Assembly: GCF_001956985.1 (NCBI RefSeq)
Contig: NZ_CP019082.1
Span: 2,976,001-3,040,000, forward strand
Direction of reading: 5' to 3'
From: Paludisphaera borealis
GTDB lineage: Bacteria; Planctomycetota; Planctomycetia; Isosphaerales; Isosphaeraceae
Length of the DNA: 64,000 nucleotides
Shown here: piece after piece, positions 1-64,000 of the stretch
Layout: each line of letters opens with the position of its first letter
How positions within the stretch are numbered: position 1 is the first letter of the stretch
The notes under the pieces: model-generated
Database searches by the model: none
What the model was told of the DNA's origin: nothing
Seen by the model: the letters and a program-made list of their open reading frames with translations, nothing else
Made by a program: the position numbers and the translations under genes

Positions 1-882
1 AATCGGGCGGCCGGCCTCGGCGTCGGTTCGTTCGCATTGAAGGGAGCCACCAGCCGCCTGGTCGTCGACCACTCCCGAGCCGAAGGCGGCCTGCCCAGCT
101 CTCCACTATTCGACATCGGAGTCATGGCGTTCGCCGAGGGCAAGGGCTCGGAGGCTCAGCTCGAACTTGCCGACGCAGTGGTCAGTGGCCGCATGAGCCA
201 ACAGGGCCGCAACATCCTCGTCTTCGCCAGCGCCGACGCCAGGGCCAAGGCCCGGATCGAGCGAACCACATCGGGTGAATCGGGCCAGGACGGCGTCGTT
301 GGCGTCGCGTCATCGGTCCCGGCGACGGTCGAGATCGAGATTCGCGACTCCACGCTCGAGAAGGCGGCGCAAATGAATCTCGAAGGGTCGATTCTCAACC
401 TACCTCCGTCCGACCCGGCCCGAGCCGGCGAAAGCCTTGTCTCGATCAACGTGCAAGGAAGTGTCATCCGCGACGTCGGCTTCGTCGACGGGTTTCGCGG
501 CGAGGCCCAGAACATCTGGCTCGCTCCCTCGGTGATCGACAAAAGGCCGTTCGCCAAGGGGCGCTATCGACTCTCTTTACGCAACTCCATCGTGGAGAAA
601 GCCCTCAAAACCGGCATCGGCGTCGGCAACGTCGGCGAGGATTTCGGGATCGCGCCCGACGAAGGCGAGTACGACGTCGTATTGAGTGAGAACACGATCC
701 GGAACAACGGCCAGTCCGACGTCACCATCGCCGCCTCGAACGCCCTCATCGACGCCCGACGTAACGACTGGGGCGTGCCGACGGGACTTGCGGACAGTCG
801 CCTCGTCCTACTCGGCAACGCGAAACGGTCGCAGCTCAATGCGTCGCAACCGCTCTCTCGTCGGCTGGATCAGCCCCGATGA
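1..882 (+). CDS. C-terminal part of a right-handed beta-helix-like protein (5' end outside window)
   Basis: The frame is open from base 1, so the true start lies upstream; a TTG at 37 is only an internal candidate. The visible 290 or so residues alternate short beta-strand-like stretches with Asn/Gly turns, such as INVQGSVIRD, VVLSENTIRNN and ARRNDWGVP. Asn-rich rungs and a terminal NDWG-type turn are typical of right-handed parallel beta-helix (pectate-lyase-like) repeat proteins. These are usually secreted or surface proteins and may bind or cleave polysaccharide. No catalytic residues can be assigned from the fragment. The family call is an inference from the repeat pattern. Confidence 0.55.
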   Translation, partial: NRAAGLGVGSFALKGATSRLVVDHSRAEGGLPSSPLFDIGVMAFAEGKGSEAQLELADAVVSGRMSQQGRNILVFASADARAKARIERTTSGESGQDGVVGVASSVPATVEIEIRDSTLEKAAQMNLEGSILNLPPSDPARAGESLVSINVQGSVIRDVGFVDGFRGEAQNIWLAPSVIDKRPFAKGRYRLSLRNSIVEKALKTGIGVGNVGEDFGIAPDEGEYDVVLSENTIRNNGQSDVTIAASNALIDARRNDWGVPTGLADSRLVLLGNAKRSQLNASQPLSRRLDQPR

Positions 883-1117
883 GACAGCGACCGGCGCGTT
901 TCCCGGCTCATTTCTTTGGACGTAACCCTCCACACGCCGAGGGCGACAAGCGTACGGAAACGTATAGAGCCGCGAAGATATCTCCCGAGCGCGTCAGCCG
1001 ATCCGACCGAAGCGCGCTACCCAACGCCCCCGCTCATCTGCCGGGGCCAACTCCGCGGCCCAGGTCAGGTTCAGCGTCTGATTGGGCTGCTCTGTCGGAC
1101 CGACGTCACGCTCACGA

Positions 1118-1744
1118 CTACCAGACAAAGGGAACCAGTTTCCGCACGCGGCGTGAATACTGTTCGTACTCCATCGGACACTCCTTACGGAGCGCGGCTT
1201 CCTCAAGCGGCAGTTTCTTCATTAACCGGTCGATTCCATATACAAAGATCAGCGCCCGCACTTCACCCAGCGCGATGATCATCCCCAACTGAGCCACGAG
1301 AAGCCCGAGGTAGATCGGATGCCGAACGATCGCGTAGGGGCCTCGTCGTACCAAAGCATGCGCCGGTACGATCGCGACATCGCCGCTCCAGCGTTTCCCC
1401 AGAGCGCGTCGCGCGCAGATGCCAAATCCAACGCCGGCCACGCACATCGCTGCCCCGGCCCATCGCACCGAAGCCAACGGCGGAAGCAACCGAAGACCGA
1501 GAATCGGGACGTCCGCCAAGGGCAAGCAGTAAAGCAGGTGGGGGAAGTTCGTCAGAATTCGTGATCTCAAGGAAGCGACGCGGCCGTTGCCCGCCGGCGC
1601 AATCTTCCGTCCCGATAGATGCCACACGAGATCAACTGATGCCCAACAACCGATCGTGACGAGCCAGGGAACACTGACGTCGGGAACCGCGCCAGTGGCC
1701 GCATATGCAGCCCATATGACGACGATGGCAATCCAGATTCGCAT
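1118..1744 (-). CDS. Isoprenylcysteine carboxyl methyltransferase-family membrane protein
   Basis: A 208-residue integral membrane protein with hydrophobic helices near residues 3-20, 25-40 and 70-100, and a re-entrant hydrophobic stretch near 150-170. The C-terminal half carries the signature of the ICMT/PEMT family: RRGPYAIVRHPIYLG followed by a Glu-rich EEAALRKECPMEYEQYSRRV segment, which forms the SAM-binding region in characterised relatives. Bacterial members methylate unknown small or lipid substrates at the membrane, so the substrate is not predictable. It stands alone, divergent from the VOC gene. No strong ribosome site precedes the ATG, but no better start exists. Confidence 0.8.
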   Translation of the reverse strand: MRIWIAIVVIWAAYAATGAVPDVSVPWLVTIGCWASVDLVWHLSGRKIAPAGNGRVASLRSRILTNFPHLLYCLPLADVPILGLRLLPPLASVRWAGAAMCVAGVGFGICARRALGKRWSGDVAIVPAHALVRRGPYAIVRHPIYLGLLVAQLGMIIALGEVRALIFVYGIDRLMKKLPLEEAALRKECPMEYEQYSRRVRKLVPFVW

Positions 1745-2003
1745 TTGAGCAGCCTACCGGAAATGGGGGCGCTCCTTTCGACTCGACTTCGACCACAAAA
1801 CGTACTGTAATCACGTAAGATCGGGATTGCCAGCGGCGCCGCCGGCTCGCCGGGCCGCTAGGTGCGTCGGTCCGACACATCGACGCGTTTTGGGGGGCCT
1901 TCGGCCGTGAAGTGGAAGTTAGGCTTCGTACCGCCACACTCGGATCCTGCCTGAGCAATTATCCCCCCGGCTCGTAAACGCCTACCTTTAGACGGAGTTT
2001 CTC

Positions 2004-2414
2004 ATGCGTCCTCAACCCCTGATCGCAGTACGTGACGTCGAAGCAAGCAGCCGATGGTATCAGCGTCTGCTCGGCTGCCAGAGCGCGCACGGCGGTGCGG
2101 AATACGAGCGGCTGACCGCAAACGGCGTGTTGATCCTCCAACTGCACAGGTGGGAGGTCGACCACCACCACGGCCCGATCGGTGATCCGGACGCGAAGCC
2201 CTACGGCAACGGCGTTCTCCTGTGGTTCGAGATCGACGACTTCGACGCGGCCCTCTCTCGGGCCGAATCGATGAAGGCCGAAATCGTCCTGCCGCGCCAT
2301 CGCAATCCGCCGGACGGCAACGGCGGTCCGAACCACTGGGAATGCTGGCTGCGCGACCCTGAAGGCTACACTGTGGTGATTGCGAGCCCGGACGGGTCGG
2401 CGGCTGACGCGTGA
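2004..2414 (+). CDS. VOC (glyoxalase/bleomycin-resistance) family protein
   Basis: A 136-residue protein of single-domain VOC size. The N-terminal motif PLIAVRDVEASSRWYQRLLG and the C-terminal WECWLRDPEGYTVVIASPDG are the two beta-alpha-beta-beta-beta halves of the vicinal-oxygen-chelate fold. Candidate metal ligands are the His/Glu residues in QLHRWEVDHHH and the Glu of WECWLRDPEG. A GGAG sits 7 nt before the ATG, supporting this start. Members isomerise, cleave or sequester small molecules; substrate unknown. The IS66-disrupted locus begins 25 bp downstream on the opposite strand. Confidence 0.85.
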   Translation: MRPQPLIAVRDVEASSRWYQRLLGCQSAHGGAEYERLTANGVLILQLHRWEVDHHHGPIGDPDAKPYGNGVLLWFEIDDFDAALSRAESMKAEIVLPRHRNPPDGNGGPNHWECWLRDPEGYTVVIASPDGSAADA

Positions 2415-2445
2415 AAGCGCACCGACGAAGGGCCTTTCGTCAGTT

Positions 2446-2502
2446 TTGTGAACGTGCATGAAGCTGCATCTCGCGGAGCCTGCCTCCCACCCAGGCGGGG
2501 GG
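2446..2502. repeat. 57-bp in-frame tandem duplication, first copy
   Basis: This 57-bp unit is repeated exactly in tandem. The second copy is 2503-2517 joined to 4054-4095, because the IS66 element landed inside it. 57 bp is 19 codons, so the ancestral minus-strand protein carried PPAWVGGRLREMQLHARSQ twice at its C-terminus. The copies are identical, so the duplication looks recent. Confidence 0.9.
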
Positions 2503-2509
2503 TTGTGAA

Positions 2510-2517
2510 CGTGCATG
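2510..2517. repeat. Target-site duplication, left copy (CGTGCATG)
   Basis: CGTGCATG directly abuts the left terminus of the IS and recurs exactly at 4046-4053 after the right terminus. Eight bp is the duplication length known for IS66-family elements. Confidence 0.92.
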
Positions 2518-2531
2518 GTAAGCGGTCACGG
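2518..2531 (+). repeat. IS66 left terminal inverted repeat
   Basis: GTAAGCGGTCACGG; pairs with the right end at 12 of 14 positions, with weaker similarity beyond. Confidence 0.88.
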
Positions 2532-2573
2532 CCTGGTATTGAACTTTGCCGTTGAGGGCGCTATACCGTCGTA

Positions 2574-4016
2574 ATGACGAACGCGCCGCCGATCCCCGAG
2601 GAGCTTTGGAGTAAAGTGCCGCCTGACGCGCAGGCGGCCGTCGCCGCCGTGTTTCTGGCGACACAGCGGCGGATCGACGTTCTGGAGCGGCGGATCGCCG
2701 ATCTCGAGGCGCGGCTGAACCAGAACTCGACCAACTCGTCGAAGCCGCCGTCGTCGGACCCGATCGGGGTGAAGCGGAAGCCGCCGGCGCCGCCGTCGCG
2801 ACGCAAGCGGGGCGGACAGCCCGGGCATCGCAGGGCGGTCCGGCCGCTGGTTCCGCCGGAGCAGCTCGACTCGTCGACCGACTGCAAGCCGACGTCGTGC
2901 CGGCGGTGCAAGGGGCCGCTCGACGGCGTCGATCCGGCGCCGTTGGTCCATCAGGTCGCCGAAATCCCCCGGTTCGATCCGTGGGTGGATCAGTATCGGT
3001 TGCATCGTCTGACCTGCCCCGGCTGCGGCGCGTCGACTTGCGGCACGCTCCCCGAGGGGGGCTCCGCGAGTTGTTTCGGCCCGCGGCTCCAGGCGGTGCT
3101 GGCGACCCTGGCCGGGGCCTATCGGCTGAGCAAGCGGCAGATCCGCCAGTTGGCCGGCGACTTGCTGGGGCTGTCGATCTCCACCGGCATGATCGCCAAG
3201 TTGGAGCGGCGGTCGGCCCTCGCCCTGGCCGAACCCCACCGCGAACTGGCCGCGGCGGTCCACGAGGCGGCCGTGGTCAACGTCGACGAGACCGGCTGGC
3301 GCGAGCAAGGCCGTCGGGCCTGGCTGTGGGCGGCGACGACCCCGACCGCCACGGTCTTCGCGATCGCCGCGAACCGCTCCGGCGAGGTCGCCCGAAGCCT
3401 GCTCGGCGACAGGCCGGACCGGACCGTCGGCAGCGACCGCTTCAGCGCGTACAACTGGATCGCCGCGGCGGACCGGCAACTGTGCTGGAGCCATCTCCGC
3501 CGCGATTTCCAGGCGATGATCGACCGCGGCGGGGTCGGCGCGAAGTTCGGCGGCCGGCTGCTGGGGTTGTCGAACCGGCTGTTCCGGATCCATCGCAAGG
3601 CGCGCGACGGACTGCTCGGCGGAGCGACATATCAAAAAGCGATCGGCGGTCTGGAACGGCTGGTCCACGCGACGCTGGAGGCCGGCGCGCGGTGCGCGAG
3701 CGAGCGGGCGGCCGGTACGTGCTCGGAGCTGTTGCGGCTGGAAGCCGGGCTGTGGAACTTCGCGCGGCGGCCGGGCGTCGAGCCGACCAACAACGTCTCG
3801 GAACGCGCGGTGCGTCACGCCGTGATCTGGCGACGGATCAGCGGCGGGACCGCCAGCGCTTCGGGGAGTCGGTTCGTCGAGCGGATGCTGACGGTCGTCG
3901 CCACCTGCCGACGACAAGGCCGCAACGTGCTCGACTATCTGACCTCCGCCTTCCAGGCCCATCGCGCGGCCCTCGCCGTCCCATCGCTGACCCCGCCCTC
4001 AGTCGGCTCGCGCTGA
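2574..4016 (+). CDS. IS66 family transposase (TnpC type)
   Basis: A 480-residue DDE transposase. The N-terminus has a leucine-rich coiled coil (about 30-50) followed by an NSTNSSKPPSSDP segment, the usual IS66 N-terminal region. Next comes a Cys4 zinc-finger-like pair, CRRCKGP and CPGCGAST. The catalytic triad is visible: Asp238 in NVDETGW, Asp288 in GSDRFSAYNW and Glu410 in PTNNVSERAVR. The C-terminus includes the expected arginine-rich RRISGGT segment. Length is near normal for the family (about 450-530) and the frame is undisturbed. No strong ribosome site precedes the ATG, consistent with low transposase expression. Confidence 0.95.
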   Translation: MTNAPPIPEELWSKVPPDAQAAVAAVFLATQRRIDVLERRIADLEARLNQNSTNSSKPPSSDPIGVKRKPPAPPSRRKRGGQPGHRRAVRPLVPPEQLDSSTDCKPTSCRRCKGPLDGVDPAPLVHQVAEIPRFDPWVDQYRLHRLTCPGCGASTCGTLPEGGSASCFGPRLQAVLATLAGAYRLSKRQIRQLAGDLLGLSISTGMIAKLERRSALALAEPHRELAAAVHEAAVVNVDETGWREQGRRAWLWAATTPTATVFAIAANRSGEVARSLLGDRPDRTVGSDRFSAYNWIAAADRQLCWSHLRRDFQAMIDRGGVGAKFGGRLLGLSNRLFRIHRKARDGLLGGATYQKAIGGLERLVHATLEAGARCASERAAGTCSELLRLEAGLWNFARRPGVEPTNNVSERAVRHAVIWRRISGGTASASGSRFVERMLTVVATCRRQGRNVLDYLTSAFQAHRAALAVPSLTPPSVGSR

Positions 4017-4031
4017 TTCAACAGCGCCGAC

Positions 4032-4045
4032 CCGTGAACGGTTAC
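4032..4045 (-). repeat. IS66 right terminal inverted repeat
   Basis: CCGTGAACGGTTAC on the plus strand. Read minus, its GTAA supplies the TAA that now ends the interrupted membrane-protein gene (stop at 4042-4044). Confidence 0.88.
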
Positions 4046-4461
4046 CGTGCATGAAGCTGCATCTCGCGGAGCCTGCCTCCCACCCAGGCGGGGGGTAACG
4101 CGAGCACGACGAGCGCAAGGGGGTACCAGGAGAGACCAGCGGTCGTATCCGTGTTCCACGTCGTCACGGCACCTAAAATACTCACGACCAGACCCACGAT
4201 GCCCAACGCGAGAGCGTGCGCCATGGGCCGATCGGGTGCGAGTCTGGCCGCAAGGTAGCTTCCAAGGATGGCATAGAGAGTGCGATAGATCGTCGCCAGC
4301 AGGAAAAGTCCGTCGGTCATCGGCTGGCCGTGAGCCGGAAAGACGCCGGTCGCGATCAGCGCGGCGTCTGTGCCGATGCTGAGCACGACGATCACGACGA
4401 TGCCCGTGATCACGGTGCCAAAGCTCTGGACAGGTCGTCGGGGACGGGGGGGTTCGCTCAT
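4042..4461 (-). CDS. Small membrane protein, C-terminus truncated by IS66
   Basis: A 139-residue protein of unknown function with four hydrophobic helices (about residues 16-37, 50-72, 82-103 and 110-125). A proline/arginine-rich cytoplasmic start (MSEPPRPRRP) precedes the first helix. The final codons lie at the IS66 junction: the terminal repeat provides the stop directly after LHAR. Without the insertion the protein would run 22 residues longer through a second copy of the 19-residue C-terminal unit. All helices survive, so the product may still fold. No family could be named. Confidence 0.7.
   Translation of the reverse strand: MSEPPRPRRPVQSFGTVITGIVVIVVLSIGTDAALIATGVFPAHGQPMTDGLFLLATIYRTLYAILGSYLAARLAPDRPMAHALALGIVGLVVSILGAVTTWNTDTTAGLSWYPLALVVLALPPAWVGGRLREMQLHAR
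4046..4053. repeat. Target-site duplication, right copy (CGTGCATG)
   Basis: Exact match to 2510-2517, immediately outside the right IS end. Confidence 0.92.
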
Positions 4462-4892
4462 GCTCGCCTCAGAAACGGGTGGCTCAAGACGGGCTTCAGG
4501 GTGGTGAGATGCTCGATACGAATCGGGGCCGGGGACCCCGGCTGCAATCCGGACTTGTGACGGCCGAAGAGTCGTCGATGCTGGCGGACGAAAAACAGTG
4601 ACGTAGCGCTTTTAGGATGTCCGGCCGCCCTCGGACCAGTCCGACCCCGACGGAATCAGGTCGTATATTCATGATGGGACAGTATGCGGTTCGCCCCGGC
4701 TCTTTTTCAATTCGAGCGTGACGCGATCGAGGTTTCCACCTCCGATGCCGGCCGCAGTTGGGGGCGTAAGCGATGCGACGGCGAAAAGAGCGCGATCGAA
4801 GCCAATCAGCCGGCGGCGCGGGCGCGGATCGAGACGGCCGACGAACGAGGACGAGGCGAGGACGATCGGGGTCGAAAACTGCGTGGTTTCCG

Positions 4893-4942
4893 CGCGATCG
4901 AAGCCAATTCATGCCCCCCTCGCAAACACTTGCCAATACAGG
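4893..4942 (+). repeat. 50-bp composite repeat, copy 1
   Basis: CGCGATCGAAGCCAATTC, then 19 non-conserved bases, then TTGCCAATACAGG (4930-4942). The same two blocks at the same spacing recur at 5202-5251. Confidence 0.65.
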
Positions 4943-5201
4943 CTTTCAGAACGGTCGAACGGCGTATTCAGCCCGTCGAACAAAGCCAGTCCGAGCGAGA
5001 CGCGGAGCTTCCCGTCGGGCGGTTGGAGCGACCAGCGGACCAGGGTGCCCCTGCGGGAACGCAGAATGCCGGACATGGGAAATCCCGCGCGAATAAACCC
5101 AATTCACGCCGGGCTCCGGGCGGTGCGGGGACGGGCCGCGGTCGGAGTCGGCCCGAGGGTGCTCCGAGCCCGCCGCAACGTGCGAAGGAGCCCGTTTTCG
5201 G

Positions 5202-5251
5202 CGCGATCGAAGCCAATCCAGAAAAAGATCACACCAAATTGCAAATACAGG
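5202..5251 (+). repeat. 50-bp composite repeat, copy 2
   Basis: CGCGATCGAAGCCAATCC, then 19 non-conserved bases, then TTGCAAATACAGG (5239-5251). The two end blocks match copy 1 with one difference each while the middle differs, implying selection on, or exchange of, the two blocks. Confidence 0.65.
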
Positions 5252-5582
5252 ACTTGCGTCTTAGAATCGACTGTTTTTCGGTTGTAAACGAAGCCAATTC
5301 GGGACCGGCTTTGGGGCGACCGCTCGGGTCGATCACGTGGGAGTTAGGATGGGTCGAGAGCGGCGAACCGCACCGGATTTCCGGTACCCGAGCGCGGGGG
5401 ACGGAGGGTGATTCCAGCGCGAACGAAGCCAAACGCGCCGGCGGCGGTGGGGGTCGGGTCGCGCGGGTTGGTTGCGGTTGCGGCTTCGGCTCGGTTCCAC
5501 GGCTCTCGCCAGTCGATGGGGGAGCGTGTATAACACAATGCTTAACCCTGAGCGTTTTCTCATCGTGAGGCTTTCCTTGAAG

Positions 5583-6986
5583 ATGCCGTCTCCCCCTTCC
5601 AGCCCGGTGGGCGCCGCGTCCGTTCGCAAGAGCTTCCTGCCGACGATCGGCGGTCCGTACTTCGCGCTGGCCGTCTTGTTCGGCATGAACCTGCTGAACT
5701 ACATCGACCGATACTCGTTCTTCGCGGTCGGGACGCAGATCAAGGAAGACTTCAAGATCGACGACTTCTGGTACAGCGTACTGGGGGTCTCGTTCATGAT
5801 CGTCTACACGATGGTCTCGCCGGTGATCGGCTGGATGGGGGATCGTTACAACCGTCGGATGCTGCTGGCCGGCGGCGTCGGCCTCTGGAGCCTGGCGACG
5901 GTCGGCACCGCGTTTTCGCTCGACTTCAACCATATGTTCTTCTGGCGGGCCCTGTTAGGAGTCGGAGAGGCGAGCTACGGCGTGATCGCCCCGACGCTGA
6001 TCGCCGACCTGTTCCCGGTCAGCAAGCGGGGCCGGGCTATGGGGATCTACTACCTGGCGCTGCCGCTGGGCGGGGCGCTGGGGTACGGGCTGGGGAGCTG
6101 GATCGGCGAGGAGCTGGGCTGGCAGAAGGCGTTCATGATCGTCGGCTTCCCCGGCCTGATCGCGGCGTTTCTCGCCCTGGTGATCCACGACCCTGGTCGG
6201 GGGACGACCGAAGGGGGCCATGAGACCGAGAAGAGCGAGCGCCCGGGCCTGGCCGAATACCTCAACCTGTTCAAGATCCCGACCTACGTGTTCAACACCG
6301 CCGGGATGGCGGCGATCACATTCGCGACCGGTGCCTACGCGGTCCACGGCGCGAACTTCTACCAAATCGTCCGGGGCATGACGATGAAGGAGGCCGGCAT
6401 GTCGATCGGCGGGCTCACCGCGCTGGCGGGGCTGCTGGGGATCGCCCTGGGGACCTTCCTGGCCGACTTCTCCCTGCGGTTCACCAAACGGGCCTATCTG
6501 CTGCTGGCGACCATCGTGACCACGGCCGCCGTTCCCCTGGGTCTGATGGCCGTCCTCGAAGCCGATCGGGCCGTCTCGCTGTCGCTGCTGTTCGGGGCGA
6601 TGATCCTGCTGTCGATGGTCCTGGGCCCCTGCAACACGGTCATCGCCAACGTGGTCCCGGCCAACAAGCGGGCGTCGGGATTCGCCCTCTACATCTTCCT
6701 GATCCACGTGTTCGGCGACATCAGCTCGCCCCTGATCCTCGGCTGGATCTCGACCTTCTTCGGCAAGCCCAGCGTCGCCGGCTCGTGGGTCGGCAAGTTC
6801 TTCGCCTCGATCGGCGCCGCGCCGATCGGCGATGAGAACCTGACCGTCGCCATGCTCGTGGTCGCGCCGGTGCTGGCCCTGGGAGCCGTCTTCTTCCTGC
6901 TGGGCTCGCGATACCTGCCGCGTGACCAAGAGCAGGTGCTGCAAGCCGGCGGCGCCGGGGTCGGAGAGCCCGTCTTCCACCACTGA
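5583..6986 (+). CDS. Spinster-type major facilitator superfamily transporter
   Basis: A 467-residue inner-membrane transporter with about 12 hydrophobic helices. The first helix ends NLLNYIDRYSFFAVG, the family motif N-Y-x-D-R. The loop 2-3 motif appears as GWMGDRYNRRMLLAGG and the following helices carry GVGEASYGVIAPTLIADLFP, both characteristic of spinster-like MFS proteins. Characterised relatives move lysolipids or sugar/organic anions by proton coupling; the substrate here is unknown. ATG 5583 was preferred over upstream TTG/ATG codons because similarity to the family begins shortly after it. It converges with the DUF155 gene, 8 bp beyond its stop. Confidence 0.88.
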   Translation: MPSPPSSPVGAASVRKSFLPTIGGPYFALAVLFGMNLLNYIDRYSFFAVGTQIKEDFKIDDFWYSVLGVSFMIVYTMVSPVIGWMGDRYNRRMLLAGGVGLWSLATVGTAFSLDFNHMFFWRALLGVGEASYGVIAPTLIADLFPVSKRGRAMGIYYLALPLGGALGYGLGSWIGEELGWQKAFMIVGFPGLIAAFLALVIHDPGRGTTEGGHETEKSERPGLAEYLNLFKIPTYVFNTAGMAAITFATGAYAVHGANFYQIVRGMTMKEAGMSIGGLTALAGLLGIALGTFLADFSLRFTKRAYLLLATIVTTAAVPLGLMAVLEADRAVSLSLLFGAMILLSMVLGPCNTVIANVVPANKRASGFALYIFLIHVFGDISSPLILGWISTFFGKPSVAGSWVGKFFASIGAAPIGDENLTVAMLVVAPVLALGAVFFLLGSRYLPRDQEQVLQAGGAGVGEPVFHH

Positions 6987-6994
6987 TCGGATAA

Positions 6995-8110
6995 TCAGTG
7001 CTTCAAGAGGGCCAACAGGATCTCGACGGTGATCAGCAGGACCACGGTGATTTCGAGGGCCTCCATGCGGTGGCCGCCGGCCTGCTGGATGAGGAGGTCG
7101 TAGACGTCGCCGACGGTTTCGAGTTTGCGGCGGATCGACTGCTGCCAGCCGCGGAGGTGGAACCGGCCCGAGGCGAGTTCGAAGACACGGGACAGGTAGT
7201 GGTCGCCGATCAGCTTGAGGGCGTTGTCGACCCGCTCGAAGAGGCCGGCGGCCTCGATCTCCAGCTCCCGGACCTGGCGGACGGCCACACCGTGGGTGTT
7301 CCAGCCCCGGACGAGCGACCGCCGGCGGTCGGGCCGGATCAGCCGGTACGCGGCTTCGAGGCGGTCGTCGAGCCGGTCGTCGATGTGGCGATACTCCAGG
7401 AGCTGAACATTGGCGAAATCAATAACTTCCAATGTGTCAGCGCAATCGACGTCGGCGACGAATCCGGCGGCCCAGTCGAGCACCACGAGGTCGCTCGGCG
7501 TATACCGAAGCGACAGCCGGGTGGCCTCGGCGACCTCGGTCTCGCTCAGCGGCTCGGTCTCCAGCCGGACGAGGCCGGCGATCCAGTCGGCGTGATCCTC
7601 CAGCCATCGAGGCCGGCGTTCGGGGAGGTGGAACACGATGTATTCTTCGGTCATCGGGCTGAACGAGAAGTCGAAAACGGCGGATTTCAGCCGCTCGATC
7701 CAGGGTTCGAGGAGGCGATACGCGGCCTCGTTCAGCGGGGCCATGTCCGACAGCCGGCCCGCCAGGTCCGAGAGCGCCTCGGGCGAGGCGGCCAGGGGGA
7801 ACTCGATCGCCAGCGAGACGGCGCCGAAATCGAACAGCGTCAGCTCGGCCCGGGGGACGCCGGTCATGACGACCTCGCCGGGCAGCCGAAGGCCGCCGGG
7901 ATCGATGGGCAGGCGCACCGGAGCGGGTCGATAGCCGATCGATTCGGGGGTCCGCTTGCGGCGCGGCAACCGCCCGAGTTCGCCCTGAATCAGCTCTCGG
8001 GCCGCGTCGAGGTTGATCTCGTCGCCGACGTCGAACGCGAAGGCCAGATGCACCACGACAGGCAGAATTCCACCCGGCCGCTCGGGATCGATCGTTTGGG
8101 GAGCCGTCAC
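6995..8110 (-). CDS. DUF155 (RMD1/YagE-like) family protein
   Basis: A 371-residue protein whose C-terminus matches the DUF155 signature: a helical coiled region (VRELEIEAAGLFERVDNALKLIGDHYLSRVFELA), then RKLETVGDVYDLL, and a terminal hydrophobic helix preceded by RMEALEITVVLLITVEIL. Yeast relatives Rmd1 and Rmd8 act in meiosis and at mitochondrial membranes; bacterial function is unknown. The last 20 residues probably anchor it in the membrane. Its start overlaps the stop of the upstream kinase by 4 bp (ATGA), so the two are almost certainly cotranslated, which suggests the protein is a kinase partner or target. Confidence 0.85.
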   Translation of the reverse strand: MTAPQTIDPERPGGILPVVVHLAFAFDVGDEINLDAARELIQGELGRLPRRKRTPESIGYRPAPVRLPIDPGGLRLPGEVVMTGVPRAELTLFDFGAVSLAIEFPLAASPEALSDLAGRLSDMAPLNEAAYRLLEPWIERLKSAVFDFSFSPMTEEYIVFHLPERRPRWLEDHADWIAGLVRLETEPLSETEVAEATRLSLRYTPSDLVVLDWAAGFVADVDCADTLEVIDFANVQLLEYRHIDDRLDDRLEAAYRLIRPDRRRSLVRGWNTHGVAVRQVRELEIEAAGLFERVDNALKLIGDHYLSRVFELASGRFHLRGWQQSIRRKLETVGDVYDLLIQQAGGHRMEALEITVVLLITVEILLALLKH

Positions 8111-9948
8111 GAGGATTCACTCGGCGATCGGTCGCGGGTTGCGTCGTAACCGTGGGGAAGGAGGCGAGCCGGATGTCCCCGATCTTCGGCGATCGTGAGT
8201 TCGGGATCAAGAGGCTCGCGAGGGCCCGGCCGGGCGATGGCCTGAAAGTCGACGTGGTTCAGGGAGTCGAGGGCCTCGCGATCGGTCTCACGGTCCGGCG
8301 GGGGGGGCGGCTGGTCGGCCGCCTCGATCGGCTGGTGCGTCCGCCACCAGGCCGCTGCTCGCTCGGCCGACCAGTCGTCGGCGTCGGAGCAGGCTTCGAG
8401 GGCGCGGGCCAGGCTGACGACGTCCTGGAAGCGGTCGGCCGGATCTTTCTCAAGGCAGCGCAGGACGACCTCTTCAAGGTCCGGGGGCACGCCGGGGACG
8501 ACGGCGGAGAGGGGCTCGACGGGGTCGCGGGCGTGAGCGATCATCACGGCCATGGCGTCGGGTCCCAGGAACGGCGGCCGGCCGGTCAGCAGGTAGTAGG
8601 CGACCGCGCCGATCCCATAAACGTCGACCCGCGCGTCGGGCTCGTGGTTCCTGACGATCAACTCGGGCGCCATGTAGAGGGGCGATCCGGTGACCACGCC
8701 TTCGAGGGTCAGGACCGACGACCGCTCGTCGTGGATCGGTTTGACCAGGCCGAAATCGAGGATCTTGGCGACGTCGTACTGTCCGCCGCGGTAGGCCGCG
8801 AAGATGTTGGGAGGTTTGAGGTCGCGATGCACCAGGCCCGCCTGGTGCGCCTCGTTCAGGGCGCCGCAGGCTTGCCTGAGGAGGTAGATCACCCGCCCCG
8901 CCGGCAACGGCCCGTGACGGTCGACCAGTTCCTGGAGGCTGCAACCGGGAAGGTACTCCATCACGTAGAAGAACGCGCCGAGGTCGGTTCGGCCGTAGTC
9001 GTAGACCTCGACCGTGTTCCAGTGCGACAGCCTGGCCGTCGCCCGGACTTCCAGCTCGAACCGCGCCAGGGCCGTCGGGTTCTGGTCCAGCTTCTCGTTG
9101 ATCAGCTTGAGTGCGCACGGCCGCTTCAGCAGCGAATGCTCGGCCAGAAAGACGTCGCCCATACCGCCGGCCCCCAGCTTCCGGATCAGCACATACTGAT
9201 TCATCTCGCGAGAATGGAGGACCTCGGCCCGGTATCGGTTGATCGTGTGAGCGCCGTAGACGGCGGTCGAGGCGGCAAGGGTCAGGAGCAGCGCGTGTTC
9301 ACCGAGGTTCTCGAAGCTCAAGGCCGGATGCGTACCCAGGAGCGCCCGAAATGCAGGCGTGGTCAGGGCGAGGGCCGACGGCGCGACGAGCAGGGTCAAG
9401 GCCAGCGGCGCGATCATCCTGGCGGCCCGCCTCGCGTCGTTCGGGATGAAGATCGCATACGTGTAGATAATCAGCAGCATGCAGGACAGGGCGCTTTTGA
9501 GGAAATCGGCCAACTGCCAGGCGCCGTCGGCCTCTACGCCGAGCCGCAGTCGCATCCCCAGATAGATGGCGATGATGAAGTAGACGCCGACCCCTCCAAA
9601 GACCACGGCCTCCATGATTCGAAGCCGCCGGGACGAAGGCTTCCACCCTGTCGAAAGCAGGGCCGTCGCGGCCATCAGCATCACCACGACCACGCCTTGC
9701 AGGTGGAGGATTCCGGTCAGTACGCCCGGACTGAAGGCGTTGACGACGAAGAAGGCGAGGAAGCAGAGCGACAGCACGAACACCGCCGCGCGAAGCCGAC
9801 CGTGGAGCACGTCGCGGATCTCGGACTCGCCCCGGACGCCGGCGCTGGAAACGACCCGACGCCGCGGCGCGAAGCTGTCAGGACACGACGTCCCGGCCGA
9901 CGGGCCGGAGGGAACGGGCCGATCTCCTGGAAAGCCGGCTCCGGACAT
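8107..9948 (-). CDS. Ser/Thr protein kinase with N-terminal six-helix membrane domain
   Basis: A 613-residue protein. Residues 53-236 contain about six hydrophobic helices, the reverse of the usual layout in which a kinase domain precedes one membrane helix. The kinase domain (about 252-530) is complete: GAGGMG glycine loop (259-264), Lys281 in CALKLI, HRDLKPPN catalytic loop (Asp376), DFG (398-400) and MAPEL. The C-terminal tail is Pro/Asp-rich. The membrane part could sense a ligand or the membrane state; no known sensor domain was recognised. It is the first gene of a two-gene unit with the DUF155 protein. Catalytic residues suggest an active kinase. Confidence 0.9.
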   Translation of the reverse strand: MSGAGFPGDRPVPSGPSAGTSCPDSFAPRRRVVSSAGVRGESEIRDVLHGRLRAAVFVLSLCFLAFFVVNAFSPGVLTGILHLQGVVVVMLMAATALLSTGWKPSSRRLRIMEAVVFGGVGVYFIIAIYLGMRLRLGVEADGAWQLADFLKSALSCMLLIIYTYAIFIPNDARRAARMIAPLALTLLVAPSALALTTPAFRALLGTHPALSFENLGEHALLLTLAASTAVYGAHTINRYRAEVLHSREMNQYVLIRKLGAGGMGDVFLAEHSLLKRPCALKLINEKLDQNPTALARFELEVRATARLSHWNTVEVYDYGRTDLGAFFYVMEYLPGCSLQELVDRHGPLPAGRVIYLLRQACGALNEAHQAGLVHRDLKPPNIFAAYRGGQYDVAKILDFGLVKPIHDERSSVLTLEGVVTGSPLYMAPELIVRNHEPDARVDVYGIGAVAYYLLTGRPPFLGPDAMAVMIAHARDPVEPLSAVVPGVPPDLEEVVLRCLEKDPADRFQDVVSLARALEACSDADDWSAERAAAWWRTHQPIEAADQPPPPPDRETDREALDSLNHVDFQAIARPGPREPLDPELTIAEDRGHPARLLPHGYDATRDRSPSESS

Positions 9949-10071
9949 GGGACGCTCACAAGAAAGGGGGCTGCCTCGTCGGCTCCTCGAGATCGTGCAA
10001 GCTCGACGACATCATCACTATACCAACACGACCCCGAAAGCCGCGCCCTCGGGAATTCCCATCAGACGATT

Positions 10072-11187
10072 CTACACCCGATCCGGTGTCGCGAGGGCGA
10101 CGCGGCAACTGCGGGCCTTGATAATCATATACACCGTTTGGCCAGCCGAAAGCGCGAGTAGGCCGGACGCCGGGCCGACGGTGCTCGCCAGCCATCGCAG
10201 GTTGCCGGTGCGAACCACGATCTCGGCCTCGTGACCGTGCGGCACGACCGCCTCGACCACCCCTTCAATCAGGTTGCGGGCGCTCACGCCCGTGACCGGT
10301 TCGAGCGAGAGCAAAACGTCGTCGCCGCGAATCTCGGCGATCATGGCCGTACCGAGGGGATGGTCGACGTGCGGGACGATCAGCGAGGGACCGCCTGTCA
10401 GTTCGAGGCGGGTCGAGCCCTGGTCGGCGGCGTGCTCGGCGACCCGTCCCAGGAAGACGTTGCGAACCCCTTCGAGATGCAGAAAGCCCGCGTGCCGCGA
10501 GTTCGCCAGCACGTCGAGCGGCGAGCCCTCGGCGACGAGTCGGCCGTGCTCGATCAGGAACAGCCGCGTCCCCAGGGCGATCGCTTCCGCCGGGCTGTGG
10601 GTCACGTAAAGCACCGGCAGCCTCTCCGCCTTCTGGACCCGCCGCAGTCCCTCAAGCAGCGCATGGCGATTGGGCAGATCGAGGGCCGACACCGGCTCGT
10701 CGCAGAGCAGGAGCCGGGGCCTCGGGGCCAGCGCGCGAGCCAACCCCACCCGCTGGCGCTCCCCCCCCGAGAGCGTCGACGGCCAACGGTCGAGGAGGTG
10801 CTCGACGCCGCACAGCGCGGCGACCTCGGCAAGCCGCGACGCGCGCCGATCTCGGGCTTCGTGGTTCAGGCCGAAGCCGATGTTCGCGCCAACACGGAGG
10901 TGCGGGAACAGCAGGTCGTCCTGGAAGATCATGCCGATCCGTCGATGCCTCAACCGGACGTCGACGCCCCGGCTGGAGTCGAACAGCACGTCGCCGCCGA
11001 GCGCGATCCGTCCCACGTCCGGCCGGGTCAGTCCGGCGATCAGCCGCAGCAGGGTCGACTTCCCCGAGCCCGACGGCCCGAAGACCACGCCGATCTCGCC
11101 GTCGAGGCTGATGGTCGCGTCGACCGCGAGCCCGTGGTGGACCCGCCGGGTCACCTGAACTTCGAGCACCGGCCGTTGGTCCTTCAA
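10072..11187 (-). CDS. modC: Molybdate ABC transporter, ATP-binding protein ModC
   Basis: A 371-residue ABC ATPase: Walker A GPSGSGKS, Q-loop IFQDDLLFPHL, signature LSGGERQRVGLARAL, Walker B LLLCDEPVSALD and the switch histidine in YVTHS. The C-terminal 140 residues form the TOBE/Mop-like regulatory region found in ModC, seen in EIRGDDVLLSLEPV and AEIVVRTGNLRWLAS. It energises molybdate (or tungstate) import for molybdenum-cofactor enzymes. Its start overlaps the modB stop by 4 bp. Gene order modA-modB-modC supports the call. Confidence 0.92.
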   Translation of the reverse strand: MKDQRPVLEVQVTRRVHHGLAVDATISLDGEIGVVFGPSGSGKSTLLRLIAGLTRPDVGRIALGGDVLFDSSRGVDVRLRHRRIGMIFQDDLLFPHLRVGANIGFGLNHEARDRRASRLAEVAALCGVEHLLDRWPSTLSGGERQRVGLARALAPRPRLLLCDEPVSALDLPNRHALLEGLRRVQKAERLPVLYVTHSPAEAIALGTRLFLIEHGRLVAEGSPLDVLANSRHAGFLHLEGVRNVFLGRVAEHAADQGSTRLELTGGPSLIVPHVDHPLGTAMIAEIRGDDVLLSLEPVTGVSARNLIEGVVEAVVPHGHEAEIVVRTGNLRWLASTVGPASGLLALSAGQTVYMIIKARSCRVALATPDRV

Positions 11188-11855
11188 AGCCGTCTCCCCC
11201 GCTCGGGCAAGGTCCGCTGCACGAATCCGAGCGCGGCGATCGAGATCAGCGAGATCCAGAGCGTCAGCCAGGCTGCCCGCGTCGAGTCGCCTTCCTGCAC
11301 GGCGTCGTAGATCGCCAGAGAGGCCGTCCGCGTGAGTCCCGGAATGTTCCCCGCGACCATCATCGTCGCCCCGAAATCCCCGAGCGCCCGGGCGAACGCG
11401 AGCGCGACCCCGGCGGCCAACCCGCGCCAGGCCAGCGGCAAGGTCACCGACGTGAGGACCGACAGCTCCCCCCTGCCCAGCAGCCTGGCCGCGTCCTCCA
11501 GGCCGGGATCGACGGCCTCGAACGAGCCGCGCGCGGGGAGCAGAAAGAGCGGGAACGCCGCCACCGCCGACGCCAGCACCGCCCCCGACCAGTGGAAGAC
11601 CAGCACGATCCCCAACGACTGGTCGAGCCAGCCCCCGACCCAGGTTCGCTTGCCGAGAAGCTGGAGCAAGAGATACCCGAGGACCGTGGGGGGGAGGACC
11701 AGCGGCAGCACCAGGAACCCCGCCAGGAGCCCCTTGCCCGGAAACCGTCGCCTCGCCAGCAGCAACCCGGCCGGCAACCCCACGGCGACGATCAGGAGCG
11801 TCGCGGCCGCCGCGACCTTCAGCGAGAGCCAGAGCGGGCCGAGATCATCCCCCAT
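11184..11855 (-). CDS. modB: Molybdate ABC transporter permease ModB
   Basis: A 223-residue inner-membrane permease with about five or six helices. The cytoplasmic EAA loop is visible as EDAARLLGRGELSVLTSVTLPLAWRGL, ending in the family's G-x-x-x-x-x-x-x-P spacing, with ARALGDFGATMMVAGNIPG following as in ModB/CysT-type permeases. It overlaps modA upstream by 11 bp and modC downstream by 4 bp, so the three are translationally coupled. It forms the channel through which the ModA-delivered oxyanion crosses the membrane. Confidence 0.92.
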   Translation of the reverse strand: MGDDLGPLWLSLKVAAAATLLIVAVGLPAGLLLARRRFPGKGLLAGFLVLPLVLPPTVLGYLLLQLLGKRTWVGGWLDQSLGIVLVFHWSGAVLASAVAAFPLFLLPARGSFEAVDPGLEDAARLLGRGELSVLTSVTLPLAWRGLAAGVALAFARALGDFGATMMVAGNIPGLTRTASLAIYDAVQEGDSTRAAWLTLWISLISIAALGFVQRTLPERGRRL

Positions 11856-12690
11856 GCGGAGCGCCTTCGCGGGCCGCGGGCGGCTCGGCCTTCTCCCCAG
11901 AAGTCCGGAATCCGTGCGCGCCGAGGATCGACTGCCCGGCCTCGCCGACGACGAAATCGGCGAACCGGCGGGCGCGGTCGAGCTTGTCAGACTGGGCGAC
12001 GACCCCGAGGCCCTGAATCAAGGGGTCGTAAAGCCCAGGATCGACCTGGATCACCTTGAGCGATCCCCCGTCGACGATCAGCGAACGGCTCACGAGCGCC
12101 GCCTCGGCGTCGCCTTGCTCGACGTAAAGGAACGCCTGGCGAACCGATTCGGCGAGAACCAGCTTGGGCCCGAGCGAGCCCCCCAGGCCGGCGCGTTCGA
12201 GAGCCTGGTTCGCGGCCGTCCCATATGGGGCGAACTTGGGATTGGCGATCGCGATCTTGCGGACTTTCGGCTTCACGAGATCGGCGATCCCGTCAACGTC
12301 GCCGCTCGCGGCCCGGTGGACGGCGAGCACCAGCGAGCCCCGCGCGTACGGCTTCACGGAACCCGCCGCGACGACGCCCTCGGTCTCCAGCCCTTCCACG
12401 AACTTCATGTTGGCCGACAGGAAGACGTCGAACGGCGCCCCCTTGCGGATCTGCTCGGCGAGCTGACCCGAAGCGCCGAAGGTCAGGACGACGTCCGCGT
12501 CGTGCGCCTTGTACTTCTCGATCAGATCCGGCAGCACGCGCTGGAGGTCGGCCGCCGCGGCGATCCGCAACGGCTCGGCCTTCTCAGCCTTGGCGGAAGG
12601 CAACAGAGTCGGCTCCGCGCGACCGCAGCCCAGCCCGAGCACGCAAACGACGCTCAGCACGTGGCGAGTCCGCAACCGGTTCAGCACCAC
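11845..12690 (-). CDS. modA: Molybdate-binding lipoprotein ModA
   Basis: A 281-residue periplasmic binding protein. A lipoprotein signal is clear: a hydrophobic segment ending LGLGC, so Cys22 is probably the lipidated residue. The mature part begins LRIAAAADLQRVLPDLIEKY and contains the ModA-type GASGQLAEQIRKGAPFDVFLSA, the oxyanion-binding Ser and main-chain region. It captures molybdate/tungstate and delivers it to ModBC. It heads the operon. No ModE-type site or molybdenum-cofactor riboswitch was recognised in the 190 bp upstream. Confidence 0.9.
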   Translation of the reverse strand: MVLNRLRTRHVLSVVCVLGLGCGRAEPTLLPSAKAEKAEPLRIAAAADLQRVLPDLIEKYKAHDADVVLTFGASGQLAEQIRKGAPFDVFLSANMKFVEGLETEGVVAAGSVKPYARGSLVLAVHRAASGDVDGIADLVKPKVRKIAIANPKFAPYGTAANQALERAGLGGSLGPKLVLAESVRQAFLYVEQGDAEAALVSRSLIVDGGSLKVIQVDPGLYDPLIQGLGVVAQSDKLDRARRFADFVVGEAGQSILGAHGFRTSGEKAEPPAAREGAPHGG

Positions 12691-12816
12691 GACGCACTCC
12701 CTGACGGATCGAGAAACGAGATCGACGCCCAGGCATCGAATCGTACGACCCGCGCCATGATCGCGTCAACCGAGCGCTCGCCTGGCCGGCGCGGGCTGGG
12801 TTCGCCTGAACACGAC

Positions 12817-12848
12817 ACGGCGGCCCCAGCAGGTCTTGGGGCCGCCGT
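12817..12848 (-). terminator. GC-rich hairpin downstream of the PEP-CTERM gene
   Basis: Perfect 12-bp arms, ACGGCGGCCCCA (12817-12828) and its complement (12837-12848), around an 8-nt loop. It lies 35 bp after the stop of the minus-strand PEP-CTERM gene and before modA. No U-tract follows, so it may terminate weakly or act as an mRNA 3'-end stabiliser. Confidence 0.6.
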
Positions 12849-12882
12849 CGTCGGGCGGAGCGTCGAAGAGCTTCCCGTTTGG

Positions 12883-13665
12883 TTACGCCCGCTTGCGAAG
12901 CTTGACGAACAGCGCGGCGACGCCGCAGCCGAGCAGCGCCAGCGAGGCCGGCTCGGGAACGGCGGCGGACGCGGCGTACGGCTCGTAGACGTCCGACTGA
13001 TCCAGCCGGAGGGCGTAAATCTGGGAATGCTGCACGCCGCTGAACGCGATCGAGAAGCCGTCGACACCAGCGATCCCGCTCAGATCCCATTGCAGAATGT
13101 AGGTATTGATATAAAGGGGTTTTGGACCCGTCGGCGAAGCGAATTCGCCATTGTAGACCTGGTCGGTCACGAGCGACAGCGTGGCGGCAAGGTTCTGCGA
13201 CCCGCCGTTGTAGCTCAGGACGGGCAAGGCGTGATTAAAAAAATCGTAACCGAAGGCCTCGCCGATCTGGATCTGGAAAACGACGTTCGCAAGACCAGCA
13301 ACCGGCGTGCCGTCCTGGACGGCCAGTGTACCGCCCAGGGTGTTCTGGGCGGAGGAAAAGCCGCCGAAATAGATCGAACTCCCGCCCGGATAGGCGGCCC
13401 CCGAGAGCTTGGACAGTCCGGCGTCTCCTCCTTGACTCGATCCGATCGGCGCCGGCCAGGCGGCCGATCCTGGGAATCCGCCGTATCCGGGATTCCCCCC
13501 GGCGGTCAAGGACGCGTTCGTCCAGACGTCAGCTTCGGCGGCGCCCGGCAAGCCCGGGTCGATGATGCTCGCCCCCGGGACGAAATCGGCCCGGGCCGAC
13601 GTCGTGAACAAGCCCATCGTCGCGGCGGCCATGAAGCACAAGGCGGTATGACGGAAAACGCTCAT
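12883..13665 (-). CDS. PEP-CTERM sorting-domain protein
   Basis: A 260-residue exported protein. A signal peptide (residues 1-26, ending SARA) precedes a Gly/Ser/Ala-rich beta-strand-like body without recognised catalytic motifs. The C-terminus is a classical PEP-CTERM tripartite tag: VPEPASLALLGCG, a hydrophobic helix, then KLRKRA. In other bacteria exosortase/archaeosortase-type enzymes process such tags, linking the protein to extracellular polysaccharide or biofilm matrix. No sortase gene is in this window. It has its own hairpin downstream and a 650-bp gene-free region upstream. Confidence 0.88.
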   Translation of the reverse strand: MSVFRHTALCFMAAATMGLFTTSARADFVPGASIIDPGLPGAAEADVWTNASLTAGGNPGYGGFPGSAAWPAPIGSSQGGDAGLSKLSGAAYPGGSSIYFGGFSSAQNTLGGTLAVQDGTPVAGLANVVFQIQIGEAFGYDFFNHALPVLSYNGGSQNLAATLSLVTDQVYNGEFASPTGPKPLYINTYILQWDLSGIAGVDGFSIAFSGVQHSQIYALRLDQSDVYEPYAASAAVPEPASLALLGCGVAALFVKLRKRA

Positions 13666-14318
13666 CGTTGCTCATTCCCCTCAGGTCTTAGGTGGATGCG
13701 CGGTGATCCACCGTCAGGTATCTCTGAAGCGTGAGTCGTCCCACAGCCGCGAGCCGACTCACGCGTCGTTTATGTGGAAGGGCCGAGATCGCCGCCCAAC
13801 GTCGTGTCGTGGCGGCGGCGGAACTCTCAGCGTCGAAAATCACTCGAAGAGGAAGCCGTCGTCGGTTTCTCCACGCACGACCACCGAAAGCCGTCCGCTT
13901 CGACCGGGCTCCCCTTCGAGCCTCCTCCGGTGGGTCCGGAGCCAAACCGAAGGACTGTTGATACTGAGATTCAGTCTCAACTGAATCGAGGGTACCTTTG
14001 GGACCATGGTTCGTCAATAAGTTGACAGGAGGCAGCGAAGGAATCCTTTGGGGAGCGTTGTGCGCGGGCTCTGAGGAATCGGAGGGACGGCTCGGGGAGG
14101 CCGCCTGAGATTGCGATGCGCGGCTGAATCGGGTAAGACGAAAACGATCGACGTCTTCCACCCGAGCGGGTACTGGGAGAGTGTCACGAGCCGGGAGCCT
14201 CTTGCTTTTCGTCGTCGTCGATCGGCGAAGCGCGAGGAACGTCCATGCGACGGTGGCCGCTTGAAGCGGGGCGGTCGACGCGGACGCCGGTGTTCTTAGA
14301 GGAAAGGCCGCGCCAGGG
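13666..14318. other. Gene-free region with two hairpins
   Basis: No convincing gene. Two perfect inverted repeats lie next to the PEP-CTERM start: GGTGGAT/ATCCACC (13691-13712) and GCGTGAGTCG/CGACTCACGC (13729-13764). They would sit in the 5' leader or promoter of that minus-strand gene, so they could be regulatory. A minus-strand frame (13688-14161) is Ser/Arg-rich and not protein-like. Confidence 0.5.
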
Positions 14319-15830
14319 ATGAAGACGGAACAGTTTCTCGAACATCATGGCATCAAAGGAAATCCGTTCAGCGAAGAGGACGCGCAGACCGACACGGTCT
14401 TCAAGCGTCGATGTATGGCGACGATCCATCACCCGGCGTGGAACAAGTTCTTCGGCAGTCCGGCCGATCCCTCGACGGCGCTGGTCTTCGGTGAGAAGGG
14501 GAGCGGCAAGACAGCCTTGCGGCTGCAAGCGACGTCGGAGATCGACGAATTCAACAAGGCCAACCCTTCCGAGCGAGTGTTCGTCATCTCCTATGACGAC
14601 TTCAACCCCTACCTGGACAACTTCCGGGTCGCCCTCCATTCGAACGACACGTCGCAGGTCCTCGGCCGGTGGCAGCTTCAGGACCACATGGACGCGATCT
14701 TGTCGCTCGGCGTGACGCAGCTCATCGACCTGCTGACGGCGGAGAAAATCGACCTCTCGGTCCTCAGCCTGGATCAGCGCCGCGACCTCTTGCTGCTGTC
14801 GGCCTTGTACGACGCCTCGACCGGCGAGCCGATCGAGAAGCGATGGAGCCGGCTTCGCCGTCGATCGGGCTTCCGTCCGCTCTGGAGCCGCCGCGATCTT
14901 CAGATCGGCTTCGGCACGACCCTGGCGGTCGTCGCCTTGATCGCCCTCTTCCCCAGCCTGCAAAGCTGGTCGCTGCTCCCCTGGCTGCTGGTCCCACTGG
15001 TCGCTGGCTGGATCTACTGGGGATGGCGGCTGGCCCGCGCCGAGTGGTACGCCCGCGACATCCGCAAGGGCCTGAAGGTGCTCAACCGCGACCCGTCGGC
15101 CCTACGCTGGGAGCTGCTCTGGTTCCAGCCGAGCGAACTCGGCGGCCAGCCGATGCCCACCGCGTCGCGCGGCCGGGCCGAAGAACGCTACGAACTGCTC
15201 CGCAAGTTCCAGGGCGTGCTCAACACGCTCGGCTACGGCGGCGTCGTCGTCCTGATCGACCGGGTCGACGAGCCGCAGCAGATCGAGGGCGACCCCCGCA
15301 AGATGCGCGCGTTCATCTGGCCCCTCCTGGACCACAAGTTCTTGCGCCACCCGGGGATCGGCGTCAAACTCCTGCTGCCGATCGAACTCGCCTACTACCT
15401 TGAGAAGGAAGACAAGGAGTTTTACGACCGCGCCCGGCCCGACAAGCTCAACATGATCAAGCCGCTAAGGTGGACCGGGGCTTCGCTTTACGACCTGGCA
15501 AGCGACCGACTGCGAGCCTGTCGAACGACCCCCTCGGCCAACGGCGACGCCCGCGCCGGCGACTCCCCGATCGAGAAGGCGGCCGACGGCTGGCGGCTCC
15601 GTGCCTTCGTCGACGAGACGATCAGCGACGACTACCTGAAGGACGCCCTGGGCAACCTGCGGACGCCTCGCCACCTGTTCAAGTTCCTGCACCGGCTGAT
15701 CGAGGAACACTGTCACCGTCACACCGAGGACCAGCCGCGCTGGAACGTCGACTACGACACGTTCCGCACCACCTACGCCTCGTACATGCGCGACCTGGAG
15801 GCCTTCGACCGCGGCTACGGCCACGGCTGA
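14319..15830 (+). CDS. KAP-like P-loop ATPase with membrane helices inside the ATPase domain
   Basis: A 503-residue protein. Walker A is GEKGSGKT (58-65) and a Walker B-like strand is VVVLIDRVDEP (309-319). Between them, about residues 196-236, are two hydrophobic helices. Transmembrane segments inserted into the P-loop domain are the hallmark of KAP NTPases, membrane-bound STAND-like ATPases implicated in signalling and phage defence. The C-terminal half (LRTPRHLFKFLHRLIEEH) is helical, as in the AAA/STAND lid region. No partner gene is adjacent: the next gene is a convergent WD40 protein. Function unknown; the family call is an inference from architecture. Confidence 0.65.
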   Translation: MKTEQFLEHHGIKGNPFSEEDAQTDTVFKRRCMATIHHPAWNKFFGSPADPSTALVFGEKGSGKTALRLQATSEIDEFNKANPSERVFVISYDDFNPYLDNFRVALHSNDTSQVLGRWQLQDHMDAILSLGVTQLIDLLTAEKIDLSVLSLDQRRDLLLLSALYDASTGEPIEKRWSRLRRRSGFRPLWSRRDLQIGFGTTLAVVALIALFPSLQSWSLLPWLLVPLVAGWIYWGWRLARAEWYARDIRKGLKVLNRDPSALRWELLWFQPSELGGQPMPTASRGRAEERYELLRKFQGVLNTLGYGGVVVLIDRVDEPQQIEGDPRKMRAFIWPLLDHKFLRHPGIGVKLLLPIELAYYLEKEDKEFYDRARPDKLNMIKPLRWTGASLYDLASDRLRACRTTPSANGDARAGDSPIEKAADGWRLRAFVDETISDDYLKDALGNLRTPRHLFKFLHRLIEEHCHRHTEDQPRWNVDYDTFRTTYASYMRDLEAFDRGYGHG

Positions 15831-15863
15831 CCGGTCGGAGCCTCGCAACCGGCGGAACGATTG

Positions 15864-15892
15864 AGCAGGCGGGCGATGGACGTCCGCCTGCT
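15864..15892. terminator. Hairpin between convergent genes
   Basis: Perfect 9-bp arms AGCAGGCGG (15864-15872) and CCGCCTGCT (15884-15892) lie in the 90-bp gap between the KAP-like gene and the WD40 gene, which converge. It could serve both strands; no strong U-tract on either. Confidence 0.5.
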
Positions 15893-15920
15893 TCATCGAC
15901 CGACGCGTTCCGCGCGAGCC

Positions 15921-17045
15921 TCACGAGTCCTTGAGAGCGAGAGCGGACGACGACTCGTGCGGCAACACGATGCGCTTCAAATAGACCTGGTTGAAGCTTC
16001 CCGAGAAGGCGAGCCAGCGGCCGTCCCTCGAAAAATCGAGCGAGCGGACCCATCCGAGCTCTCGGTCGACCTGGCCGGCGGAGTTTCCGGTCTCAGCGTT
16101 CCAGAACCGAATCCGCTGATCGCCTCCCGCCGAGGCCAGCGTCCGGCCGTCGGGCGAGAAGACCAGGGCGTGGACTTCCGCCGCATGTCCCGGGCAGCGC
16201 GCCTTGATTCGGTTGGTAGTCAGGTCCCAGACCTCGATCTGGCGTGAGTCGGGCCCCAGCCGGCTCAGGGCGATCGTGGCTCCGTCCGGCGACAGGCTGA
16301 AGGCGTGAACTCCCCGGTTCGTCCCATCAAGGCGATCGACCTCGCGACCGCTCCGCGGGTCCCAGAACTTGAGCTCGCCGTCAAAGCTCAGCGAGATGAG
16401 CAACGAGCCGTCAGGAACGTACACCAGTGCTCGAACGACGTCGCGATGTCCGCTCAACACGGCTCGCACCTGGTCGCTTTTCGGCTCCCAGATGCGGATC
16501 TGATGGTCGAAGCTCCCCACGGCCAGACTACGGCCGTCGGGCGCGAACGCCAGCGCCCGGCATGGGCCGAACAGGGCCTTCACCTCCGGAAACGTCTGGC
16601 TGTCCCGCCAGTTCCACATCGTCAGCCCGCACAGGCCGACCGACGCCACCGTACCGCCGTCGGGCGATACCGTCGCGGCGTAGGTCTCGGACGTGCTGGG
16701 CAGGCAGGCCATCTCCTCGCCCAGACTTTGCGGCGAAGGACCAACATCCCAGAGCTTGACCGTCTTGTCCCAGGACGACGAGATCAACGTCTCACCGTCA
16801 GGGGAGAACCGGACGCTCTCCACCAGCCCGACATGGCCTCTGAGGGCGATCATCCCGTCATTCGCGGGGGTCTCGTCGGCGGCGAAGAAAACGCAGAGCG
16901 TCACCAAGACGGCCGCCCCCGCCAGCCCTTCCCATGTGAACAACGACAGCCGGACCCTTCCGCCCGACGCCCTGGTTACAGCGTGGGCGTCATCGTCCAC
17001 AAACTCATCCCGCGCGTCGCGGCCTTGATACGCTCCCGATGCCAT
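15921..17045 (-). CDS. Membrane-anchored WD40-repeat protein (paralogue A)
   Basis: A 374-residue protein with an acidic cytoplasmic N-terminus, one membrane helix (about 38-55) and about six WD40 blades outside. Blade motifs include LRGHVGLVESVRFSPDGETLISSS, FDHQIRIWEP and LVFSPDGRTLASAGGDQRIRFW. ATG 17045 was chosen because GGAGGA lies 9 nt upstream; an in-frame ATG at 17093 lacks one. The pre-helix sequence SGGRVRLSLFTWE resembles SGGVRLSLMSRE in the WD40 protein at 21668-22999, so the two are paralogues. It probably acts as an interaction scaffold or sensor for the nearby kinase; that role is inferred from context. Confidence 0.85.
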   Translation of the reverse strand: MASGAYQGRDARDEFVDDDAHAVTRASGGRVRLSLFTWEGLAGAAVLVTLCVFFAADETPANDGMIALRGHVGLVESVRFSPDGETLISSSWDKTVKLWDVGPSPQSLGEEMACLPSTSETYAATVSPDGGTVASVGLCGLTMWNWRDSQTFPEVKALFGPCRALAFAPDGRSLAVGSFDHQIRIWEPKSDQVRAVLSGHRDVVRALVYVPDGSLLISLSFDGELKFWDPRSGREVDRLDGTNRGVHAFSLSPDGATIALSRLGPDSRQIEVWDLTTNRIKARCPGHAAEVHALVFSPDGRTLASAGGDQRIRFWNAETGNSAGQVDRELGWVRSLDFSRDGRWLAFSGSFNQVYLKRIVLPHESSSALALKDS

Positions 17046-17924
17046 TTCCCCATCCTCCAGAGTCTTTCCCTGGCGGTGGAAAGACCACGACACAGTCGTC
17101 TCGCGAAGCCGCGGCGCGCGACCTCACAGTAATCCTCGGATCGAGCCCAGCCCTTGAGCGGCTCGCGAAGCTCAAAACCCGGAACGCCTGTTCCGCGTCG
17201 ATTCGCGGGCCGCCCCGATTGCGAGCGAGCCGGGAACGCTTCTCCCCCCGCTCACGCGACGCGCCTCTCGGTGAACCTACGCCCACACCGCCTTGCCGGC
17301 GACCATCACACGACCTCATGCACGTCAACCCTAGAACACGCACGGAGCGAAGTCCTAGCTTGGTCAGCATCACATCTTATACGAAAGAATTCGGACTGAG
17401 CCCGCCCTGACCATGAAAACCCTTTCATGCATCCGATGCGCCGTTGCGAAAAAACCACATCACGGCAAATGCGGAGCGGCGCGGGGGTCGTGTGGATCGT
17501 CTGACGTGCACATGTTGGCAGTCGCGTTGCAAGAATCGCAAAGCAAGCCAATATGGCAGTCACCAGCGGCCGGCCCAATCCCGGAGATTTCACGCAACGT
17601 TTTTATTTATAATGAATTACAAGACCACAACGTCTCTGGAGCATGACCGGCTTCCACGGTATTTCGCTCCCGAGCGATCTCAACGATCGGGTTCCCGGCG
17701 TCGAGATCCGTGTCGACGTCAGCTCTCGGCTTCGAGTCCGTTTGCGAGGCGACGCCGAACATGCCAACCGTGTTTCACGGCTGATTTTCTTTGGCAGTCG
17801 GCGGCTTGCGCATCTCGATGCGCTCATCGGGCCCGTCTTCGGAGAGGAGAGCGACCAGAACGCACCGAGCGACGCGGCGCGTTAATTCGTTCCGGCGCGC
17901 CGATTCGTCGGTTGGTTGGCCAGG
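17046..17924. other. Long intergenic region with an AT-rich island
   Basis: About 880 bp between the kinase gene and WD40 paralogue A. Composition is less GC-rich than its neighbours. An AT island at 17599-17620 contains TATAAT (17608-17613) on the plus strand and TATAAA on the minus strand. The promoter of WD40 paralogue A should lie in the first part. One possible small plus-strand gene is listed separately. A minus-strand frame beginning GTG at 17593 has a signal-like hydrophobic start but atypical codon use and was not accepted. Confidence 0.5.
17643..17885 (+). CDS. Possible small hypothetical protein
   Basis: An 80-codon frame, opening 30 bp after a TATAAT, with moderately GC-rich third positions. 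The peptide has a plausible mix of residues, including VEIRVDVSSRLRVRLRG and HLDALIGPVFGEE, with no low-complexity tracts. Against it: the only Shine-Dalgarno-like GGAG is one base from the ATG, too close, and the size is small. No family recognised. Confidence 0.25.
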   Translation: MTGFHGISLPSDLNDRVPGVEIRVDVSSRLRVRLRGDAEHANRVSRLIFFGSRRLAHLDALIGPVFGEESDQNAPSDAAR

Positions 17925-20900
17925 CTAGGCGGCGATGCGGGGCCGCGTTCTCCAGGGCAGGACGCCGGGAAAGAGGCCCGAAACGGGGTGTCGCGGTTGG
18001 ACGACCGGACGGTCGGTCGGCGGCTTCTCGGCCTTTCCTTTTTGAACCGCCGGGGCGTCGGTGCTCATGGTGTGCTTGGGCAGACCGAACCACGGGTTGA
18101 CGAGCGCCTCGGCGATCGTCGCCGGCGCGACCGGGGCGACGTCGGCGGTGGTCGTCGGCGATTCGCCGATCACGGATCGAGCCTCGGCGAGGAACCGCAG
18201 CAGGTCGAGGTCGTTGGGACCGTCGCGGAGCCGGCACGCCTCGGCGCGGCGGAACCAGGAGCGGGCTTCGGCGGGCGTGCCCAGCCGCCAGAGCGTCATC
18301 GCCATGAAGAAGCCGTCGAAGGCGTTGTCGTCGCCAAGCTTCAGCGACCGTTCGAACGCCGCCTTGGCCCCGCTCCAGTCGCCGTTGCGATACCGGGCGA
18401 CCCCCAGCGTGTTCCAGCAGGCCGCGTCTTGTGACGCTTCTCCGGTGACGGCCTTTTCAGCGTACTTGAGAGCCTGGGCCGGGTTGCGAGCCGATTCGTC
18501 AGACGCCGTGACGAGATACCAGGCGACGTTGTTGAGTCGGATTTGCTCGAACGCGGCGCGCTTGGCGTCGTATTCGCCGGCCGTCTTGAGGGCGGCGTCG
18601 GAGTCTTCGGGGCGGTCGGTCTGCCAGTAGAGCCGACTGAGCACCTCGTGCAGCCGACCGAGTTCCCGCTTGTAGCGCGGCACGCGCGGGTAGTCGGTCG
18701 CCAACCGTTTCAGGGTGGCGATCGCCAGCTCCAGCGAGGTCTTCGCCTCGTCGTGCCGCTTGGCGTCGAGCTGAAGTTCGCCCAGCCGCGCGTGGCAGAG
18801 CGCCAGCGACTCCAGCCCGGCCGGCAATCCCGGCTCGACGGTCTGGACCTCCTCGACCAGCGTCAGCCCCTTGCGATAAGCCTGCTCCGCGTCGGCTGTC
18901 TTGCCCCCGAGGTGAAGCCAGGTTCCCAGCCCCGTGTGAGTGGAGGCCTGCTCGTTCTTGAAGTCGAGGAACGGGAGCTGCTCGGACTCGTGATTCGCCT
19001 CGATGGTGGTGAGGAGGTCGAGGGCCTCTTGCGCGTCGGCCCGCGCCCGCTCGATCCGGCCGGTGTCCCCCTCGAAGCTCGCCTTCTGGTTGAGCGCGTG
19101 GGCCAAGGCGAATTGATAGCGGATTTCGTGCGGCTTGCGAGCGACGATCTTCCGAAAGAGCTGGAGCGATTGGTCGACGGCCCACTCGCCGGGCTCGTAG
19201 ACGGCCTGGCGGCGCAGCAGGTTGCCGTACTTCTCCAGGACGCCGGCGAGCTGATACAGGTTCTGGTCGTCGTCGGGCGTCTGGGCGAGCAGCCAGACCA
19301 TGACCTGCATCGCCTTGCGATACGCCTCCTCGGCGTCGACGATGTCGCCGAGCGTGAGCCGGATGTCGCCGATCCGGTTGTAGGCGGCGAACGTCCGGTG
19401 GATGACGAGCGGATCGGCGTCGTTGCGGGAGGCGATCTGCTCGTAAAATTGCAGGGCCATCCGGATCAGGTAACGGTCCTGACGATCCTCTCCCGGCTCG
19501 CGGGGGAACCACGCTTCGGCCGAGTTGAGGTAAAGGTCCAGCGCGCGGTGCGCCATGATCAAGTTGTCCTGGGCCCGCCGCAGCTCGACGCCGCGCGCAT
19601 CCGACTCGGCTCGGATCCTCGACAACGCCTTCCAGATCACGAAGGTGCTCATCGATAGGCAGACGGTCGCCAATACAAGGAAGGCCCCGAGCGACGCGGC
19701 GATCGTGCGATGCCGCCGGGTCCACCGCCAGGCGCGTTCCAGGGGCGAGGGGCGGCGGGCGAGGATCGGCTGATCGTCGAGAAACCGCCTGAGGTCCTCG
19801 GCCATCTCGTGAGCCGTCGCATAGCGGTTGCCCGCCTCCTTGGCCATCGCCTTCAGGACGATCGTTTCCAGGTCGCGCGGCAGGAGCGGCTCGTGGCGCG
19901 AGGGGGGCGTGGGCTCCTCGTTGGTAATCTGGTGCACCAGCATCGGCATGTCGCCGCCTGGAAACGCGGGCCGCAAGGCCAGCAGCTCGTAGAGGGTCAC
20001 GCCGAGCGAGTAGACGTCGGTGCGGTGGTCGACGATACCCCGGCACGCCAACGCCTGCTCGGGGCTCATGTACCGGAGCGTGCCGACCAGATCGCCGGTG
20101 ACGGTCAAACCCGAGTCGCCCTGGAGCCGCGCCAGGCCGAAGTCGGCGATCCAGATCTCGCCGCGGTCGTCGAGCAGCAGATTGGCGGGCTTGACGTCGC
20201 GGTGGACCACGCCCAGGCTGTGCGCGTGCTCGAGTGCGTCGGCCGCCTGGACGCCGAGCCGGGCGACGCCCCGGAAGAACGGCGATCCGCGCCGCTGGTC
20301 CTTTGACAGGCGGGCCGGCGTCAGCTCCACCGAGCCGGATTCGGGCCAGTCCCAGGAGTGCATCCAGTCGGGACGGGTTTCGCGCGCCTGTTTGAGATCG
20401 GTGATCACCGCGGCCAGCGATCGGCCCGCGATGTACTGCATCGCGTAGTAATGGGCGCCCGATTCGCAGCCGACGGCGTAGATCGGTACGATGTGCGGAT
20501 GATGCAGGTGCGCCGCCGCCTGGACCTCGACCTGGAACCGCTGCACCTGCCTCGGGTCCATCGCCGCCGTGAACGGCAACAGCTTGAGCGCCACCCGCCG
20601 GCCCAGGGAGATCTGTTCGGCCTCGTAGACGACGCCCATGCCGCCGCGTCCCAGCTCGCGGATGATCCGGTAATCGCCCAGGCGGTCGGGAAGCTCCGGG
20701 TGGTCCCCCGCCTCGCCGTGCAGGCCGGTCGCCGCGAGGTCCTCGCCCTGAAACCAGGCGCCGGCCCCCTGAAGGCAGTCGAGCCCTTCGAGGCATTCGG
20801 CCAGCTCGGCCGCGATCGCCTCGTGCGCGCGCAAAAACGACGAGCGGTTCGGCCGCGCGCCGCGATCGCAGGCCGCCACGTAGTCTTCGAGAGCCGCGAT

Positions 20901-21029
20901 CAGGCGATGGTCGGAGGCGGGCTCGTCCTGTTGTCCGGGACACGGGTCGAAGGCCGACGATTCGGTCGTGGTCGAGCCGCCGCTCTCGTAGAGGCGCCGA
21001 CTCGCCGAAGGCGACCGTTCAAGGTCCAT
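17925..21029 (-). CDS. Ser/Thr protein kinase with membrane helix and TPR-rich C-terminus
   Basis: A 1034-residue protein of typical planctomycete build. An N-terminal helical region (1-115) precedes a complete kinase domain (about 120-425): GRGGMG (127-132), Lys149 in VALKLL, HRDVKPAN (Asp278), DFG (296-298) and MSPEQ. One membrane helix spans about 443-466. The rest carries many TPR-like repeats such as AEEAYRKAMQVM, DAEQAYRKGLTLVEE and AKAAFERSLKLGDDNAFD. The ATG overlaps the sigma-factor stop by 11 bp, so the kinase is translated with it. Such sigma/kinase pairs are a recognised planctomycete signalling layout in which the kinase is thought to control sigma activity; phosphorylation here is unproven. 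Confidence 0.93.
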   Translation of the reverse strand: MDLERSPSASRRLYESGGSTTTESSAFDPCPGQQDEPASDHRLIAALEDYVAACDRGARPNRSSFLRAHEAIAAELAECLEGLDCLQGAGAWFQGEDLAATGLHGEAGDHPELPDRLGDYRIIRELGRGGMGVVYEAEQISLGRRVALKLLPFTAAMDPRQVQRFQVEVQAAAHLHHPHIVPIYAVGCESGAHYYAMQYIAGRSLAAVITDLKQARETRPDWMHSWDWPESGSVELTPARLSKDQRRGSPFFRGVARLGVQAADALEHAHSLGVVHRDVKPANLLLDDRGEIWIADFGLARLQGDSGLTVTGDLVGTLRYMSPEQALACRGIVDHRTDVYSLGVTLYELLALRPAFPGGDMPMLVHQITNEEPTPPSRHEPLLPRDLETIVLKAMAKEAGNRYATAHEMAEDLRRFLDDQPILARRPSPLERAWRWTRRHRTIAASLGAFLVLATVCLSMSTFVIWKALSRIRAESDARGVELRRAQDNLIMAHRALDLYLNSAEAWFPREPGEDRQDRYLIRMALQFYEQIASRNDADPLVIHRTFAAYNRIGDIRLTLGDIVDAEEAYRKAMQVMVWLLAQTPDDDQNLYQLAGVLEKYGNLLRRQAVYEPGEWAVDQSLQLFRKIVARKPHEIRYQFALAHALNQKASFEGDTGRIERARADAQEALDLLTTIEANHESEQLPFLDFKNEQASTHTGLGTWLHLGGKTADAEQAYRKGLTLVEEVQTVEPGLPAGLESLALCHARLGELQLDAKRHDEAKTSLELAIATLKRLATDYPRVPRYKRELGRLHEVLSRLYWQTDRPEDSDAALKTAGEYDAKRAAFEQIRLNNVAWYLVTASDESARNPAQALKYAEKAVTGEASQDAACWNTLGVARYRNGDWSGAKAAFERSLKLGDDNAFDGFFMAMTLWRLGTPAEARSWFRRAEACRLRDGPNDLDLLRFLAEARSVIGESPTTTADVAPVAPATIAEALVNPWFGLPKHTMSTDAPAVQKGKAEKPPTDRPVVQPRHPVSGLFPGVLPWRTRPRIAA

Positions 21030-21648
21030 CGAGCACCTCCAGAGAACGCCGAAGCCGGGCCAAAGCTCTGGCCCACAGATTCTTCACGCTGTCCTCGGTC
21101 CGTCCCATCCGCTCCGCCACCTGGGGAAAGCTCAGTCCCTCAAGCTGGCGGAAGATGATGACGTCCCGGTAGTCGTTGGGAAGGCCGCCGATCGCGTCGG
21201 CCAGGAGGACGGCTTGTTCGCGTCGCGAGGCCTGGGCGCTGGGCGAACTCTGGGCGGCGACCAGTTGTCCTCCCAGCGATCGGGACGAGCGGTCGAGGTC
21301 TTCCCAGAGGTCGCGTTCGAGCCGAACGTCGCGTCGCTTGGTTCCGAAGTAACGGCGGACCTGGTTCGCCAGGATGCCGCTCAAAATCTGCCGCAGCCAG
21401 GCGAGAAATTCGCCCTCCGACGAGCCACGGAACATGCTGATCTTGCGATGCACTTCCAGCGAGACGTCCTGGACGATGTCGAGGACGTCGACCTTCCCCT
21501 GAATCCTCCGCCCGATCTGCACCCGGGCGAGCAAGGCGAGGTAGTTGTGGTAACGCTGAAGCAAAATCCCAAGGGCCGCGCCGTCGCCCGCGCTCGCCAG
21601 GTCGAGCAATCGGCCGACGGCTGCGCTCGATTCGGCGGTACGGCTCAT
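21019..21648 (-). CDS. ECF-type RNA polymerase sigma factor
   Basis: A 209-residue sigma-70-family protein. Region 2 is visible as VDVLDIVQDVSLEVHRKISMFRG then EFLAWLRQILSGILANQVRRY, with region 2-4 linker Asp/Arg-rich. Region 4 is LPNDYRDVIIFRQLEGLSFPQVAERMGRTEDSVKNLWARAL, the helix-turn-helix that reads the -35 element. An upstream in-frame start at 21771 was rejected: ATG 21648 has GGAG 11 nt upstream and conserved sequence starts just after it. It lies 19 bp after the WD40 stop and overlaps the kinase start by 11 bp, making a three-gene unit. No anti-sigma factor gene is nearby; the kinase probably fills that role. Confidence 0.92.
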   Translation of the reverse strand: MSRTAESSAAVGRLLDLASAGDGAALGILLQRYHNYLALLARVQIGRRIQGKVDVLDIVQDVSLEVHRKISMFRGSSEGEFLAWLRQILSGILANQVRRYFGTKRRDVRLERDLWEDLDRSSRSLGGQLVAAQSSPSAQASRREQAVLLADAIGGLPNDYRDVIIFRQLEGLSFPQVAERMGRTEDSVKNLWARALARLRRSLEVLDGP

Positions 21649-21667
21649 AAAATCAGGCTCCGTGTGA

Positions 21668-22999
21668 TCAGTCACCGATCCTTTCGGATCGCGCCGCGAA
21701 ATCTTCCGAGAAAAACTTGGAAACCGGGGAACCGCTCCGAGACCGGGACGAAACCCGATGGGGTTTACCAAGGCCGGACGCGGAAGACCAGGCGATTTGA
21801 ACGGATTTCAGGCCGCCGTCGTCGAGGCCTTCGGGAGCGGGTACCGAACTCCGCGCCGTCCGTTCGACCGCTGGATCGGCTTGGATCGTGGTCGGCCGGT
21901 CGTCGCCCCGCGCCTCGGCGAAGTTCCAGAAATGGATCGAGCCGTCGCGGCCTCCGTAGGCGATCCGCGCGCCGTCCTCCGTGAAGGCCAACGTCTTCAC
22001 CCAGCCGAGCTTCTCGTCAAGGACCGCTTCGACGGCCCCCGTCTCGACGTTCCAGACCTTGACGGTCTGGTTCATGGTGGCCGTCGCCAGGAACCGGCCG
22101 TCGGGCGAGAGCACGAGGCGGTTGACGCCGTCGGGCTGGCCGAGGAACCGTCGTCGCAGCGCGCCGGTCTGAAGGTCCCAGAGCGTCGGACCGCCGCTGC
22201 CGAATCCCCAGGGAGAGACGGCCACCGAGCGGCCGTCGGCCGTGAACGCGAAGCAGTGGACCGGCCCGATCTTCGCGGCGAGCGACGTCAACTCGCGGCC
22301 GGTCTTCCAGTTCCAGAGCTTGAATTCGCCGGTGAAGTTGACCGCCCCCAGGGTCTCGCCGTCGGCCGAAAACGCCACGGAGTGAATCCGGTCCTGGAAC
22401 CCCTGGAGCGTGGCGATTTCCCGCATCGACGGCGCATCGACGATCCGGACCGCCCCCTCGGGCGTGCCGATCGCCAGCGTCCGGGAGTCGGCGGCGAAGG
22501 CGAGGCCGCGATAGTCGCCCCCTTGCTTCGTGTACACGAGGGTCCAGGCTCGCTCGCCGCGCTCCCAGACGGCGAGGTCGTTCAACCCTCCCACCGCCAG
22601 AAAGCGGCGGTCCGGGCTGGGAGCCAGCGCGAACGGGTGCGAGCCGTGCGGCAGCCGCTCGATCTCGCGGCCCCAGGACGACGGGCCGGATCGGAGGTCC
22701 CAGAACCGAACGGTGTCGTCCCGCCCACATGAAATCAACGTTTGCTGATCGGACGCGACGACCAGCGACTCGAGCAAGTCGTCGTGGGCCGACTCGATCG
22801 CCTGCGCGCCGGGGACGCCCGGCTCGCCATCGGTCAGGGCGACGACCAGAACGCCGACGACCAGAACGCCGACCACGACCGCCAGGGCCTCGCGGCTCAT
22901 CAGCGAGAGCCTGACCCCGCCGCTCCGAATCCGCCCGGCCGCCTCCGTGCTGCCGGAATCGTCGAAACGGTCCATCCTGAACGTGATCGATCCTTGCAT
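21668..22999 (-). CDS. Membrane-anchored WD40-repeat protein (paralogue B)
   Basis: A 443-residue protein: cytoplasmic N-terminus of about 35 residues, one long hydrophobic helix (about 38-56), then WD40 blades. Clear blades are QTLISCGRDDTVRFWDLRSG, FLATATMNQTVKVWNVETG and RIAYGGRDGSIHFWNF. Start ATG 22999 has GGGAGA 12 nt upstream; the frame is open 89 codons further but with Arg-rich, non-protein-like sequence. It is the first gene of the WD40-sigma-kinase unit and a paralogue of the WD40 gene at 15921-17045. It may present a signal or docking surface to the kinase; inferred from position only. Confidence 0.87.
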   Translation of the reverse strand: MQGSITFRMDRFDDSGSTEAAGRIRSGGVRLSLMSREALAVVVGVLVVGVLVVALTDGEPGVPGAQAIESAHDDLLESLVVASDQQTLISCGRDDTVRFWDLRSGPSSWGREIERLPHGSHPFALAPSPDRRFLAVGGLNDLAVWERGERAWTLVYTKQGGDYRGLAFAADSRTLAIGTPEGAVRIVDAPSMREIATLQGFQDRIHSVAFSADGETLGAVNFTGEFKLWNWKTGRELTSLAAKIGPVHCFAFTADGRSVAVSPWGFGSGGPTLWDLQTGALRRRFLGQPDGVNRLVLSPDGRFLATATMNQTVKVWNVETGAVEAVLDEKLGWVKTLAFTEDGARIAYGGRDGSIHFWNFAEARGDDRPTTIQADPAVERTARSSVPAPEGLDDGGLKSVQIAWSSASGLGKPHRVSSRSRSGSPVSKFFSEDFAARSERIGD

Positions 23000-23387
23000 G
23001 ATTTCCGAGTCTCCCGTTTTCGATGGGCGCAGAGTCGTTCCGCGGCCCAGGTGTTCGAAACTTGGGTTGCTTGCCGCATCCATGAACCAACCGAACCGTC
23101 GGCGAAGGAGACGGTTCCGACATCCTAGACTTCGTCTGAGAGACGCGATTCTTCGGAAGGTTGACCGATTCTTCACGATCGCAATCGATGAACGGCCGCG
23201 ACGATCCAGCTTGGCGCGCACTTCGTCTGAGACGGAGGGCGCGCTAGTGCAGGAGGCGACAGGCAAGAGCCCCGGCCGGCTCGAAGCCGGTCCGATGGTC
23301 TTCCAGGGATCTAGTCGCGGTTTCCGCGCGGGAAGCGCCGCGCGATCCGAGAGATTTCGTCCGGGCCGAGCCGGCGGGGCGGAGGAA
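23000..23387. other. Intergenic region upstream of the WD40-sigma-kinase unit
   Basis: 388 bp between paralogue B and rsgA (minus strand). The promoter of the signalling unit must lie here. A 13-bp direct repeat ACTTCGTCTGAGA occurs at 23129-23141 and 23220-23232, 91 bp apart. No clear -35/-10 pair was recognised. Confidence 0.45.
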
Positions 23388-24560
23388 TCACGAGCCTTCG
23401 ATGGGCCGCTGATGGTAAAGCTTCAGGTAGCTGTCATAGCGTCCCGGATGGATCTGCCCCCAGTAGACCGCTTCCTTGACGGCGCAACGGGTCTCGTGGG
23501 TGTGGGAGCAGTCCGGGAACCGGCAAAGCGGGATGTACGGGCGAAACTCGATGAAGTGGCCCTCGATCTCGCCGGGGACGACGCCCCAGAGTTCGAATTG
23601 CCGGAGGCCGGGGGTGTCGACCACGTAGCCCCCCTGTTCGAGACGGATCAGCTCGGCGGTCGTGGTGGTGTGCTTCCCCTTGGTGGTCCAGTCGGAGACT
23701 TCGCGGACCTTGAGGTTGAGACCGGGCTGGACCACGTTGAGCAGCGAGCTCTTGCCGACGCCGCTCTGGCCGGAGATCGCGGTGACCCCCTGGGCCAAAA
23801 GCGTCCGCAACTGATCGAGGCCCCGGCCGTCGGCGGCGGAGGTGAGGATGGTCTCGTAGCCGAGCTGGGTGTAAAGGCCGACGACCCACTGATACAGCGA
23901 TACGTCCACGAGATCGGCCTTGTTGAGCACGATGACGGGGCGGACGCCGCCGATCTCGGCCGCCGCGAGGTAGCGGTCGATGAGACTGACCTTAAGGCCG
24001 GGCTCGGCGAGGGCCGAGACGATGAACACCGTGTCGACGTTGGCGGCCAGGACGTGCTGTCGGCCGCGATACCCGCGCGTGATGACGCCCTGCCGGCCCT
24101 CCACCTTCTCGATGAAGCCTTCGTCGCCGCCGCTGCCCGCCGGCCGGAACCAGACCCGGTCGCCGACCGTGACGACGTTGCGGCCGTCGATCGCCATGCT
24201 CTTGAGCACACGACGGACGTGGCAAGGGAACGTCTTGCCGTCGTCGGTCTGAACGATGCAGATCAAGCCGTGAATGCGGATCACCCGGCCCGTCAGGCAG
24301 GTCGATTCGTCGATCGCCCGGCGGTTGGAGGCGTTGCCGGAGGACGCGTCGGCCGAGACCGACGAGCCAGGCGCCCCGGCGACGTCGGTCATGATCGTCC
24401 GATGCCGCGACATCTCCCCCTTCGGGCGCACCCGCTCGCCGGAGACCGACTCCGACGAGGCGGGCGCTTTGTTCTCGAACGCGCGCGTGAAGTCGTTGGC
24501 CCGCGTCCGCTTCTGGCGGTTCTTGTTCAGCTCGATCCGGATCTTCTTCTTCTTGGCCAC
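23388..24560 (-). CDS. rsgA: Ribosome small-subunit-dependent GTPase A
   Basis: A 390-residue circularly permuted GTPase. Order in the protein: OB-fold (about 70-150, GRVIRIHGLICIVQTDDG), G4 VLNKADLV, G1 GQSGVGKSS, G3 DTPG, then a C-terminal zinc site with Cys, Cys, His, Cys in PLCRFPDCSHTHETRC. RsgA matures the 30S subunit and checks 16S rRNA decoding-site assembly. The basic N-terminus (AKKKKIRIELNKNRQKR) matches planctomycete homologues. GTG 24560 was chosen because the family begins with A-K-K-K; a TTG six bases earlier is possible. The ACT-domain gene is upstream, separated by a hairpin. Confidence 0.93.
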   Translation of the reverse strand: MAKKKKIRIELNKNRQKRTRANDFTRAFENKAPASSESVSGERVRPKGEMSRHRTIMTDVAGAPGSSVSADASSGNASNRRAIDESTCLTGRVIRIHGLICIVQTDDGKTFPCHVRRVLKSMAIDGRNVVTVGDRVWFRPAGSGGDEGFIEKVEGRQGVITRGYRGRQHVLAANVDTVFIVSALAEPGLKVSLIDRYLAAAEIGGVRPVIVLNKADLVDVSLYQWVVGLYTQLGYETILTSAADGRGLDQLRTLLAQGVTAISGQSGVGKSSLLNVVQPGLNLKVREVSDWTTKGKHTTTTAELIRLEQGGYVVDTPGLRQFELWGVVPGEIEGHFIEFRPYIPLCRFPDCSHTHETRCAVKEAVYWGQIHPGRYDSYLKLYHQRPIEGS

Positions 24561-24616
24561 GATCAAGTCGACAATCTGTAAAAGGACGAGATTCGGAGGA
24601 CCGAAATCGGACGGGC

Positions 24617-24643
24617 GGCGCGGGTTCGAGCCGAACCCGCGCC
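24617..24643 (-). terminator. Hairpin between the ACT-domain gene and rsgA
   Basis: Perfect 12-bp arms GGCGCGGGTTCG (24617-24628) and CGAACCCGCGCC (24632-24643) with a 3-nt loop, 36 bp after the ACT-domain stop. Very stable but no U-tract; a plausible transcript end or attenuator ahead of rsgA. Confidence 0.6.
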
Positions 24644-24678
24644 CCCCAGAAAGAACGTCGCGGAACGAGACGTCGGCT

Positions 24679-25128
24679 TCAGCGGGCGTGCAGCGGCCGG
24701 CGGCCGCTCCCCTTCTCCGCGCTCGGCGCGGCCGTCGACTCGCTCAGGATCTGCAAGGCCCGCTTGGGATTCGTCGTGTGCAGGATGCCCACCGCCTTGC
24801 CCTGGCTCGACGCGGTCGAGACGTAAGCATAATCAACATTAATATGCTCCTCCGCCAGCCTTTCTAGCGCGCCGGCCAAAGCGCCGGTGCGGTTGTCGAG
24901 CTGCGCGGCGATCACTTCGGTGATCTTGTATTCGGTCCCGAGCGCGGTCAACACTCTCTTGGTCGCCTCAAGGTCCGAGGTCACGAACCGGAGCACGCTC
25001 GGCCCGTCGGTCTCCATGACGGAGACCGCGCGGATGTCGACTTTCTCCTGGGCCAGCGACGAGCAGATCTTGGCGAGCCTTCCGGGCTTGTTTTCCAGGC
25101 GGGCGGTCACTTCGTGGACGATTTCCAT
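24679..25128 (-). CDS. ACT-domain protein (tandem ACT)
   Basis: A 149-residue soluble protein. Residues 1-65 form one ACT fold beginning MEIVHEVTARLENKPGRLAKICSSLAQEKVDIRAVSV, and about 68-140 a second: AQLDNRTGALAGALERLAEEHINVDYAY. ACT domains bind amino acids or similar ligands. Stand-alone tandem ACT proteins are regulators of unknown partner. The frame is open a further 102 codons upstream, but that part is the antisense-like tail of the neighbouring Gly/Pro-rich gene's DNA. ATG 25128 has GGAGA 9 nt upstream. Confidence 0.85.
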   Translation of the reverse strand: MEIVHEVTARLENKPGRLAKICSSLAQEKVDIRAVSVMETDGPSVLRFVTSDLEATKRVLTALGTEYKITEVIAAQLDNRTGALAGALERLAEEHINVDYAYVSTASSQGKAVGILHTTNPKRALQILSESTAAPSAEKGSGRRPLHAR

Positions 25129-25258
25129 CAGCAGGTTCTCCGATTTCGAAGAGAGTTGCGGGTTGCGGATGTACCAACGAAGGCCGAGTCGCTCCACGGG
25201 CCGCGCGCCGCGGACGACGTCCCGGTCGAGACGAGTCGAGACCGATCGCGCGGCGGCG

Positions 25259-27817
25259 TCAGCCGCCGCTGCGGCCGCGCCTTCCTGGCCCCGGCGACCC
25301 GCCTCCAGGCTGACCGGGTTGAGGGCGTCCTGGACCGCCGAAGCCAGGCTGGCCGCCCGGCGGGGCGCCCGGCTGATTTCCTGCGGCTTCGGCGGCTTTC
25401 GCTTCCTTGGCCGCCTGGGCGAGTCTTGCGGCATTGCGAGCCGCGACCACGGCCGGCATCAAAATCGCCGAGGCGACTCCGGTCGAGGCGGTGCCGACGG
25501 CCAGGTCGGGGAACGCTCCTCGGGTGACGAATTGCACCGATTCATCGTCCGCGATGACCGCGAACGTCCAGGGGAACATAAGCGCCTTGAGGTCGTCGGC
25601 CTTGGGGAGCTTCGCTGGATCGACCTTGATCTGGATCATGCTGGCTTCGGTCGCCCCAGGAGCTTGCTGAGAATTCCCGCCGAACCCCGGCGAACCGGGG
25701 AAGCCAGGTCCGCCCGGCCGTCCTCCAGGACCTCCAGGACCGCCGGGGCCGCGCATCATGCTCATCATGGCCGCCTGGGAGTTCGATCCCTGGCTGCCGG
25801 GGCCTCCAGGACCGCCGGGGCCTCCAGGACCGCCGAGGCCGGTCTGCATCTGCATCCCGTTGTCGGCTTTCGCGCCGGCGGCGATCGCCGTGTTGACGAT
25901 CGTCTGCAACGTCCCGGGGAGGCTCGCCAGGATGGTGGGAGTCGTCTCCCGGGAGTCGCCGTAGAGGAGCAAGATCGTGTTCTCCGAGATCTTGCTCAGA
26001 CTCCGCTCAAGGTCGGGCGCCGGCGCCCACGACTTGCGGTGCAGCGATTCGATCGCCACCCGCGCCGCCTCGGGGGAGGTCGAGAACGCGACGTGCTTGC
26101 CTTCGAGACGGATCGTCGGCTTGACGCCGGGGGGGAACATCTTCGTCGGCGACGAGGTGGGGACGACGAACATGTAAATTTTCGTCGATTCCGCCGTCGC
26201 GCCGGGGATCATGCGGAACTCGGGGGCGGGGGGCTCGTTGTCGCGTCGCCGTCCCTTGCGTTCAGGCGGGGGGGCGGCACCAGGCCCGCGGGCGGCTTCG
26301 GCGGCGGCCACGGCCTTCGCGGCCTCGGCGGCTTGTTCGGAGGCCTGAGCCTTGAGGGCGCGGTTGACCTCGACCATCACGGCGTCGAGCGCCTTGCCGA
26401 ACCGGACGGGATCGGTCACCTCGGCAACGAGCACCGGCTTGGGGAGGCGCGAGCTGAACTGCTTGAGGAGCGCCGACGGGTCCATGCCGCCGGCCCCGGC
26501 GTCGCCCTCCCTCGGCGCGGGCGCGGCGCCCGGCCGAGCCGCGGCGGGAGCCTCGTCGACGACGGCCGACGCGCCGCCAGGCGCCATGTAGACCATCATC
26601 CGGGGGCCCAGTTGTCCCAGGAAATCCTTCTGGAGATCGGTGCGGCTGTGGCTCCGAAGGCTCTCGATGAAATCATCCAGCTTCGCCTTCGCCGGCCCTC
26701 CTCCGAGCGAGTCCGAGAACAGCTCGTTGATCTGCTCCGGCTTCAGGGAGAGGCTGGCGAAATACTCGACGCCGTCGGGGACGGGAAGGATCTTCTTGGG
26801 ATCGGCCGCCGGCTTGTCGAAAAACGCCAGAGCGCCCTGGCGCGGCTTCGGCGCGACCAGCCGGGCGACGCCCATCAGGCTCTCGTCCTCGAACCCCCAG
26901 CGGTAGTCGATCCGCTTGACCTTCGCCTGGGAGTCGAGCTTGGCGATCTGCTGAATCAGCGGGTTGGCTCCACCTGGCGGGCAGCCCGCGGGATCGATGA
27001 AGGCCGTCAGAACCGGCGTGAATCCGCCGTCCTTCTTCTTCAGTTCCACGACGAGAGGATGCTCGACGGCGCTCGGAATCTTGCCGTCGAGGATCGACGG
27101 GACGACCGTGTCGCTCGTCTGGAAGAAGCCGACGACCAGGTCGTCCTTCTCGGGCCACCAGACCCAGCCCGAATCGGCCGGGGCGCCGGCGTCGGGCGGG
27201 ATGACCACCATCACCCGCCCCCCCTTGCGCTCGATCTTCGGCTTGGCTTCCGCCCCCATGAACGAGCCCATCAGCCGAGCGAACAACGGCTTGTTCTCCT
27301 TGACGGCCGCCCCCCGCAAGACCAGCGTGCCGCGAAGCTGCCGCGCCGCCTTGGAGTCGCTGTTCAGGGCCAGCACCCAACCACGGCGGGTGATCTGAGT
27401 GAGGATCGTGACCAGCTCGGCGCCGGTGAGCTTGCGATTGGGCGCGGATTCCAGAATCCGATCGAAAACCTGTCCCGCGACGTCTTCGAGCATGGGGCCC
27501 AGCGGGGTCGACGTCAGCATCCGGTACGCCGCCGTCTTCTTCCAGGCGTCGGCGTGAACGTCGAGTCCGGCGAACTCCAGGTAGAGCACGAGCCCCTCGC
27601 GGGCGACGTAACGCCCCAGCGGCGACGTATCCACCGGGCCGGGCGCCGGCGCGGGCTTGGCGGCTTTTTCGGGGGCCGCGGCCGGAGCCGGCGCGGAGGC
27701 GGAAGTCGTCTGCGCCGGTGCGACGGTCTGCCAGGCAAGCCCGACGAGGGCGGCGGTCGAGAGAATCGCGGCGAGTCGAGGGGGGGAGCCGGACGAGCCA
27801 AGCGGGTGTAGTCGCAC
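25259..27817 (-). CDS. Exported Ala/Pro/Gly-rich protein of unknown function
   Basis: An 852-residue protein. GTG 27817 has AAGGA 8 nt upstream and is followed by an N-terminal signal peptide (about residues 9-30, ending in VAPAQ). The frame is open upstream but not protein-like. A Pro/Ala-rich linker precedes a long folded region (about 60-560) with mixed alpha/beta character and no recognised catalytic motif. Near residues 655-715 is a Gly-Pro tract (GGPGGPGGPGGPG). The C-terminus is Gly/Pro-rich again. Similar large exported proteins with low-complexity tails are common in planctomycetes and unannotated. A role in the cell envelope is a guess. Confidence 0.75.
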   Translation of the reverse strand: MRLHPLGSSGSPPRLAAILSTAALVGLAWQTVAPAQTTSASAPAPAAAPEKAAKPAPAPGPVDTSPLGRYVAREGLVLYLEFAGLDVHADAWKKTAAYRMLTSTPLGPMLEDVAGQVFDRILESAPNRKLTGAELVTILTQITRRGWVLALNSDSKAARQLRGTLVLRGAAVKENKPLFARLMGSFMGAEAKPKIERKGGRVMVVIPPDAGAPADSGWVWWPEKDDLVVGFFQTSDTVVPSILDGKIPSAVEHPLVVELKKKDGGFTPVLTAFIDPAGCPPGGANPLIQQIAKLDSQAKVKRIDYRWGFEDESLMGVARLVAPKPRQGALAFFDKPAADPKKILPVPDGVEYFASLSLKPEQINELFSDSLGGGPAKAKLDDFIESLRSHSRTDLQKDFLGQLGPRMMVYMAPGGASAVVDEAPAAARPGAAPAPREGDAGAGGMDPSALLKQFSSRLPKPVLVAEVTDPVRFGKALDAVMVEVNRALKAQASEQAAEAAKAVAAAEAARGPGAAPPPERKGRRRDNEPPAPEFRMIPGATAESTKIYMFVVPTSSPTKMFPPGVKPTIRLEGKHVAFSTSPEAARVAIESLHRKSWAPAPDLERSLSKISENTILLLYGDSRETTPTILASLPGTLQTIVNTAIAAGAKADNGMQMQTGLGGPGGPGGPGGPGSQGSNSQAAMMSMMRGPGGPGGPGGRPGGPGFPGSPGFGGNSQQAPGATEASMIQIKVDPAKLPKADDLKALMFPWTFAVIADDESVQFVTRGAFPDLAVGTASTGVASAILMPAVVAARNAARLAQAAKEAKAAEAAGNQPGAPPGGQPGFGGPGRPQPGQPGGGSPGPGRRGRSGG
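25801..25836. repeat. 18-bp tandem repeat encoding Gly-Gly-Pro units
   Basis: GGCCTCCAGGACCGCCGG occurs at 25801-25818 and again, with one base changed, at 25819-25836. Related units lie at 25729-25747. They encode GGPGGP on the minus strand inside the exported protein and are prone to slippage. Confidence 0.75.
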
Positions 27818-28020
27818 GGGGCGGTCCTTGTAAGGGTCCGGGACGCGGAAGGGAGCCGTCGACGCTTGTCCGTCCGAGGATTCCCTTGCCGGATGATCGA
27901 GTACGGCCTCCCCATCGAGAGGCTCGAGCCGCGGAGATGGCAAACGCCCTCATCCAGCGGCCAGTTCACTCTTCATCGTATGGCGGGAGCCTCCCCGCGC
28001 CAACACGTTGCCCGACGACA

Positions 28021-29559
28021 TCAAGCGCCCCGACCCGACGATGGCCAGGCCGCCGCCGGCCGCTCCGACGCCGCTTCGCGCATCCGCTCGAAGACCGTGC
28101 TCCAATCGCCCCACTTCGGCTGGCGGAACAGCCTCATCGACGGATACCACGGGCTGTCCTCGCGACCGAGCATCCACCGCCAGTCGGGAGCGTACGGCAA
28201 GGCGACCCACACCGGCGCGCCCAACGCCCCCGCCAGATGGGCGAGCGCCGTGTCGGGGGCGATCACCAGGTCGAGATTCGCGATCAACGCCGCCGTGTCG
28301 AGGAAGTCCGACGTCCCCGAGCCCAGGTCGGTCACGTCGAACCGCCCGTTCAGGCCGCCGAGCTGCTCGGCCCCAACCCCCTTCTGAAGGCTGTAGAGCC
28401 GCACGCCGGGGACCCGCGACAGACCTTCATACAAATCGAGCGGGAACGACCGCTCGCGATCCTTGTTGTGGCCCGGATTCCCCTGCCAGGCGATGCCGAT
28501 CTTGAAGCCGCTATCGCCGCCGAGTTCCTCGCCCCGACGCGCGACGTCGGCCGGGTCGGCCGCGAGGTACGGGACGGTGGCGGGGATCGTGTCGAGCGTC
28601 GTGCCGAACAGGTCCGGCAGACTCATCAAGACGCGCTGCGAGTCGTAGGCGGGCGTCTCGTTGAACCGGAAGAACGTGTCGGCCACGCCGGAGCAGGTCT
28701 TGAGAATCCGGGCCAGCGGTCTCGAACAGGCCACCACCACCCGGCCGCCCCGCGCGGCGACCTTCGGCGCGTAGCGGATGAACTGGAGCATGTCGCCCAT
28801 GCCCTGGTGATCGTGCAGCAGGATCGTCCGGCCGTCGAGCGGCGAGCCGTCCCAGCACGGCCCCGAGAAGAACGGCTCGATCGCCCCCTCGCACTTGTAC
28901 TGCCAGCGGACCTCGGCGAACCCCCGGCGCAAGTCGCCCGATTGCAGGTACAGCATGGCCCGGCTGAAGTTCACCCGGGCGTGCTCGGGAGACAGCCGCA
29001 GCGCGCTTTCGTAGCACGCCAGCGATTCGGCCAGCCGCCCTTCGGCCCGGTGCGTGTTGCCCAAATTGTGGTGGATGTCGTCGCGGTTCGGCTCAAGCTC
29101 CAGCGCCCGCTCGTAGCAGGCCAAGGCCTCGGAGTAACGGCCCCGGTTGTGGAGCGTGTTGCCCAGATTGTTGTGGGCGTCGGCGTAGGCGGGCTCGATC
29201 CGCAGGGCCTCGCGGCAGCAGCGCTCGGCCTCCTCGGGCTGGTCGAGCTGCTGGAGCGCCGCGGCGAGGTTGTTCCAGGCGGGCGGATTGTCGGAATCGA
29301 ACCGCAGCGACTGCCGGTAGTGGTCGACCGCCTCGTCAAGCCGCTTGCTCGACTGGCAGACCCAGGCCAGCAGATACCACGCCTGGGCGTCTTCGGGATC
29401 GCGCACGAGAATCGAGCAGTAGGCGTCCTCAGCCCGGCGCAGGTCGCCGGTCTGGAGAAACGCCTTGGCGGCCGCGTGGGCGTCTCGGCTCGATTGTTTC
29501 CGCCCGGCCTGAGCGGGCGCATCCGCATCCACCAGAGAACCCGATGCCGAGATTGCCAT
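28021..29559 (-). CDS. TPR protein fused to a GT9-like glycosyltransferase domain
   Basis: A 512-residue protein. Residues 25-215 hold about five TPR motifs with the usual W/L/G/Y/A/F/A/P pattern, such as PEDAQAWYLLAWVCQSSKRLDEA and RDDIHHNLGNTHRAEGRLAES. From about 240 is a Rossmann-like GT-B domain: LLHDHQGMGDMLQFIRYAP, FKIGIAWQGNPGHNKDRERSFPL, and DLVIAPDTALAHLAGALGAPVWVALP, close to ADP-heptose/GT9-type C-terminal motifs. Similar proteins are widespread in planctomycetes. They may glycosylate protein or surface polysaccharide; the acceptor is unknown. ATG 29559 was chosen over the long open upstream frame because of GGAAGG 12 nt before it. Confidence 0.82.
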   Translation of the reverse strand: MAISASGSLVDADAPAQAGRKQSSRDAHAAAKAFLQTGDLRRAEDAYCSILVRDPEDAQAWYLLAWVCQSSKRLDEAVDHYRQSLRFDSDNPPAWNNLAAALQQLDQPEEAERCCREALRIEPAYADAHNNLGNTLHNRGRYSEALACYERALELEPNRDDIHHNLGNTHRAEGRLAESLACYESALRLSPEHARVNFSRAMLYLQSGDLRRGFAEVRWQYKCEGAIEPFFSGPCWDGSPLDGRTILLHDHQGMGDMLQFIRYAPKVAARGGRVVVACSRPLARILKTCSGVADTFFRFNETPAYDSQRVLMSLPDLFGTTLDTIPATVPYLAADPADVARRGEELGGDSGFKIGIAWQGNPGHNKDRERSFPLDLYEGLSRVPGVRLYSLQKGVGAEQLGGLNGRFDVTDLGSGTSDFLDTAALIANLDLVIAPDTALAHLAGALGAPVWVALPYAPDWRWMLGREDSPWYPSMRLFRQPKWGDWSTVFERMREAASERPAAAWPSSGRGA

Positions 29560-29651
29560 CGTCGTCCGCCTTCCGTGACGTTGCGACTCGTTCCACCTAC
29601 CCGGAATCGCCCTAGATATCCCGAAACCCGGATCGCGCGAAGGGCAAGAAT

Positions 29652-31349
29652 TCAACAGGCCGCCTGCGCCTCGCGGAGCATGGCGAGGGCTTCGCGGCGG
29701 GTTCCCTCGGCGGCGGAGTCGCCGCGGAGCATGGCGGCGAGCTCGGCGACGCGTTCTGGTTCTTCGAGCGGGGCGATGGTCGTGCGGGTGCGTCCGCGAT
29801 CGGTCTGCTTGCGGATGACCCACTGCTTGCGGGCGTAGCTGGCCATCTGCGGCAGGTGGGTCACGCAGACGACCTGGTGATGCCGCGCCAGCTCGGCGAG
29901 CGTCTTGCCGAGGGCCGCGCCCAGCCGGCCGCCGACGCCGGTGTCAATCTCGTCGAAAACCAGGGTCGGAACCCGATCGACGGCGGCGAGCACCGACTTG
30001 GCGGCGAGCGTCACCCGCGACAGTTCGCCCCCCGACGCGATCTTGCGGAGCGGCTGCGGGACCTCGCCGGGATTGGCCAGGAAGACCATCTCGATCTTGT
30101 CGGCGCCCGATTCCGGTGGCGTCGCGGAAGTGGGATCGTCGCCGAGGTCGCGGGTCTCGATCTCGACGCTCAGCTTGGCGCGCTCCATGCCCAGCGGCTT
30201 GAGCCGCGACTGGATGGCTTTGCCGAAATCCTTGGCCGTCTTGCGGCGCCCTTCCGACAGCGCGGCGGCGGAGCGCTTGACGCCTGCCCAGGCGTCCGCG
30301 AGCGGGCCATCGAGGGCTTTCAGGTCGGTCTCGTCGCGGTCGATCGCCGCGAGCTTGGCGTCGATCTCGGCCTTCCGCGCGGCCAGCTCGTCCGGCAGGC
30401 AGTGAAACCGATTGGCCAGCTTACGATAGAGCGCCAGGCGGGTTTCGAGGTCTTCCAGACGCTCGGGATCGTCGTCCCAGTTGCGCCCGAGGTCGCGGAG
30501 CGCGTAGGCGACCTCGCGGGTCTCGCCGGCGAGCCGGTCGAGGGTCGAGGCGGCGTCGGCCAGCTCGGGGATGTTGCGGGCGAGGGGTTCGAGCGTTCGG
30601 GCCACGCGCTTGAGGATCTCTTGAGCCGAATTGTCGGCCTCATACAGCAGGTCGTGGCCCTCGGTCGCTGCCGCGCGGAGGGCACCGGCGTTGCCCAGAA
30701 TGTGCGACTCGTGGACCAGCTCGTCGTACTCGCCGGCCTTGGGGTCGGCGGCGGCCAGCTCGTCACGCTCGAATTCGAGCAGGGTCCGCTCGCGTTGGCG
30801 CGCCTGGGAGGCGTCGATGAGGGCCTGACGGGTTCGCCTCAGATCGTCATGAGCCCGGCGGGCCGTCGCATAGGCCAGGGCCAGCGGGTCCAGGCCGCCG
30901 AAGGCGTCGAGGAGCGCGCGCTGGCGATCGGGATCGACGAGCGCCCGGTTCTCGTACTGGCCGTGGACGTCGATGAGCCGGTCGCCGAGCTTCTGAAGGG
31001 TGGCGATCGTGACCGGCATGCCGTTGACCTGGGCGGTGCTCCGCCCCTGGGCCGAGACTCGCCGGTTGATGATGACCGCGCCGTCCTCGAGCGCCGCGCC
31101 CAATAGCTCCTCGATCTCGACCTGGAGCGCCTCGTGCTCGATCTCGAAGACGGCCGACGCCCGCGCCTCGGGCTTGCCGGCGCGCACGAGGTCGGCCGAG
31201 GCCTTGCCGCCGAGCACCAGGCCGAGAGCCGTCAGCAAGAGGCTCTTCCCCGCCCCGGTCTCGCCGCTCCAGGCGCAGAAGCCCGCTTCCAACTCAATCT
31301 GGATGTCCTCGATCGTCGCCAGGTTCTGTACGGACAGTTCGCGTAGCAC
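29652..31349 (-). CDS. recN: DNA repair protein RecN
   Basis: A 565-residue SMC-like ATPase. The N-terminus LRELSVQNLATIEDIQIELE and Walker A GETGAGKS (29-36) are typical. A central coiled coil contains the expected Arg/Glu-rich helices. The C-terminus has the signature ASGGELSRVTLAAKSVL, Walker B PTLVFDEIDTGVGG and the D-loop/His switch HHQVVCVTHLPQMASYA. RecN helps early steps of double-strand-break repair. GTG 31349 has GGAGG 8 nt upstream; an ATG 48 bp earlier lacks a site and adds non-conserved sequence. No SOS box was recognised upstream. Confidence 0.95.
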   Translation of the reverse strand: MLRELSVQNLATIEDIQIELEAGFCAWSGETGAGKSLLLTALGLVLGGKASADLVRAGKPEARASAVFEIEHEALQVEIEELLGAALEDGAVIINRRVSAQGRSTAQVNGMPVTIATLQKLGDRLIDVHGQYENRALVDPDRQRALLDAFGGLDPLALAYATARRAHDDLRRTRQALIDASQARQRERTLLEFERDELAAADPKAGEYDELVHESHILGNAGALRAAATEGHDLLYEADNSAQEILKRVARTLEPLARNIPELADAASTLDRLAGETREVAYALRDLGRNWDDDPERLEDLETRLALYRKLANRFHCLPDELAARKAEIDAKLAAIDRDETDLKALDGPLADAWAGVKRSAAALSEGRRKTAKDFGKAIQSRLKPLGMERAKLSVEIETRDLGDDPTSATPPESGADKIEMVFLANPGEVPQPLRKIASGGELSRVTLAAKSVLAAVDRVPTLVFDEIDTGVGGRLGAALGKTLAELARHHQVVCVTHLPQMASYARKQWVIRKQTDRGRTRTTIAPLEEPERVAELAAMLRGDSAAEGTRREALAMLREAQAAC

Positions 31350-31799
31350 GTTCTGGGCCTCCGAACCCGGCACGGGCGGTGTATGGATGAACCGCAATCG
31401 CTGACGTCACCATTGTGCCTGGCACCGGACACGTGTCCAGATGTCCTCTAACAAAATCACCCACCGGCTGGTCGGATCTTGCCAGTTGGGGTGCTGTGAA
31501 CACCGTACAGCGCCCTGCCCCACCACCGGAACTCGTTTTGCCGATGAGCCGCAACATGTTGACGAAATACAACTTGTACTGCGTCGTCTGCCCATGTCCG
31601 GTTCGATCCGTAGCGACGGCGAGTTTTCCGAAGGTTGATGGATCGAATCCTCAATGAGTGACGGCCCGCGGGCTCAGCGACTCGCCGCATCACGGTTCGC
31701 GGTGGGTCCGCGACCCGGCACCGAATTTGCATTGAAGTCATTCGCACTTCGCCCGGAGTTGGGCGGCCTCGCACCTCACCGCGCACCGAGGAACCACCG
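31350..31799. other. Divergent intergenic region between recN and the ybdK-like gene
   Basis: 450 bp without a convincing gene. Two adjacent palindromes lie at 31415-31438. The ybdK-like gene is preceded by CACCGAGGAACCACCGATG, so its ribosome site is GAGGA. Composition is lower in GC than the neighbours; no transposase remnant was identified. Confidence 0.55.
31415..31438. repeat. Two abutting palindromes, GTGCCTGGCAC and GGACACGTGTCC
   Basis: GTGCC-T-GGCAC (31415-31425) is an odd-length perfect palindrome and GGACACGTGTCC (31427-31438) a perfect 12-bp one, one base apart. The TGCCTGGCAC word recurs as a dispersed repeat in planctomycete genomes by recollection; not tested here. Confidence 0.55.
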
Positions 31800-32939
31800 A
31801 TGACCGTTGAGCCGTTCCGGGGCAGCACCTGGCCGACGCTTGGAGTGGAGCTGGAGCTTCAGCTCGTCGACCAGGAGTCGTTCGACCTCGCGCCCGTAGC
31901 GAACGAGATCCTGAGCGAGATTCCCGACGAGTTGCGAGAGTCGATCAAGCGCGAGCTTTACCTCTGCTGCGTGGAGGTGAACACGGGGATCTGCCGCAAC
32001 GTCGACGAGGTCGGTCGCGACCTCGCCGGCAAGCTCGCGGTGACCGCCGAGCGGGCGGCTCGGAACGGCGCGCGGCTCGCCTGGGGGGGCGCGCATCCGT
32101 TCGCCCACTGGCTGGACCAGCCGATCTCGCCTGACGTCCGCTACCACGAGCTCGCCGATCAATTCAAAGACACCCTTCTTCGCCAGATGACGTTCGGGCT
32201 GCACGTCCATGTCGGGGTCAAAGACGGCGACACCGCGGCGCGAACCTGCACCCGTGTCGCCCATTACCTTCCGACGCTCCTGGCCCTCTCGGCCAACAGC
32301 CCGTTCTGGTGCGGACGCCCGACGGGGCTGTACTCGTATCGGCTCGACGTGATGGGCACCGCTCCCACTGGCGGCCAGCCCCCGTTCCTCCGCGACTGGG
32401 CGTCGTTCGTCAAGTTGGCCGAGCGGCTGGCGGCGGTCGGCTGCATCAAGACGACCAAGGAGCTGTGGTGGGACGTGCGGCCCAGCGACCGACACGGCAC
32501 TGTCGAGGTGCGGATCTGCGACATGCCCACCGACCTGCCCTCCGTCCAGGGCCTCACCGCGTTCATCCAGTGCCTGGTCCACCACACGGCCGAAGATACG
32601 GAATACGAACCAGCCGAGCTCGACGAGTTCGGCCGGCTGATGATCCGTCAAAATCGCTGGCGGGCGGCGCGCCACGGCCTCGACGCCGTGCTCGTCGACC
32701 CGGCGTCAGGCCGAAACGAGTCGGTGCGCGACGAGATCCAGCGGATGATCGTCGGCCTGAGAGAGACCGCCGAGAAGCTCGGATGTGGGCGCTGGCTCGA
32801 CTACGTGCGGGTGATGGCCGAACGCCCCGACGGAGCGACCCGCCAGATCGAGGTCTTTGAACAGACCGGCCGCCTGACCGACGTCGCCCGCTTCCTGGCC
32901 GGCGAGAAGATCGAATCCGAAGTGAACCTCAAGACTTGA
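31800..32939 (+). CDS. ybdK: YbdK-like carboxylate-amine ligase (GCS2 family)
   Basis: A 379-residue enzyme of the glutamate-cysteine-ligase type 2 family. Diagnostic stretches are TLGVELELQLVD (Glu-rich ATP/metal site), VEVNTGICRN, GLHVHVGVKDGD and TVEVRICDMPTD. YbdK has weak gamma-glutamylcysteine ligase activity in E. coli; the true substrate is uncertain. GAGGA lies 8 nt before the ATG. The last 11 bp overlap the end of the convergent esterase gene, so the two 3' ends may form antisense transcripts. No genes for glutathione synthesis adjoin it. Confidence 0.9.
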   Translation: MTVEPFRGSTWPTLGVELELQLVDQESFDLAPVANEILSEIPDELRESIKRELYLCCVEVNTGICRNVDEVGRDLAGKLAVTAERAARNGARLAWGGAHPFAHWLDQPISPDVRYHELADQFKDTLLRQMTFGLHVHVGVKDGDTAARTCTRVAHYLPTLLALSANSPFWCGRPTGLYSYRLDVMGTAPTGGQPPFLRDWASFVKLAERLAAVGCIKTTKELWWDVRPSDRHGTVEVRICDMPTDLPSVQGLTAFIQCLVHHTAEDTEYEPAELDEFGRLMIRQNRWRAARHGLDAVLVDPASGRNESVRDEIQRMIVGLRETAEKLGCGRWLDYVRVMAERPDGATRQIEVFEQTGRLTDVARFLAGEKIESEVNLKT

Positions 32940-33684
32940 GCTTCAGGTTGCGGACGTGGAACGCGATCGCTTGCTGAACGTGCTCGTCCCAGTACGCCCA
33001 GTTGTGGTTGCCGGGGAATTCCTGGTACTCGTGCGCGACGTGGCGTTCTTCGAGGAATTTGTGGAAGTCGCGATTCTGTTCGATCAGGAAGTCGTCGACG
33101 CCGCAGTCGATCCGCATCGCCGGAATCCGGCCGTGGTCGATCTGCTCGACGATCGCGAACGGGTCTTCCGGGCCGCCGGCCGGTTTCTCGCCGAAGATTC
33201 GCGGGAACTCAGGGCTCAGCTCCTTGTTCTTCTTCAAGTCGCCGCGAAGGAAGCCGATAGCCCCGGAGTGAGAGTTGACGCTGGCGAACGTCTCATGGTG
33301 CTTGAGCCCGAGCTTGACCGCGCCGAAGCCCCCCATCGAGAGCCCGCCAATCGCCCGGCCGGCTCGCTCGGCCTTGACAGGGAACGTCCGGTCGACCAGG
33401 CCGACGACATCCTTAACGATGTCGTCTTCATACTTATACCCATCGATGGCGTTTGTATACCAGCCCCGGTCGCCGTTGGGCATCACCACCACCAGCGGCA
33501 GACCCTCGACGTACCGTTCGATGCTCGTCCGGCGCGTCCAGATCGTGTGGTCGTCCGACAGCCCGTGCAGCAGGTAGAACACCGACCAGGGGCGGGGAAC
33601 CGCCGGATCGTCTGGAAACACGATGTTGAACGACGACGCCTTTTGCAGGGAATGGCTGTGGTAGTTGATCGTGGCGAAGGCCAT
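32929..33684 (-). CDS. Alpha/beta-hydrolase esterase (esterase D-like)
   Basis: A 251-residue enzyme. The N-terminus SSFNIVFPDDP then FYLLHGLSDDHTIW carries the oxyanion-hole HG. The nucleophile elbow is GGLSMGGFGA, catalytic Ser about 115; the acid is probably Asp in RIDCGVDDF and the base His in PGNHNWAYWDEH. This arrangement matches tributyrin esterase/antigen-85-like esterases. It acts on small acyl esters; no signal peptide, so cytoplasmic. It follows the DNA methylase by 17 bp on the same strand and could share its transcript. Confidence 0.88.
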   Translation of the reverse strand: MAFATINYHSHSLQKASSFNIVFPDDPAVPRPWSVFYLLHGLSDDHTIWTRRTSIERYVEGLPLVVVMPNGDRGWYTNAIDGYKYEDDIVKDVVGLVDRTFPVKAERAGRAIGGLSMGGFGAVKLGLKHHETFASVNSHSGAIGFLRGDLKKNKELSPEFPRIFGEKPAGGPEDPFAIVEQIDHGRIPAMRIDCGVDDFLIEQNRDFHKFLEERHVAHEYQEFPGNHNWAYWDEHVQQAIAFHVRNLKLKS

Positions 33685-33701
33685 CGCGGCTCCTCTTGAA
33701 G

Positions 33702-35297
33702 TCAGGCCGGGCGATCCGGGGACGCGGTTCGCCCTAGTTTCCCGCCGTCGGCCAGCGAAAGCAACGAGATCAGCCGCTCGACCTCCGCTTTGATCGCGTC
33801 GCCTGTTTCGCCCTCAAGGCCGAGGTCGTCGCGGAGTACCTCGTCGACGCGGTCGACGAGGGCCGAGGCGTCGGTGCGTTCGAGGACGCCGCCGAGGTCG
33901 ATCGTCTGGAGCACGGCCTTCGTCACCGGTCGCTTGGCGTCGGCGAACGTCAGGGCGCGGAGGACCTCTCGCGTGATCGGGTCGTTGCACGCCGCCGTCA
34001 GTACGGCCGCTTCGAGGGCCGACTGGCAAGGCAAAATATAGCAGGTGTCGTCGAAAACCGTCGGCCTGCCGTCGACCGGTCCGACCGCCCGAAACCGAGA
34101 CGGCCGGTGCAGGCCCGCGACGGCCGCCTTGTACGGGGCGAACGTGTAAGGACCGATTCCGAACAGGGCGAACGGCGGAGCCGCCTTATAGATCGACGAC
34201 CGCCGCTTGTCGAACCAGGCCGCGCGGGCTTGCAGGTAGGCCCAGAGCCGGGGCGCGCGGTCGGCGAGGTCGCGGGTCTCCGCGCCGAGCTTCTCCTGGG
34301 TGACGATCAAGGCGCGTCGCGGCCGCTCGCGAGCCGGGTGGATGAGATCGGCGCCTTTGACGAGCGGATAGAGGAACGACGGCTCGACGAGCGGTTCCTC
34401 CCCCAGCCCGTTCCGGAACGTCCCGTCAGCGGTTCCGATCAGCTCCATGACAGGGGCCGCGTCGTGCTTGACCCCCTGCCGCCAGCAGAGGAGCGAGCGC
34501 CCGAAGGCGAAATCGAGGGCCTCCAGGGCGTCGAGATCCGATGCGAAGACGCTCTGGAGCGAGCCCATCGTCCGTCGCGGTCGAGTCGCTTCGATCGCGT
34601 CGAAGACGGCGACCCGGCCCGTCGTTTCGCCGACCCCTAGGGAGAGCTTCAGGAAGCAGGCGCCGACAGAGGCGCTGAACCACCGCCGGGCGTCGATCTC
34701 GATCAGCTCGGCGTCGGCCACGCGCCGCCCGGTCCGATGGAGGTGCTGGAGCACCGCGCGGGCGACCGAGGTCTTGCACAAGAGCGCGATCGTCGGGGTC
34801 TGGTCGGCCAGCTCGTCGATCAGCTTGAGCCAGACGGCTTCGCCGAGGTCGAAGTTCGCCGCGCCGGTGCGGGCGTCGAGCCCGGAGAGGCCCTTGACGT
34901 TGCGCTTCGGCGGCAGGTTGTCGCTGCCGAGCCTTCCCAGCTCGGCGCTGGTGATCCAGGGGGGATTGCCCACGACCAGCAACGGCCCGTGCTCGATCCA
35001 GGGCAGATCGACGCGGAGGTCGAGTTCGAAGAGGTCGGCGTGAAGGATCGACGCTCGATGAATCGCCGGACGGTCGGCGAGTCGCGCGCGGGCTTCGGCT
35101 CCGTGCGATGCCTGGATCTCGACCCCCACGACTTCCCTCGGCGGGTCGGGGGCCGACAGCACGGCTTCGAGAAACGCCCCGCGGCCGCACGTCGGTTCGA
35201 GCACGCGCGGCCAGCGAGAGCCGATCGGCCCCATCCTTCGGACCAGGGCGGCCGCGAGCTCCGGCGGCGTCTGGAAATCGCCGAGGTCTCTTCTCAA
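33702..35297 (-). CDS. Orphan N6-adenine DNA methyltransferase
   Basis: A 531-residue protein. Motif X is FQTPPELAAALVR, motif I (SAM binding) EPTCGRGAFL (34-43), and the catalytic motif IV NPPW at 111-114 in VVGNPPWITSAEL, diagnostic of adenine-N6 methylases of the gamma class (TaqI/Eco57I-like). The C-terminal 250 residues lack endonuclease motifs and probably recognise the DNA target. No restriction nuclease or specificity subunit is adjacent, so it looks like a solitary methylase. The start is a TTG at 35297 and is uncertain: no Shine-Dalgarno sequence precedes it, but motif X begins only seven residues later. Confidence 0.8.
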   Translation of the reverse strand: MRRDLGDFQTPPELAAALVRRMGPIGSRWPRVLEPTCGRGAFLEAVLSAPDPPREVVGVEIQASHGAEARARLADRPAIHRASILHADLFELDLRVDLPWIEHGPLLVVGNPPWITSAELGRLGSDNLPPKRNVKGLSGLDARTGAANFDLGEAVWLKLIDELADQTPTIALLCKTSVARAVLQHLHRTGRRVADAELIEIDARRWFSASVGACFLKLSLGVGETTGRVAVFDAIEATRPRRTMGSLQSVFASDLDALEALDFAFGRSLLCWRQGVKHDAAPVMELIGTADGTFRNGLGEEPLVEPSFLYPLVKGADLIHPARERPRRALIVTQEKLGAETRDLADRAPRLWAYLQARAAWFDKRRSSIYKAAPPFALFGIGPYTFAPYKAAVAGLHRPSRFRAVGPVDGRPTVFDDTCYILPCQSALEAAVLTAACNDPITREVLRALTFADAKRPVTKAVLQTIDLGGVLERTDASALVDRVDEVLRDDLGLEGETGDAIKAEVERLISLLSLADGGKLGRTASPDRPA

Positions 35298-35340
35298 GGG
35301 ACGTGCGCCTCGTGGTTCGCCGACCGCGACGTCCGGAAAG

Positions 35341-35673
35341 TTACTTGATCCGGGCGCCCACGACGCACTCGGGATCGTCGACGGTGAGCAGGATCACCTT
35401 CTCGCCGGAGGTGGCCGCCAGCAGCATGCCGTTGGAGGTCTCGCCCCGGAGCATGGCCGGCGCCAGGTTGTTGACGATCACGATGTTCTTGCCGACGAGC
35501 TGCTCGGGCGTGTAATGCTGGCGGACGCCGGCCACGATCTGCTTCTGCTCGTCGCCGAGGTCGACCTGAAGCAGCAACAGCTTGTCGGCGTTGGGATGAG
35601 GCCGCGCCTCCAGCACCTTGGCCACCCGGAGTTCGAGCTTGGCGAAATCGTCATACGAAATGGGGTCGGCCAT
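35341..35673 (-). CDS. tRNA-binding domain protein (MetG C-terminal / CsaA-like)
   Basis: A 110-residue protein consisting of one EMAP/Trbp111-type OB-fold: YDDFAKLELRVAKVLEARPHPNADKLLLLQVDLGDEQKQIVAGV, then VNNLAPAMLRGETSNGMLLAA. This fold appends to methionyl-tRNA synthetase to bind tRNA; free-standing copies act as dimers or as chaperone-like CsaA. The start was set at ATG 35673 with GAGGG 9 nt upstream; an adjoining ATG at 35676 is equally possible. It precedes the DNA methylase by 43 bp. Confidence 0.85.
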   Translation of the reverse strand: MADPISYDDFAKLELRVAKVLEARPHPNADKLLLLQVDLGDEQKQIVAGVRQHYTPEQLVGKNIVIVNNLAPAMLRGETSNGMLLAATSGEKVILLTVDDPECVVGARIK

Positions 35674-35778
35674 CATCCACTGCCCTCGGTCACACACTTC
35701 GATCTTCGGAAAACGGTCTCGGACGGTCCTCATGATTCTGCCCCGACCGGGTCGGAAAGCCAAGGCGAAACGCGCAAC

Positions 35779-35808
35779 AAAAAAGGCCGCTCGCCTTGGC
35801 GAACGGCC
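35779..35808 (-). terminator. Rho-independent terminator of the second PEP-CTERM gene
   Basis: Hairpin arms GGCCGCTCGCC (35785-35795) and GGCGAACGGCC (35798-35808), 10 of 11 paired, 2-nt loop. On the minus strand it is followed by six U residues (35784-35779). It lies 31 bp after the stop of the PEP-CTERM gene and upstream of the tRNA-binding gene. Confidence 0.85.
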
Positions 35809-35838
35809 CTTGGGACGTTATTCATCGGACCTGGTTGA

Positions 35839-36549
35839 TCAGACGGCGCGGCGGGCGAGCCGGCGCTTCCAGGAGAGGCCGCCGAGCATCAGCGTGCTCA
35901 CAGCGCTCATGACGAGCGAGGCGGGTTCGGGCACCGCGGCGGAGGTGACGCCACCCTCGAACCGGAAGCCGGTCGGATTGTTGCCCCCGCTAGGCAGGTT
36001 GGCGACGTGGAACTCCAAGGTGTTGAGGCCGAGGACGAAGCCCGTCGTGGTGGTCGTCAGGCTGCTCCACGTCGTGTACGAATTCGCGGCACTGTTGGAG
36101 CCAAGGCTTGCACCACCGTTCAATTTGATCGAGACGGTGTTATTGTCCGACGCCCATTGGCCGCTCAACGACGCCGAGGCGAGCTGGTCGGCGTTCAACG
36201 TGAAGCTCGTGGTGTAGACATAGTCGATCGGACTCCCGCTCGACGGAGGAGCGTTGTACTGACCGTACTGAACGGGAACGAGCCAGTGCGAGGCGTCGCT
36301 GGGGGCGTCGGACAACCACGGAGGCGACGGAAAGCCCGGAGCTATGGTCTCGAGCTGATTGTTGGTCTGCCCCGGGAAAACGACGGTCCAGTTGTTGTCG
36401 ATGTTGCCGGTCAGGCTGGCGCCCGTGCTAAGGTTGGTGAAGTCTGCCTTGGCGGTCCCGGAAAGCAGCGACGTGCCGGCGACGAGGCTCGCAGCCAAGA
36501 GCACCTTCACCGATTGAACTCGAACGGCACAAATCAATGATTTGATCAT
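35839..36549 (-). CDS. PEP-CTERM sorting-domain protein
   Basis: A 236-residue exported protein. The N-terminal signal peptide (about 12-35) ends at a GTAKA site. The body is rich in Ser, Thr, Asn and Gly and looks like a jelly-roll-type beta domain (WTVVFPGQTNN, NTVSIKLNGGASLG, LNTLEFHVANLP). The C-terminal tag is VPEPASLVMSAVSTLMLGG followed by WKRRLARRAV. ATG 36549 has AAGG 9 nt upstream. It probably resides in extracellular matrix; the linking exosortase is not in this window. Its own terminator follows. Confidence 0.88.
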   Translation of the reverse strand: MIKSLICAVRVQSVKVLLAASLVAGTSLLSGTAKADFTNLSTGASLTGNIDNNWTVVFPGQTNNQLETIAPGFPSPPWLSDAPSDASHWLVPVQYGQYNAPPSSGSPIDYVYTTSFTLNADQLASASLSGQWASDNNTVSIKLNGGASLGSNSAANSYTTWSSLTTTTTGFVLGLNTLEFHVANLPSGGNNPTGFRFEGGVTSAAVPEPASLVMSAVSTLMLGGLSWKRRLARRAV

Positions 36550-37381
36550 CCATTCACCTTCTTTTCTTTGAGACTTAGTTACTGGAAGAGCCAGGAGCGT
36601 GCTTGGTGCCCAGCACACAGAGGCCCAACATACCGCCTGAAACATCGCCGTCTGCGTTGATTCATGAAGATCAACGCGATGATGCTCAAACGAATCATTT
36701 CGTTGAGTCTCCCACACACGACGACGGCAGACCGATGCATGCCCGCAACGTCCCCCCCCCAGACCCGATCGATCGCCTCTCTGCGGTCCCGCGAGCGGAT
36801 CGCGCGTCACGCGGCTCTCGCCCTGCCCGAGGATGGAAGAGGAGGTGGCTCGGTGTGGCGTGAGCGAGAGAGCCGCGCGGTTGGAGCCGGCGCGGCCGAG
36901 CGAAGACCAGCCTGGTGTCGAGAGCGGTTCGGATCTCGAAGTGGGACGCCGTGCGATCGGCGATGTGCCGGCCGATCGGCCGTTGGCCGCGCGGGGACTG
37001 TTCGTCGCGACGGTGACGACTCTTTGGGTGCTGTTCTTCGATCCGATCGCGTTCATGTCCAGCGGCCACGTCGTCTGTGACCCGCCGGCGATTGATCGGG
37101 GGGGCAGCGACGAATTCGCCTACCTGGCAGCCTCGATCGAGGGCTTACGAAGCGATCCAGGCCGTCCCCGAAAGCCTCGTGCGAGTGGGCGACCTCGGCC
37201 GCGGTGCCGTTCACGCGGTTCCGCGCGGCGCGCACCTTTTACGTCTTTGAGGAGCCACTGCTCCGCCCGAAACGGCTCGATCGCGACGACTCCTGGCCGC
37301 CGAAGGGCGACCGAACGCCGGTCGAGGATTTGCTCCACGACAAGGCTCCGGGACGCCACGGCGCACGACGACTTCGTCGGC
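36550..37381. other. Gene-free region between the PEP-CTERM gene and dnaB
   Basis: 830 bp without a protein-like frame. Minus-strand frames (37120-37359 and 37053-37235) are Arg-rich and probably chance. A palindrome CGGCCGATCGGCCG (36969-36982) is of the kind expected by chance at this GC content. The promoter of the PEP-CTERM gene should lie in the first 150 bp upstream of 36549. Confidence 0.5.
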
Positions 37382-38821
37382 TCAGAACGGCCGGCCTTCG
37401 TCGATCGGCTCGGCGATGGAGGCGACGTTCTCGAACCGCGTGAGGTTCTTGACGAACGTCATCTTGACCGTGCCGGTGGGGCCGCTTCGGTTCTTGGCGA
37501 CGATCACCTCGGCGATGCCCGGCTGGTCGTTGGGGTCGTAGTATTCGGGGCGGTGGAGCAGCAGCACGATGTCGGCGTCCTGCTCGATGGCGCCCGACTC
37601 GCGAAGGTCGGCCATGCGCGGGCGGCGGTCTTCACGGTTCTCGACGGCTCGGTTGAGCTGAGACAGCGCGATGACCGGGATGCGCAATTCGCGGGCCAGG
37701 GTCTTGAGGCGTCGGCTGATCTTGGCGATCTGCTCCTGGCGGCTGTCGCGTTGCTCCTCGGCGTCGATGAGCTGGATGTAGTCGATGACGATCAGGCCGA
37801 TGTCCTGGCGGAGCTTCAGCCGCCGCGCCATGGCCATGATTTCGAGCATGTTGCGAGCGGGCGTGTCGTCGATGAAGATCGGCGACGACTGCATCTCGCC
37901 GAACGCCTTGCCGAGCTTGTTCAGCTCGCGATAGTCGAGCCCGCGGCCGGTCCGCAGCTTGTGACCGTCGACCCGCGACCGGGCGCAGAGGAGCCGCTCG
38001 CCGATCTCGAGCCGGCCCATTTCGAGGCTGACCAGGAGCGTCGAGACCTTCGTGTTGATCGCCGCGTGGTCGCAGATGTTCAGCGCCAGCGCGGTCTTAC
38101 CCATACTAGGCCGGGCCGCCAGGATGATGAGCTGGTCGGAATGGAAGCCGTTGGTCACGTCGTCCAGGTCGATGAAGCCCGACGAGACGCCGGAGACCGG
38201 GTGCTTCTCTTCCGCCCGCGTCGAGATCCGCGTCATGGCCTGTTCGAGGACGATCTTCAGCTCGTGAAGCTCGCCCTTGATCTGGTCTTCGCGGATGGCG
38301 AAGATCTTCTGCTCGGCCGTTTCGAGGAGCTGCTGCGACGTGAAAAGGTTCGAGTAGCCGTCGCGGATCAGGTCGGTCGACGTCTGGATCAACTGCCGGC
38401 TGACCGACTTCTGGCGGACGATGTCGGCGTGGTAGCGGGCGTTGGCGGCGTGGGGGACGCAGTTGGCGATCTCGGCCAGCAGGTCGTCGCCGCCGATCTG
38501 CTTGTACTGACCGCGAAGGACCAGCTCGTCGGCCAGCGTCACCGCGTCGACCGCCTTGCCCTCGTCGTACATGTCACGGACGGCGCGATAGACGACCTGA
38601 TGCGCATCGCGATAGAAGTCGTCGATCGACAGGATCGCGATCACGTCGTGGAGCACGTCGTTGTCGAGCAAAATCGCGCCCAACACGCCGCGCTCGGCGT
38701 CGAGGTTCTGCGGCGGCAGACGATCTCCCAAGCCGCCAGACCCGTCGGACTTGCCGTGCGAGCCGTTACCGCCGTTGCCATCCCTGGGTGTTCCGTTTCC
38801 GTATCCCTGTCCGGACGACAT
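37382..38821 (-). CDS. dnaB: Replicative DNA helicase DnaB
   Basis: A 479-residue hexameric helicase. A Gly/Ser/Asn-rich lead (residues 1-35) precedes the N-terminal helical domain (PPQNLDAERGVLGAILLDND). The RecA-like motor has Walker A ARPSMGKTAL, Walker B IGLIVIDYIQLI and the arginine-finger region SRQEQIAKISRRLKTLARELRIPVIALSQLNRAVENR. It unwinds DNA at the replication fork. ATG 38821 lies 11 nt after GGAG. It is separated from rplI by a strong hairpin but continues the ribosomal/replication block, an order (rpsF-ssb-rplI-dnaB) common in bacteria. Confidence 0.97.
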   Translation of the reverse strand: MSSGQGYGNGTPRDGNGGNGSHGKSDGSGGLGDRLPPQNLDAERGVLGAILLDNDVLHDVIAILSIDDFYRDAHQVVYRAVRDMYDEGKAVDAVTLADELVLRGQYKQIGGDDLLAEIANCVPHAANARYHADIVRQKSVSRQLIQTSTDLIRDGYSNLFTSQQLLETAEQKIFAIREDQIKGELHELKIVLEQAMTRISTRAEEKHPVSGVSSGFIDLDDVTNGFHSDQLIILAARPSMGKTALALNICDHAAINTKVSTLLVSLEMGRLEIGERLLCARSRVDGHKLRTGRGLDYRELNKLGKAFGEMQSSPIFIDDTPARNMLEIMAMARRLKLRQDIGLIVIDYIQLIDAEEQRDSRQEQIAKISRRLKTLARELRIPVIALSQLNRAVENREDRRPRMADLRESGAIEQDADIVLLLHRPEYYDPNDQPGIAEVIVAKNRSGPTGTVKMTFVKNLTRFENVASIAEPIDEGRPF

Positions 38822-39030
38822 GAGCGAAAGCGCTCCACAAAAGCCGAGGAATCGTTTCGGGCGAAGGACGTACGCGTCGTGCGGAGCCCACCCGACTGTA
38901 CGATTGTATCGGCTTCTCCGATCCTCGGCATCGCAGAAAATCGGAACGATCGGCCGCCGTGGAGTGGGTCGCGTCGGACGGCGCGACTTTGCGGGGGGGG
39001 GGGCGACGCGGGGCGCGTCCGTCAACGATC

Positions 39031-39070
39031 CGAGGCGCCAGGGTTCCGAGACTGGAACCCTGGCGCCTCG
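39031..39070. terminator. Strong perfect hairpin between rplI and dnaB
   Basis: Arms of 17 bp, CGAGGCGCCAGGGTTCC (39031-39047) and its exact complement (39054-39070), around a 6-nt loop. It lies 42 bp downstream of the rplI stop on the minus strand and 210 bp ahead of dnaB. No U-tract follows. It would mark an mRNA 3' end or RNase stop within the cluster. Confidence 0.7.
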
Positions 39071-39112
39071 ATGGATCGATCGCGGAGACGTCGAACGAAA
39101 GCCGCGGGTCGG

Positions 39113-39748
39113 TCAGACCGGGGCTTCGTCGGTGTGCGTCGGCACAACCCAGAGCTTGACCTCGGTGTCGATGTCCTGACCCAGGTGGACCTTGATGTTG
39201 TAGAGGCCCAGATCCTTGAGCGGACCTTCGATGCGAATGTTCTCGGTCGTGATCGGGAAACCTTCGCCGTGGAGGGTGGCGGCGATCTGGTCGGCGTTGA
39301 CCGAGCCGTAGAGATGCCCTTCCTCGTTGGCGTTGGCTTCGATGGTCAGCGACCGCTGGGCGATCTGGGCGGCCAGGTTGAGCAGGTCGGCGCGGCGGGC
39401 CTCTTCAAGCTCGCGGAGCCGCTGGCGGTGCTTCTCGACGATCCGCAGGTTGTGGGGCGTCGCGAACGTGGCCAGCCCCTGGGGCAGCAGGTAGTTCCGC
39501 GCGAAGCCGGGCTTGACCTTGACGAGTTCTCCCGGACGGCCGACGTGGGGGACGTCGTGCGTCAAGAGCACGCTCAACTGGCCGTTCTTGGCGCGAAGCG
39601 GGTGGTCGCGGCGGCGTTCGACGCCGGGCTGGCGGGGAGGCCCCACCGGCGCGATCTTGCCCTTGGCCGACTGTCCGGCGCCCGAGCCGGCTTTACCCGA
39701 GGTTCCGGACTTGGCTTTGGAGGTTTTGGGTTGGGTCGTCTTCGCCAT
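39113..39748 (-). CDS. rplI: 50S ribosomal protein L9 with N-terminal extension
   Basis: A 211-residue protein against about 148 usual. The first 60 residues are Lys/Ser/Gly-rich (AKTTQPKTSKAKSGTSGKAG) and not part of the L9 fold. L9 proper starts near LSVLLTHDVPHVGRPGELVKVKPGFARNYLLPQGLA, the highly conserved RNA-binding domain, with the long connecting helix (RIVEKHRQRLRELEEARRADL) and C-terminal domain after it. ATG 39748 precedes the extension; a later in-frame start is not seen. Function is at the L1 stalk base of the large subunit. Confidence 0.95.
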   Translation of the reverse strand: MAKTTQPKTSKAKSGTSGKAGSGAGQSAKGKIAPVGPPRQPGVERRRDHPLRAKNGQLSVLLTHDVPHVGRPGELVKVKPGFARNYLLPQGLATFATPHNLRIVEKHRQRLRELEEARRADLLNLAAQIAQRSLTIEANANEEGHLYGSVNADQIAATLHGEGFPITTENIRIEGPLKDLGLYNIKVHLGQDIDTEVKLWVVPTHTDEAPV

Positions 39749-40066
39749 GTCAATAATCACTTTCGATCGTGAAGGCCAGCGCCGGGCGTGAGGTGCGTTC
39801 GCTTCCCACCCCATCCTCAAAAAGCCGCGCCAAGCCAAGAACGAACCTGAAAAAGCCGAGCTGAACGCTCGAGGTAGTCGTGGACATCGAACACCCGGCC
39901 CACCGCCGGGTTATTTCTTTACTGAGTCAGAACGTCGACCGAGCCGGCGCGGTCGCCGTCGTGACGATCAAGGCATCGATTGGAACCGATCGGGCCGAAT
40001 TCTCCAAGCGGGACGTTTGTGCGCCCGACCGATTTTGGGTCCTCGCCCCCGGTTTCGCGGGGGAGA
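39749..40066. other. Gap between ssb and rplI with a terminator-like hairpin
   Basis: 318 bp where rpsR (ribosomal protein S18) is usually found, but no S18-like frame is present. A plus-strand-oriented hairpin ACCCGGC/GCCGGGT (39893-39911) is followed by TATTTCTTT, resembling a terminator for the opposite strand. Nothing else recognised. Confidence 0.6.
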
Positions 40067-40609
40067 TCAGAACGGGATGTCGTCGTCGTTGCCGTGATCG
40101 GGCTCGACGGCCGCTCGGCTGGGGGCCGACGCCCTGGGGAAGTCGTCCCTGGCCTGGCCTCGGGACTCGGCCGCGCGCTGAGGGGCCGCTCGCCTCGGGG
40201 CGGGCTCTTGCATCGGCGGAGCGCCGTACTCGTCGTCGCCCATGCCGCCGCCGGATCCACCGCCGCCGCCGTCGCGCCGGCTGTCGAGGAACTGGACGCG
40301 ATCGGCCTGAACACGCATCTTCGAGCGCTTCTCGCCGGTCGTCTTGTCGTCCCACTGATCCATCTTGAGCGAGCCCTCGACGAAGATCAGGCTCCCCTTG
40401 CGAAGGATCTGACAGCAGGTCTCGGCCTGGCGGTCCCAGGCCGTGACGTCGATGTAAAGGACTTCCTCGCGGCGGTCGCCGTCGCGGCCCTGCCACGACC
40501 GATTGACCGCCATCCGCAACTCCGTCACGGCCGTTCCGCTGGGGATGCGCCGCAGTTCGGGGTCGAACGTGAGACGACCCATCAGTTGCACCCGATTCAA
40601 GTCCGGCAT
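40067..40609 (-). CDS. ssb: Single-stranded DNA-binding protein
   Basis: A 180-residue protein. OB-fold residues 1-110 contain NRVQLMGRLTFDPELRRIPSGTAV, YIDVTAWDRQAETCCQILRKGSLIFVEGSLKMDQW and RVQADRVQFLD. A Gly/Pro/Arg-rich linker of about 55 residues ends in the acidic tip DDDIPF, which recruits DNA-processing partners. It protects ssDNA in replication, repair and recombination. It follows rpsF by 160 bp and heads toward rplI. Only one ssb is in the window. Confidence 0.97.
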   Translation of the reverse strand: MPDLNRVQLMGRLTFDPELRRIPSGTAVTELRMAVNRSWQGRDGDRREEVLYIDVTAWDRQAETCCQILRKGSLIFVEGSLKMDQWDDKTTGEKRSKMRVQADRVQFLDSRRDGGGGGSGGGMGDDEYGAPPMQEPAPRRAAPQRAAESRGQARDDFPRASAPSRAAVEPDHGNDDDIPF

Positions 40610-40768
40610 CGTCTCGCTCCCCCTTCGATTTCAAGCCCGGTTTCCGCGCCCGAAAAAACTACCATAAAGGTAAACGGTTGTTCCCTAGATTACAAGGTCT
40701 TTCAGGCGATGCGGAAAGCGGCGGGATCGATTGAACGGATTGAGCGGACGGCGCCGAACGGCTCGTGG

Positions 40769-41176
40769 TCAGTCGTCGCGGCGGCGGCGGCGGGGACGCT
40801 CGTCGAGTTCGTCTTCCGAGCCGTTTTCGCTGTCGACGTTGGGGTTCGAGCTCATGGCCTGGTTGACCAGGTTCTCTTCGAGCTTGGGGTGAACCTTGAG
40901 GATCAGCTCGCGGAGGATGACGTCGCTCAGGTGGCAGTCGGCGACGATGTCGTGGAGCTTCGAGCCGTCGGTCCGGAAGTAGGTCAGGAGGTACGTCCCC
41001 TTCTTGTGGCCCTCGATGGGATAGGCCAGGCGACGCTCGTCCCACTGCCGGCTGGCGACGATCTCGGAGTCGTGCTTGGCGAGGATGTCGTGAACCTGCT
41101 TGACGGTGTCGTCCCAGGCGGCCGCGGCCTTGGTGCTGTCGAGAAGGAACATGGCTTCATAGGTGTTGAGGGGCAA
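40769..41176 (-). CDS. rpsF: 30S ribosomal protein S6
   Basis: A 135-residue protein. The conserved fold is visible as TYEAMFLLDSTKA, KHDSEIVASRQWDERRLAYPIEGHKKGTYLLTYF and RELILKVHPKLEE. The C-terminus is extended by about 25 charged residues (ENGSEDELDERPRRRRRDD). S6 normally binds 16S rRNA with S18; rpsR is missing here. It is 45 bp downstream of pth and upstream of ssb, in the common bacterial order. Confidence 0.96.
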   Translation of the reverse strand: MPLNTYEAMFLLDSTKAAAAWDDTVKQVHDILAKHDSEIVASRQWDERRLAYPIEGHKKGTYLLTYFRTDGSKLHDIVADCHLSDVILRELILKVHPKLEENLVNQAMSSNPNVDSENGSEDELDERPRRRRRDD

Positions 41177-41221
41177 GAGTCGACTCCTCCGTTGGGTTCG
41201 TGATCGGATCGTGAAAGCTGT

Positions 41222-41800
41222 TTACAGGGCGGATGGCCCGTTGAATCGGTTCATGGCCGCGTGAACGTCCTGGGCGGCCCACACGGCGACGGCCTGCGAG
41301 GCCAGGATCAGGGCGTCGTCGATCTGGGCTCGTTCCGGCCCGCGGAAGCGGCCCAGCACGTAGTCGACGGCCTGCCCTTCGGGAGGCTCGCCGATGCCGA
41401 TGCGAAGCCTGGGGTACTGATCGGTTCCAAGTTGGGCGCTGATGTCGCGCAGTCCCTTCTGGCCTCCATCCGAGCCTCCCCGCCGAATTCGGATCTTGCC
41501 GACCGGGAGGTTCAGATCGTCGCACACCACCAGGACGTCGGACGGGTCCAGCTTGTAGAACCGGACGGCCTGGCCGACCGACCTGCCGCTCAGGTTCATG
41601 AACGTCTCGGGCTTGAGCACCAAGACGCGGCGGTAGTCGATCTCAATCTCGGCGAGCAGACCTTCGAACTTGCGCGAAACCGGGATTGGCCCTCCCGGAG
41701 GAACGAGCCGATCCACCAGGTCGAAGCCGATGTTATGCCGCGTGCCGTGGTATTTGGGGCCGGGATTGCCCAGCCCCACCACGAGTTTCAAGGTCGCCAA
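41222..41800 (-). CDS. pth: Peptidyl-tRNA hydrolase
   Basis: A 192-residue enzyme that frees tRNA from stalled peptidyl-tRNA. The conserved N-terminus KLVVGLGNPGPKYHGTRHNIGFDLVD carries the catalytic His of the TRHNIG motif. Further motifs are LVLKPETFMNLSG, VCDDLNLPVGKIRIR with the catalytic Asp, and GGSDGGQKGLRDI. Start ATG 41800 gives the normal length. It lies 60 bp downstream of rplY, a linkage known in many bacteria. Confidence 0.97.
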   Translation of the reverse strand: MATLKLVVGLGNPGPKYHGTRHNIGFDLVDRLVPPGGPIPVSRKFEGLLAEIEIDYRRVLVLKPETFMNLSGRSVGQAVRFYKLDPSDVLVVCDDLNLPVGKIRIRRGGSDGGQKGLRDISAQLGTDQYPRLRIGIGEPPEGQAVDYVLGRFRGPERAQIDDALILASQAVAVWAAQDVHAAMNRFNGPSAL

Positions 41801-41860
41801 CGCCGGCGCTCCCGCAAACGAACAGCCGGCGCTCAGGGCGGGCCGGCCGATTCGGCCTGA

Positions 41861-42514
41861 TTAGTCGGCCTTGTCTTTTTCCTTGCGCTCCGGCTTGATG
41901 ACTTCCGGCTGCGAGCCCGACTCGGCGCCGGCCTCCGTCGCCTCGTCCCCGGAGGTCCTGAGCACGACGTGGACCAAGAGGATGTCGGGATCGGCGTCGA
42001 CGACCACACCCGGGGGCAAGACCAGGTCGCGAACGTGAAGCCCCTGATCGACCTTCAGACCGGTGACGTCCACCTTGAGCGTGCTGGGGATCGCGCCGGC
42101 GGGGCACTTGACCGTCAGGTTGTGGACGATCTGCTCGAGAACGCCGCCGTCGGCGACGCCCTCGGCCGTACCGCGGTAATCGAGATTCACTTCGGTCTCG
42201 ATCAATTCTTCAATGTTGACTCGGGCGAAGTCGACGTGAAGGATCGCCTTGCCGAGGTGGTCCCACTGCACGTCGCGGATCAAGACCGTCTCGGTCTTGC
42301 CGCCCAGATCGAGCTCGGCCAGGTGGTTGGCCGCCTTGATCATCGCATCGACGTCGGTGTTCGACAGGGTGATCGGCACCACGTCTTGCTTGTGCCCGTA
42401 AATCACGCCCGGAACGCGACCCGCTTTTCGGAGCCGCCGGGAGACGCGGGTCCCCGTCCCTTTGTTCTTGGCAGGGTCTCGCGTCTCGACCCGTAACTTG
42501 AGTGCATCGGCCAT
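41861..42514 (-). CDS. rplY: 50S ribosomal protein L25 (CTC/TL5 long form)
   Basis: A 217-residue protein. The L25 5S-rRNA-binding domain (1-95) contains ETRDPAKNKGTGTRVSRRLRKAGRVPGVIYG, and the C-terminal CTC domain (100-190) includes VNLDYRGTAEGVADGG and PSTLKVDVTGLKVDQGLHV. The tail is Glu/Lys-rich. ATG 42514 matches the usual start; the frame is open 46 codons further but with non-conserved sequence. First gene of the L25-pth-S6-ssb-L9-DnaB block. Confidence 0.95.
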   Translation of the reverse strand: MADALKLRVETRDPAKNKGTGTRVSRRLRKAGRVPGVIYGHKQDVVPITLSNTDVDAMIKAANHLAELDLGGKTETVLIRDVQWDHLGKAILHVDFARVNIEELIETEVNLDYRGTAEGVADGGVLEQIVHNLTVKCPAGAIPSTLKVDVTGLKVDQGLHVRDLVLPPGVVVDADPDILLVHVVLRTSGDEATEAGAESGSQPEVIKPERKEKDKAD

Positions 42515-42650
42515 CGTCGCTCGCCTTGACCGGGCCCGCGCTGGCGAGGTCCCGTAAAACTGAAACACACCAGGGCTTGCGCCGACGCATCCGCGCCGGC
42601 GACCGTGCGGCGGCGCGTTCTCAAGTGCGCCGACCACCGCCTCGCCCATC

Positions 42651-42674
42651 AAAAAATGCGGTCCTTGCGACCGC
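42651..42674 (-). terminator. Rho-independent terminator of the efflux/trmL transcript
   Basis: Hairpin arms GCGGTC (42658-42663) and GACCGC (42669-42674) with a 5-nt loop, followed on the minus strand by six U residues (42656-42651). It lies 89 bp after the trmL stop and before rplY. It marks the end of the transcript that trmL shares with the RND genes, since only 37 bp separate trmL from the upstream RND gene. Confidence 0.85.
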
Positions 42675-42762
42675 GCATCCGACCATTATGCGGATTTCCT
42701 CCGTCTCATACAAGACGGGTGGCCGAGATCGTCGACTTTCCTCGTTTTCCGGGCCGTTCGGC

Positions 42763-43242
42763 TCAGCCGCCGATTCGTCGAAACGCCTCGTACAAGCCGA
42801 CGGCCGCGGCGTTGGCCAGGTTAAGACTCCGCGCCTCGGGCCGCATCGGGATTCTCAGGGCTCGCTCGGGGTCGCCGTCGATCCACTTGCGGGGGAGTCC
42901 GCGGCTTTCGGAACCGAAGACCAGGGCGTCGCCGGGACGGAACGGAGCCTCGGTGTAAATCCGGGCCGCCTTGGTGCTGAACCACCAGAGGCGGTCGGGC
43001 CCAAGGCGGCGGATCACCTCGTCCAGTTCGTCGACGACGTGGTAGCGGAGATGCTCCCAGTAGTCGAGCCCCGCCCGCTTCACGCTGCGGTCGTCGATGT
43101 GGAAGCCGAGCGGCCGGACCAACCATAGCGTCGCTCCCACGGCGACGCAGGTCCGGCCGATCGCGCCGGTGTTCGCGGCGATCTCCGGTTCGACCAGGAC
43201 GATGTGCAAATCGTGGGAAGGCGCCGGGGGCGGTTCGGTCAT
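42763..43242 (-). CDS. trmL: tRNA (cytidine(34)-2'-O)-methyltransferase
   Basis: A 159-residue SPOUT methyltransferase. Motifs: LHIVLVEPEIAANTGAIGRTCVAVGATLWLVRPLGF, PGDALVFGSESRGLP and the trefoil-knot SAM site ALRIPMRPEARSLNLANAAAV. It modifies the wobble base of tRNA-Leu. ATG 43242 was chosen; a GTG three codons upstream is possible. It is the last gene of the minus-strand efflux transcript, which is unusual company for a tRNA enzyme. Confidence 0.94.
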   Translation of the reverse strand: MTEPPPAPSHDLHIVLVEPEIAANTGAIGRTCVAVGATLWLVRPLGFHIDDRSVKRAGLDYWEHLRYHVVDELDEVIRRLGPDRLWWFSTKAARIYTEAPFRPGDALVFGSESRGLPRKWIDGDPERALRIPMRPEARSLNLANAAAVGLYEAFRRIGG

Positions 43243-43279
43243 GAGGTTCACTGCTTCAAAGAGTCGCCAGGGACGCCGA

Positions 43280-46200
43280 TCAGTCGTGAGGAGGCGTGCC
43301 GGCGGAGATCAAGTCTTCATCGCGTTCGTGGCCGTCGCGTCGCGCGCCGTCGCCGTTGCCGTTGGTGTGGGCGGCGTGGACGTGTTCGGCGTGGGAGCGG
43401 TCGTTGCCGTGGTCGTCGGCCGACTCGGTGTCGGTGACGTGCGTCCTGAACGCGTGGCCGTGGCCATGGCCGTCCTCGGTCTCGTCTTCCAGCTCGATTC
43501 GATCCCGGCGCGAATTGGTCCGGAGGTCGCTTACCCGCTGAATGACATAGTAGAAGACCGGGGTCAGGAAGATTCCGAAGAGGGTCACGCCGAGCATGCC
43601 GCTGAAGACGGCGACGCCGAGCGTCTTCCGCATCTCGGCGCCGGCGCCGCTGGAGAGGATCAATGGGACCACGCCGAGGATGAACGCCAGCGACGTCATG
43701 ATGATCGGCCGCAGCCGCAGCTCGCAGGCGTCGATCGTCGCATCATAGGACGTCGCCCCGTACTCGCGGCGCGACTTGGCGAACTCGACGATCAGAATCG
43801 CGTTCTTGCAAGCCAGGCCCACCAGCACGATGAAGCCGACCTGGGTGAAGATGTTGATGTCCATGCTGGCGATGTTGACGCCGACGGTCGAGCAGAGCAA
43901 GCACATCGGCACGACCAGGATGACCGCCATCGGCAACGCCCAGCTCTCGAACTGCGCAGCGAGCACCAGGAAGACCAGCACCACGGCGAGCCCGAAGGCG
44001 AGCATCGCCGTGTTGCCGGTCTGAAGCTGCAAGAGCGCCAGCTCGGTCCAGTCGGACCGCATCGCCTGGGGAAGCTCGTCGCTCACCACTTTCTGCATGG
44101 CGTCGAGGGCCTGGCCCGAGCTCACTCCGGGCGCGGAGTTAAGGTTGATCGTCGCCGCCGGGTAGAGGTTGTAGCGGATGATCATCACGGGGCCGCTGAC
44201 GTCGTGGATCTTCGCCAGGGTTCCGAGCGGGACCATGGCGCCTTGCTCGCTGCGGACGCGGAGCCCGGAGAGGTCGGCGATCTGCTTGCGGAAATCGGCC
44301 TCGCCCTGGACGTTCACCTGCCAGGTCCGGCCGAACCGGTTGAAGTCGTTGACGTACAGCGAACCGAGGTAGACCTGAAGCGTGTTGAACAGCTCGGAGA
44401 TCGAGACGCCCAGAAGCTGGGTCTTCTCGCGGTCGATGTCGAGGTACAGCCACGGCGTGTTGGCCCGGAAGCTGGTGAACAACCCCTGGAGCACGGGCGA
44501 GGCCGAACCGGCGGCGACCACGCGGTTGGCGACCGTTTCGAGTTCCTCGGCCCCGAGGTCGCCCCGGTCCTCGATCACGATCTTGAACCCGCCGGCCGTC
44601 CCGAGACCGTCGACGGGGGGCGCCTCGAAGACGTTGACCAGCCCCTCCTGGATCTCTTCCTGGAGCGCGTGCTGGAGGCTCGCGGCGATCACCGGACCGC
44701 CGAGGCCTTCGTGGGCGCGGGTGTGGAACTCGTCGAGCATGACGTACATCGCGCCGAAGTTGGGCGCGTTGGCGTTCATCAGGATCGACTGCCCGGCGAT
44801 CGCCAACGTATGAGTGACGCCCGGCTGCTTGAGGGCGGCCGCCTCGGCCTGCTTCATCGCCCGCTGCGTGCGCTCGAGCGACGACGAATCGGGAAGCTGA
44901 ATGTTGACCAGCAGGTATCCCTTGTCTTGCGAGGGGATGAAGCCGGTCGGCGTCCGCGTGAAGCCCCAGTAGGTGACCCCGAGCAAACCGCCGTAAAGCA
45001 CCAGCACCAGCAGGCTGACGCGCAGCAGGCCGCCGACGATCCGCGTGTAGAGACCCGTCGCGGCGTCGAACCCCTTGTTGAACTGGAAGAACGTCCAGCC
45101 CATCAGGCGATTCAGCGGCACGCTGAGAATCCATCCCACGAGGCAGCCGACGATCGCGGCGGCGATCGAGCCGAGGCGGTCGTGAGTCAGGTAACTCGGA
45201 AGCTGGACGTGCAAGTTCGCGGCGGTCCACTCGGTCACGTGAGGGGCGAGGAAGGTCAGGGCCGCCCAGCACCCCATCGCGACGAACGCCAGCCGGGGCA
45301 GCGCCTGGTAAACCCCCTTCTGACGGGGCTTGAGCAAGAGGGCCGCCAGGGCCGGGCTGAGCGTCAGCGAGTTGAACGCCGAGATCACCGTCGAGGTCGC
45401 GATCGTGAGGGCGAACTGGCGGAAGAACTGGCCGGTGATCCCCGTGATGAACGCGCACGGGATGAACACCGCCGACAGCACCAGGCCCACCGCGATCACC
45501 GGCGCCGAGACCTGCTCCATGGCCTTGATCGTGGCCTCGCGTGGAGACCGCCCGTGCTCAATGTGATGCTCGACCGCCTCGACGACCACGATGGCGTCGT
45601 CGACCACGATCCCGATCGCCAGCACCAGCCCGAACAGCGTCAGGTTGTTGAGGCTGAAGCCGAGCGCGGCCATGACGGCGAACGTCCCCACCACGGCCAC
45701 GGGCACGGCGATCAACGGGATCAACGCCGACCGCCAGTTCTGGAGGAACAGGAGGACGACGACGGCCACCAGGATGACGGCGTCGCGGAGCGTCTTGAAG
45801 ACCTCGTTGACCGACTCGACGATGAACGGCGTGGTGTCGTAGACGATCGCGTAGTCGAGCCCCTCGGGGAACCGCTCCTTGAGCTCCTCCATCTTGGCGC
45901 GGACGGAGTTGGCGGTCTCAAGGGCGTTCGAGCCCGGCCGCTGGTAGACCGAGAGGGCCACGCTGGGGCGGCCGTCGAGCGTGCAGGCCTGGTCGTACCC
46001 TTGCGCTCCCAGCTCGACCCGCGCGACGTCGCGGAGCCGGACGATGCCGCCGGCGGCGTCGGCCTTGAGGACCATGTCGGCGAACTGCTCGGAATCGCTG
46101 AGCCGTCCCAGCGTCGTGATCGTGAACTGGAACGCCTGGCCGTTATCGATCGGCGGCTGGCCCAGCTGGCCGGCGGCGACCTGGATGTTCTGCTGCTCGA

Positions 46201-46825
46201 TCGCGCTGATGACGTCGGAAGAGGTCAGATTGCGGAACGTCATCTTCTGGGGGTCGAGCCAGACCCGCATGCTGTAGTTGCGCTGACCGATGTAGGTGAT
46301 GTCGCCGATGCCGTCGAGCCGGGCCAGCTCGTCGCGAAGCTGGATCGTGGCGTAGTTGCTGAGGTAGAGGTTGTCGCGGCTGGCGTCGGGCGAGAAGACG
46401 TTGATGATCATCAAGATGCTGGGCGACTTCTTCTTGACCGAAACGCCCCGCCGCTTGACCAGGTCGGGGAGGATCGGCTCGGCCAGCGACTCGCGGTTCT
46501 GCACCAGCACCTGCGCCATGTTCAGGTCGACGCCCGGCTTGAATGTGACCGTGAGCGTGTAGTTGCCGTCGTTGGTGCATTGCGACGACATGTACATCAT
46601 GTTCTCGACGCCGTTCACCTGCTGCTCGATGGGAGCGGCCACAGTGTCGGCGACGACCTGCGCATTAGCCCCGGGATAATAGGCCGACACCTCGACCGTG
46701 GGCGGGGTGATGTCGGGGTACTGGGCCAAGGGCAGGGTGAACAGCGTGATCCCGCCGGCCAGCGTGATAATGATGGACAGCACTGCGGCGAAGATCGGAC
46801 GGTCGATGAAGAATCGAGAGAACAC
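43280..46825 (-). CDS. RND efflux permease (HAE1/AcrB-like), second of two, with His-rich tail
   Basis: A 1181-residue inner-membrane pump. It has the two-fold RND plan: N-terminal helix FFIDRPIFAAVLSIIITLAGG, a first periplasmic loop, TM4 GLVLAIGIVVDDAIVVVE with the paired Asp of the proton relay, and Lys in the TM10 region (GLACKNAILIVEFAK). It belongs to the hydrophobe/drug (HAE1) class rather than the metal class. Beyond the last helix, the C-terminal 73 residues carry 11 histidines (GHGHGH, AEHVHAAH), an unusual cytoplasmic tail that could bind metal. It lies 7 bp after the first permease gene and 37 bp before trmL. Confidence 0.93.
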   Translation of the reverse strand: MFSRFFIDRPIFAAVLSIIITLAGGITLFTLPLAQYPDITPPTVEVSAYYPGANAQVVADTVAAPIEQQVNGVENMMYMSSQCTNDGNYTLTVTFKPGVDLNMAQVLVQNRESLAEPILPDLVKRRGVSVKKKSPSILMIINVFSPDASRDNLYLSNYATIQLRDELARLDGIGDITYIGQRNYSMRVWLDPQKMTFRNLTSSDVISAIEQQNIQVAAGQLGQPPIDNGQAFQFTITTLGRLSDSEQFADMVLKADAAGGIVRLRDVARVELGAQGYDQACTLDGRPSVALSVYQRPGSNALETANSVRAKMEELKERFPEGLDYAIVYDTTPFIVESVNEVFKTLRDAVILVAVVVLLFLQNWRSALIPLIAVPVAVVGTFAVMAALGFSLNNLTLFGLVLAIGIVVDDAIVVVEAVEHHIEHGRSPREATIKAMEQVSAPVIAVGLVLSAVFIPCAFITGITGQFFRQFALTIATSTVISAFNSLTLSPALAALLLKPRQKGVYQALPRLAFVAMGCWAALTFLAPHVTEWTAANLHVQLPSYLTHDRLGSIAAAIVGCLVGWILSVPLNRLMGWTFFQFNKGFDAATGLYTRIVGGLLRVSLLVLVLYGGLLGVTYWGFTRTPTGFIPSQDKGYLLVNIQLPDSSSLERTQRAMKQAEAAALKQPGVTHTLAIAGQSILMNANAPNFGAMYVMLDEFHTRAHEGLGGPVIAASLQHALQEEIQEGLVNVFEAPPVDGLGTAGGFKIVIEDRGDLGAEELETVANRVVAAGSASPVLQGLFTSFRANTPWLYLDIDREKTQLLGVSISELFNTLQVYLGSLYVNDFNRFGRTWQVNVQGEADFRKQIADLSGLRVRSEQGAMVPLGTLAKIHDVSGPVMIIRYNLYPAATINLNSAPGVSSGQALDAMQKVVSDELPQAMRSDWTELALLQLQTGNTAMLAFGLAVVLVFLVLAAQFESWALPMAVILVVPMCLLCSTVGVNIASMDINIFTQVGFIVLVGLACKNAILIVEFAKSRREYGATSYDATIDACELRLRPIIMTSLAFILGVVPLILSSGAGAEMRKTLGVAVFSGMLGVTLFGIFLTPVFYYVIQRVSDLRTNSRRDRIELEDETEDGHGHGHAFRTHVTDTESADDHGNDRSHAEHVHAAHTNGNGDGARRDGHERDEDLISAGTPPHD

Positions 46826-46832
46826 GGAACCC

Positions 46833-49800
46833 TCACTCCTCGTCCCTGGGGTCAGGCTTGGAGATCGTACGAGGCGAGCGGCCGGCGGATTGGGCGCCGG
46901 CCTTCATCAATTTCCAGGTGGTACGCCATAGGAAACGTAGCGTCAAAACATCGAGCGCGGCCCGCGACGTCCAGCGCAGCCAGCGCGAAGAGAACAGCCG
47001 CGACTCGCTCATCGTGTCGATGACGTAGAAGAAGACCGGCGTGAGCATGAGGCCGAACAGCGTGACGCCGATCATGCCGCTGAAGACGGCTACACCCAGC
47101 GACTTCCGCATCTCGGCCCCCGCCCCGCGGGCGTAGAGCAACGGGACGACGCCGAGGATGAACGCCAGCGAGGTCATGATGATCGGCCGCAGCCGCAGCC
47201 GGCAGGCGTCGAGCGTCGCCTCGCGGATCGGCTTGCCCTGGTTGTGGATCAGCTTGGCGAACTGGACGATCAAGATCGCGTTCTTGCTCGCCAGCCCGAC
47301 GAGCACGACCAGGCCGATCTGGGTGAAAATGTTGATGTCCGAGTTGGCGTTGCGAACGCCCAGCATCGCGCTGTTCCGCACGCCGACCACCGCGCTGAGC
47401 ATGCACAACGGGACCGACAGGATCACCGCCAGCGGCATCGACCAGCTCTCGAACTGCGCCGCGAGCACCAGGAAGACCATGACGATCGAGAACCCGAAGA
47501 CGTAGAGCGCCGTATTCCCGGCCTGCTGTTCGAGGTAGGCCAGCTCGGTCCACTCGAAGCTCATGGTCGGAGGCAGCTCGTGAGCGGCGAGCTTCTCCAT
47601 GGCGGCGATCGCGGTGCCCGAGCTGACGCCCGGAAACGCACTGCCGTTGATCGAGGCCGCGGGGTACATGTTGTACCGGGTCAGAACCAGGGGGCCGTTG
47701 ATCTCGTTGACCGTCGCCACCGCGCCCAGGGGAACCATCGTCCCCTGCCTGTTGCGCACCTGGAGGCGGTTGATGTCTTCCTTCTGATCGCGATACTGGG
47801 GCATCGCCTGGACGACGACCTGCCAGGTCCGGCCGAACAGGTTGAAGTCGTTGACGTACAGCGAGCCGAGGTAGGCCTGAAGCGTCTGGAAGACGTCGCG
47901 AAGCGCGAGCCCCTTGACGATGCAGGCGTCGCGGTCGACGTCGAGGAAGATCTGGGGGACGTTGGCCCGGAAGACCGAGGCCAGTCCGTCGACGACCGGC
48001 CCCCCCTTCCCCTGGCCGGCGAAGACGCCTCGCAGCGCCGACGCCAGCCGCTCGGATAGGCTCTCGTCCGGGCGGGGCGGCGGGTGGTCCTCGGGCTTCA
48101 CCGCCTCGGCGGCAATCCGCTCGCCGTCGGCGTTGATTCCGGGATTGCCGGGCGTCACGTTGGAAGCGGCGACCAGATTCTCGACCTGCCGCTGCAACGC
48201 AACCGGCCCGGCGTCGCCCCGGTCCTCGATCATGAGCATCCAGCCGCCGGCCCGACCGACCCCACGCAACGGAGGAGGTCCGAATAGAGAGATGTTCGCC
48301 TCGGGGATCGCCGCCCCGAGCTTGCCCCGGAGCTTGTTCATGATGACCTCGTAATAGAGGTCGTCGGTGGTTCGCTCGTGGAACTCCTTGAGCGTCAGGA
48401 ACATCGTGCCGAAATTCGATCCGAAGGCGTTCAAGAGCAGTGACTGGCCGGCGATCCCCACCGTCGCGGCGACCCCGTTCTCCTTGCCGGAGATGTCGCC
48501 GATCTTCCGGATCACCGCCTTGGTCCGCTCCAGCGACGCCGAATCGGGGAGCTGGACGTTGACCAGCATGTACCCCATGTCCTGCGACGGGATGAACCCG
48601 CGCGGCGTGCCGACGAACCGCTCGTAGGTCAGGAACAAGAGCCCGACGTAGACGATCAGAACCAGGACGAACACCCGAAGCATCCCCCCGACCAATCTCG
48701 AATACGCGGTGGCGGTGGCCGTGAAACCGCGATTGAAGAGGCCGAAGAAACCATCCAGCGCAAGGTTCACATACTTCGCCCCGGCCCAGAGCGCGATTCC
48801 GCCGATCGCCGCCCCGAGCACGCCGGCGGTCAATTCGGGCGTCGCCCCGATCGCCCGCCCGAGATCGAAGACCATGTTCGCGACCGCCGCGTGAGTCGTC
48901 GTCCCCCCCTCCTCGGGCGTCAGGTACGGGAGCAGCTTCGGGGCCAGCCGCGAGTAGCCCAGCCAGGCCCCCATGCCGGCGATCGCCACCCGGGGCAACG
49001 CCTGGTGCACGCCTTTCTCGCGAGGACGCAACAGCAGGGCCGCCAGGGCTGGGCTCAGGGTCAGCGAGTTGATCGTCGAGAGCACCGTGGACGACGCGAT
49101 GGTGAGCGCGAACTGGCGGAAGAACTGGCCGGTGATCCCCGTCATGAACGCGCACGGGATGAACACCGCCGACAGCACCAGGCCCACCGCGATCACCGGC
49201 GCCGAGACCTCGCTCATCGCCTGGATGGTCGCCGCCCTTGGGTTGAGCCCGTGCTCGATGTGGTGCTCGACCGACTCGACGACCACGATGGCGTCGTCGA
49301 CCACGATCCCGATCGCCAGCACCAGCCCGAACAGCGTCAGGTTGTTGAGGCTGAAGCCCATGCCCAGCATGACGGCGAACGTCCCCACGATCCCCACCGG
49401 CACCGCCACCAGCGGGATCAGCGCCGACCGCCAGTTCTGGAGGAACAAGAGGACCACGAGCGCCACCAGCACGACCGAATCGAGGAGGGTCTTGAACACC
49501 TCCTTGATCGACTCGCGGATGAACGGCGTCGTGTCGTAGCGGATCATGTAGTCGATGCCTTCGGGGAAGTCCCTCTTAAGTTCCTCGATCTTGGCGCGGA
49601 CCAGGTCGGCGGTGTCGAGCGCGTTGGCGTCGGGGAGTTGGAAGATGGCGAGGTTGGCGACCGGCTTGCCGTCGACCTCGCTGCTGATGTCCTGGTTCTT
49701 CGCGCCGAGTTCGACCGTCCCCAGGTCGCGGATGCGGATGATCCGACCGTCGGGCGTCTTCTTGACGATGACGTCGCCGAACTCCGCGATCTCGTCGAGC

Positions 49801-50522
49801 CTTCCCCGAGTGCTGATCGTAAACTGGGTCCGCTGGCCGGGGATCGTCGGCGACTGGCCGACCTGGCCGGCGGCCACCTGGAGGTTCTGTGCTCGCAAGG
49901 CCGCCGTCACATCGCCGGCGTTGAGGCTGCGAATCGCCAGCTTCTGAGGGTCGAGCCAGATCCGCATGCTGTAATCGCGCTGGCCCATCATCGTCACTTC
50001 GCTGACGCCGGGCAGCCGGGCCATCTCTTCGCGGACGCGCATCAGGGCGAAGTTGCTCAGGTAGAGCTGGTCGTACCGGCCGTCCGTCGAGTAGAGCGCG
50101 ACCGACAGGAGGATGTCGGGCGACCGCTTCTTGGTCATCACGCCCGTCGCCTTGATGACGTCGGGCAAAAGCGGAACCGCCAGCGAGACCCGGTTCTGAA
50201 CCAGCACCTGCGCCAGGTTCAGATCGATCCCCTGCTTGAACGTGACCGTGAGCGTGTAGTTGCCGTCGTTGGTAGACTGCGACGACATGTACATCATGTT
50301 CTCGACGCCGTTCACCTGCTGCTCGATGGGAGCGGCCACGGTGTCGGCGACGACCTGCGCGCTGGCCCCCGGGTACTGGCACGAGACCATGACCGTGGGG
50401 GGCGCGATCAGCGGAAACATGGCGATCGGCAGGCTGTACAACGACAACGCGCCCGCCAAGGTGATCACGATGGAGATCACCGAGGCGAAGATCGGACGGT
50501 CGATGAAGAATCGTGTGAACAC
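46833..50522 (-). CDS. RND efflux permease (HAE1/AcrB-like), first of two
   Basis: A 1229-residue pump of the same plan as its neighbour: FTRFFIDRPIFASVISIVITLAGA at the N-terminus, GLVLAIGIVVDDAIVVVESVEHHIEHG in TM4, GLASKNAILIVQFAK with the relay Lys. It is longer than AcrB (about 1049) mainly through insertions in the periplasmic loop (around NPGINADGERIAAEAVKPEDHPPPRPDESLS). The C-terminus has a short basic tail. It lies 34 bp after the membrane-fusion gene. The two permeases differ in sequence, so they could form a heteromer as MdtB and MdtC do, or work separately with a shared adaptor. Confidence 0.93.
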   Translation of the reverse strand: MFTRFFIDRPIFASVISIVITLAGALSLYSLPIAMFPLIAPPTVMVSCQYPGASAQVVADTVAAPIEQQVNGVENMMYMSSQSTNDGNYTLTVTFKQGIDLNLAQVLVQNRVSLAVPLLPDVIKATGVMTKKRSPDILLSVALYSTDGRYDQLYLSNFALMRVREEMARLPGVSEVTMMGQRDYSMRIWLDPQKLAIRSLNAGDVTAALRAQNLQVAAGQVGQSPTIPGQRTQFTISTRGRLDEIAEFGDVIVKKTPDGRIIRIRDLGTVELGAKNQDISSEVDGKPVANLAIFQLPDANALDTADLVRAKIEELKRDFPEGIDYMIRYDTTPFIRESIKEVFKTLLDSVVLVALVVLLFLQNWRSALIPLVAVPVGIVGTFAVMLGMGFSLNNLTLFGLVLAIGIVVDDAIVVVESVEHHIEHGLNPRAATIQAMSEVSAPVIAVGLVLSAVFIPCAFMTGITGQFFRQFALTIASSTVLSTINSLTLSPALAALLLRPREKGVHQALPRVAIAGMGAWLGYSRLAPKLLPYLTPEEGGTTTHAAVANMVFDLGRAIGATPELTAGVLGAAIGGIALWAGAKYVNLALDGFFGLFNRGFTATATAYSRLVGGMLRVFVLVLIVYVGLLFLTYERFVGTPRGFIPSQDMGYMLVNVQLPDSASLERTKAVIRKIGDISGKENGVAATVGIAGQSLLLNAFGSNFGTMFLTLKEFHERTTDDLYYEVIMNKLRGKLGAAIPEANISLFGPPPLRGVGRAGGWMLMIEDRGDAGPVALQRQVENLVAASNVTPGNPGINADGERIAAEAVKPEDHPPPRPDESLSERLASALRGVFAGQGKGGPVVDGLASVFRANVPQIFLDVDRDACIVKGLALRDVFQTLQAYLGSLYVNDFNLFGRTWQVVVQAMPQYRDQKEDINRLQVRNRQGTMVPLGAVATVNEINGPLVLTRYNMYPAASINGSAFPGVSSGTAIAAMEKLAAHELPPTMSFEWTELAYLEQQAGNTALYVFGFSIVMVFLVLAAQFESWSMPLAVILSVPLCMLSAVVGVRNSAMLGVRNANSDINIFTQIGLVVLVGLASKNAILIVQFAKLIHNQGKPIREATLDACRLRLRPIIMTSLAFILGVVPLLYARGAGAEMRKSLGVAVFSGMIGVTLFGLMLTPVFFYVIDTMSESRLFSSRWLRWTSRAALDVLTLRFLWRTTWKLMKAGAQSAGRSPRTISKPDPRDEE

Positions 50523-50556
50523 GATTGAGACTCTCGGCGTGGACGTCGGTGCGCGG

Positions 50557-51990
50557 TCAGTGGGCCTGCGATCTCCGCTCGCGGTCGCCCCCGGCTCCGC
50601 CGGCCTCTGACGGCGACGGAGTCGATGCGGCGTGGGGGGCGTTCGAGCCGCGACTCTTCAGATCGGCGGCCGACGTATCGGCCCGGCCGTCCTTGGGAGG
50701 CTGGGGCGGCTCGCCGACGGTCGTCCGCGGCGTGCCGGAGGCGGCGGTTTTGGGCTCGGGCAGGGCGTCGCTGTCGGAGTTGAACTCGCGGGCGGTGACC
50801 GGCGCGTCCTTGCGGAGCTTCTGCAAGCCGCTTACCACCACGAGGTCGTCGGGCTTGACGCCCTCGCTCACTTCCCGGTAACCGTCGATGAGCACGCCGA
50901 GCGTCCCCACGTTGACCGTCGTGTGGGCGAATTTGGGGATCGGCTTGCCGTCGCGGTCGAGGATCGGCTTGCCCGTCTTGTCCTCGAAGAACGCCGGCTG
51001 ACCGTCCTTGAGCGACCGCCGGACCACGAACACCTTCTTCTGCCCCTGGTCCGACGTCACGGCCTCCTCGCGGACCATGAGCGCGGGGTGCGGATCGCCG
51101 ATCGGCAGCTTGACCCGAACGAAGAGGCCCGGGGTGAACATCCCCTTGGGATTGTCGAGCCGGGCCCGGAACCGGAGGGTGCCAGTGCTCAGGTCGACGC
51201 GGTTGTCGGTGAAGTCGACCATCCCGCGGTGCTGGAAGTCGCGCTCGTCCGACAGGCAAAGCTCGATCGGCACCTCGTGCTCGCTCTTGGCTTTGACCCG
51301 CCCCTCGTTGATCATCCGCCGGATCTTGAGCATCGCCTGCTCGTGGACGTCGAAGTAGACGTAGATCGGGTCCTGGCTGACGATGGTGACCAGGGGGGTG
51401 TCGTCGGCCTTGACCAGGTTGCCAGGGTCGACGAGCCGCCGGCCCAGGCGTCCGCCGATCGGCGCGACGACCCGGGTGAATTCAAGGTTCAGGTCGGCCA
51501 GGTCGAAGTTGGCCTTGGCCGTCCCCACGGACGCGGCCGCCTCGGCGTTGTCGAAGCTGTAGCGGTCGTATTCCTCGCGGCTGATCGACATCCCCCGGTC
51601 GTAGAGGACCTTGGCCCGCTGGAACTCGTTGTTCAGCCGCTTGGCGTGGGCCTCGGCCTGAAGGTTGGCGGCCTTCGCCCGGTCGAGGTCGGCCTGGAAC
51701 GGCCGAGGGTCGATCTGGAAGAGGACGGCCCCCTTCTCAACCTGTTGTCCGTCCTGGAAATAGACCTGGTTCAGATAGCCGGAGACCCGTGAAGTCACCT
51801 GCACCGACATGATCGCCTCGGTGCGGCCGGGAAACTCCTCGTGGTCGGTCACGGATCGCGTGACCGGCCGAGCGTAGAGGACCACGTCGGGCGGCTTCAC
51901 GATCTGGGTCGACGAATTGGCGGCGCCGCCGCATCCCGCAACGGTCGTACAGGCGAGCAACGCCAAGGCGGCGAACACGCGACGATCCAT
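50557..51990 (-). CDS. RND membrane-fusion (periplasmic adaptor) lipoprotein
   Basis: A 477-residue protein. The signal peptide ends at a lipobox TVAGC (Cys20). The adaptor domains are clear: barrel-sandwich half-motif SVQVTSRVSGYLNQVYFQDGQQVEKGAVLFQIDPRPFQADLDRAKA, alpha-hairpin (AHAKRLNNEFQRAKVLYDRG), the second lipoyl half FTRVVAPIGGRLGRRLVDPGNLV, and a beta-barrel/membrane-proximal part after about 210. The C-terminus is Pro/Ala/Gly-rich. It links the permeases to an outer-membrane channel, which is absent here and must be supplied elsewhere. ATG 51990 has GGAGG 10 nt upstream. Confidence 0.93.
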   Translation of the reverse strand: MDRRVFAALALLACTTVAGCGGAANSSTQIVKPPDVVLYARPVTRSVTDHEEFPGRTEAIMSVQVTSRVSGYLNQVYFQDGQQVEKGAVLFQIDPRPFQADLDRAKAANLQAEAHAKRLNNEFQRAKVLYDRGMSISREEYDRYSFDNAEAAASVGTAKANFDLADLNLEFTRVVAPIGGRLGRRLVDPGNLVKADDTPLVTIVSQDPIYVYFDVHEQAMLKIRRMINEGRVKAKSEHEVPIELCLSDERDFQHRGMVDFTDNRVDLSTGTLRFRARLDNPKGMFTPGLFVRVKLPIGDPHPALMVREEAVTSDQGQKKVFVVRRSLKDGQPAFFEDKTGKPILDRDGKPIPKFAHTTVNVGTLGVLIDGYREVSEGVKPDDLVVVSGLQKLRKDAPVTAREFNSDSDALPEPKTAASGTPRTTVGEPPQPPKDGRADTSAADLKSRGSNAPHAASTPSPSEAGGAGGDRERRSQAH

Positions 51991-52019
51991 GGGCCTCGAA
52001 CCTCCACAATTAAGCTGAG

Positions 52020-52802
52020 CTAAGCGTTCACGGTGTGGGTGGCGGTCGACTCGGGGGGGGGAAGCGGGGCGGAAACCGCGGCCGGCTTGGTCGCGGAGCC
52101 GTCGCATGACGGGCGGCCCGTGATCGATCCTTCCAGGACGCGCTGGAGCACGTCGCCCGGCTGGCGTCGCGACCGCTCCGAATCGGTGAGGATGCCGTGA
52201 AAGATGACGTCCAGAATATCCCTCGCCTGCTCGGCGACCGGCTTGGCCTGGCCGGCGAAGTAATTCGTGAACATCGTACCGTAAATCACGTTGCCCACCA
52301 CGTCGCTGATCCGCTCGACCGGCACGTCCCGAATCCGGCCCTCGGCGATCAACCGGGCGTAAAGCGCCTTCCACCGCTTGACGTTCACGTCGCGGTGCTC
52401 GATGTACGTGGGACGGGTGCGGTCCTTGAACTGCGCTCGTTCCTGGATCAGCATTTCGACGTACTCCGGATGCTCCGAAAAGAACGTCAAGAACGCCATG
52501 ATGCCGCGGGCCATCTGCTCCAGCCCCTCGTCCACCCCGGCGATGTTCGCCATCACCTGATCGCGCATCTTCCGCATCACCCGATCCACGGCGGCCAGAA
52601 AAAGCTCGCGCTTGCTCGGAAAATGGCGGTAGATCGTCCCCTTGCCAACCTGCATCCGGTCCGCCAGGGCCTGCGTGATCGCATCCGAAAAGCCATGCTC
52701 GGCAAAGAGTTCCGTCGCGGTCCGGAGGATCTCCTCCTTCCTCGACTCAACCTCTTCGTGCGAGCAGCACCGTTTCATCTTCTTCTCGGATGCGGAACTC
52801 AT
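52020..52802 (-). CDS. TetR/AcrR-family transcriptional repressor of the efflux operon
   Basis: A 260-residue regulator. The helix-turn-helix domain is at about 19-66: EEILRTATELFAEHGFSDAITQALADRMQVGKGTIYRHFPSKRELF. The all-helical ligand domain follows and a Pro/Ser/Thr-rich tail of about 40 residues ends the protein. It is the first gene of the operon, 29 bp ahead of the membrane-fusion gene. A perfect palindrome overlies its own promoter region, so it probably represses itself and the pump genes and releases on binding a toxic ligand. TetR-family identity is firm; the inducer is unknown. Confidence 0.93.
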   Translation of the reverse strand: MSSASEKKMKRCCSHEEVESRKEEILRTATELFAEHGFSDAITQALADRMQVGKGTIYRHFPSKRELFLAAVDRVMRKMRDQVMANIAGVDEGLEQMARGIMAFLTFFSEHPEYVEMLIQERAQFKDRTRPTYIEHRDVNVKRWKALYARLIAEGRIRDVPVERISDVVGNVIYGTMFTNYFAGQAKPVAEQARDILDVIFHGILTDSERSRRQPGDVLQRVLEGSITGRPSCDGSATKPAAVSAPLPPPESTATHTVNA

Positions 52803-52818
52803 GAAGAAATCCTAACCT

Positions 52819-52838
52819 TGGACTGACCAGTCAGTCCA
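52819..52838. promoter_or_regulatory. TetR-type operator upstream of tetR
   Basis: TGGACTGACCAGTCAGTCCA, a perfect 9-bp inverted repeat with 2-bp centre, 16 bp before the tetR ATG. Near-identical ACTGACCAGTCAGT palindromes precede TetR-family genes of other bacteria. It abuts the downstream edge of the -10 box, where repressor binding would block transcription. Confidence 0.88.
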
Positions 52839-52840
52839 CT

Positions 52841-52868
52841 ATTTTATTGGAATGCCTGAAGCAATCAA
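52841..52868 (-). promoter_or_regulatory. Sigma-70-like promoter of the tetR-efflux operon
   Basis: On the minus strand TTGATT (-35, 52868-52863), 16-bp spacer, TAAAAT (-10, 52846-52841). The start point would fall at about 52834, inside the operator palindrome. The hexamers match the consensus at 4 and 5 positions; the spacer is one base short of optimal. Confidence 0.65.
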
Positions 52869-53124
52869 CTAGATTTTTCGGAGACGCCTCGGAGGGACGA
52901 GAGGAAAGACTTGACGCTTCCTGGTAGAATAGTGAATAGTCCGGAGCGTTCGGCCCGGCGCGAACCTTACCTTAGGGGACGATCGCCGGGGTCTTGCCTC
53001 GTCCGCCCCTGGCGCGAGCCTCGCCGATCCACCAGCCCCGCCAACAGCGGACCCTCCCCAGCCGTAACATACTGAAACGACCGGCGGTCTCCCAACGTCC
53101 AGCCGAGCAACGGATCAGGTGATC

Positions 53125-55989
53125 ATGACAAACGACGACGTAGTCTTGCCTCGTAAGCGGGATCGGTTCACGACCGGCGCGATCGCCTTGATCGTCGCCG
53201 CGACGGTCGCCGCGCCATCGCGGGCCGCCGACGCGCCCAAGCCCTCGCCCGAGGAGGTCGCGTTTTTCGAGACGTCGATCCGGCCGATCCTGGTGGAGTC
53301 GTGCCAGAAATGCCACGGCCCCAAGAAGCAGCAGTCGGGATTGCGGGTCGACAGCCGCGAGGCCCTCTTGAAGGGGGGCGATCTGGGACCGGCCGTGACG
53401 CCTGGCAAGCCCGGCGAGTCGCCGCTGGTCAAGGCCGTCCTGTACCACGAAGGCGACGACCTGAAGATGCCTCCGGACAAGAAGCTGCCGGACGCCGCGA
53501 TCCAGGCGATCCAGAAATGGGTCGAGTCGGGCGCGGCGTGGGGCGAATCGGCCCCGGTCGCGACCGCCGACGACCCGGCCAAGACGCACTGGGCGTTCCA
53601 ACCGCTTCGGCGGACTCCCACGCCGACGGTCAAGGACCAGGGCTGGGTGAAGACGCCGATCGACGCCCGGATTCTGGCGAAGCTTGAGCAGGAAGGCATG
53701 ACGCCGTCCCCTTCCGCCGATCACCGGACGTTGATCCGCCGCGCGACCTTCGACCTGCTGGGCGTGCCGCCGACCGCCGCCGAGATCGAAGCCTTCGAAG
53801 CCGACCACGCCCCCGACGCCTTCGCCCGGCTCGTCGATCGGCTGCTGGCCTCTCCGCTCTATGGCGAGCGGTGGGGAAGGCACTGGCTGGACGTCGCCCG
53901 CTACGCCGACACCAAGGGCTACGTCTTCACCGAGGACCGCCGGTATCCGTTCGCGTTCACCTATCGCGATTACGTGATCGACGCCTTCAACGCCGACTTG
54001 CCGTTCAACACGTTCATCGTCCAGCAGCTCGCCGCCGACCAGCTTCCCCTGGGCGACGACCCTCAGCCGCTGGCCGCGATGGGCTTCCTCACCGTCGGCC
54101 GGCGGTTCCTGCAAGACCGGAACGAGATCATCGACGATCGCATCGACCTCGTCGGCCGCGGCCTGCTCGGCCTGACGATCGCCTGCGCCCGTTGTCACGA
54201 CCACAAGTTCGACCCGATCCCGACCGACGACTATTATTCGCTCTACGGCGTGTTCGCCAGCTCGGTCGAGCCCAACGAGCTGCCGCGCGTGAAGGGGAGG
54301 ACCGACGACGGCTCGCCCGAGGTCAAGGATCTGGAGCAAAAGCTGGTACAGGCCCGCAAGGCCCGCGACGAGTACAAGGCCGCCCGCCGCGCCGAAGTCG
54401 ACGACGATCTGGAAGCCAGGGCGTCGAAATACCTCCACGCCGCTTACGATCTCAAATTCGACGGCCGCTCGGCGGGGTTGCAGCCGCGCGCGGCGAAGGA
54501 CGACCTACGGCCGGAGCGAATCCGCGAGGTCGCGTTCCTTTGGAGGAAGCGACTGAAAGCGACGGACGCCCAGAATCATCCGGTGCTCGGTCCTTGGCTG
54601 CTTTTCCAGGCCCTTCCGAAGGAGTCGTTCGCCGCCAAGTCCGGCGAAGTCGTCGCCGAGCTGGAGAAACGGAGCCAGGCCAAGCCGGAGACCGTGCATC
54701 CGCTGCTCCTCGCCGCGATCCGCGACGCGAAACCGGCCGACATGGATCGACTCGCCGACTGCTACGTCACGCTGCTCACCCGGCTCGAAGAGCGCTGTCG
54801 AGCGTCGTTCGAGCAAGCGAAGAAGAAGGCTCCGCTCGCCGAGCCCGAATGGGAGTCGCTTCGCGCCGCGTTCCACGGCGACAAGGGCTTGTTCGCGTTG
54901 TCGGGCGAGGACGACGACCAGTTCTTGCTCGACATCAAGCAAACGGAGGCGTTCGCCAGCCTGACGAACGCGGTTCAAGAGTTGGAGCGAGCAGCGGCCG
55001 CCAAGGTCTGCCGCGCCATGGTCATGAACGACGCCCCCAAGCCGATGGACCCGCACGTCTTCGTCCGAGGCAACCCGGGACGCCCCGGCAAGCCGGTGCC
55101 GCGGCAGTTCCTCCAGGTCTTGACCGGCGCCGATCGGAAGCCGTTCCAGAAGGGGAGCGGCCGGCTCGAACTGGCCGAGGCGATCGTCGGCAAGGCCGCG
55201 CCGCTCACCGCGCGGGTGATCGTGAATCGCGTCTGGCGGTGGCATTTCGGTCAGGGGTTGGTCGACTCCCCCAGTGATTTCGGCGTCCGGAGCGATCCGC
55301 CGACGCACCCCGAACTGCTCGATGATCTTGCCGCCGGCTTCCTGGCCGAAGGCTGGTCGATCAAGTCGCTGCATCGCCGGATCATGCTTTCGAGCGTGTA
55401 CCAGCAGCAGAGCACGCTCCGCCCTGACTACGTCGTGAAGGACGCCCAGAACCGCCTGGCTTGGCGGTTCAACCGCCAGCGGCTCGACTTTGAGTCGCTC
55501 CGCGATTCGATGCTGGCGGTCGCGGGCAGCCTCGACACGACCCAGGGGGGACCGGCGGTCATTCTCAACGAAGCGCCGTTCCCGCCGAGGCGGACGGTCT
55601 ACGGCTTCATCGACCGCCAGAACCTCGACGGCGTCTACCGGACCTTCGACTTCGCGGTCCCCGACGCCACCAGCCCCAAGCGGTTCGTGACGACGGTCCC
55701 GCAGCAGGCCCTCTTCCTGATGAACAGCCCGTTCGTGCAGGACCAGGCCAAGCGGCTGGCGACGGACCTGGAGCGTGAAGCCCAGGCGGCCCAACCGCCG
55801 GCCGATACGACCGCCGTCGTGACCCGCGTTTACCGACAGGTGCTCGGCCGTCAGCCCGACGACCGCGAGCGCGGCCGGGCGCAAGAGTTCCTCCAGCGGG
55901 CCGGCGGACCGGCCGCGGCGGGGATGTCGCCCCTGGCCCAGCTCGCCCAGGTGCTGATGCTCACCAACGAGTTCCTGTTCATTGACTGA
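53125..55989 (+). CDS. PSCyt1-DUF1549-DUF1553 planctomycete cytochrome-like protein
   Basis: A 954-residue exported protein. A signal peptide (about 15-35) is followed by the Planctomycete cytochrome C1 domain with one heme motif CQKCH (60-64) in SIRPILVESCQKCHGPKKQQSGLRVDS. Next is DUF1549 (HWLDVARYADTKGY, FNTFIVQQLAADQLP) containing a second cytochrome-like motif CARCHDHKF, then DUF1553 near the C-terminus (VIVNRVWRWHFGQGLVDSPSDFG). Such proteins are abundant in planctomycetes and are linked to polysaccharide breakdown or electron transfer; no function is proven. ATG 53125 was preferred over a GTG six bases upstream. It is followed 41 bp later by its usual DUF1501 partner. Confidence 0.92.
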   Translation: MTNDDVVLPRKRDRFTTGAIALIVAATVAAPSRAADAPKPSPEEVAFFETSIRPILVESCQKCHGPKKQQSGLRVDSREALLKGGDLGPAVTPGKPGESPLVKAVLYHEGDDLKMPPDKKLPDAAIQAIQKWVESGAAWGESAPVATADDPAKTHWAFQPLRRTPTPTVKDQGWVKTPIDARILAKLEQEGMTPSPSADHRTLIRRATFDLLGVPPTAAEIEAFEADHAPDAFARLVDRLLASPLYGERWGRHWLDVARYADTKGYVFTEDRRYPFAFTYRDYVIDAFNADLPFNTFIVQQLAADQLPLGDDPQPLAAMGFLTVGRRFLQDRNEIIDDRIDLVGRGLLGLTIACARCHDHKFDPIPTDDYYSLYGVFASSVEPNELPRVKGRTDDGSPEVKDLEQKLVQARKARDEYKAARRAEVDDDLEARASKYLHAAYDLKFDGRSAGLQPRAAKDDLRPERIREVAFLWRKRLKATDAQNHPVLGPWLLFQALPKESFAAKSGEVVAELEKRSQAKPETVHPLLLAAIRDAKPADMDRLADCYVTLLTRLEERCRASFEQAKKKAPLAEPEWESLRAAFHGDKGLFALSGEDDDQFLLDIKQTEAFASLTNAVQELERAAAAKVCRAMVMNDAPKPMDPHVFVRGNPGRPGKPVPRQFLQVLTGADRKPFQKGSGRLELAEAIVGKAAPLTARVIVNRVWRWHFGQGLVDSPSDFGVRSDPPTHPELLDDLAAGFLAEGWSIKSLHRRIMLSSVYQQQSTLRPDYVVKDAQNRLAWRFNRQRLDFESLRDSMLAVAGSLDTTQGGPAVILNEAPFPPRRTVYGFIDRQNLDGVYRTFDFAVPDATSPKRFVTTVPQQALFLMNSPFVQDQAKRLATDLEREAQAAQPPADTTAVVTRVYRQVLGRQPDDRERGRAQEFLQRAGGPAAAGMSPLAQLAQVLMLTNEFLFID

Positions 55990-56030
55990 TTGACCGATCA
56001 CTCGATCGACCGCGCCCGGGGGTGTTTCCG

Positions 56031-57512
56031 ATGTCGCACGAACCTGCTCGACTCGAAGATCTGGTGGTCACCCGGCGCGAGCTGCTCTGCCGCTCGGGGA
56101 CCGGCTTCGGCGCGCTCGCCCTGGGTACGATGCTCGCCGAGACCGGCGGCCTCGGCCGTCCGGCGCGGGCCGCCGACCAGGCGAAGGCCGTCCAGATCGC
56201 CGCCACGTCGGCCAATCCGCTCTTGCCCAAGGGGCCGCCGCTGAAGGCCCGGGCGAAGCGGGTCGTCCACCTGTTCATGAACGGCGGGCCGTCGCACGTC
56301 GACACGTTCGACCCCAAGCCGATGCTCGCCAAGCACCACGGCAAGCCGGTCCCCAGCAACCTCCCCACCGAGCGCAAGACCGGCGCGGCGTTCCAGTCGC
56401 CGTACAAGTTCCGCAAGTACGGCCAGAGCGGCGTCGAGGTCAGCGAGATCTTCGAGAAGACCGGCGCGATGATCGACGACATCTGCGTGATTCGGTCGAT
56501 GCACGCCGACGTCCCCAACCATGAGCCGTCGCTGATGCTCATGAACTGCGGCGAGTCCCGCCAGGCCCGGCCCAGCCTCGGGTCGTGGGTCCTCTACGGC
56601 CTGGGGACCGAGAACCAGAACCTCCCCGGCTTCCTCGTCATGTGCCCCGACGGCTTCCCGATCGCCGAGTCCCAGAACTGGCAGTCGGCCTTCCTGCCGG
56701 GGATCTACCAGGGGACCCACCTCGACAGCAAGCAGACCGACGTCGAGAAGCTGATCGCCCACATCCGCAACCACGGCGTCGACCAGGGCCATCAGCGGGC
56801 GCAGCTCGACCTGCTGGCCGAACTCAACCAGGTCCACCTCGACGATCGCAAGCACGAGGCCGACCTGGAAGCCCGCATCCAGTCGTTCGAGCTGGCCTAC
56901 CGGATGCAGTCCGAAGCCGCCGAGGCGTTCGACGTCAGCCAGGAGCCCGCCTACATCCGCGCCCTCTACGGCCCCGGCGTCCACGCGCGGCAGCTTCTGG
57001 CGACCCGCCGGCTGCTCGAGCGCGGCGTCCGGTTCGTCCAGCTCTGGCACGGCGCCGGGCAGCCCTGGGACCACCACGACGACATCGAGACCGGCCACCG
57101 CGAGCTGGGCCGCCAGTGCGATCAGGCGATCGCCGGCTTCCTGTTCGACCTCAAGCAGCGCGGGATGCTCGACGACACGCTCGTCGTCTGGGGAGGCGAG
57201 TTCGGCCGCACCCCGACCGTCGAGTTGCCGACCCCCGGGGCCAACGCGGGCAAGATGAACGGCCGCGATCACAACCACTACGGATTCACCACCTGGATGG
57301 CCGGCGGCGGCGTCAAGGGGGGCTACGTCCACGGCGCGACCGACGAGCTAGGCTTCCAGGCCGTCGAGAAGAAAGTCCACGTCCACGACCTGCACGCGAC
57401 GATCCTCCACCTGCTCGGCTTCGACCACGAGAAGTTCACCTTCCACTACGCCGGCCGCGACTTCCGCCTCACCGACGTTCACGGCAACATCGTCCACGAC
57501 GTCGTGGCGTGA
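56031..57512 (+). CDS. DUF1501 family protein with Tat-type signal
   Basis: A 493-residue protein. The N-terminus TRRELLCRSGTGFGALALG has the Arg-Arg and hydrophobic run of a Tat signal. The sulfatase/alkaline-phosphatase-like core shows HLFMNGGPSHVDTFDPKP, with a Gly-Gly-Pro-Ser-His site, VQLWHGAGQPWDHHDDIETGHRELG, LVVWGGEFGRTPTVE, and DHNHYGFTTWMAGGGVKGG. DUF1501 genes regularly follow DUF1549/1553 genes, as here, which suggests a shared extracytoplasmic pathway, probably desulfation or similar. ATG 56031 was preferred to an upstream GTG. Activity is inferred from fold family only. Confidence 0.92.
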   Translation: MSHEPARLEDLVVTRRELLCRSGTGFGALALGTMLAETGGLGRPARAADQAKAVQIAATSANPLLPKGPPLKARAKRVVHLFMNGGPSHVDTFDPKPMLAKHHGKPVPSNLPTERKTGAAFQSPYKFRKYGQSGVEVSEIFEKTGAMIDDICVIRSMHADVPNHEPSLMLMNCGESRQARPSLGSWVLYGLGTENQNLPGFLVMCPDGFPIAESQNWQSAFLPGIYQGTHLDSKQTDVEKLIAHIRNHGVDQGHQRAQLDLLAELNQVHLDDRKHEADLEARIQSFELAYRMQSEAAEAFDVSQEPAYIRALYGPGVHARQLLATRRLLERGVRFVQLWHGAGQPWDHHDDIETGHRELGRQCDQAIAGFLFDLKQRGMLDDTLVVWGGEFGRTPTVELPTPGANAGKMNGRDHNHYGFTTWMAGGGVKGGYVHGATDELGFQAVEKKVHVHDLHATILHLLGFDHEKFTFHYAGRDFRLTDVHGNIVHDVVA

Positions 57513-57540
57513 TCGAGGAATGCTATTCCGGAGGTCGCTG

Positions 57541-57843
57541 ATGGACGCGGGCATGGCTGGCGGGATCGCGGGGAGCGTCATCGGCTGCATGGGCGGGCTG
57601 ATCGGCACGTACTTCGGCATCGCAAGCACGAGCCGCCCACGCGAGCGCGCCCTGGCGATCCGCTTCTCGGTCGCCTGCTGGCTCTGGCTGGCGGCCGTGA
57701 TTGGGATGGTCTGCTTCGCGCCTCGCCCCTGGGGACAGTACGTCGTCCCCCTTGGCCCTGGCATCACGCTGGCGATCCCCTGGTGCAACCGCAAACTCGC
57801 CCTCGCCCGGGCCGAGGACCAGGCCTCGACGGGCGAAGCATAA
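57541..57843 (+). CDS. Small membrane protein of unknown function
   Basis: A 100-residue protein with three hydrophobic segments (about 5-25, 38-58 and 63-80). The N-terminus MDAGMAGGIAGSVIGCMGGLIG is rich in small residues. ATG 57541 has GGAGGT 5 nt upstream, a strong site; an upstream frame extension lacks one. It follows the DUF1501 gene by 28 bp on the same strand and probably shares its transcript. No family recognised. Confidence 0.7.
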   Translation: MDAGMAGGIAGSVIGCMGGLIGTYFGIASTSRPRERALAIRFSVACWLWLAAVIGMVCFAPRPWGQYVVPLGPGITLAIPWCNRKLALARAEDQASTGEA

Positions 57844-57886
57844 CGTGGAGAAGCTGGAAGCCGGATACGGGCCGGATACAAACCAT

Positions 57887-57916
57887 CATGACGCCGTGGG
57901 GACACCCGGCGTCATG
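57887..57916 (+). terminator. Hairpin after the small membrane-protein gene
   Basis: Perfect 10-bp arms CATGACGCCG (57887-57896) and CGGCGTCATG (57907-57916), 10-nt loop, 43 bp after the stop. It could end the DUF1549-DUF1501 transcript; no U-tract. Confidence 0.55.
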
Positions 57917-57954
57917 AAGATGGGGGCTTCTTGGAGGCGTCACGACCAGGTCCG

Positions 57955-58040
57955 GTAGGGGCGCCCATTGTGGGTGCCCGATCGCCGAGCGTGAGCGGTC
58001 GGCGTAAGACGAACCGGGCACCCACAAGGGGTGCCCCTAC
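57955..58040. repeat. 86-bp inverted-repeat element (MITE-like)
   Basis: Terminal 26-bp arms at 57955-57980 and 58015-58040 match as inverted repeats at 24 of 26 positions. They begin GTAGGGGC and contain TTGTGGGTGCCCG. The 34-bp centre holds a further short hairpin. Near-identical GTAGGGGCACCCCTTGTGGG words occur as small non-coding mobile repeats in several bacterial phyla, by recollection. No target duplication could be defined. Confidence 0.75.
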
Positions 58041-58098
58041 GGCAAACCACGAACCGGAACTTCCATGACAGCCCGAGCGCATGCACCAACCGGTCAAG

Positions 58099-58437
58099 TC
58101 AGCTCGAACGTCGACCGTGGATCAGCCGGCCGAAGAACGCCGCGATCTGGCAGATCACCGTCCAGGCCATGACGAACGGCGTGGTCGGGTGCTTGAAGAC
58201 GGTGGGTAGGTTGCGCTCGAAGACGAAATGCCCGGTCCACATGACGACGTACGACAGGATGAACAGCTCCAGCCCGAGCAGCGGGCGGAACGGCGCGACG
58301 ATCACGGCGATCGCCGCGATCGGCCAACCGACCCCGACGTGGAGGAAGTGGTTGATCGGGTTCTGGTGATCCTCGCGGTACGTCGCGGCCATGCGCTCGA
58401 GCCGCGTCGGCGCGGCGGCGGTCTGGGTCTGGGTCAT
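58099..58437 (-). CDS. DUF962/Mpo1-like membrane protein
   Basis: A 112-residue protein with two or three hydrophobic helices. The motif NPINHFLHVGVGWPIAAIAVIV and the later MWTGHFVFERNLPTVFKHP carry the conserved histidines of the Mpo1/YGL010w family. The yeast member is an iron-dependent dioxygenase that shortens 2-hydroxy fatty acids. Its ATG overlaps the stop of the cytochrome gene by 4 bp, so the two are coupled. Whether the bacterial protein acts on 2-hydroxy acids is inference. Confidence 0.82.
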   Translation of the reverse strand: MTQTQTAAAPTRLERMAATYREDHQNPINHFLHVGVGWPIAAIAVIVAPFRPLLGLELFILSYVVMWTGHFVFERNLPTVFKHPTTPFVMAWTVICQIAAFFGRLIHGRRSS

Positions 58438-60032
58438 GGTTTGCCAGCCTTCGGGGCCGCGCCCTGGTGGACCTTGGGGTCGGTGTAGGTGTCGAGCCCC
58501 TTGTGGATGACCTTGCCCCAGTAGGTGGCGAAGTCGAACTTGGGCGAGTTGTCGTCGTCGTGGCAACGGTAGCAGGTCCGGTTCTTGTCGACCTGCTGGG
58601 CGGTCAGGGCGATGGCCTTGCGGAACGACAGGTCGTCGGGCTCGGCGACGTGCTTCGACGCCGGGCCGTGGCAGTTCTCGCACTGGTTGCCCTTCAGCAG
58701 CGGCGTCGCGGCCTCGGAACGCCAGCCCGAGGTGTACTCGAACCCCGTCGTGTGGCAGGTGACGCACTCGGCGTCGTAGATCGTGTTCGGCTTGGGGTCG
58801 CGCAAGAGCGACTCGAACGCCAGGGCGTGCTTGGTGCTCGACCACTTCAGGAACGTGTTGGGATGGCAGGTCTTGCACGACTCGGCTCCCGCGAACGTCG
58901 CGCCCGGCGCGCCGTTGACGTAATCGTGGCGGGGGAAGTTCTCGACCGTGCCGATCTCCTTGAGCATGCTCCGGTATTCGTCCTCGATCACCTTCTTGAC
59001 CTCGGTCGCCGGCCCGTCGTACCGTTCGTTGAGGCTGACGCGGTAGTACCGCGTCTTGGCGCCGTCGTTGAAGAAACCGACCGCCCCCACGTACTTGCCG
59101 CGTCGGCCGACGTTGACCAGCATCGTCTTGCCGTTGTTGAGCATCTGGGGGTCTTGCTCGGGGTCGTCGATCGCCGACGTGCTCACGACGATGTCGAAGC
59201 CCGGATACGCGGAGGCCAGCCGCTTGGCCTCGTCGGGCGAGCCCTGAACCATCAAGACCTGGTAGTCGCTCTTGCCTTCCAGCTCGGCGAGGATCGACGG
59301 CAGCACGTCGTCGGCCCGCTTGACGGTCGGCAGTAATTCGTCCTTGTCCGGATCGCTCAGCTTGGCGATGTTTTCGGGATCGATGACCGCCGTGACGCCC
59401 AGCTTGACCGTGCCGGCCGCGACGATCGTGCTCGGCTGGATGATCGTCTCGAAGCCCGGGCCCGGCACGACGTTCGCCGCCAAAATCTTGGTCGGCTCGG
59501 TCAGGTTGTTGAGGAACTGGGCCATCGCCTCGCCGACTCCGACCTTCAAGTCGTCGGCGCTCAAGGCGACGGCGTTGTACTTGAACGTGCTCAGCGCCTT
59601 GAGCGCGATGCTGAACTTGATCTTGGCCTGCTCGAAGCCTCCCCGCGCCGCCGCCGGGTCCTTGATCAGGCTGCCGAGGTCGATCAGGGCGTACGGCCAG
59701 TTCTGGGCCCGCAGCCGCTCGATGAAGTCGTACCGCCGGATCAGGCCGCCGAGCTGCCCCTGGGTGCATCCACAGGGTTCGAGATAGCCGTCCATCTCGC
59801 CCGAGACGACCAGCACCGCCGCCGGCTTGGGCCACTGGGCGAACAGAGTGCTCGACCTGCCGCCGGCCGGCTCGGCCTTCGAGGCGTCGGCGGCGGGCGA
59901 CTTCGCACCGCCCGGAGTCGCCGACGACGTCCCCTTGTCGTCCTTGCTCGAAGACGAGGAACACCCGACGTAAGTCAAGAGCGCAATCGCGGTTGCGACC
60001 GCGCCCAGCGGCCGGAAAGGCAATCGGGGCAT
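58434..60032 (-). CDS. Tetraheme cytochrome c lipoprotein with N-terminal metallophosphatase-like domain
   Basis: A 532-residue protein. The signal ends at lipobox TYVGC (Cys24). Residues about 75-330 carry GYLEPCGCTQGQLGGLIRRYDFI, a motif of the 5'-nucleotidase/metallophosphatase-like group often fused to cytochromes. The C-terminal 180 residues have four heme motifs, CKTCH, CVTCH, CENCH and CYRCH, resembling cytochrome c554-type domains. It would act outside the inner membrane as an electron carrier or reductase; donors and acceptors are unknown. ATG 60032 has GGGA 10 nt upstream. It is coupled by 4 bp overlap to the Mpo1-like gene. Confidence 0.88.
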   Translation of the reverse strand: MPRLPFRPLGAVATAIALLTYVGCSSSSSKDDKGTSSATPGGAKSPAADASKAEPAGGRSSTLFAQWPKPAAVLVVSGEMDGYLEPCGCTQGQLGGLIRRYDFIERLRAQNWPYALIDLGSLIKDPAAARGGFEQAKIKFSIALKALSTFKYNAVALSADDLKVGVGEAMAQFLNNLTEPTKILAANVVPGPGFETIIQPSTIVAAGTVKLGVTAVIDPENIAKLSDPDKDELLPTVKRADDVLPSILAELEGKSDYQVLMVQGSPDEAKRLASAYPGFDIVVSTSAIDDPEQDPQMLNNGKTMLVNVGRRGKYVGAVGFFNDGAKTRYYRVSLNERYDGPATEVKKVIEDEYRSMLKEIGTVENFPRHDYVNGAPGATFAGAESCKTCHPNTFLKWSSTKHALAFESLLRDPKPNTIYDAECVTCHTTGFEYTSGWRSEAATPLLKGNQCENCHGPASKHVAEPDDLSFRKAIALTAQQVDKNRTCYRCHDDDNSPKFDFATYWGKVIHKGLDTYTDPKVHQGAAPKAGKP

Positions 60033-60211
60033 CGTCGTTCCCTTCAGTTCAAGCCCAGCCTGCAAGCGTCCGCGAACTCGTCGCGGCCCCGTTCGCCGAT
60101 CCTCGACTCCGTCGAGAACACGAAGCGCGGGCGCGGACCCGCGTCGTTAACGGCGGCTGGAAGTGTACTCATCCGCGCCAGGTCCGATAAGATCAATCTC
60201 GACGGGCCGAG

Positions 60212-60240
60212 GCCGCCGGGAACTCACGCTCCCGGGCGGC
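60212..60240 (-). terminator. Possible hairpin after the DUF1573 gene
   Basis: GCCGCCGGGA (60212-60221) pairs with TCCCGGGCGGC (60230-60240) with a one-base bulge, 17 bp after the DUF1573 stop. GC-rich and without U-tract. Confidence 0.4.
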
Positions 60241-60257
60241 TCGCAACAGGCGATGCG

Positions 60258-61352
60258 TCAGCCCGCGCTGATGAGGATGTTCACCGGGATCTTCAGCTCG
60301 CCGACGTCCGGGAAATCGGTCTTGATGATGATTTCCTCGTCGATGTAGCCGGGAGCGGTCCCCTGCGGAACGTCCACCTTGACGCGATACCGGCCCTTGC
60401 GGTCGGCCGAGTCGTTGGGCTCAATCGAGACGTTGAGCTTGTCCGGCTTGCGTGCGACCTCGAAGTTCACCGACTTGCCGCCGCGAACCAGCAGGGTGAT
60501 TTCGCCCGTGGCCCCTTCCGACGTCTTGACGTTCACCATCCGCAGCCGTTCCGGCAGAACGCTGATGGGGCCGGAGACCGAGCCGACGACGGTGATCTTG
60601 ATCTCGGGACGCAGGGGATGGTCGGTGTGGATCACGACCTCTTCCCGCATCGTGCCGATCGGGAAGCCCTGCTTGACCTTGATGTGAACCTTGTGCCCCG
60701 CCTTGATCTTCCCCAGCTTGAGGTCTTCCTCGGACATCGACGTCGCCTCGGCGATCAGGAGGCCGGGCTTCGAGGTCTTGATGTCGGTGATCTTCGTCTC
60801 GGGACGGTCGGGCGAATACAGGGCCACGAAGACCGTCTTGGGATTCTGGCTGTCGACCGCGTGCATGTCGACCGCCTCGCCCGGCATGAGCACGATCGGC
60901 GGGTTGACCTTACCGTGAACGAACAGCGGAATGGAGGCGAGGTTCGGGTCGTTGGTCTCGATGTTCGCTCCCTTCCGGAAGTCGCCGTTGGTGTGGTTGG
61001 TCTTCCACACCACGTCGATGTCGGTCGACTCGCCGGGCTTGAGGACCGCCTTCTCGCCATCCTTGAACTTGGCGAACGTGCACATGCACGTGGACGTCCC
61101 CTTCCAGAGCTCGAGGTCCCCCTCGCCGTCGTTCTTGATCGTCCAGGAGTGCTTGCCTTCCGACTCCTGCGGCATCGAGCCGAACTCGTGGGTGAGTTCG
61201 CCATCGATTTTCGCCTTCGGGGCGGGTCCCGTCTTCACCGGGGCGACCGGAAGATACGATTTCGTGCCGGAAGCCGGCACGAGGCTGCCGACCAAGGTCG
61301 CGGCCACGGTCAGGACGACCACCACGACCGCCAGAATGACCCACCGCAACAT
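60258..61352 (-). CDS. DUF1573 family membrane-anchored protein
   Basis: A 364-residue protein. One N-terminal membrane helix (about 4-25) anchors it. The extracytoplasmic part contains an Ig-like DUF1573 fold: ELTHEFGSMPQESEGKHSWTIKNDGEGDLELWKGTSTCMCTF, where the paired Cys are conserved, and LKPGESTDIDVVWKTN. A second similar beta domain follows, ending in VPQGTAPGYIDEEIIIKTDFPDVGELKIPVNI. ATG 61352 has GGAG 10 nt upstream. DUF1573 proteins are common in planctomycetes and Bacteroidetes; function unknown. Confidence 0.88.
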   Translation of the reverse strand: MLRWVILAVVVVVLTVAATLVGSLVPASGTKSYLPVAPVKTGPAPKAKIDGELTHEFGSMPQESEGKHSWTIKNDGEGDLELWKGTSTCMCTFAKFKDGEKAVLKPGESTDIDVVWKTNHTNGDFRKGANIETNDPNLASIPLFVHGKVNPPIVLMPGEAVDMHAVDSQNPKTVFVALYSPDRPETKITDIKTSKPGLLIAEATSMSEEDLKLGKIKAGHKVHIKVKQGFPIGTMREEVVIHTDHPLRPEIKITVVGSVSGPISVLPERLRMVNVKTSEGATGEITLLVRGGKSVNFEVARKPDKLNVSIEPNDSADRKGRYRVKVDVPQGTAPGYIDEEIIIKTDFPDVGELKIPVNILISAG

Positions 61353-61498
61353 GATGACATTACTCCGGTTAAGACAACCGAGACAAGGACGGACGCCACG
61401 ACGACGAAGCGCGGAGCCGCGATGATGGATACGACCAGTACGCACGACCGACGTCGCGCGTTCGTAAGGCTGGAATTTTTATCTTAAGAATCGGGGTC

Positions 61499-62386
61499 TC
61501 ACGCGGTCAAGCCGGGCCGCGACGGCTCGTCGCCGACGGCCTCGGCCGCATCAGGTCTTCGACCCGAGAGGTTGACCCCGTTGCCCTGCCCTTCATGGTG
61601 AAACGCCTGGCTGCGGCTGAGGTCGACCACGTCGCGGAGCCCCGCCTCGGCGAACCAGCCGGCGACCTCGTCGACCGTGTGCCGCGACAGATATTTGGGC
61701 GCGTACCAGTCGAGCGTGTCGCAGACCCGGACCTCGGCGTCGGGGTGCATCGAGACCCCGATCGTGAGGGCGTGCAACGCGACGCCGAACCGCTCGACGG
61801 GCCGCCGTCGGCTCGCCATGAGCCGGCGCTTCCAGAGCCCGATCGGGGCCGACAGCCGGCAGAGCGCCAGCAACACGCCCAGCGGCAGGCGGGTCGAGAT
61901 CGCCCGCTGGGCGTTCATGATCCGTTCCACGATCGGGCTTTCCCGCTCGTAGATCCAGATCGCGATCCGGCCGCCGGGCTTCAACAGGCGGGCGAGTTCC
62001 AGAAACGCCGACCGGGGGTCGGGCGTGTGGTCGATGACGCCGATCGAGTAGATCAGGTCGAAGCTTCCGGCCGCGAACGGCGGCCGCAGCAAGTCGCCCC
62101 GTGCGATCGCGACTTCGGCAAGACCGGCGGTCAGCTCGCGGGCGGCGTCGACGGCCTGGCTGAGGTCGATTCCGACGATCAGCCGGGCGCCTCGGCCGGC
62201 GGCGACTCGCAAATAACGCCCCATGCCGCAGCCGCCGTCGAGCACAAACTTGCCGGCCAGGTCGGCGTCGCCGAACCCCGTCCGGTTCGCGAACGTGGCC
62301 CGGTCCTCGGCGTCGCGGATGATCCGGAACCGGTTCCACTGGAGGCTGTAAGCCGCCTTGGTGCGCGTCTGGTCGGAATCGGACAT
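61499..62386 (-). CDS. Class I SAM-dependent methyltransferase
   Basis: A 295-residue enzyme. Motif I is VLDGGCGMGRYLRVAA with the Gly-rich SAM loop, then IVGIDLSQAVDAAR, the DLLRPPFAAGSFDLIYSIGVIDHTPDP motif IV region and ALLKPGGRIAIWIYE-like motif V (LARLLKPGGRIAIWIYE). The tail has a further helical region and a charged end. It resembles UbiE/Methyltransf_11-type enzymes. Substrate unknown. It follows the DUF1559 gene by 12 bp on the same strand, so the two may be cotranscribed. Confidence 0.9.
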   Translation of the reverse strand: MSDSDQTRTKAAYSLQWNRFRIIRDAEDRATFANRTGFGDADLAGKFVLDGGCGMGRYLRVAAGRGARLIVGIDLSQAVDAARELTAGLAEVAIARGDLLRPPFAAGSFDLIYSIGVIDHTPDPRSAFLELARLLKPGGRIAIWIYERESPIVERIMNAQRAISTRLPLGVLLALCRLSAPIGLWKRRLMASRRRPVERFGVALHALTIGVSMHPDAEVRVCDTLDWYAPKYLSRHTVDEVAGWFAEAGLRDVVDLSRSQAFHHEGQGNGVNLSGRRPDAAEAVGDEPSRPGLTA

Positions 62387-62398
62387 GAGCCGCCGTCG

Positions 62399-63442
62399 TC
62401 AGTAAGAGTCGGCCGAGACGACCTCGCCGAAGTTCCGCGTGCTGAGGGCCTGGAGTACTCCGAGCCTCGATCCGGGCGCGATCAGCACCCGGCCGGTGCC
62501 GTCGGAGTTGAAGCTGAGGCCCTGGGCCGTCTTGGTCGTCGGGTCGATCGACCAGCAGTCGACCGAGTCCTTCAGGAACCGGACGCTGCCGTCGGCCAGG
62601 CCGATGTTCGCGCCGCCCGGATGGTTGCTGCTCAGGTTGAACGCGATGTAGTCGCGCGCGCTGGGATCGTTGATGCTGAAGAATCGGTGCGTGCCGTTGA
62701 CCGGGTAGTAGGCGCCCAGCAGCGTGTCGGTCCAGTAACCCGAACTCCAGCCGTGATACTGCGCCCGTCCGGCCTGATCGAACAGCGAATGGTTGTGCTC
62801 GGCGAACAGCATCGTGTTGCTCGTGCCGTCGGTGATCGCGCCCAGCCGGGTCGAGCTGTGTGCATAGATCGCGCCGTTCATGTTGGCGAGGCGGAGCGCG
62901 AAGGTCGCGTTGTCGACGTGGAGCAGCAGGCACCAGGCACCGACGACCCCGCCGTAGCTGCTCTTGGCCTCCCGCCAGTCGCCGGGGGGCAGGTTCGTGT
63001 AGCGAGTCGGATCGAGGGGCGTCGTGTCGTAGATCGAGCCGTCGCTCGGGCAGTTGAGCGTCGAAACTCCGATCGCCGCGATCGTCACGTTCTGGGCGTC
63101 GAACACACCGGGGCTGAAATTGACCGCGTTGAAGACGTTCTGTTGCTCAAGGAGCGGCAGCATGTGGACGAACGGGCTGAAGTTCCATTTCGACCCCGGC
63201 AGGGCTCCGGAACGCGTGAAGCCGCCCGGCGGCAGCGTCTGTTGGGCCGACTCGTAATTCAAGGCCCCCAGCGCAAGCTGCTTCATGTTGTTCGTGCACT
63301 GGGCGCGACGCGCGGCCTCGCGAGCGGATTGCACGGCGGGAAGCAGCAGCGCGATCAAGACGGCGATGATCGCGATCACGACCAGCAACTCGATCAAGGT
63401 GAACCCGGACCGACCGGCTCTCGGCATGGCGGACGACGACAA
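62399..63442 (-). CDS. DUF1559 protein with prepilin-type N-terminus
   Basis: A 347-residue protein. The N-terminus has the type IV prepilin cleavage/methylation motif GFTLIELLVVIAI followed by one hydrophobic helix. The body is the DUF1559 domain, with the planctomycete H-X9-DG-type end IGLADGSVRFLKDSVD. A TTG at 63442 was chosen because GAGGGG lies 6 nt upstream; an ATG at 63427 has no such site. DUF1559 proteins occur in very high numbers in planctomycetes and are thought to be pseudopilin-like surface or secretion components; function unproven. Confidence 0.9.
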   Translation of the reverse strand: MSSSAMPRAGRSGFTLIELLVVIAIIAVLIALLLPAVQSAREAARRAQCTNNMKQLALGALNYESAQQTLPPGGFTRSGALPGSKWNFSPFVHMLPLLEQQNVFNAVNFSPGVFDAQNVTIAAIGVSTLNCPSDGSIYDTTPLDPTRYTNLPPGDWREAKSSYGGVVGAWCLLLHVDNATFALRLANMNGAIYAHSSTRLGAITDGTSNTMLFAEHNHSLFDQAGRAQYHGWSSGYWTDTLLGAYYPVNGTHRFFSINDPSARDYIAFNLSSNHPGGANIGLADGSVRFLKDSVDCWSIDPTTKTAQGLSFNSDGTGRVLIAPGSRLGVLQALSTRNFGEVVSADSY

Positions 63443-63542
63443 GCTACACCCCTCTTGAAACGCGAAAAAAACGCTCCGTCAGACGCGACGAGGTAGCAGT
63501 ATACGGTGCGTCCGGCTCCGGAGCAACTTCGGGGAATCGGCG

Positions 63543-64000
63543 TCACGGCCGGCCGGCGCGGGCGTCCCAGAGATCCTCCGCGGCGCTGCGGCGGATGTAG
63601 TTCGGCTCCAGGCTGAAGAGGTCGAATTCCGCCCCGCTCGCCGCGATCCGCCGGGCCAGTTCCACGAGCCGACGGCCCGACGGCTGGTTGAGGGCCGAGT
63701 CGCCGGCGACGACCCGGCTCGGCAAGGCCGATCGGATCGCCTCCGCGTTCAGCGCCGGCCCCAGCACGAGCGTCCCCGCCTCCAGCCCCTCGGCCCAGCG
63801 GCCGAAGGGCTCGATCCGGCTCGGCGCGACGGCCGTGAGCGCCCCCCCGGCCTCGGTCCGCTCGAACGCGGCGCAGTACACGTCGCCGCGCTGGGCGTCG
63901 GCGACGGCCCAGACCTTCAAGGCGTCGTCGGGCGCGTTCTGGGCGAACCCTTCCAGACTGTCGAAGGCCAAGATCCGCGCCCCGGCGGCGTACGCCAGCA
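63543..64000 (-). CDS. tsaB: TsaB-like t6A biosynthesis protein, partial
   Basis: The C-terminal 150 or so residues of a protein that starts beyond the window edge; the frame is open to base 64000. AVADAQRGDVYCAAFE and the terminal SLEPNYIRRSAAEDLW match the TsaB/YeaZ group, which together with TsaD and TsaE makes N6-threonylcarbamoyladenosine on tRNA. It lies 101 bp before the DUF1559 start on the same strand. The name rests on C-terminal motifs, as the N-terminal half is missing. Confidence 0.82.
   Translation of the reverse strand, partial: LAYAAGARILAFDSLEGFAQNAPDDALKVWAVADAQRGDVYCAAFERTEAGGALTAVAPSRIEPFGRWAEGLEAGTLVLGPALNAEAIRSALPSRVVAGDSALNQPSGRRLVELARRIAASGAEFDLFSLEPNYIRRSAAEDLWDARAGRP

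Follow-up and report, generated by a model that had tools for sequence, protein, structure and literature searches.

ECF sigma factors encoded near kinases and WD40 proteins are numerous in Planctomycetes, but we know of neither a promoter nor a target for the majority of them. At the locus described here, from the soil bacterium Paludisphaera borealis (strain PX4), an ECF sigma factor gene lies between the genes of a membrane WD40 protein (WdA) and a Ser/Thr kinase, with a second membrane WD40 gene (WdB) beyond the kinase, which raises the question of which neighbour works with the sigma factor, and how. We analysed the locus in a window of 64,000 nucleotides, the whole stretch of DNA considered, together with related genomes, designated below by our own handles (G001 and so on). 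WdA looks like the sigma factor's own target and likely partner, and not like one of two exchangeable sensors of the kinase.

The four genes proposed in the preliminary description are real and placed as described there, all on the minus strand (Table 1), with a gap of 19 bp between WdA and sigma, an overlap of 11 bp between sigma and kinase, and a gap of 879 bp between kinase and WdB. The first start that the ORF tool gave for the WdB frame was a GTG at 17093. The 19-bp gap is peculiar to P. borealis, the corresponding distance being 119-365 bp in five relatives. Between kinase and WdB, four relatives carry a divergent hsp20 gene (the contig of G029 ends ahead of the hsp20 position); hsp20 is not recognisable in the P. 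borealis gap, where a search for a remnant gave no significant protein match (the lowest E, 0.009, fell at an implausible place, and the expected one gave 0.19).

Table 1. Features of the P. borealis locus, in window positions.
Feature	Position	Strand	Remarks
Candidate ECF promoter P1, GCGGCGC-N17-CGACTA	23312..23341	-	312 bp 5' of WdA ATG
WdA, single-pass membrane WD40 protein	21668..22999	-	ATG start; N-in/C-out predicted, beta-propeller
Second, weaker element copy, GCGGCGC-N16-TGACTG	21669..21697	-	49 bp 5' of sigma ATG
ECF sigma factor, TIGR02984	21019..21648	-	ATG start
Hanks-type Ser/Thr kinase	17925..21029	-	1034 aa; single TM helix at residues 447-465, followed by the TPR region
Palindrome-like AGCCAATATGGCA	17546..17558	.	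5' of WdB; some relatives have TGCCAWWWTGGCA
WdB, second membrane WD40 protein, WdA paralogue	15921..17045	-	in-frame ATG; P1-type element absent upstream

The gene set is conserved within the genus, where WdA-sigma-kinase adjoins RsgA and WdB adjoins an ATPase gene in 6/6 genomes (the locus being split in one assembly), so that the synteny expected in relatives holds inside the genus and fails outside it. Nearly full-length kinase relatives (63-67% identity) occur in four of the other five members of the genus, the fifth, G029, matching in two pieces. Outside the genus, G001, G002 and G022 carry a WD40 gene at the same RsgA-ATPase site with neither sigma nor kinase, and an insertion of the sigma and kinase genes between WD40 genes is suggested. 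This survey of the ATPase site covered part of the family: no ATPase was matched in 7 of the 45 family genomes, G044 was left out, and several ATPase contigs end before the WD40 site.

The sigma genes of G001 and G002 have no adjacent kinase (the gene directly 3' was identified for G001, where it encodes a deiodinase/EF-hand protein). Because the WD40 genes of these two genomes lack a kinase neighbour and their sigma genes an adjacent kinase, the WD40 gene goes with the sigma factor rather than with the kinase. A WD40 gene is present in 9 of 10 genomes with a close sigma relative versus 2 of 35 without one; since the genomes are related, the association is weaker when counted by genus (3/4 vs 1/17, p 0.012). 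These observations suggest that the sigma factor has its constant partner in the WD40 protein and not in the kinase.

Sigma factor and kinase

Among 64 matches to TIGR02984 (Sig-70_plancto1, NCBIfam) in the genome, the sigma factor of the locus is the sole one above the cut-off (211.8 bits vs 183.75), and Pfam recognises its sigma-70 region 4. All ten orthologues share an invariant DSVKN-W in region 4.2 and have S[ST]PS in the linker. The kinase has Pkinase and TPR matches (Pfam) and readable catalytic motifs (VALK, HRDVKPAN and DFG).

The sigma factor could be of the ordinary kinase-switched kind, as in EcfP/PknT, with the kinase sensing outside, phosphorylating and thereby activating the sigma factor, and WdA a mere downstream product. 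The 11-bp overlap of the two genes, the readable catalytic motifs, the conserved linker stretch and the STPK-linked ECF groups reported from Planctomycetes in PMC8999054 are what such a switch would lead one to expect, but region 2.2 and the outgroup genomes argue against it. Region 2.2 of the P. borealis sigma factor reads DVLD; at the third position nine of the ten orthologues have L, A or E and one has S, as compared with S in 13 of 15 other family sigma factors aligned, and both Asp residues are kept in 10/10 orthologues, so contact with the core may need no phosphate. A region-2.2 phosphoswitch is thus not supported, the Ser/Thr phosphosite known from kinase-activated ECFs being absent in 9/10 orthologues, and G001 and G002 have the sigma factor without a neighbouring kinase. 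We therefore regard direct switching by the kinase as rather unlikely.

The upstream element and its candidate targets

The sequence of P1 is invariant, 261-312 bp 5' of WdA, in 6/6 genus genomes, and in the 7.65-Mb genome of P. borealis P1 is the only exact copy; together the six genomes hold eight exact copies, six of them at the WdA site, against 56 matches of a reversed control pattern. The second copy, at the sigma-proximal place and with a spacing of 16 instead of 17, recurs with three mismatches in G028 and two in G030, and none was seen at that place in the other three relatives. In three genomes from two other genera, where the sigma gene is unlinked, close variants of the element also precede the lone WD40 gene; the variants share the -35 block and have CGTCTA (G001, G002) or TGACTC (G014) as the -10 block, which amounts to 1, 1 and 2 mismatches against the strict genus consensus. 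The element is absent from G021 and G022, which have the WD40 gene and no close sigma factor.

A scan of 651 gene upstreams (limited to genes with at least 420 bp of sequence 5' of them) gave nine exact matches to the relaxed element, all 5' of WD40 or sigma genes. Outside the genus, 4 of 430 gene upstreams matched exactly, with a rough P of 9e-8 for an element whose -10 code had been relaxed after viewing the WD40 sites of G001, G002 and G014. The scan missed WdA of G032, for which the gene caller took a longer frame. Its row for G027 shows a kinase ORF whose called start falls within the sigma gene; there, the element lies 55 bp 5' of the sigma start. The four closest sigma genes outside the genus are preceded by the relaxed element with 0 (G027), 1 (G001), 2 (G002) and 2 (G014) mismatches, of which two mismatches are weak, being reached by 14% of random windows in a null at spacing 17 only, the sigma sites having been tried at spacings 16-18. 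Distant sigma genes also score, with one mismatch for G020b and one, at spacing 18, for G014e. Typical ECF -35 boxes contain AAC (PMC8103513), which is missing from the GCGGCGC block.

Genome-wide, total element matches are not above controls (21 vs 46 in P. borealis, 9 vs 28 in G031 and 18 vs 144 in ten genomes), and no large regulon was found in these counts. An extended pattern gave 16 matches vs 5 in the control in G001, where, of the 13 matches with a locus, only those of the WD40 and sigma genes lie upstream of a gene. The 21 relaxed matches in P. borealis include three that are outside ORFs and upstream of a gene, namely WdA, an M13 peptidase gene (Pfam) and, at a larger distance, a gyrA-like gene, and in G031 an M16 peptidase gene (Pfam) has a relaxed match upstream; neither peptidase family recurred in a second genome, and we treat both as leads only. 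When the 115 ORFs downstream of matches were compared all against all, three families recurred across genomes, namely WD40, sigma and a Prc/Tsp-type protease. The element precedes this tail-specific protease gene exactly in G028 and in relaxed form in G031, with both blocks kept 243 and 252 bp 5' of the start and the spacer diverged; the site was found in only 2/6 genus genomes. Because the element precedes a protease gene, a role in envelope proteolysis comes into view, which we put forward tentatively and at less than even odds.

Alternatively, a different regulator might bind at the element, or the element might act in the RNA leader of the WD40 gene, and its position 227-352 bp 5' of the WD40 start codon, implying a long leader, would suit this, as would a housekeeping-like TTGCAT/TATGAC site seen by eye nearer the WD40 gene in G001 and G002. 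Such a role is unlikely, given that the spacing is fixed at 17 bp, that the -10 block is an ECF-like CGWC, and that the element precedes sigma genes, WD40 genes of sigma-bearing genomes and an unrelated protease gene. We consider it likely that the element is the promoter read by the TIGR02984 sigma factor, which would probably govern the sigma and WD40 genes and may also influence envelope proteolysis. The view that the WD40 gene is tied to the sigma factor by more than neighbourhood gains from both the upstream element common to the two and their co-occurrence.

WD40 proteins and proposed regulation

WdA and WdB align with 35% identity over 363 columns (E 1e-54), and WdB is the best match to WdA elsewhere in the genome (8.7e-56, the next being 1.7e-28, in a search from WdA). 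Both have WD40 repeats (Pfam, PF00400) and a single hydrophobic helix close to the N-terminus, preceded by positive residues; the helix scan found none over threshold in WdB of G031, and its row for WdB of G032 is mis-framed. The similarity of the pre-helix sequences noted earlier is borne out by a motif [VI]R[LF][SPAG], seen by eye in 6/6 WdA, 6/6 WdB and the single WD40 proteins of G001, G002 and G014, and not in those of G021 and G022. AlphaFold2 places a propeller at about residues 64-366 of WdA and a helix at 36-55, with the best Foldseek match to 5yzv_B (E 6.7e-24). Residues 1-34 have pLDDT < 50, giving a cytoplasmic tail of about 34 residues that is predicted to be disordered, and hydrophobicity and the positive-inside count predict the single-pass N-in/C-out topology of membrane anti-sigma factors.

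As stated in the preliminary description, no anti-sigma gene was recognised: Pfam gave no anti-sigma family among eight proteins scanned (for the two WD40 proteins, among the 25 best-scoring of 39 and of 31 families). A canonical anti-sigma domain in WdA was likewise rejected, with no such family among those listed and a disordered N-terminal tail.

WdA and WdB are old paralogues that parted before the genus radiated; a topology test of whether the duplication is older than the other genera gave an AU p of 0.187. A sigma promoter 5' of WdB or hsp20 was rejected, the WdB/hsp20 region having no match with fewer than two mismatches in either direction. The earlier proposal that the kinase acts on the sigma factor by way of the two proteins, as alternative sensors or docking platforms, is very improbable: WdA and WdB share the pre-helix motif and topology and flank the unit in 6/6 genus genomes, but in G001, G002 and G022 a WD40 gene occupies the RsgA-ATPase site with neither sigma nor kinase, and WdA and WdB differ in element, age and neighbours.

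The reading that we prefer, with a probability of roughly 0.6, is that WdA, sigma and kinase form an autoregulated ECF operon in which WdA is the proposed feedback partner or sensor and the kinase an optional input. The sigma factor would recognise the promoter GCGGCGC-N17-YGWCT(A), and would recurrently target the sigma gene itself and one membrane WD40 gene, which share a single operon in Paludisphaera, with the gene of an extracytoplasmic tail-specific protease as a further target in some members of the genus. WdA, with its short disordered cytoplasmic tail, single pass and extracytoplasmic propeller, would be produced when the sigma factor is active and is the most likely feedback partner or sensor; that it does feed back on the sigma factor we would put at slightly below even odds. 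The kinase, with its catalytic domain inside and TPR outside, may provide an additional or optional input, and its action on the sigma factor, if any, would not pass through the region-2.2 serine of other systems. WdB would be an older paralogue without the element, neighbouring hsp20 in relatives.

A bolder version, which we hold to be unlikely, makes WdA a new transmembrane ECF partner whose extracytoplasmic propeller reads envelope stress and whose disordered juxtamembrane VRLS-type tail holds or releases the sigma factor, the latter in turn raising production of the propeller and of envelope proteases, with the kinase phosphorylating the tail or the sigma linker. If true, WD40 propellers would replace classical anti-sigma sensors in the Planctomycetes concerned.

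Comparison with known systems

The locus offers a concrete candidate sigma-promoter pair and a short target list (the sigma factor, one WD40 gene and perhaps a tail-specific protease), and the sigma-P1 pair is open to reporter testing in a laboratory host.

Autoregulated operons of an ECF sigma factor and a membrane anti-sigma factor are known from the RpoE/RseA type. As there, the operon apparently controlled by the P. borealis sigma factor is its own and includes the gene of a single-pass N-in/C-out protein, and an envelope protease gene seems to be a further target, whereas the WdA tail is only about 34 residues long, predicted disordered and without an anti-sigma domain. An ECF sigma factor with a neighbouring kinase is also found in EcfP/PknT (Vibrio) and EcfK/PknS (Xanthomonas) of group ECF43; in that group, however, the acidic region-2.2 motif is replaced and a phosphorylatable Ser/Thr present, while the P. 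borealis factor retains both Asp and has no conserved Ser/Thr.

Among the planctomycete groups described as STPK-linked in PMC8999054 (ECF59, ECF61, ECF62 and ECF217), the sigma gene adjoins a transmembrane Ser/Thr kinase gene and no anti-sigma gene is seen. In both respects our locus is alike, with the two genes overlapping, and adjacent in five other genus genomes too; the P. borealis operon differs in being headed by a WD40 gene that an upstream element ties to the sigma factor. The example genome given there for ECF61, Planctomycetales bacterium 71-10, is our G032, although the sigma factor meant may differ from the orthologue. The same source describes ECF57 sigma factors with C-terminal WD40 repeats, likewise a coupling of WD40 propeller and ECF sigma factor in Planctomycetes, from which our locus differs in that the WD40 protein is a separate membrane protein encoded by its own gene. 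PMC11032199 describes planctomycetal membrane kinases that carry TPR or WD40 arrays in the periplasm; they resemble our kinase in having the kinase domain inside, one helix and repeats outside, while at the P. borealis locus WD40 and TPR are on different proteins. A TIGR02984 ECF sigma factor adjoining a transmembrane kinase is of a known kind; what is new is its proposed regulation, by way of the shared upstream element.

Structure and conservation of the locus

The locus comprises a membrane WD40 gene (WdA), an ECF sigma factor gene (sigma), a kinase gene and a paralogous membrane WD40 gene (WdB), flanked by RsgA and ATPase genes. The preliminary description had reported a 19-bp gap between WdA and sigma, an 11-bp overlap of sigma with the kinase and 880 bp between the kinase and WdB, and the coordinates confirm these values.

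Genes of the WD40–sigma–kinase locus (window coordinates)
Gene	Position	Strand	Product
WdA	22999–21668	minus	membrane WD40
sigma	21648–21019	minus	TIGR02984
kinase	21029–17925	minus	catalytic domain + TM helix + TPR
WdB	17045–15921	minus	membrane WD40

In the kinase, a single hydrophobic helix (447–465) separates the catalytic domain from C-terminal TPR repeats. The propellers predicted for WdA and WdB should be extracytoplasmic, since each protein has a single N-terminal-proximal helix preceded by positive residues. An AlphaFold2 model of WdA, based on an alignment of five sequences, places the helix at 36–55, ahead of a propeller modelled with confidence (about 64–366), and leaves the ends disordered; its closest solved fold is the prokaryotic WD40 domain 5yzv. 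ARAGORN also called a tRNA-Val within the kinase gene, on the same strand (window 20518-20607), which is probably a false call.

In all five other genus genomes (G028–G032), WdA–sigma–kinase adjoins RsgA and WdB adjoins the ATPase gene, the two halves lying on separate contigs in G029. The WdA–sigma gap is 19 bp in P. borealis alone and 119–365 bp in the relatives. Judged by identity to the P. borealis proteins, the WD40 proteins (44–50%) are fast-changing relative to sigma (73–80%) and the ATPase (84–88%). In the tree, WdA and WdB each form one genus-wide clade (support 100/98 and 100/100, respectively), so their duplication predates the genus.

Four genus relatives carry a divergent hsp20 gene between kinase and WdB (L086:6117-6569, L087, L088, L089); none is recognisable in the corresponding P. 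borealis space (window 17046-17924), and hsp20 also adjoins the WD40 gene in the family genomes G001 and G022. The palindrome TGCCAWWWTGGCA (window 17546-17558; half-sites GGCAGT and ACTGCC, by eye) lies between hsp20 and WdB in the relatives; across the six genus genomes, exact copies were confined to this site in G028 and G032 and a single other place in G029. The ATPase adjoining WdB (window 14319-15830) has matches in 38 of 45 family genomes and resembles the DS41_1 anti-phage and Sll1717 ATPase models weakly, below cut-offs.

Co-occurrence of WD40 and sigma genes in the family

Of the 45 family genomes, 10 have a sigma relative at ≥66% identity and 11 a WD40 relative (E up to 1e-38); the six genus genomes count towards both figures. 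Nine of the ten genomes with a close sigma have the WD40 gene vs 2 of the 35 without (Fisher p 6e-7, counted by genome); counted by genus, the link is 3/4 vs 1/17 (p 0.012). The sigma-bearing genome without a WD40 match is G027, an assembly of 77% completeness in which the ATPase gave no match either. G003, from the genus of G001 and G002, has neither a sigma nor a WD40 match at cut-offs of 1e-40 and 1e-38.

In G001, G002 and G022, RsgA and the ATPase gene flank the WD40 gene, with neither sigma nor kinase in between; in G014 and G021 the WD40 gene adjoins the ATPase gene, and RsgA is absent from the stretch examined. Sigma is located away from the WD40 gene and without a neighbouring kinase in G001 and G002, and has an adjacent kinase in G014 and G027.

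A two-block element ahead of WD40 and sigma genes

Alignment of the WdA 5' flanks revealed a candidate sigma promoter, GCGGCGC and CGACTA separated by 17 bases, in all six genus genomes. An insertion in G031 places it 532 bp from RsgA and leaves its distance to WdA at 266 bp, so the element belongs with WdA rather than RsgA. The exact pattern occurs once in P. borealis and eight times in the six genomes, six of these at the WdA site; the reversed control pattern has 56 matches there. An identical -35 block and a close -10 block precede the WD40 genes of G001, G002 and G014; the element was not found upstream of those in G021 and G022.

Ahead of sigma, the relaxed element, GCGGCGC-N17-YGWCT(A), is matched with 0 mismatches in G027, 1 in G001 and 2 in both G002 and G014, levels reached by 0.15%, 1.0% and 14% of random 420-bp windows for 0, 1 and 2 mismatches; in P. 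borealis, a weaker copy whose blocks are 16 bp apart precedes sigma by 49 bp. Among 651 gene upstreams, the relaxed element has nine exact matches, without exception ahead of a WD40 gene (five times WdA, three times a single WD40 gene) or of sigma (one sigma–kinase pair), five coming from motif-defining genomes and the other four being found among 430 genes. Separately, CCGGCGCGTGACAA or a near form lies 62-100 bp upstream of distant sigma genes in G017, G018, G020 and G014 (L101, L102, L104, L098), perhaps marking another promoter class.

Eighteen pattern matches in ten genomes comprise eight at WD40 genes, seven inside ORFs and three outside ORFs, the last preceding a protease gene, a DUF6677 gene (the remaining exact copy, G029) and one further G014 gene. 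The protease, tail-specific (Prc/Tsp; Pfam TSP_NTD, PDZ, S41), follows the second exact G028 copy (L118:1501-1530), and a relaxed copy precedes its 90% identical orthologue in G031 (L252); at both sites the element stands about 250 bp before the start, with agreeing blocks and a diverged 17-base spacer. Single relaxed matches 120 bp ahead of an M13 peptidase gene (P. borealis) and 66 bp ahead of an M16 peptidase gene (G031) (L242, L250) are not common to more than one genome, and among element-preceded protease genes only the tail-specific protease recurs. Such a series of extracytoplasmic proteases as candidate targets hints at envelope protein quality control.

Proposed regulation and known systems

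Earlier work on Planctomycetes already reports WD40 genes near kinase and sigma-70 genes (PMC5587647) and kinases carrying extracytoplasmic TPR or WD40 repeats (PMC11032199). Among open-licence full texts, WD40, anti-sigma factor and ECF are co-mentioned in PMC8999054 and PMC11119718. Paludisphaera was absent among the matches listed for sigma factor, kinase and WD40 literature, a weak absence as these cover open-licence papers only.

The simplest reading is that the ECF sigma factor would control its own gene and also the WD40 gene, the two being joined in one operon in Paludisphaera; the kinase would probably add an input. The kinase route to an ECF sigma factor described in PMC8999054 and PMC8103513, phosphorylation in region 2.2, is unlikely here, because the residue concerned is not conserved among the orthologues. 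Possible phosphosites, judged from sequence, are SSPS in the linker and residues 121–122, an invariant SS. When a single-pass membrane protein is co-transcribed with sigma in a known ECF system, it usually acts as the regulator of sigma; this makes WdA the first candidate for such a role, although its tail is short and predicted to be disordered.
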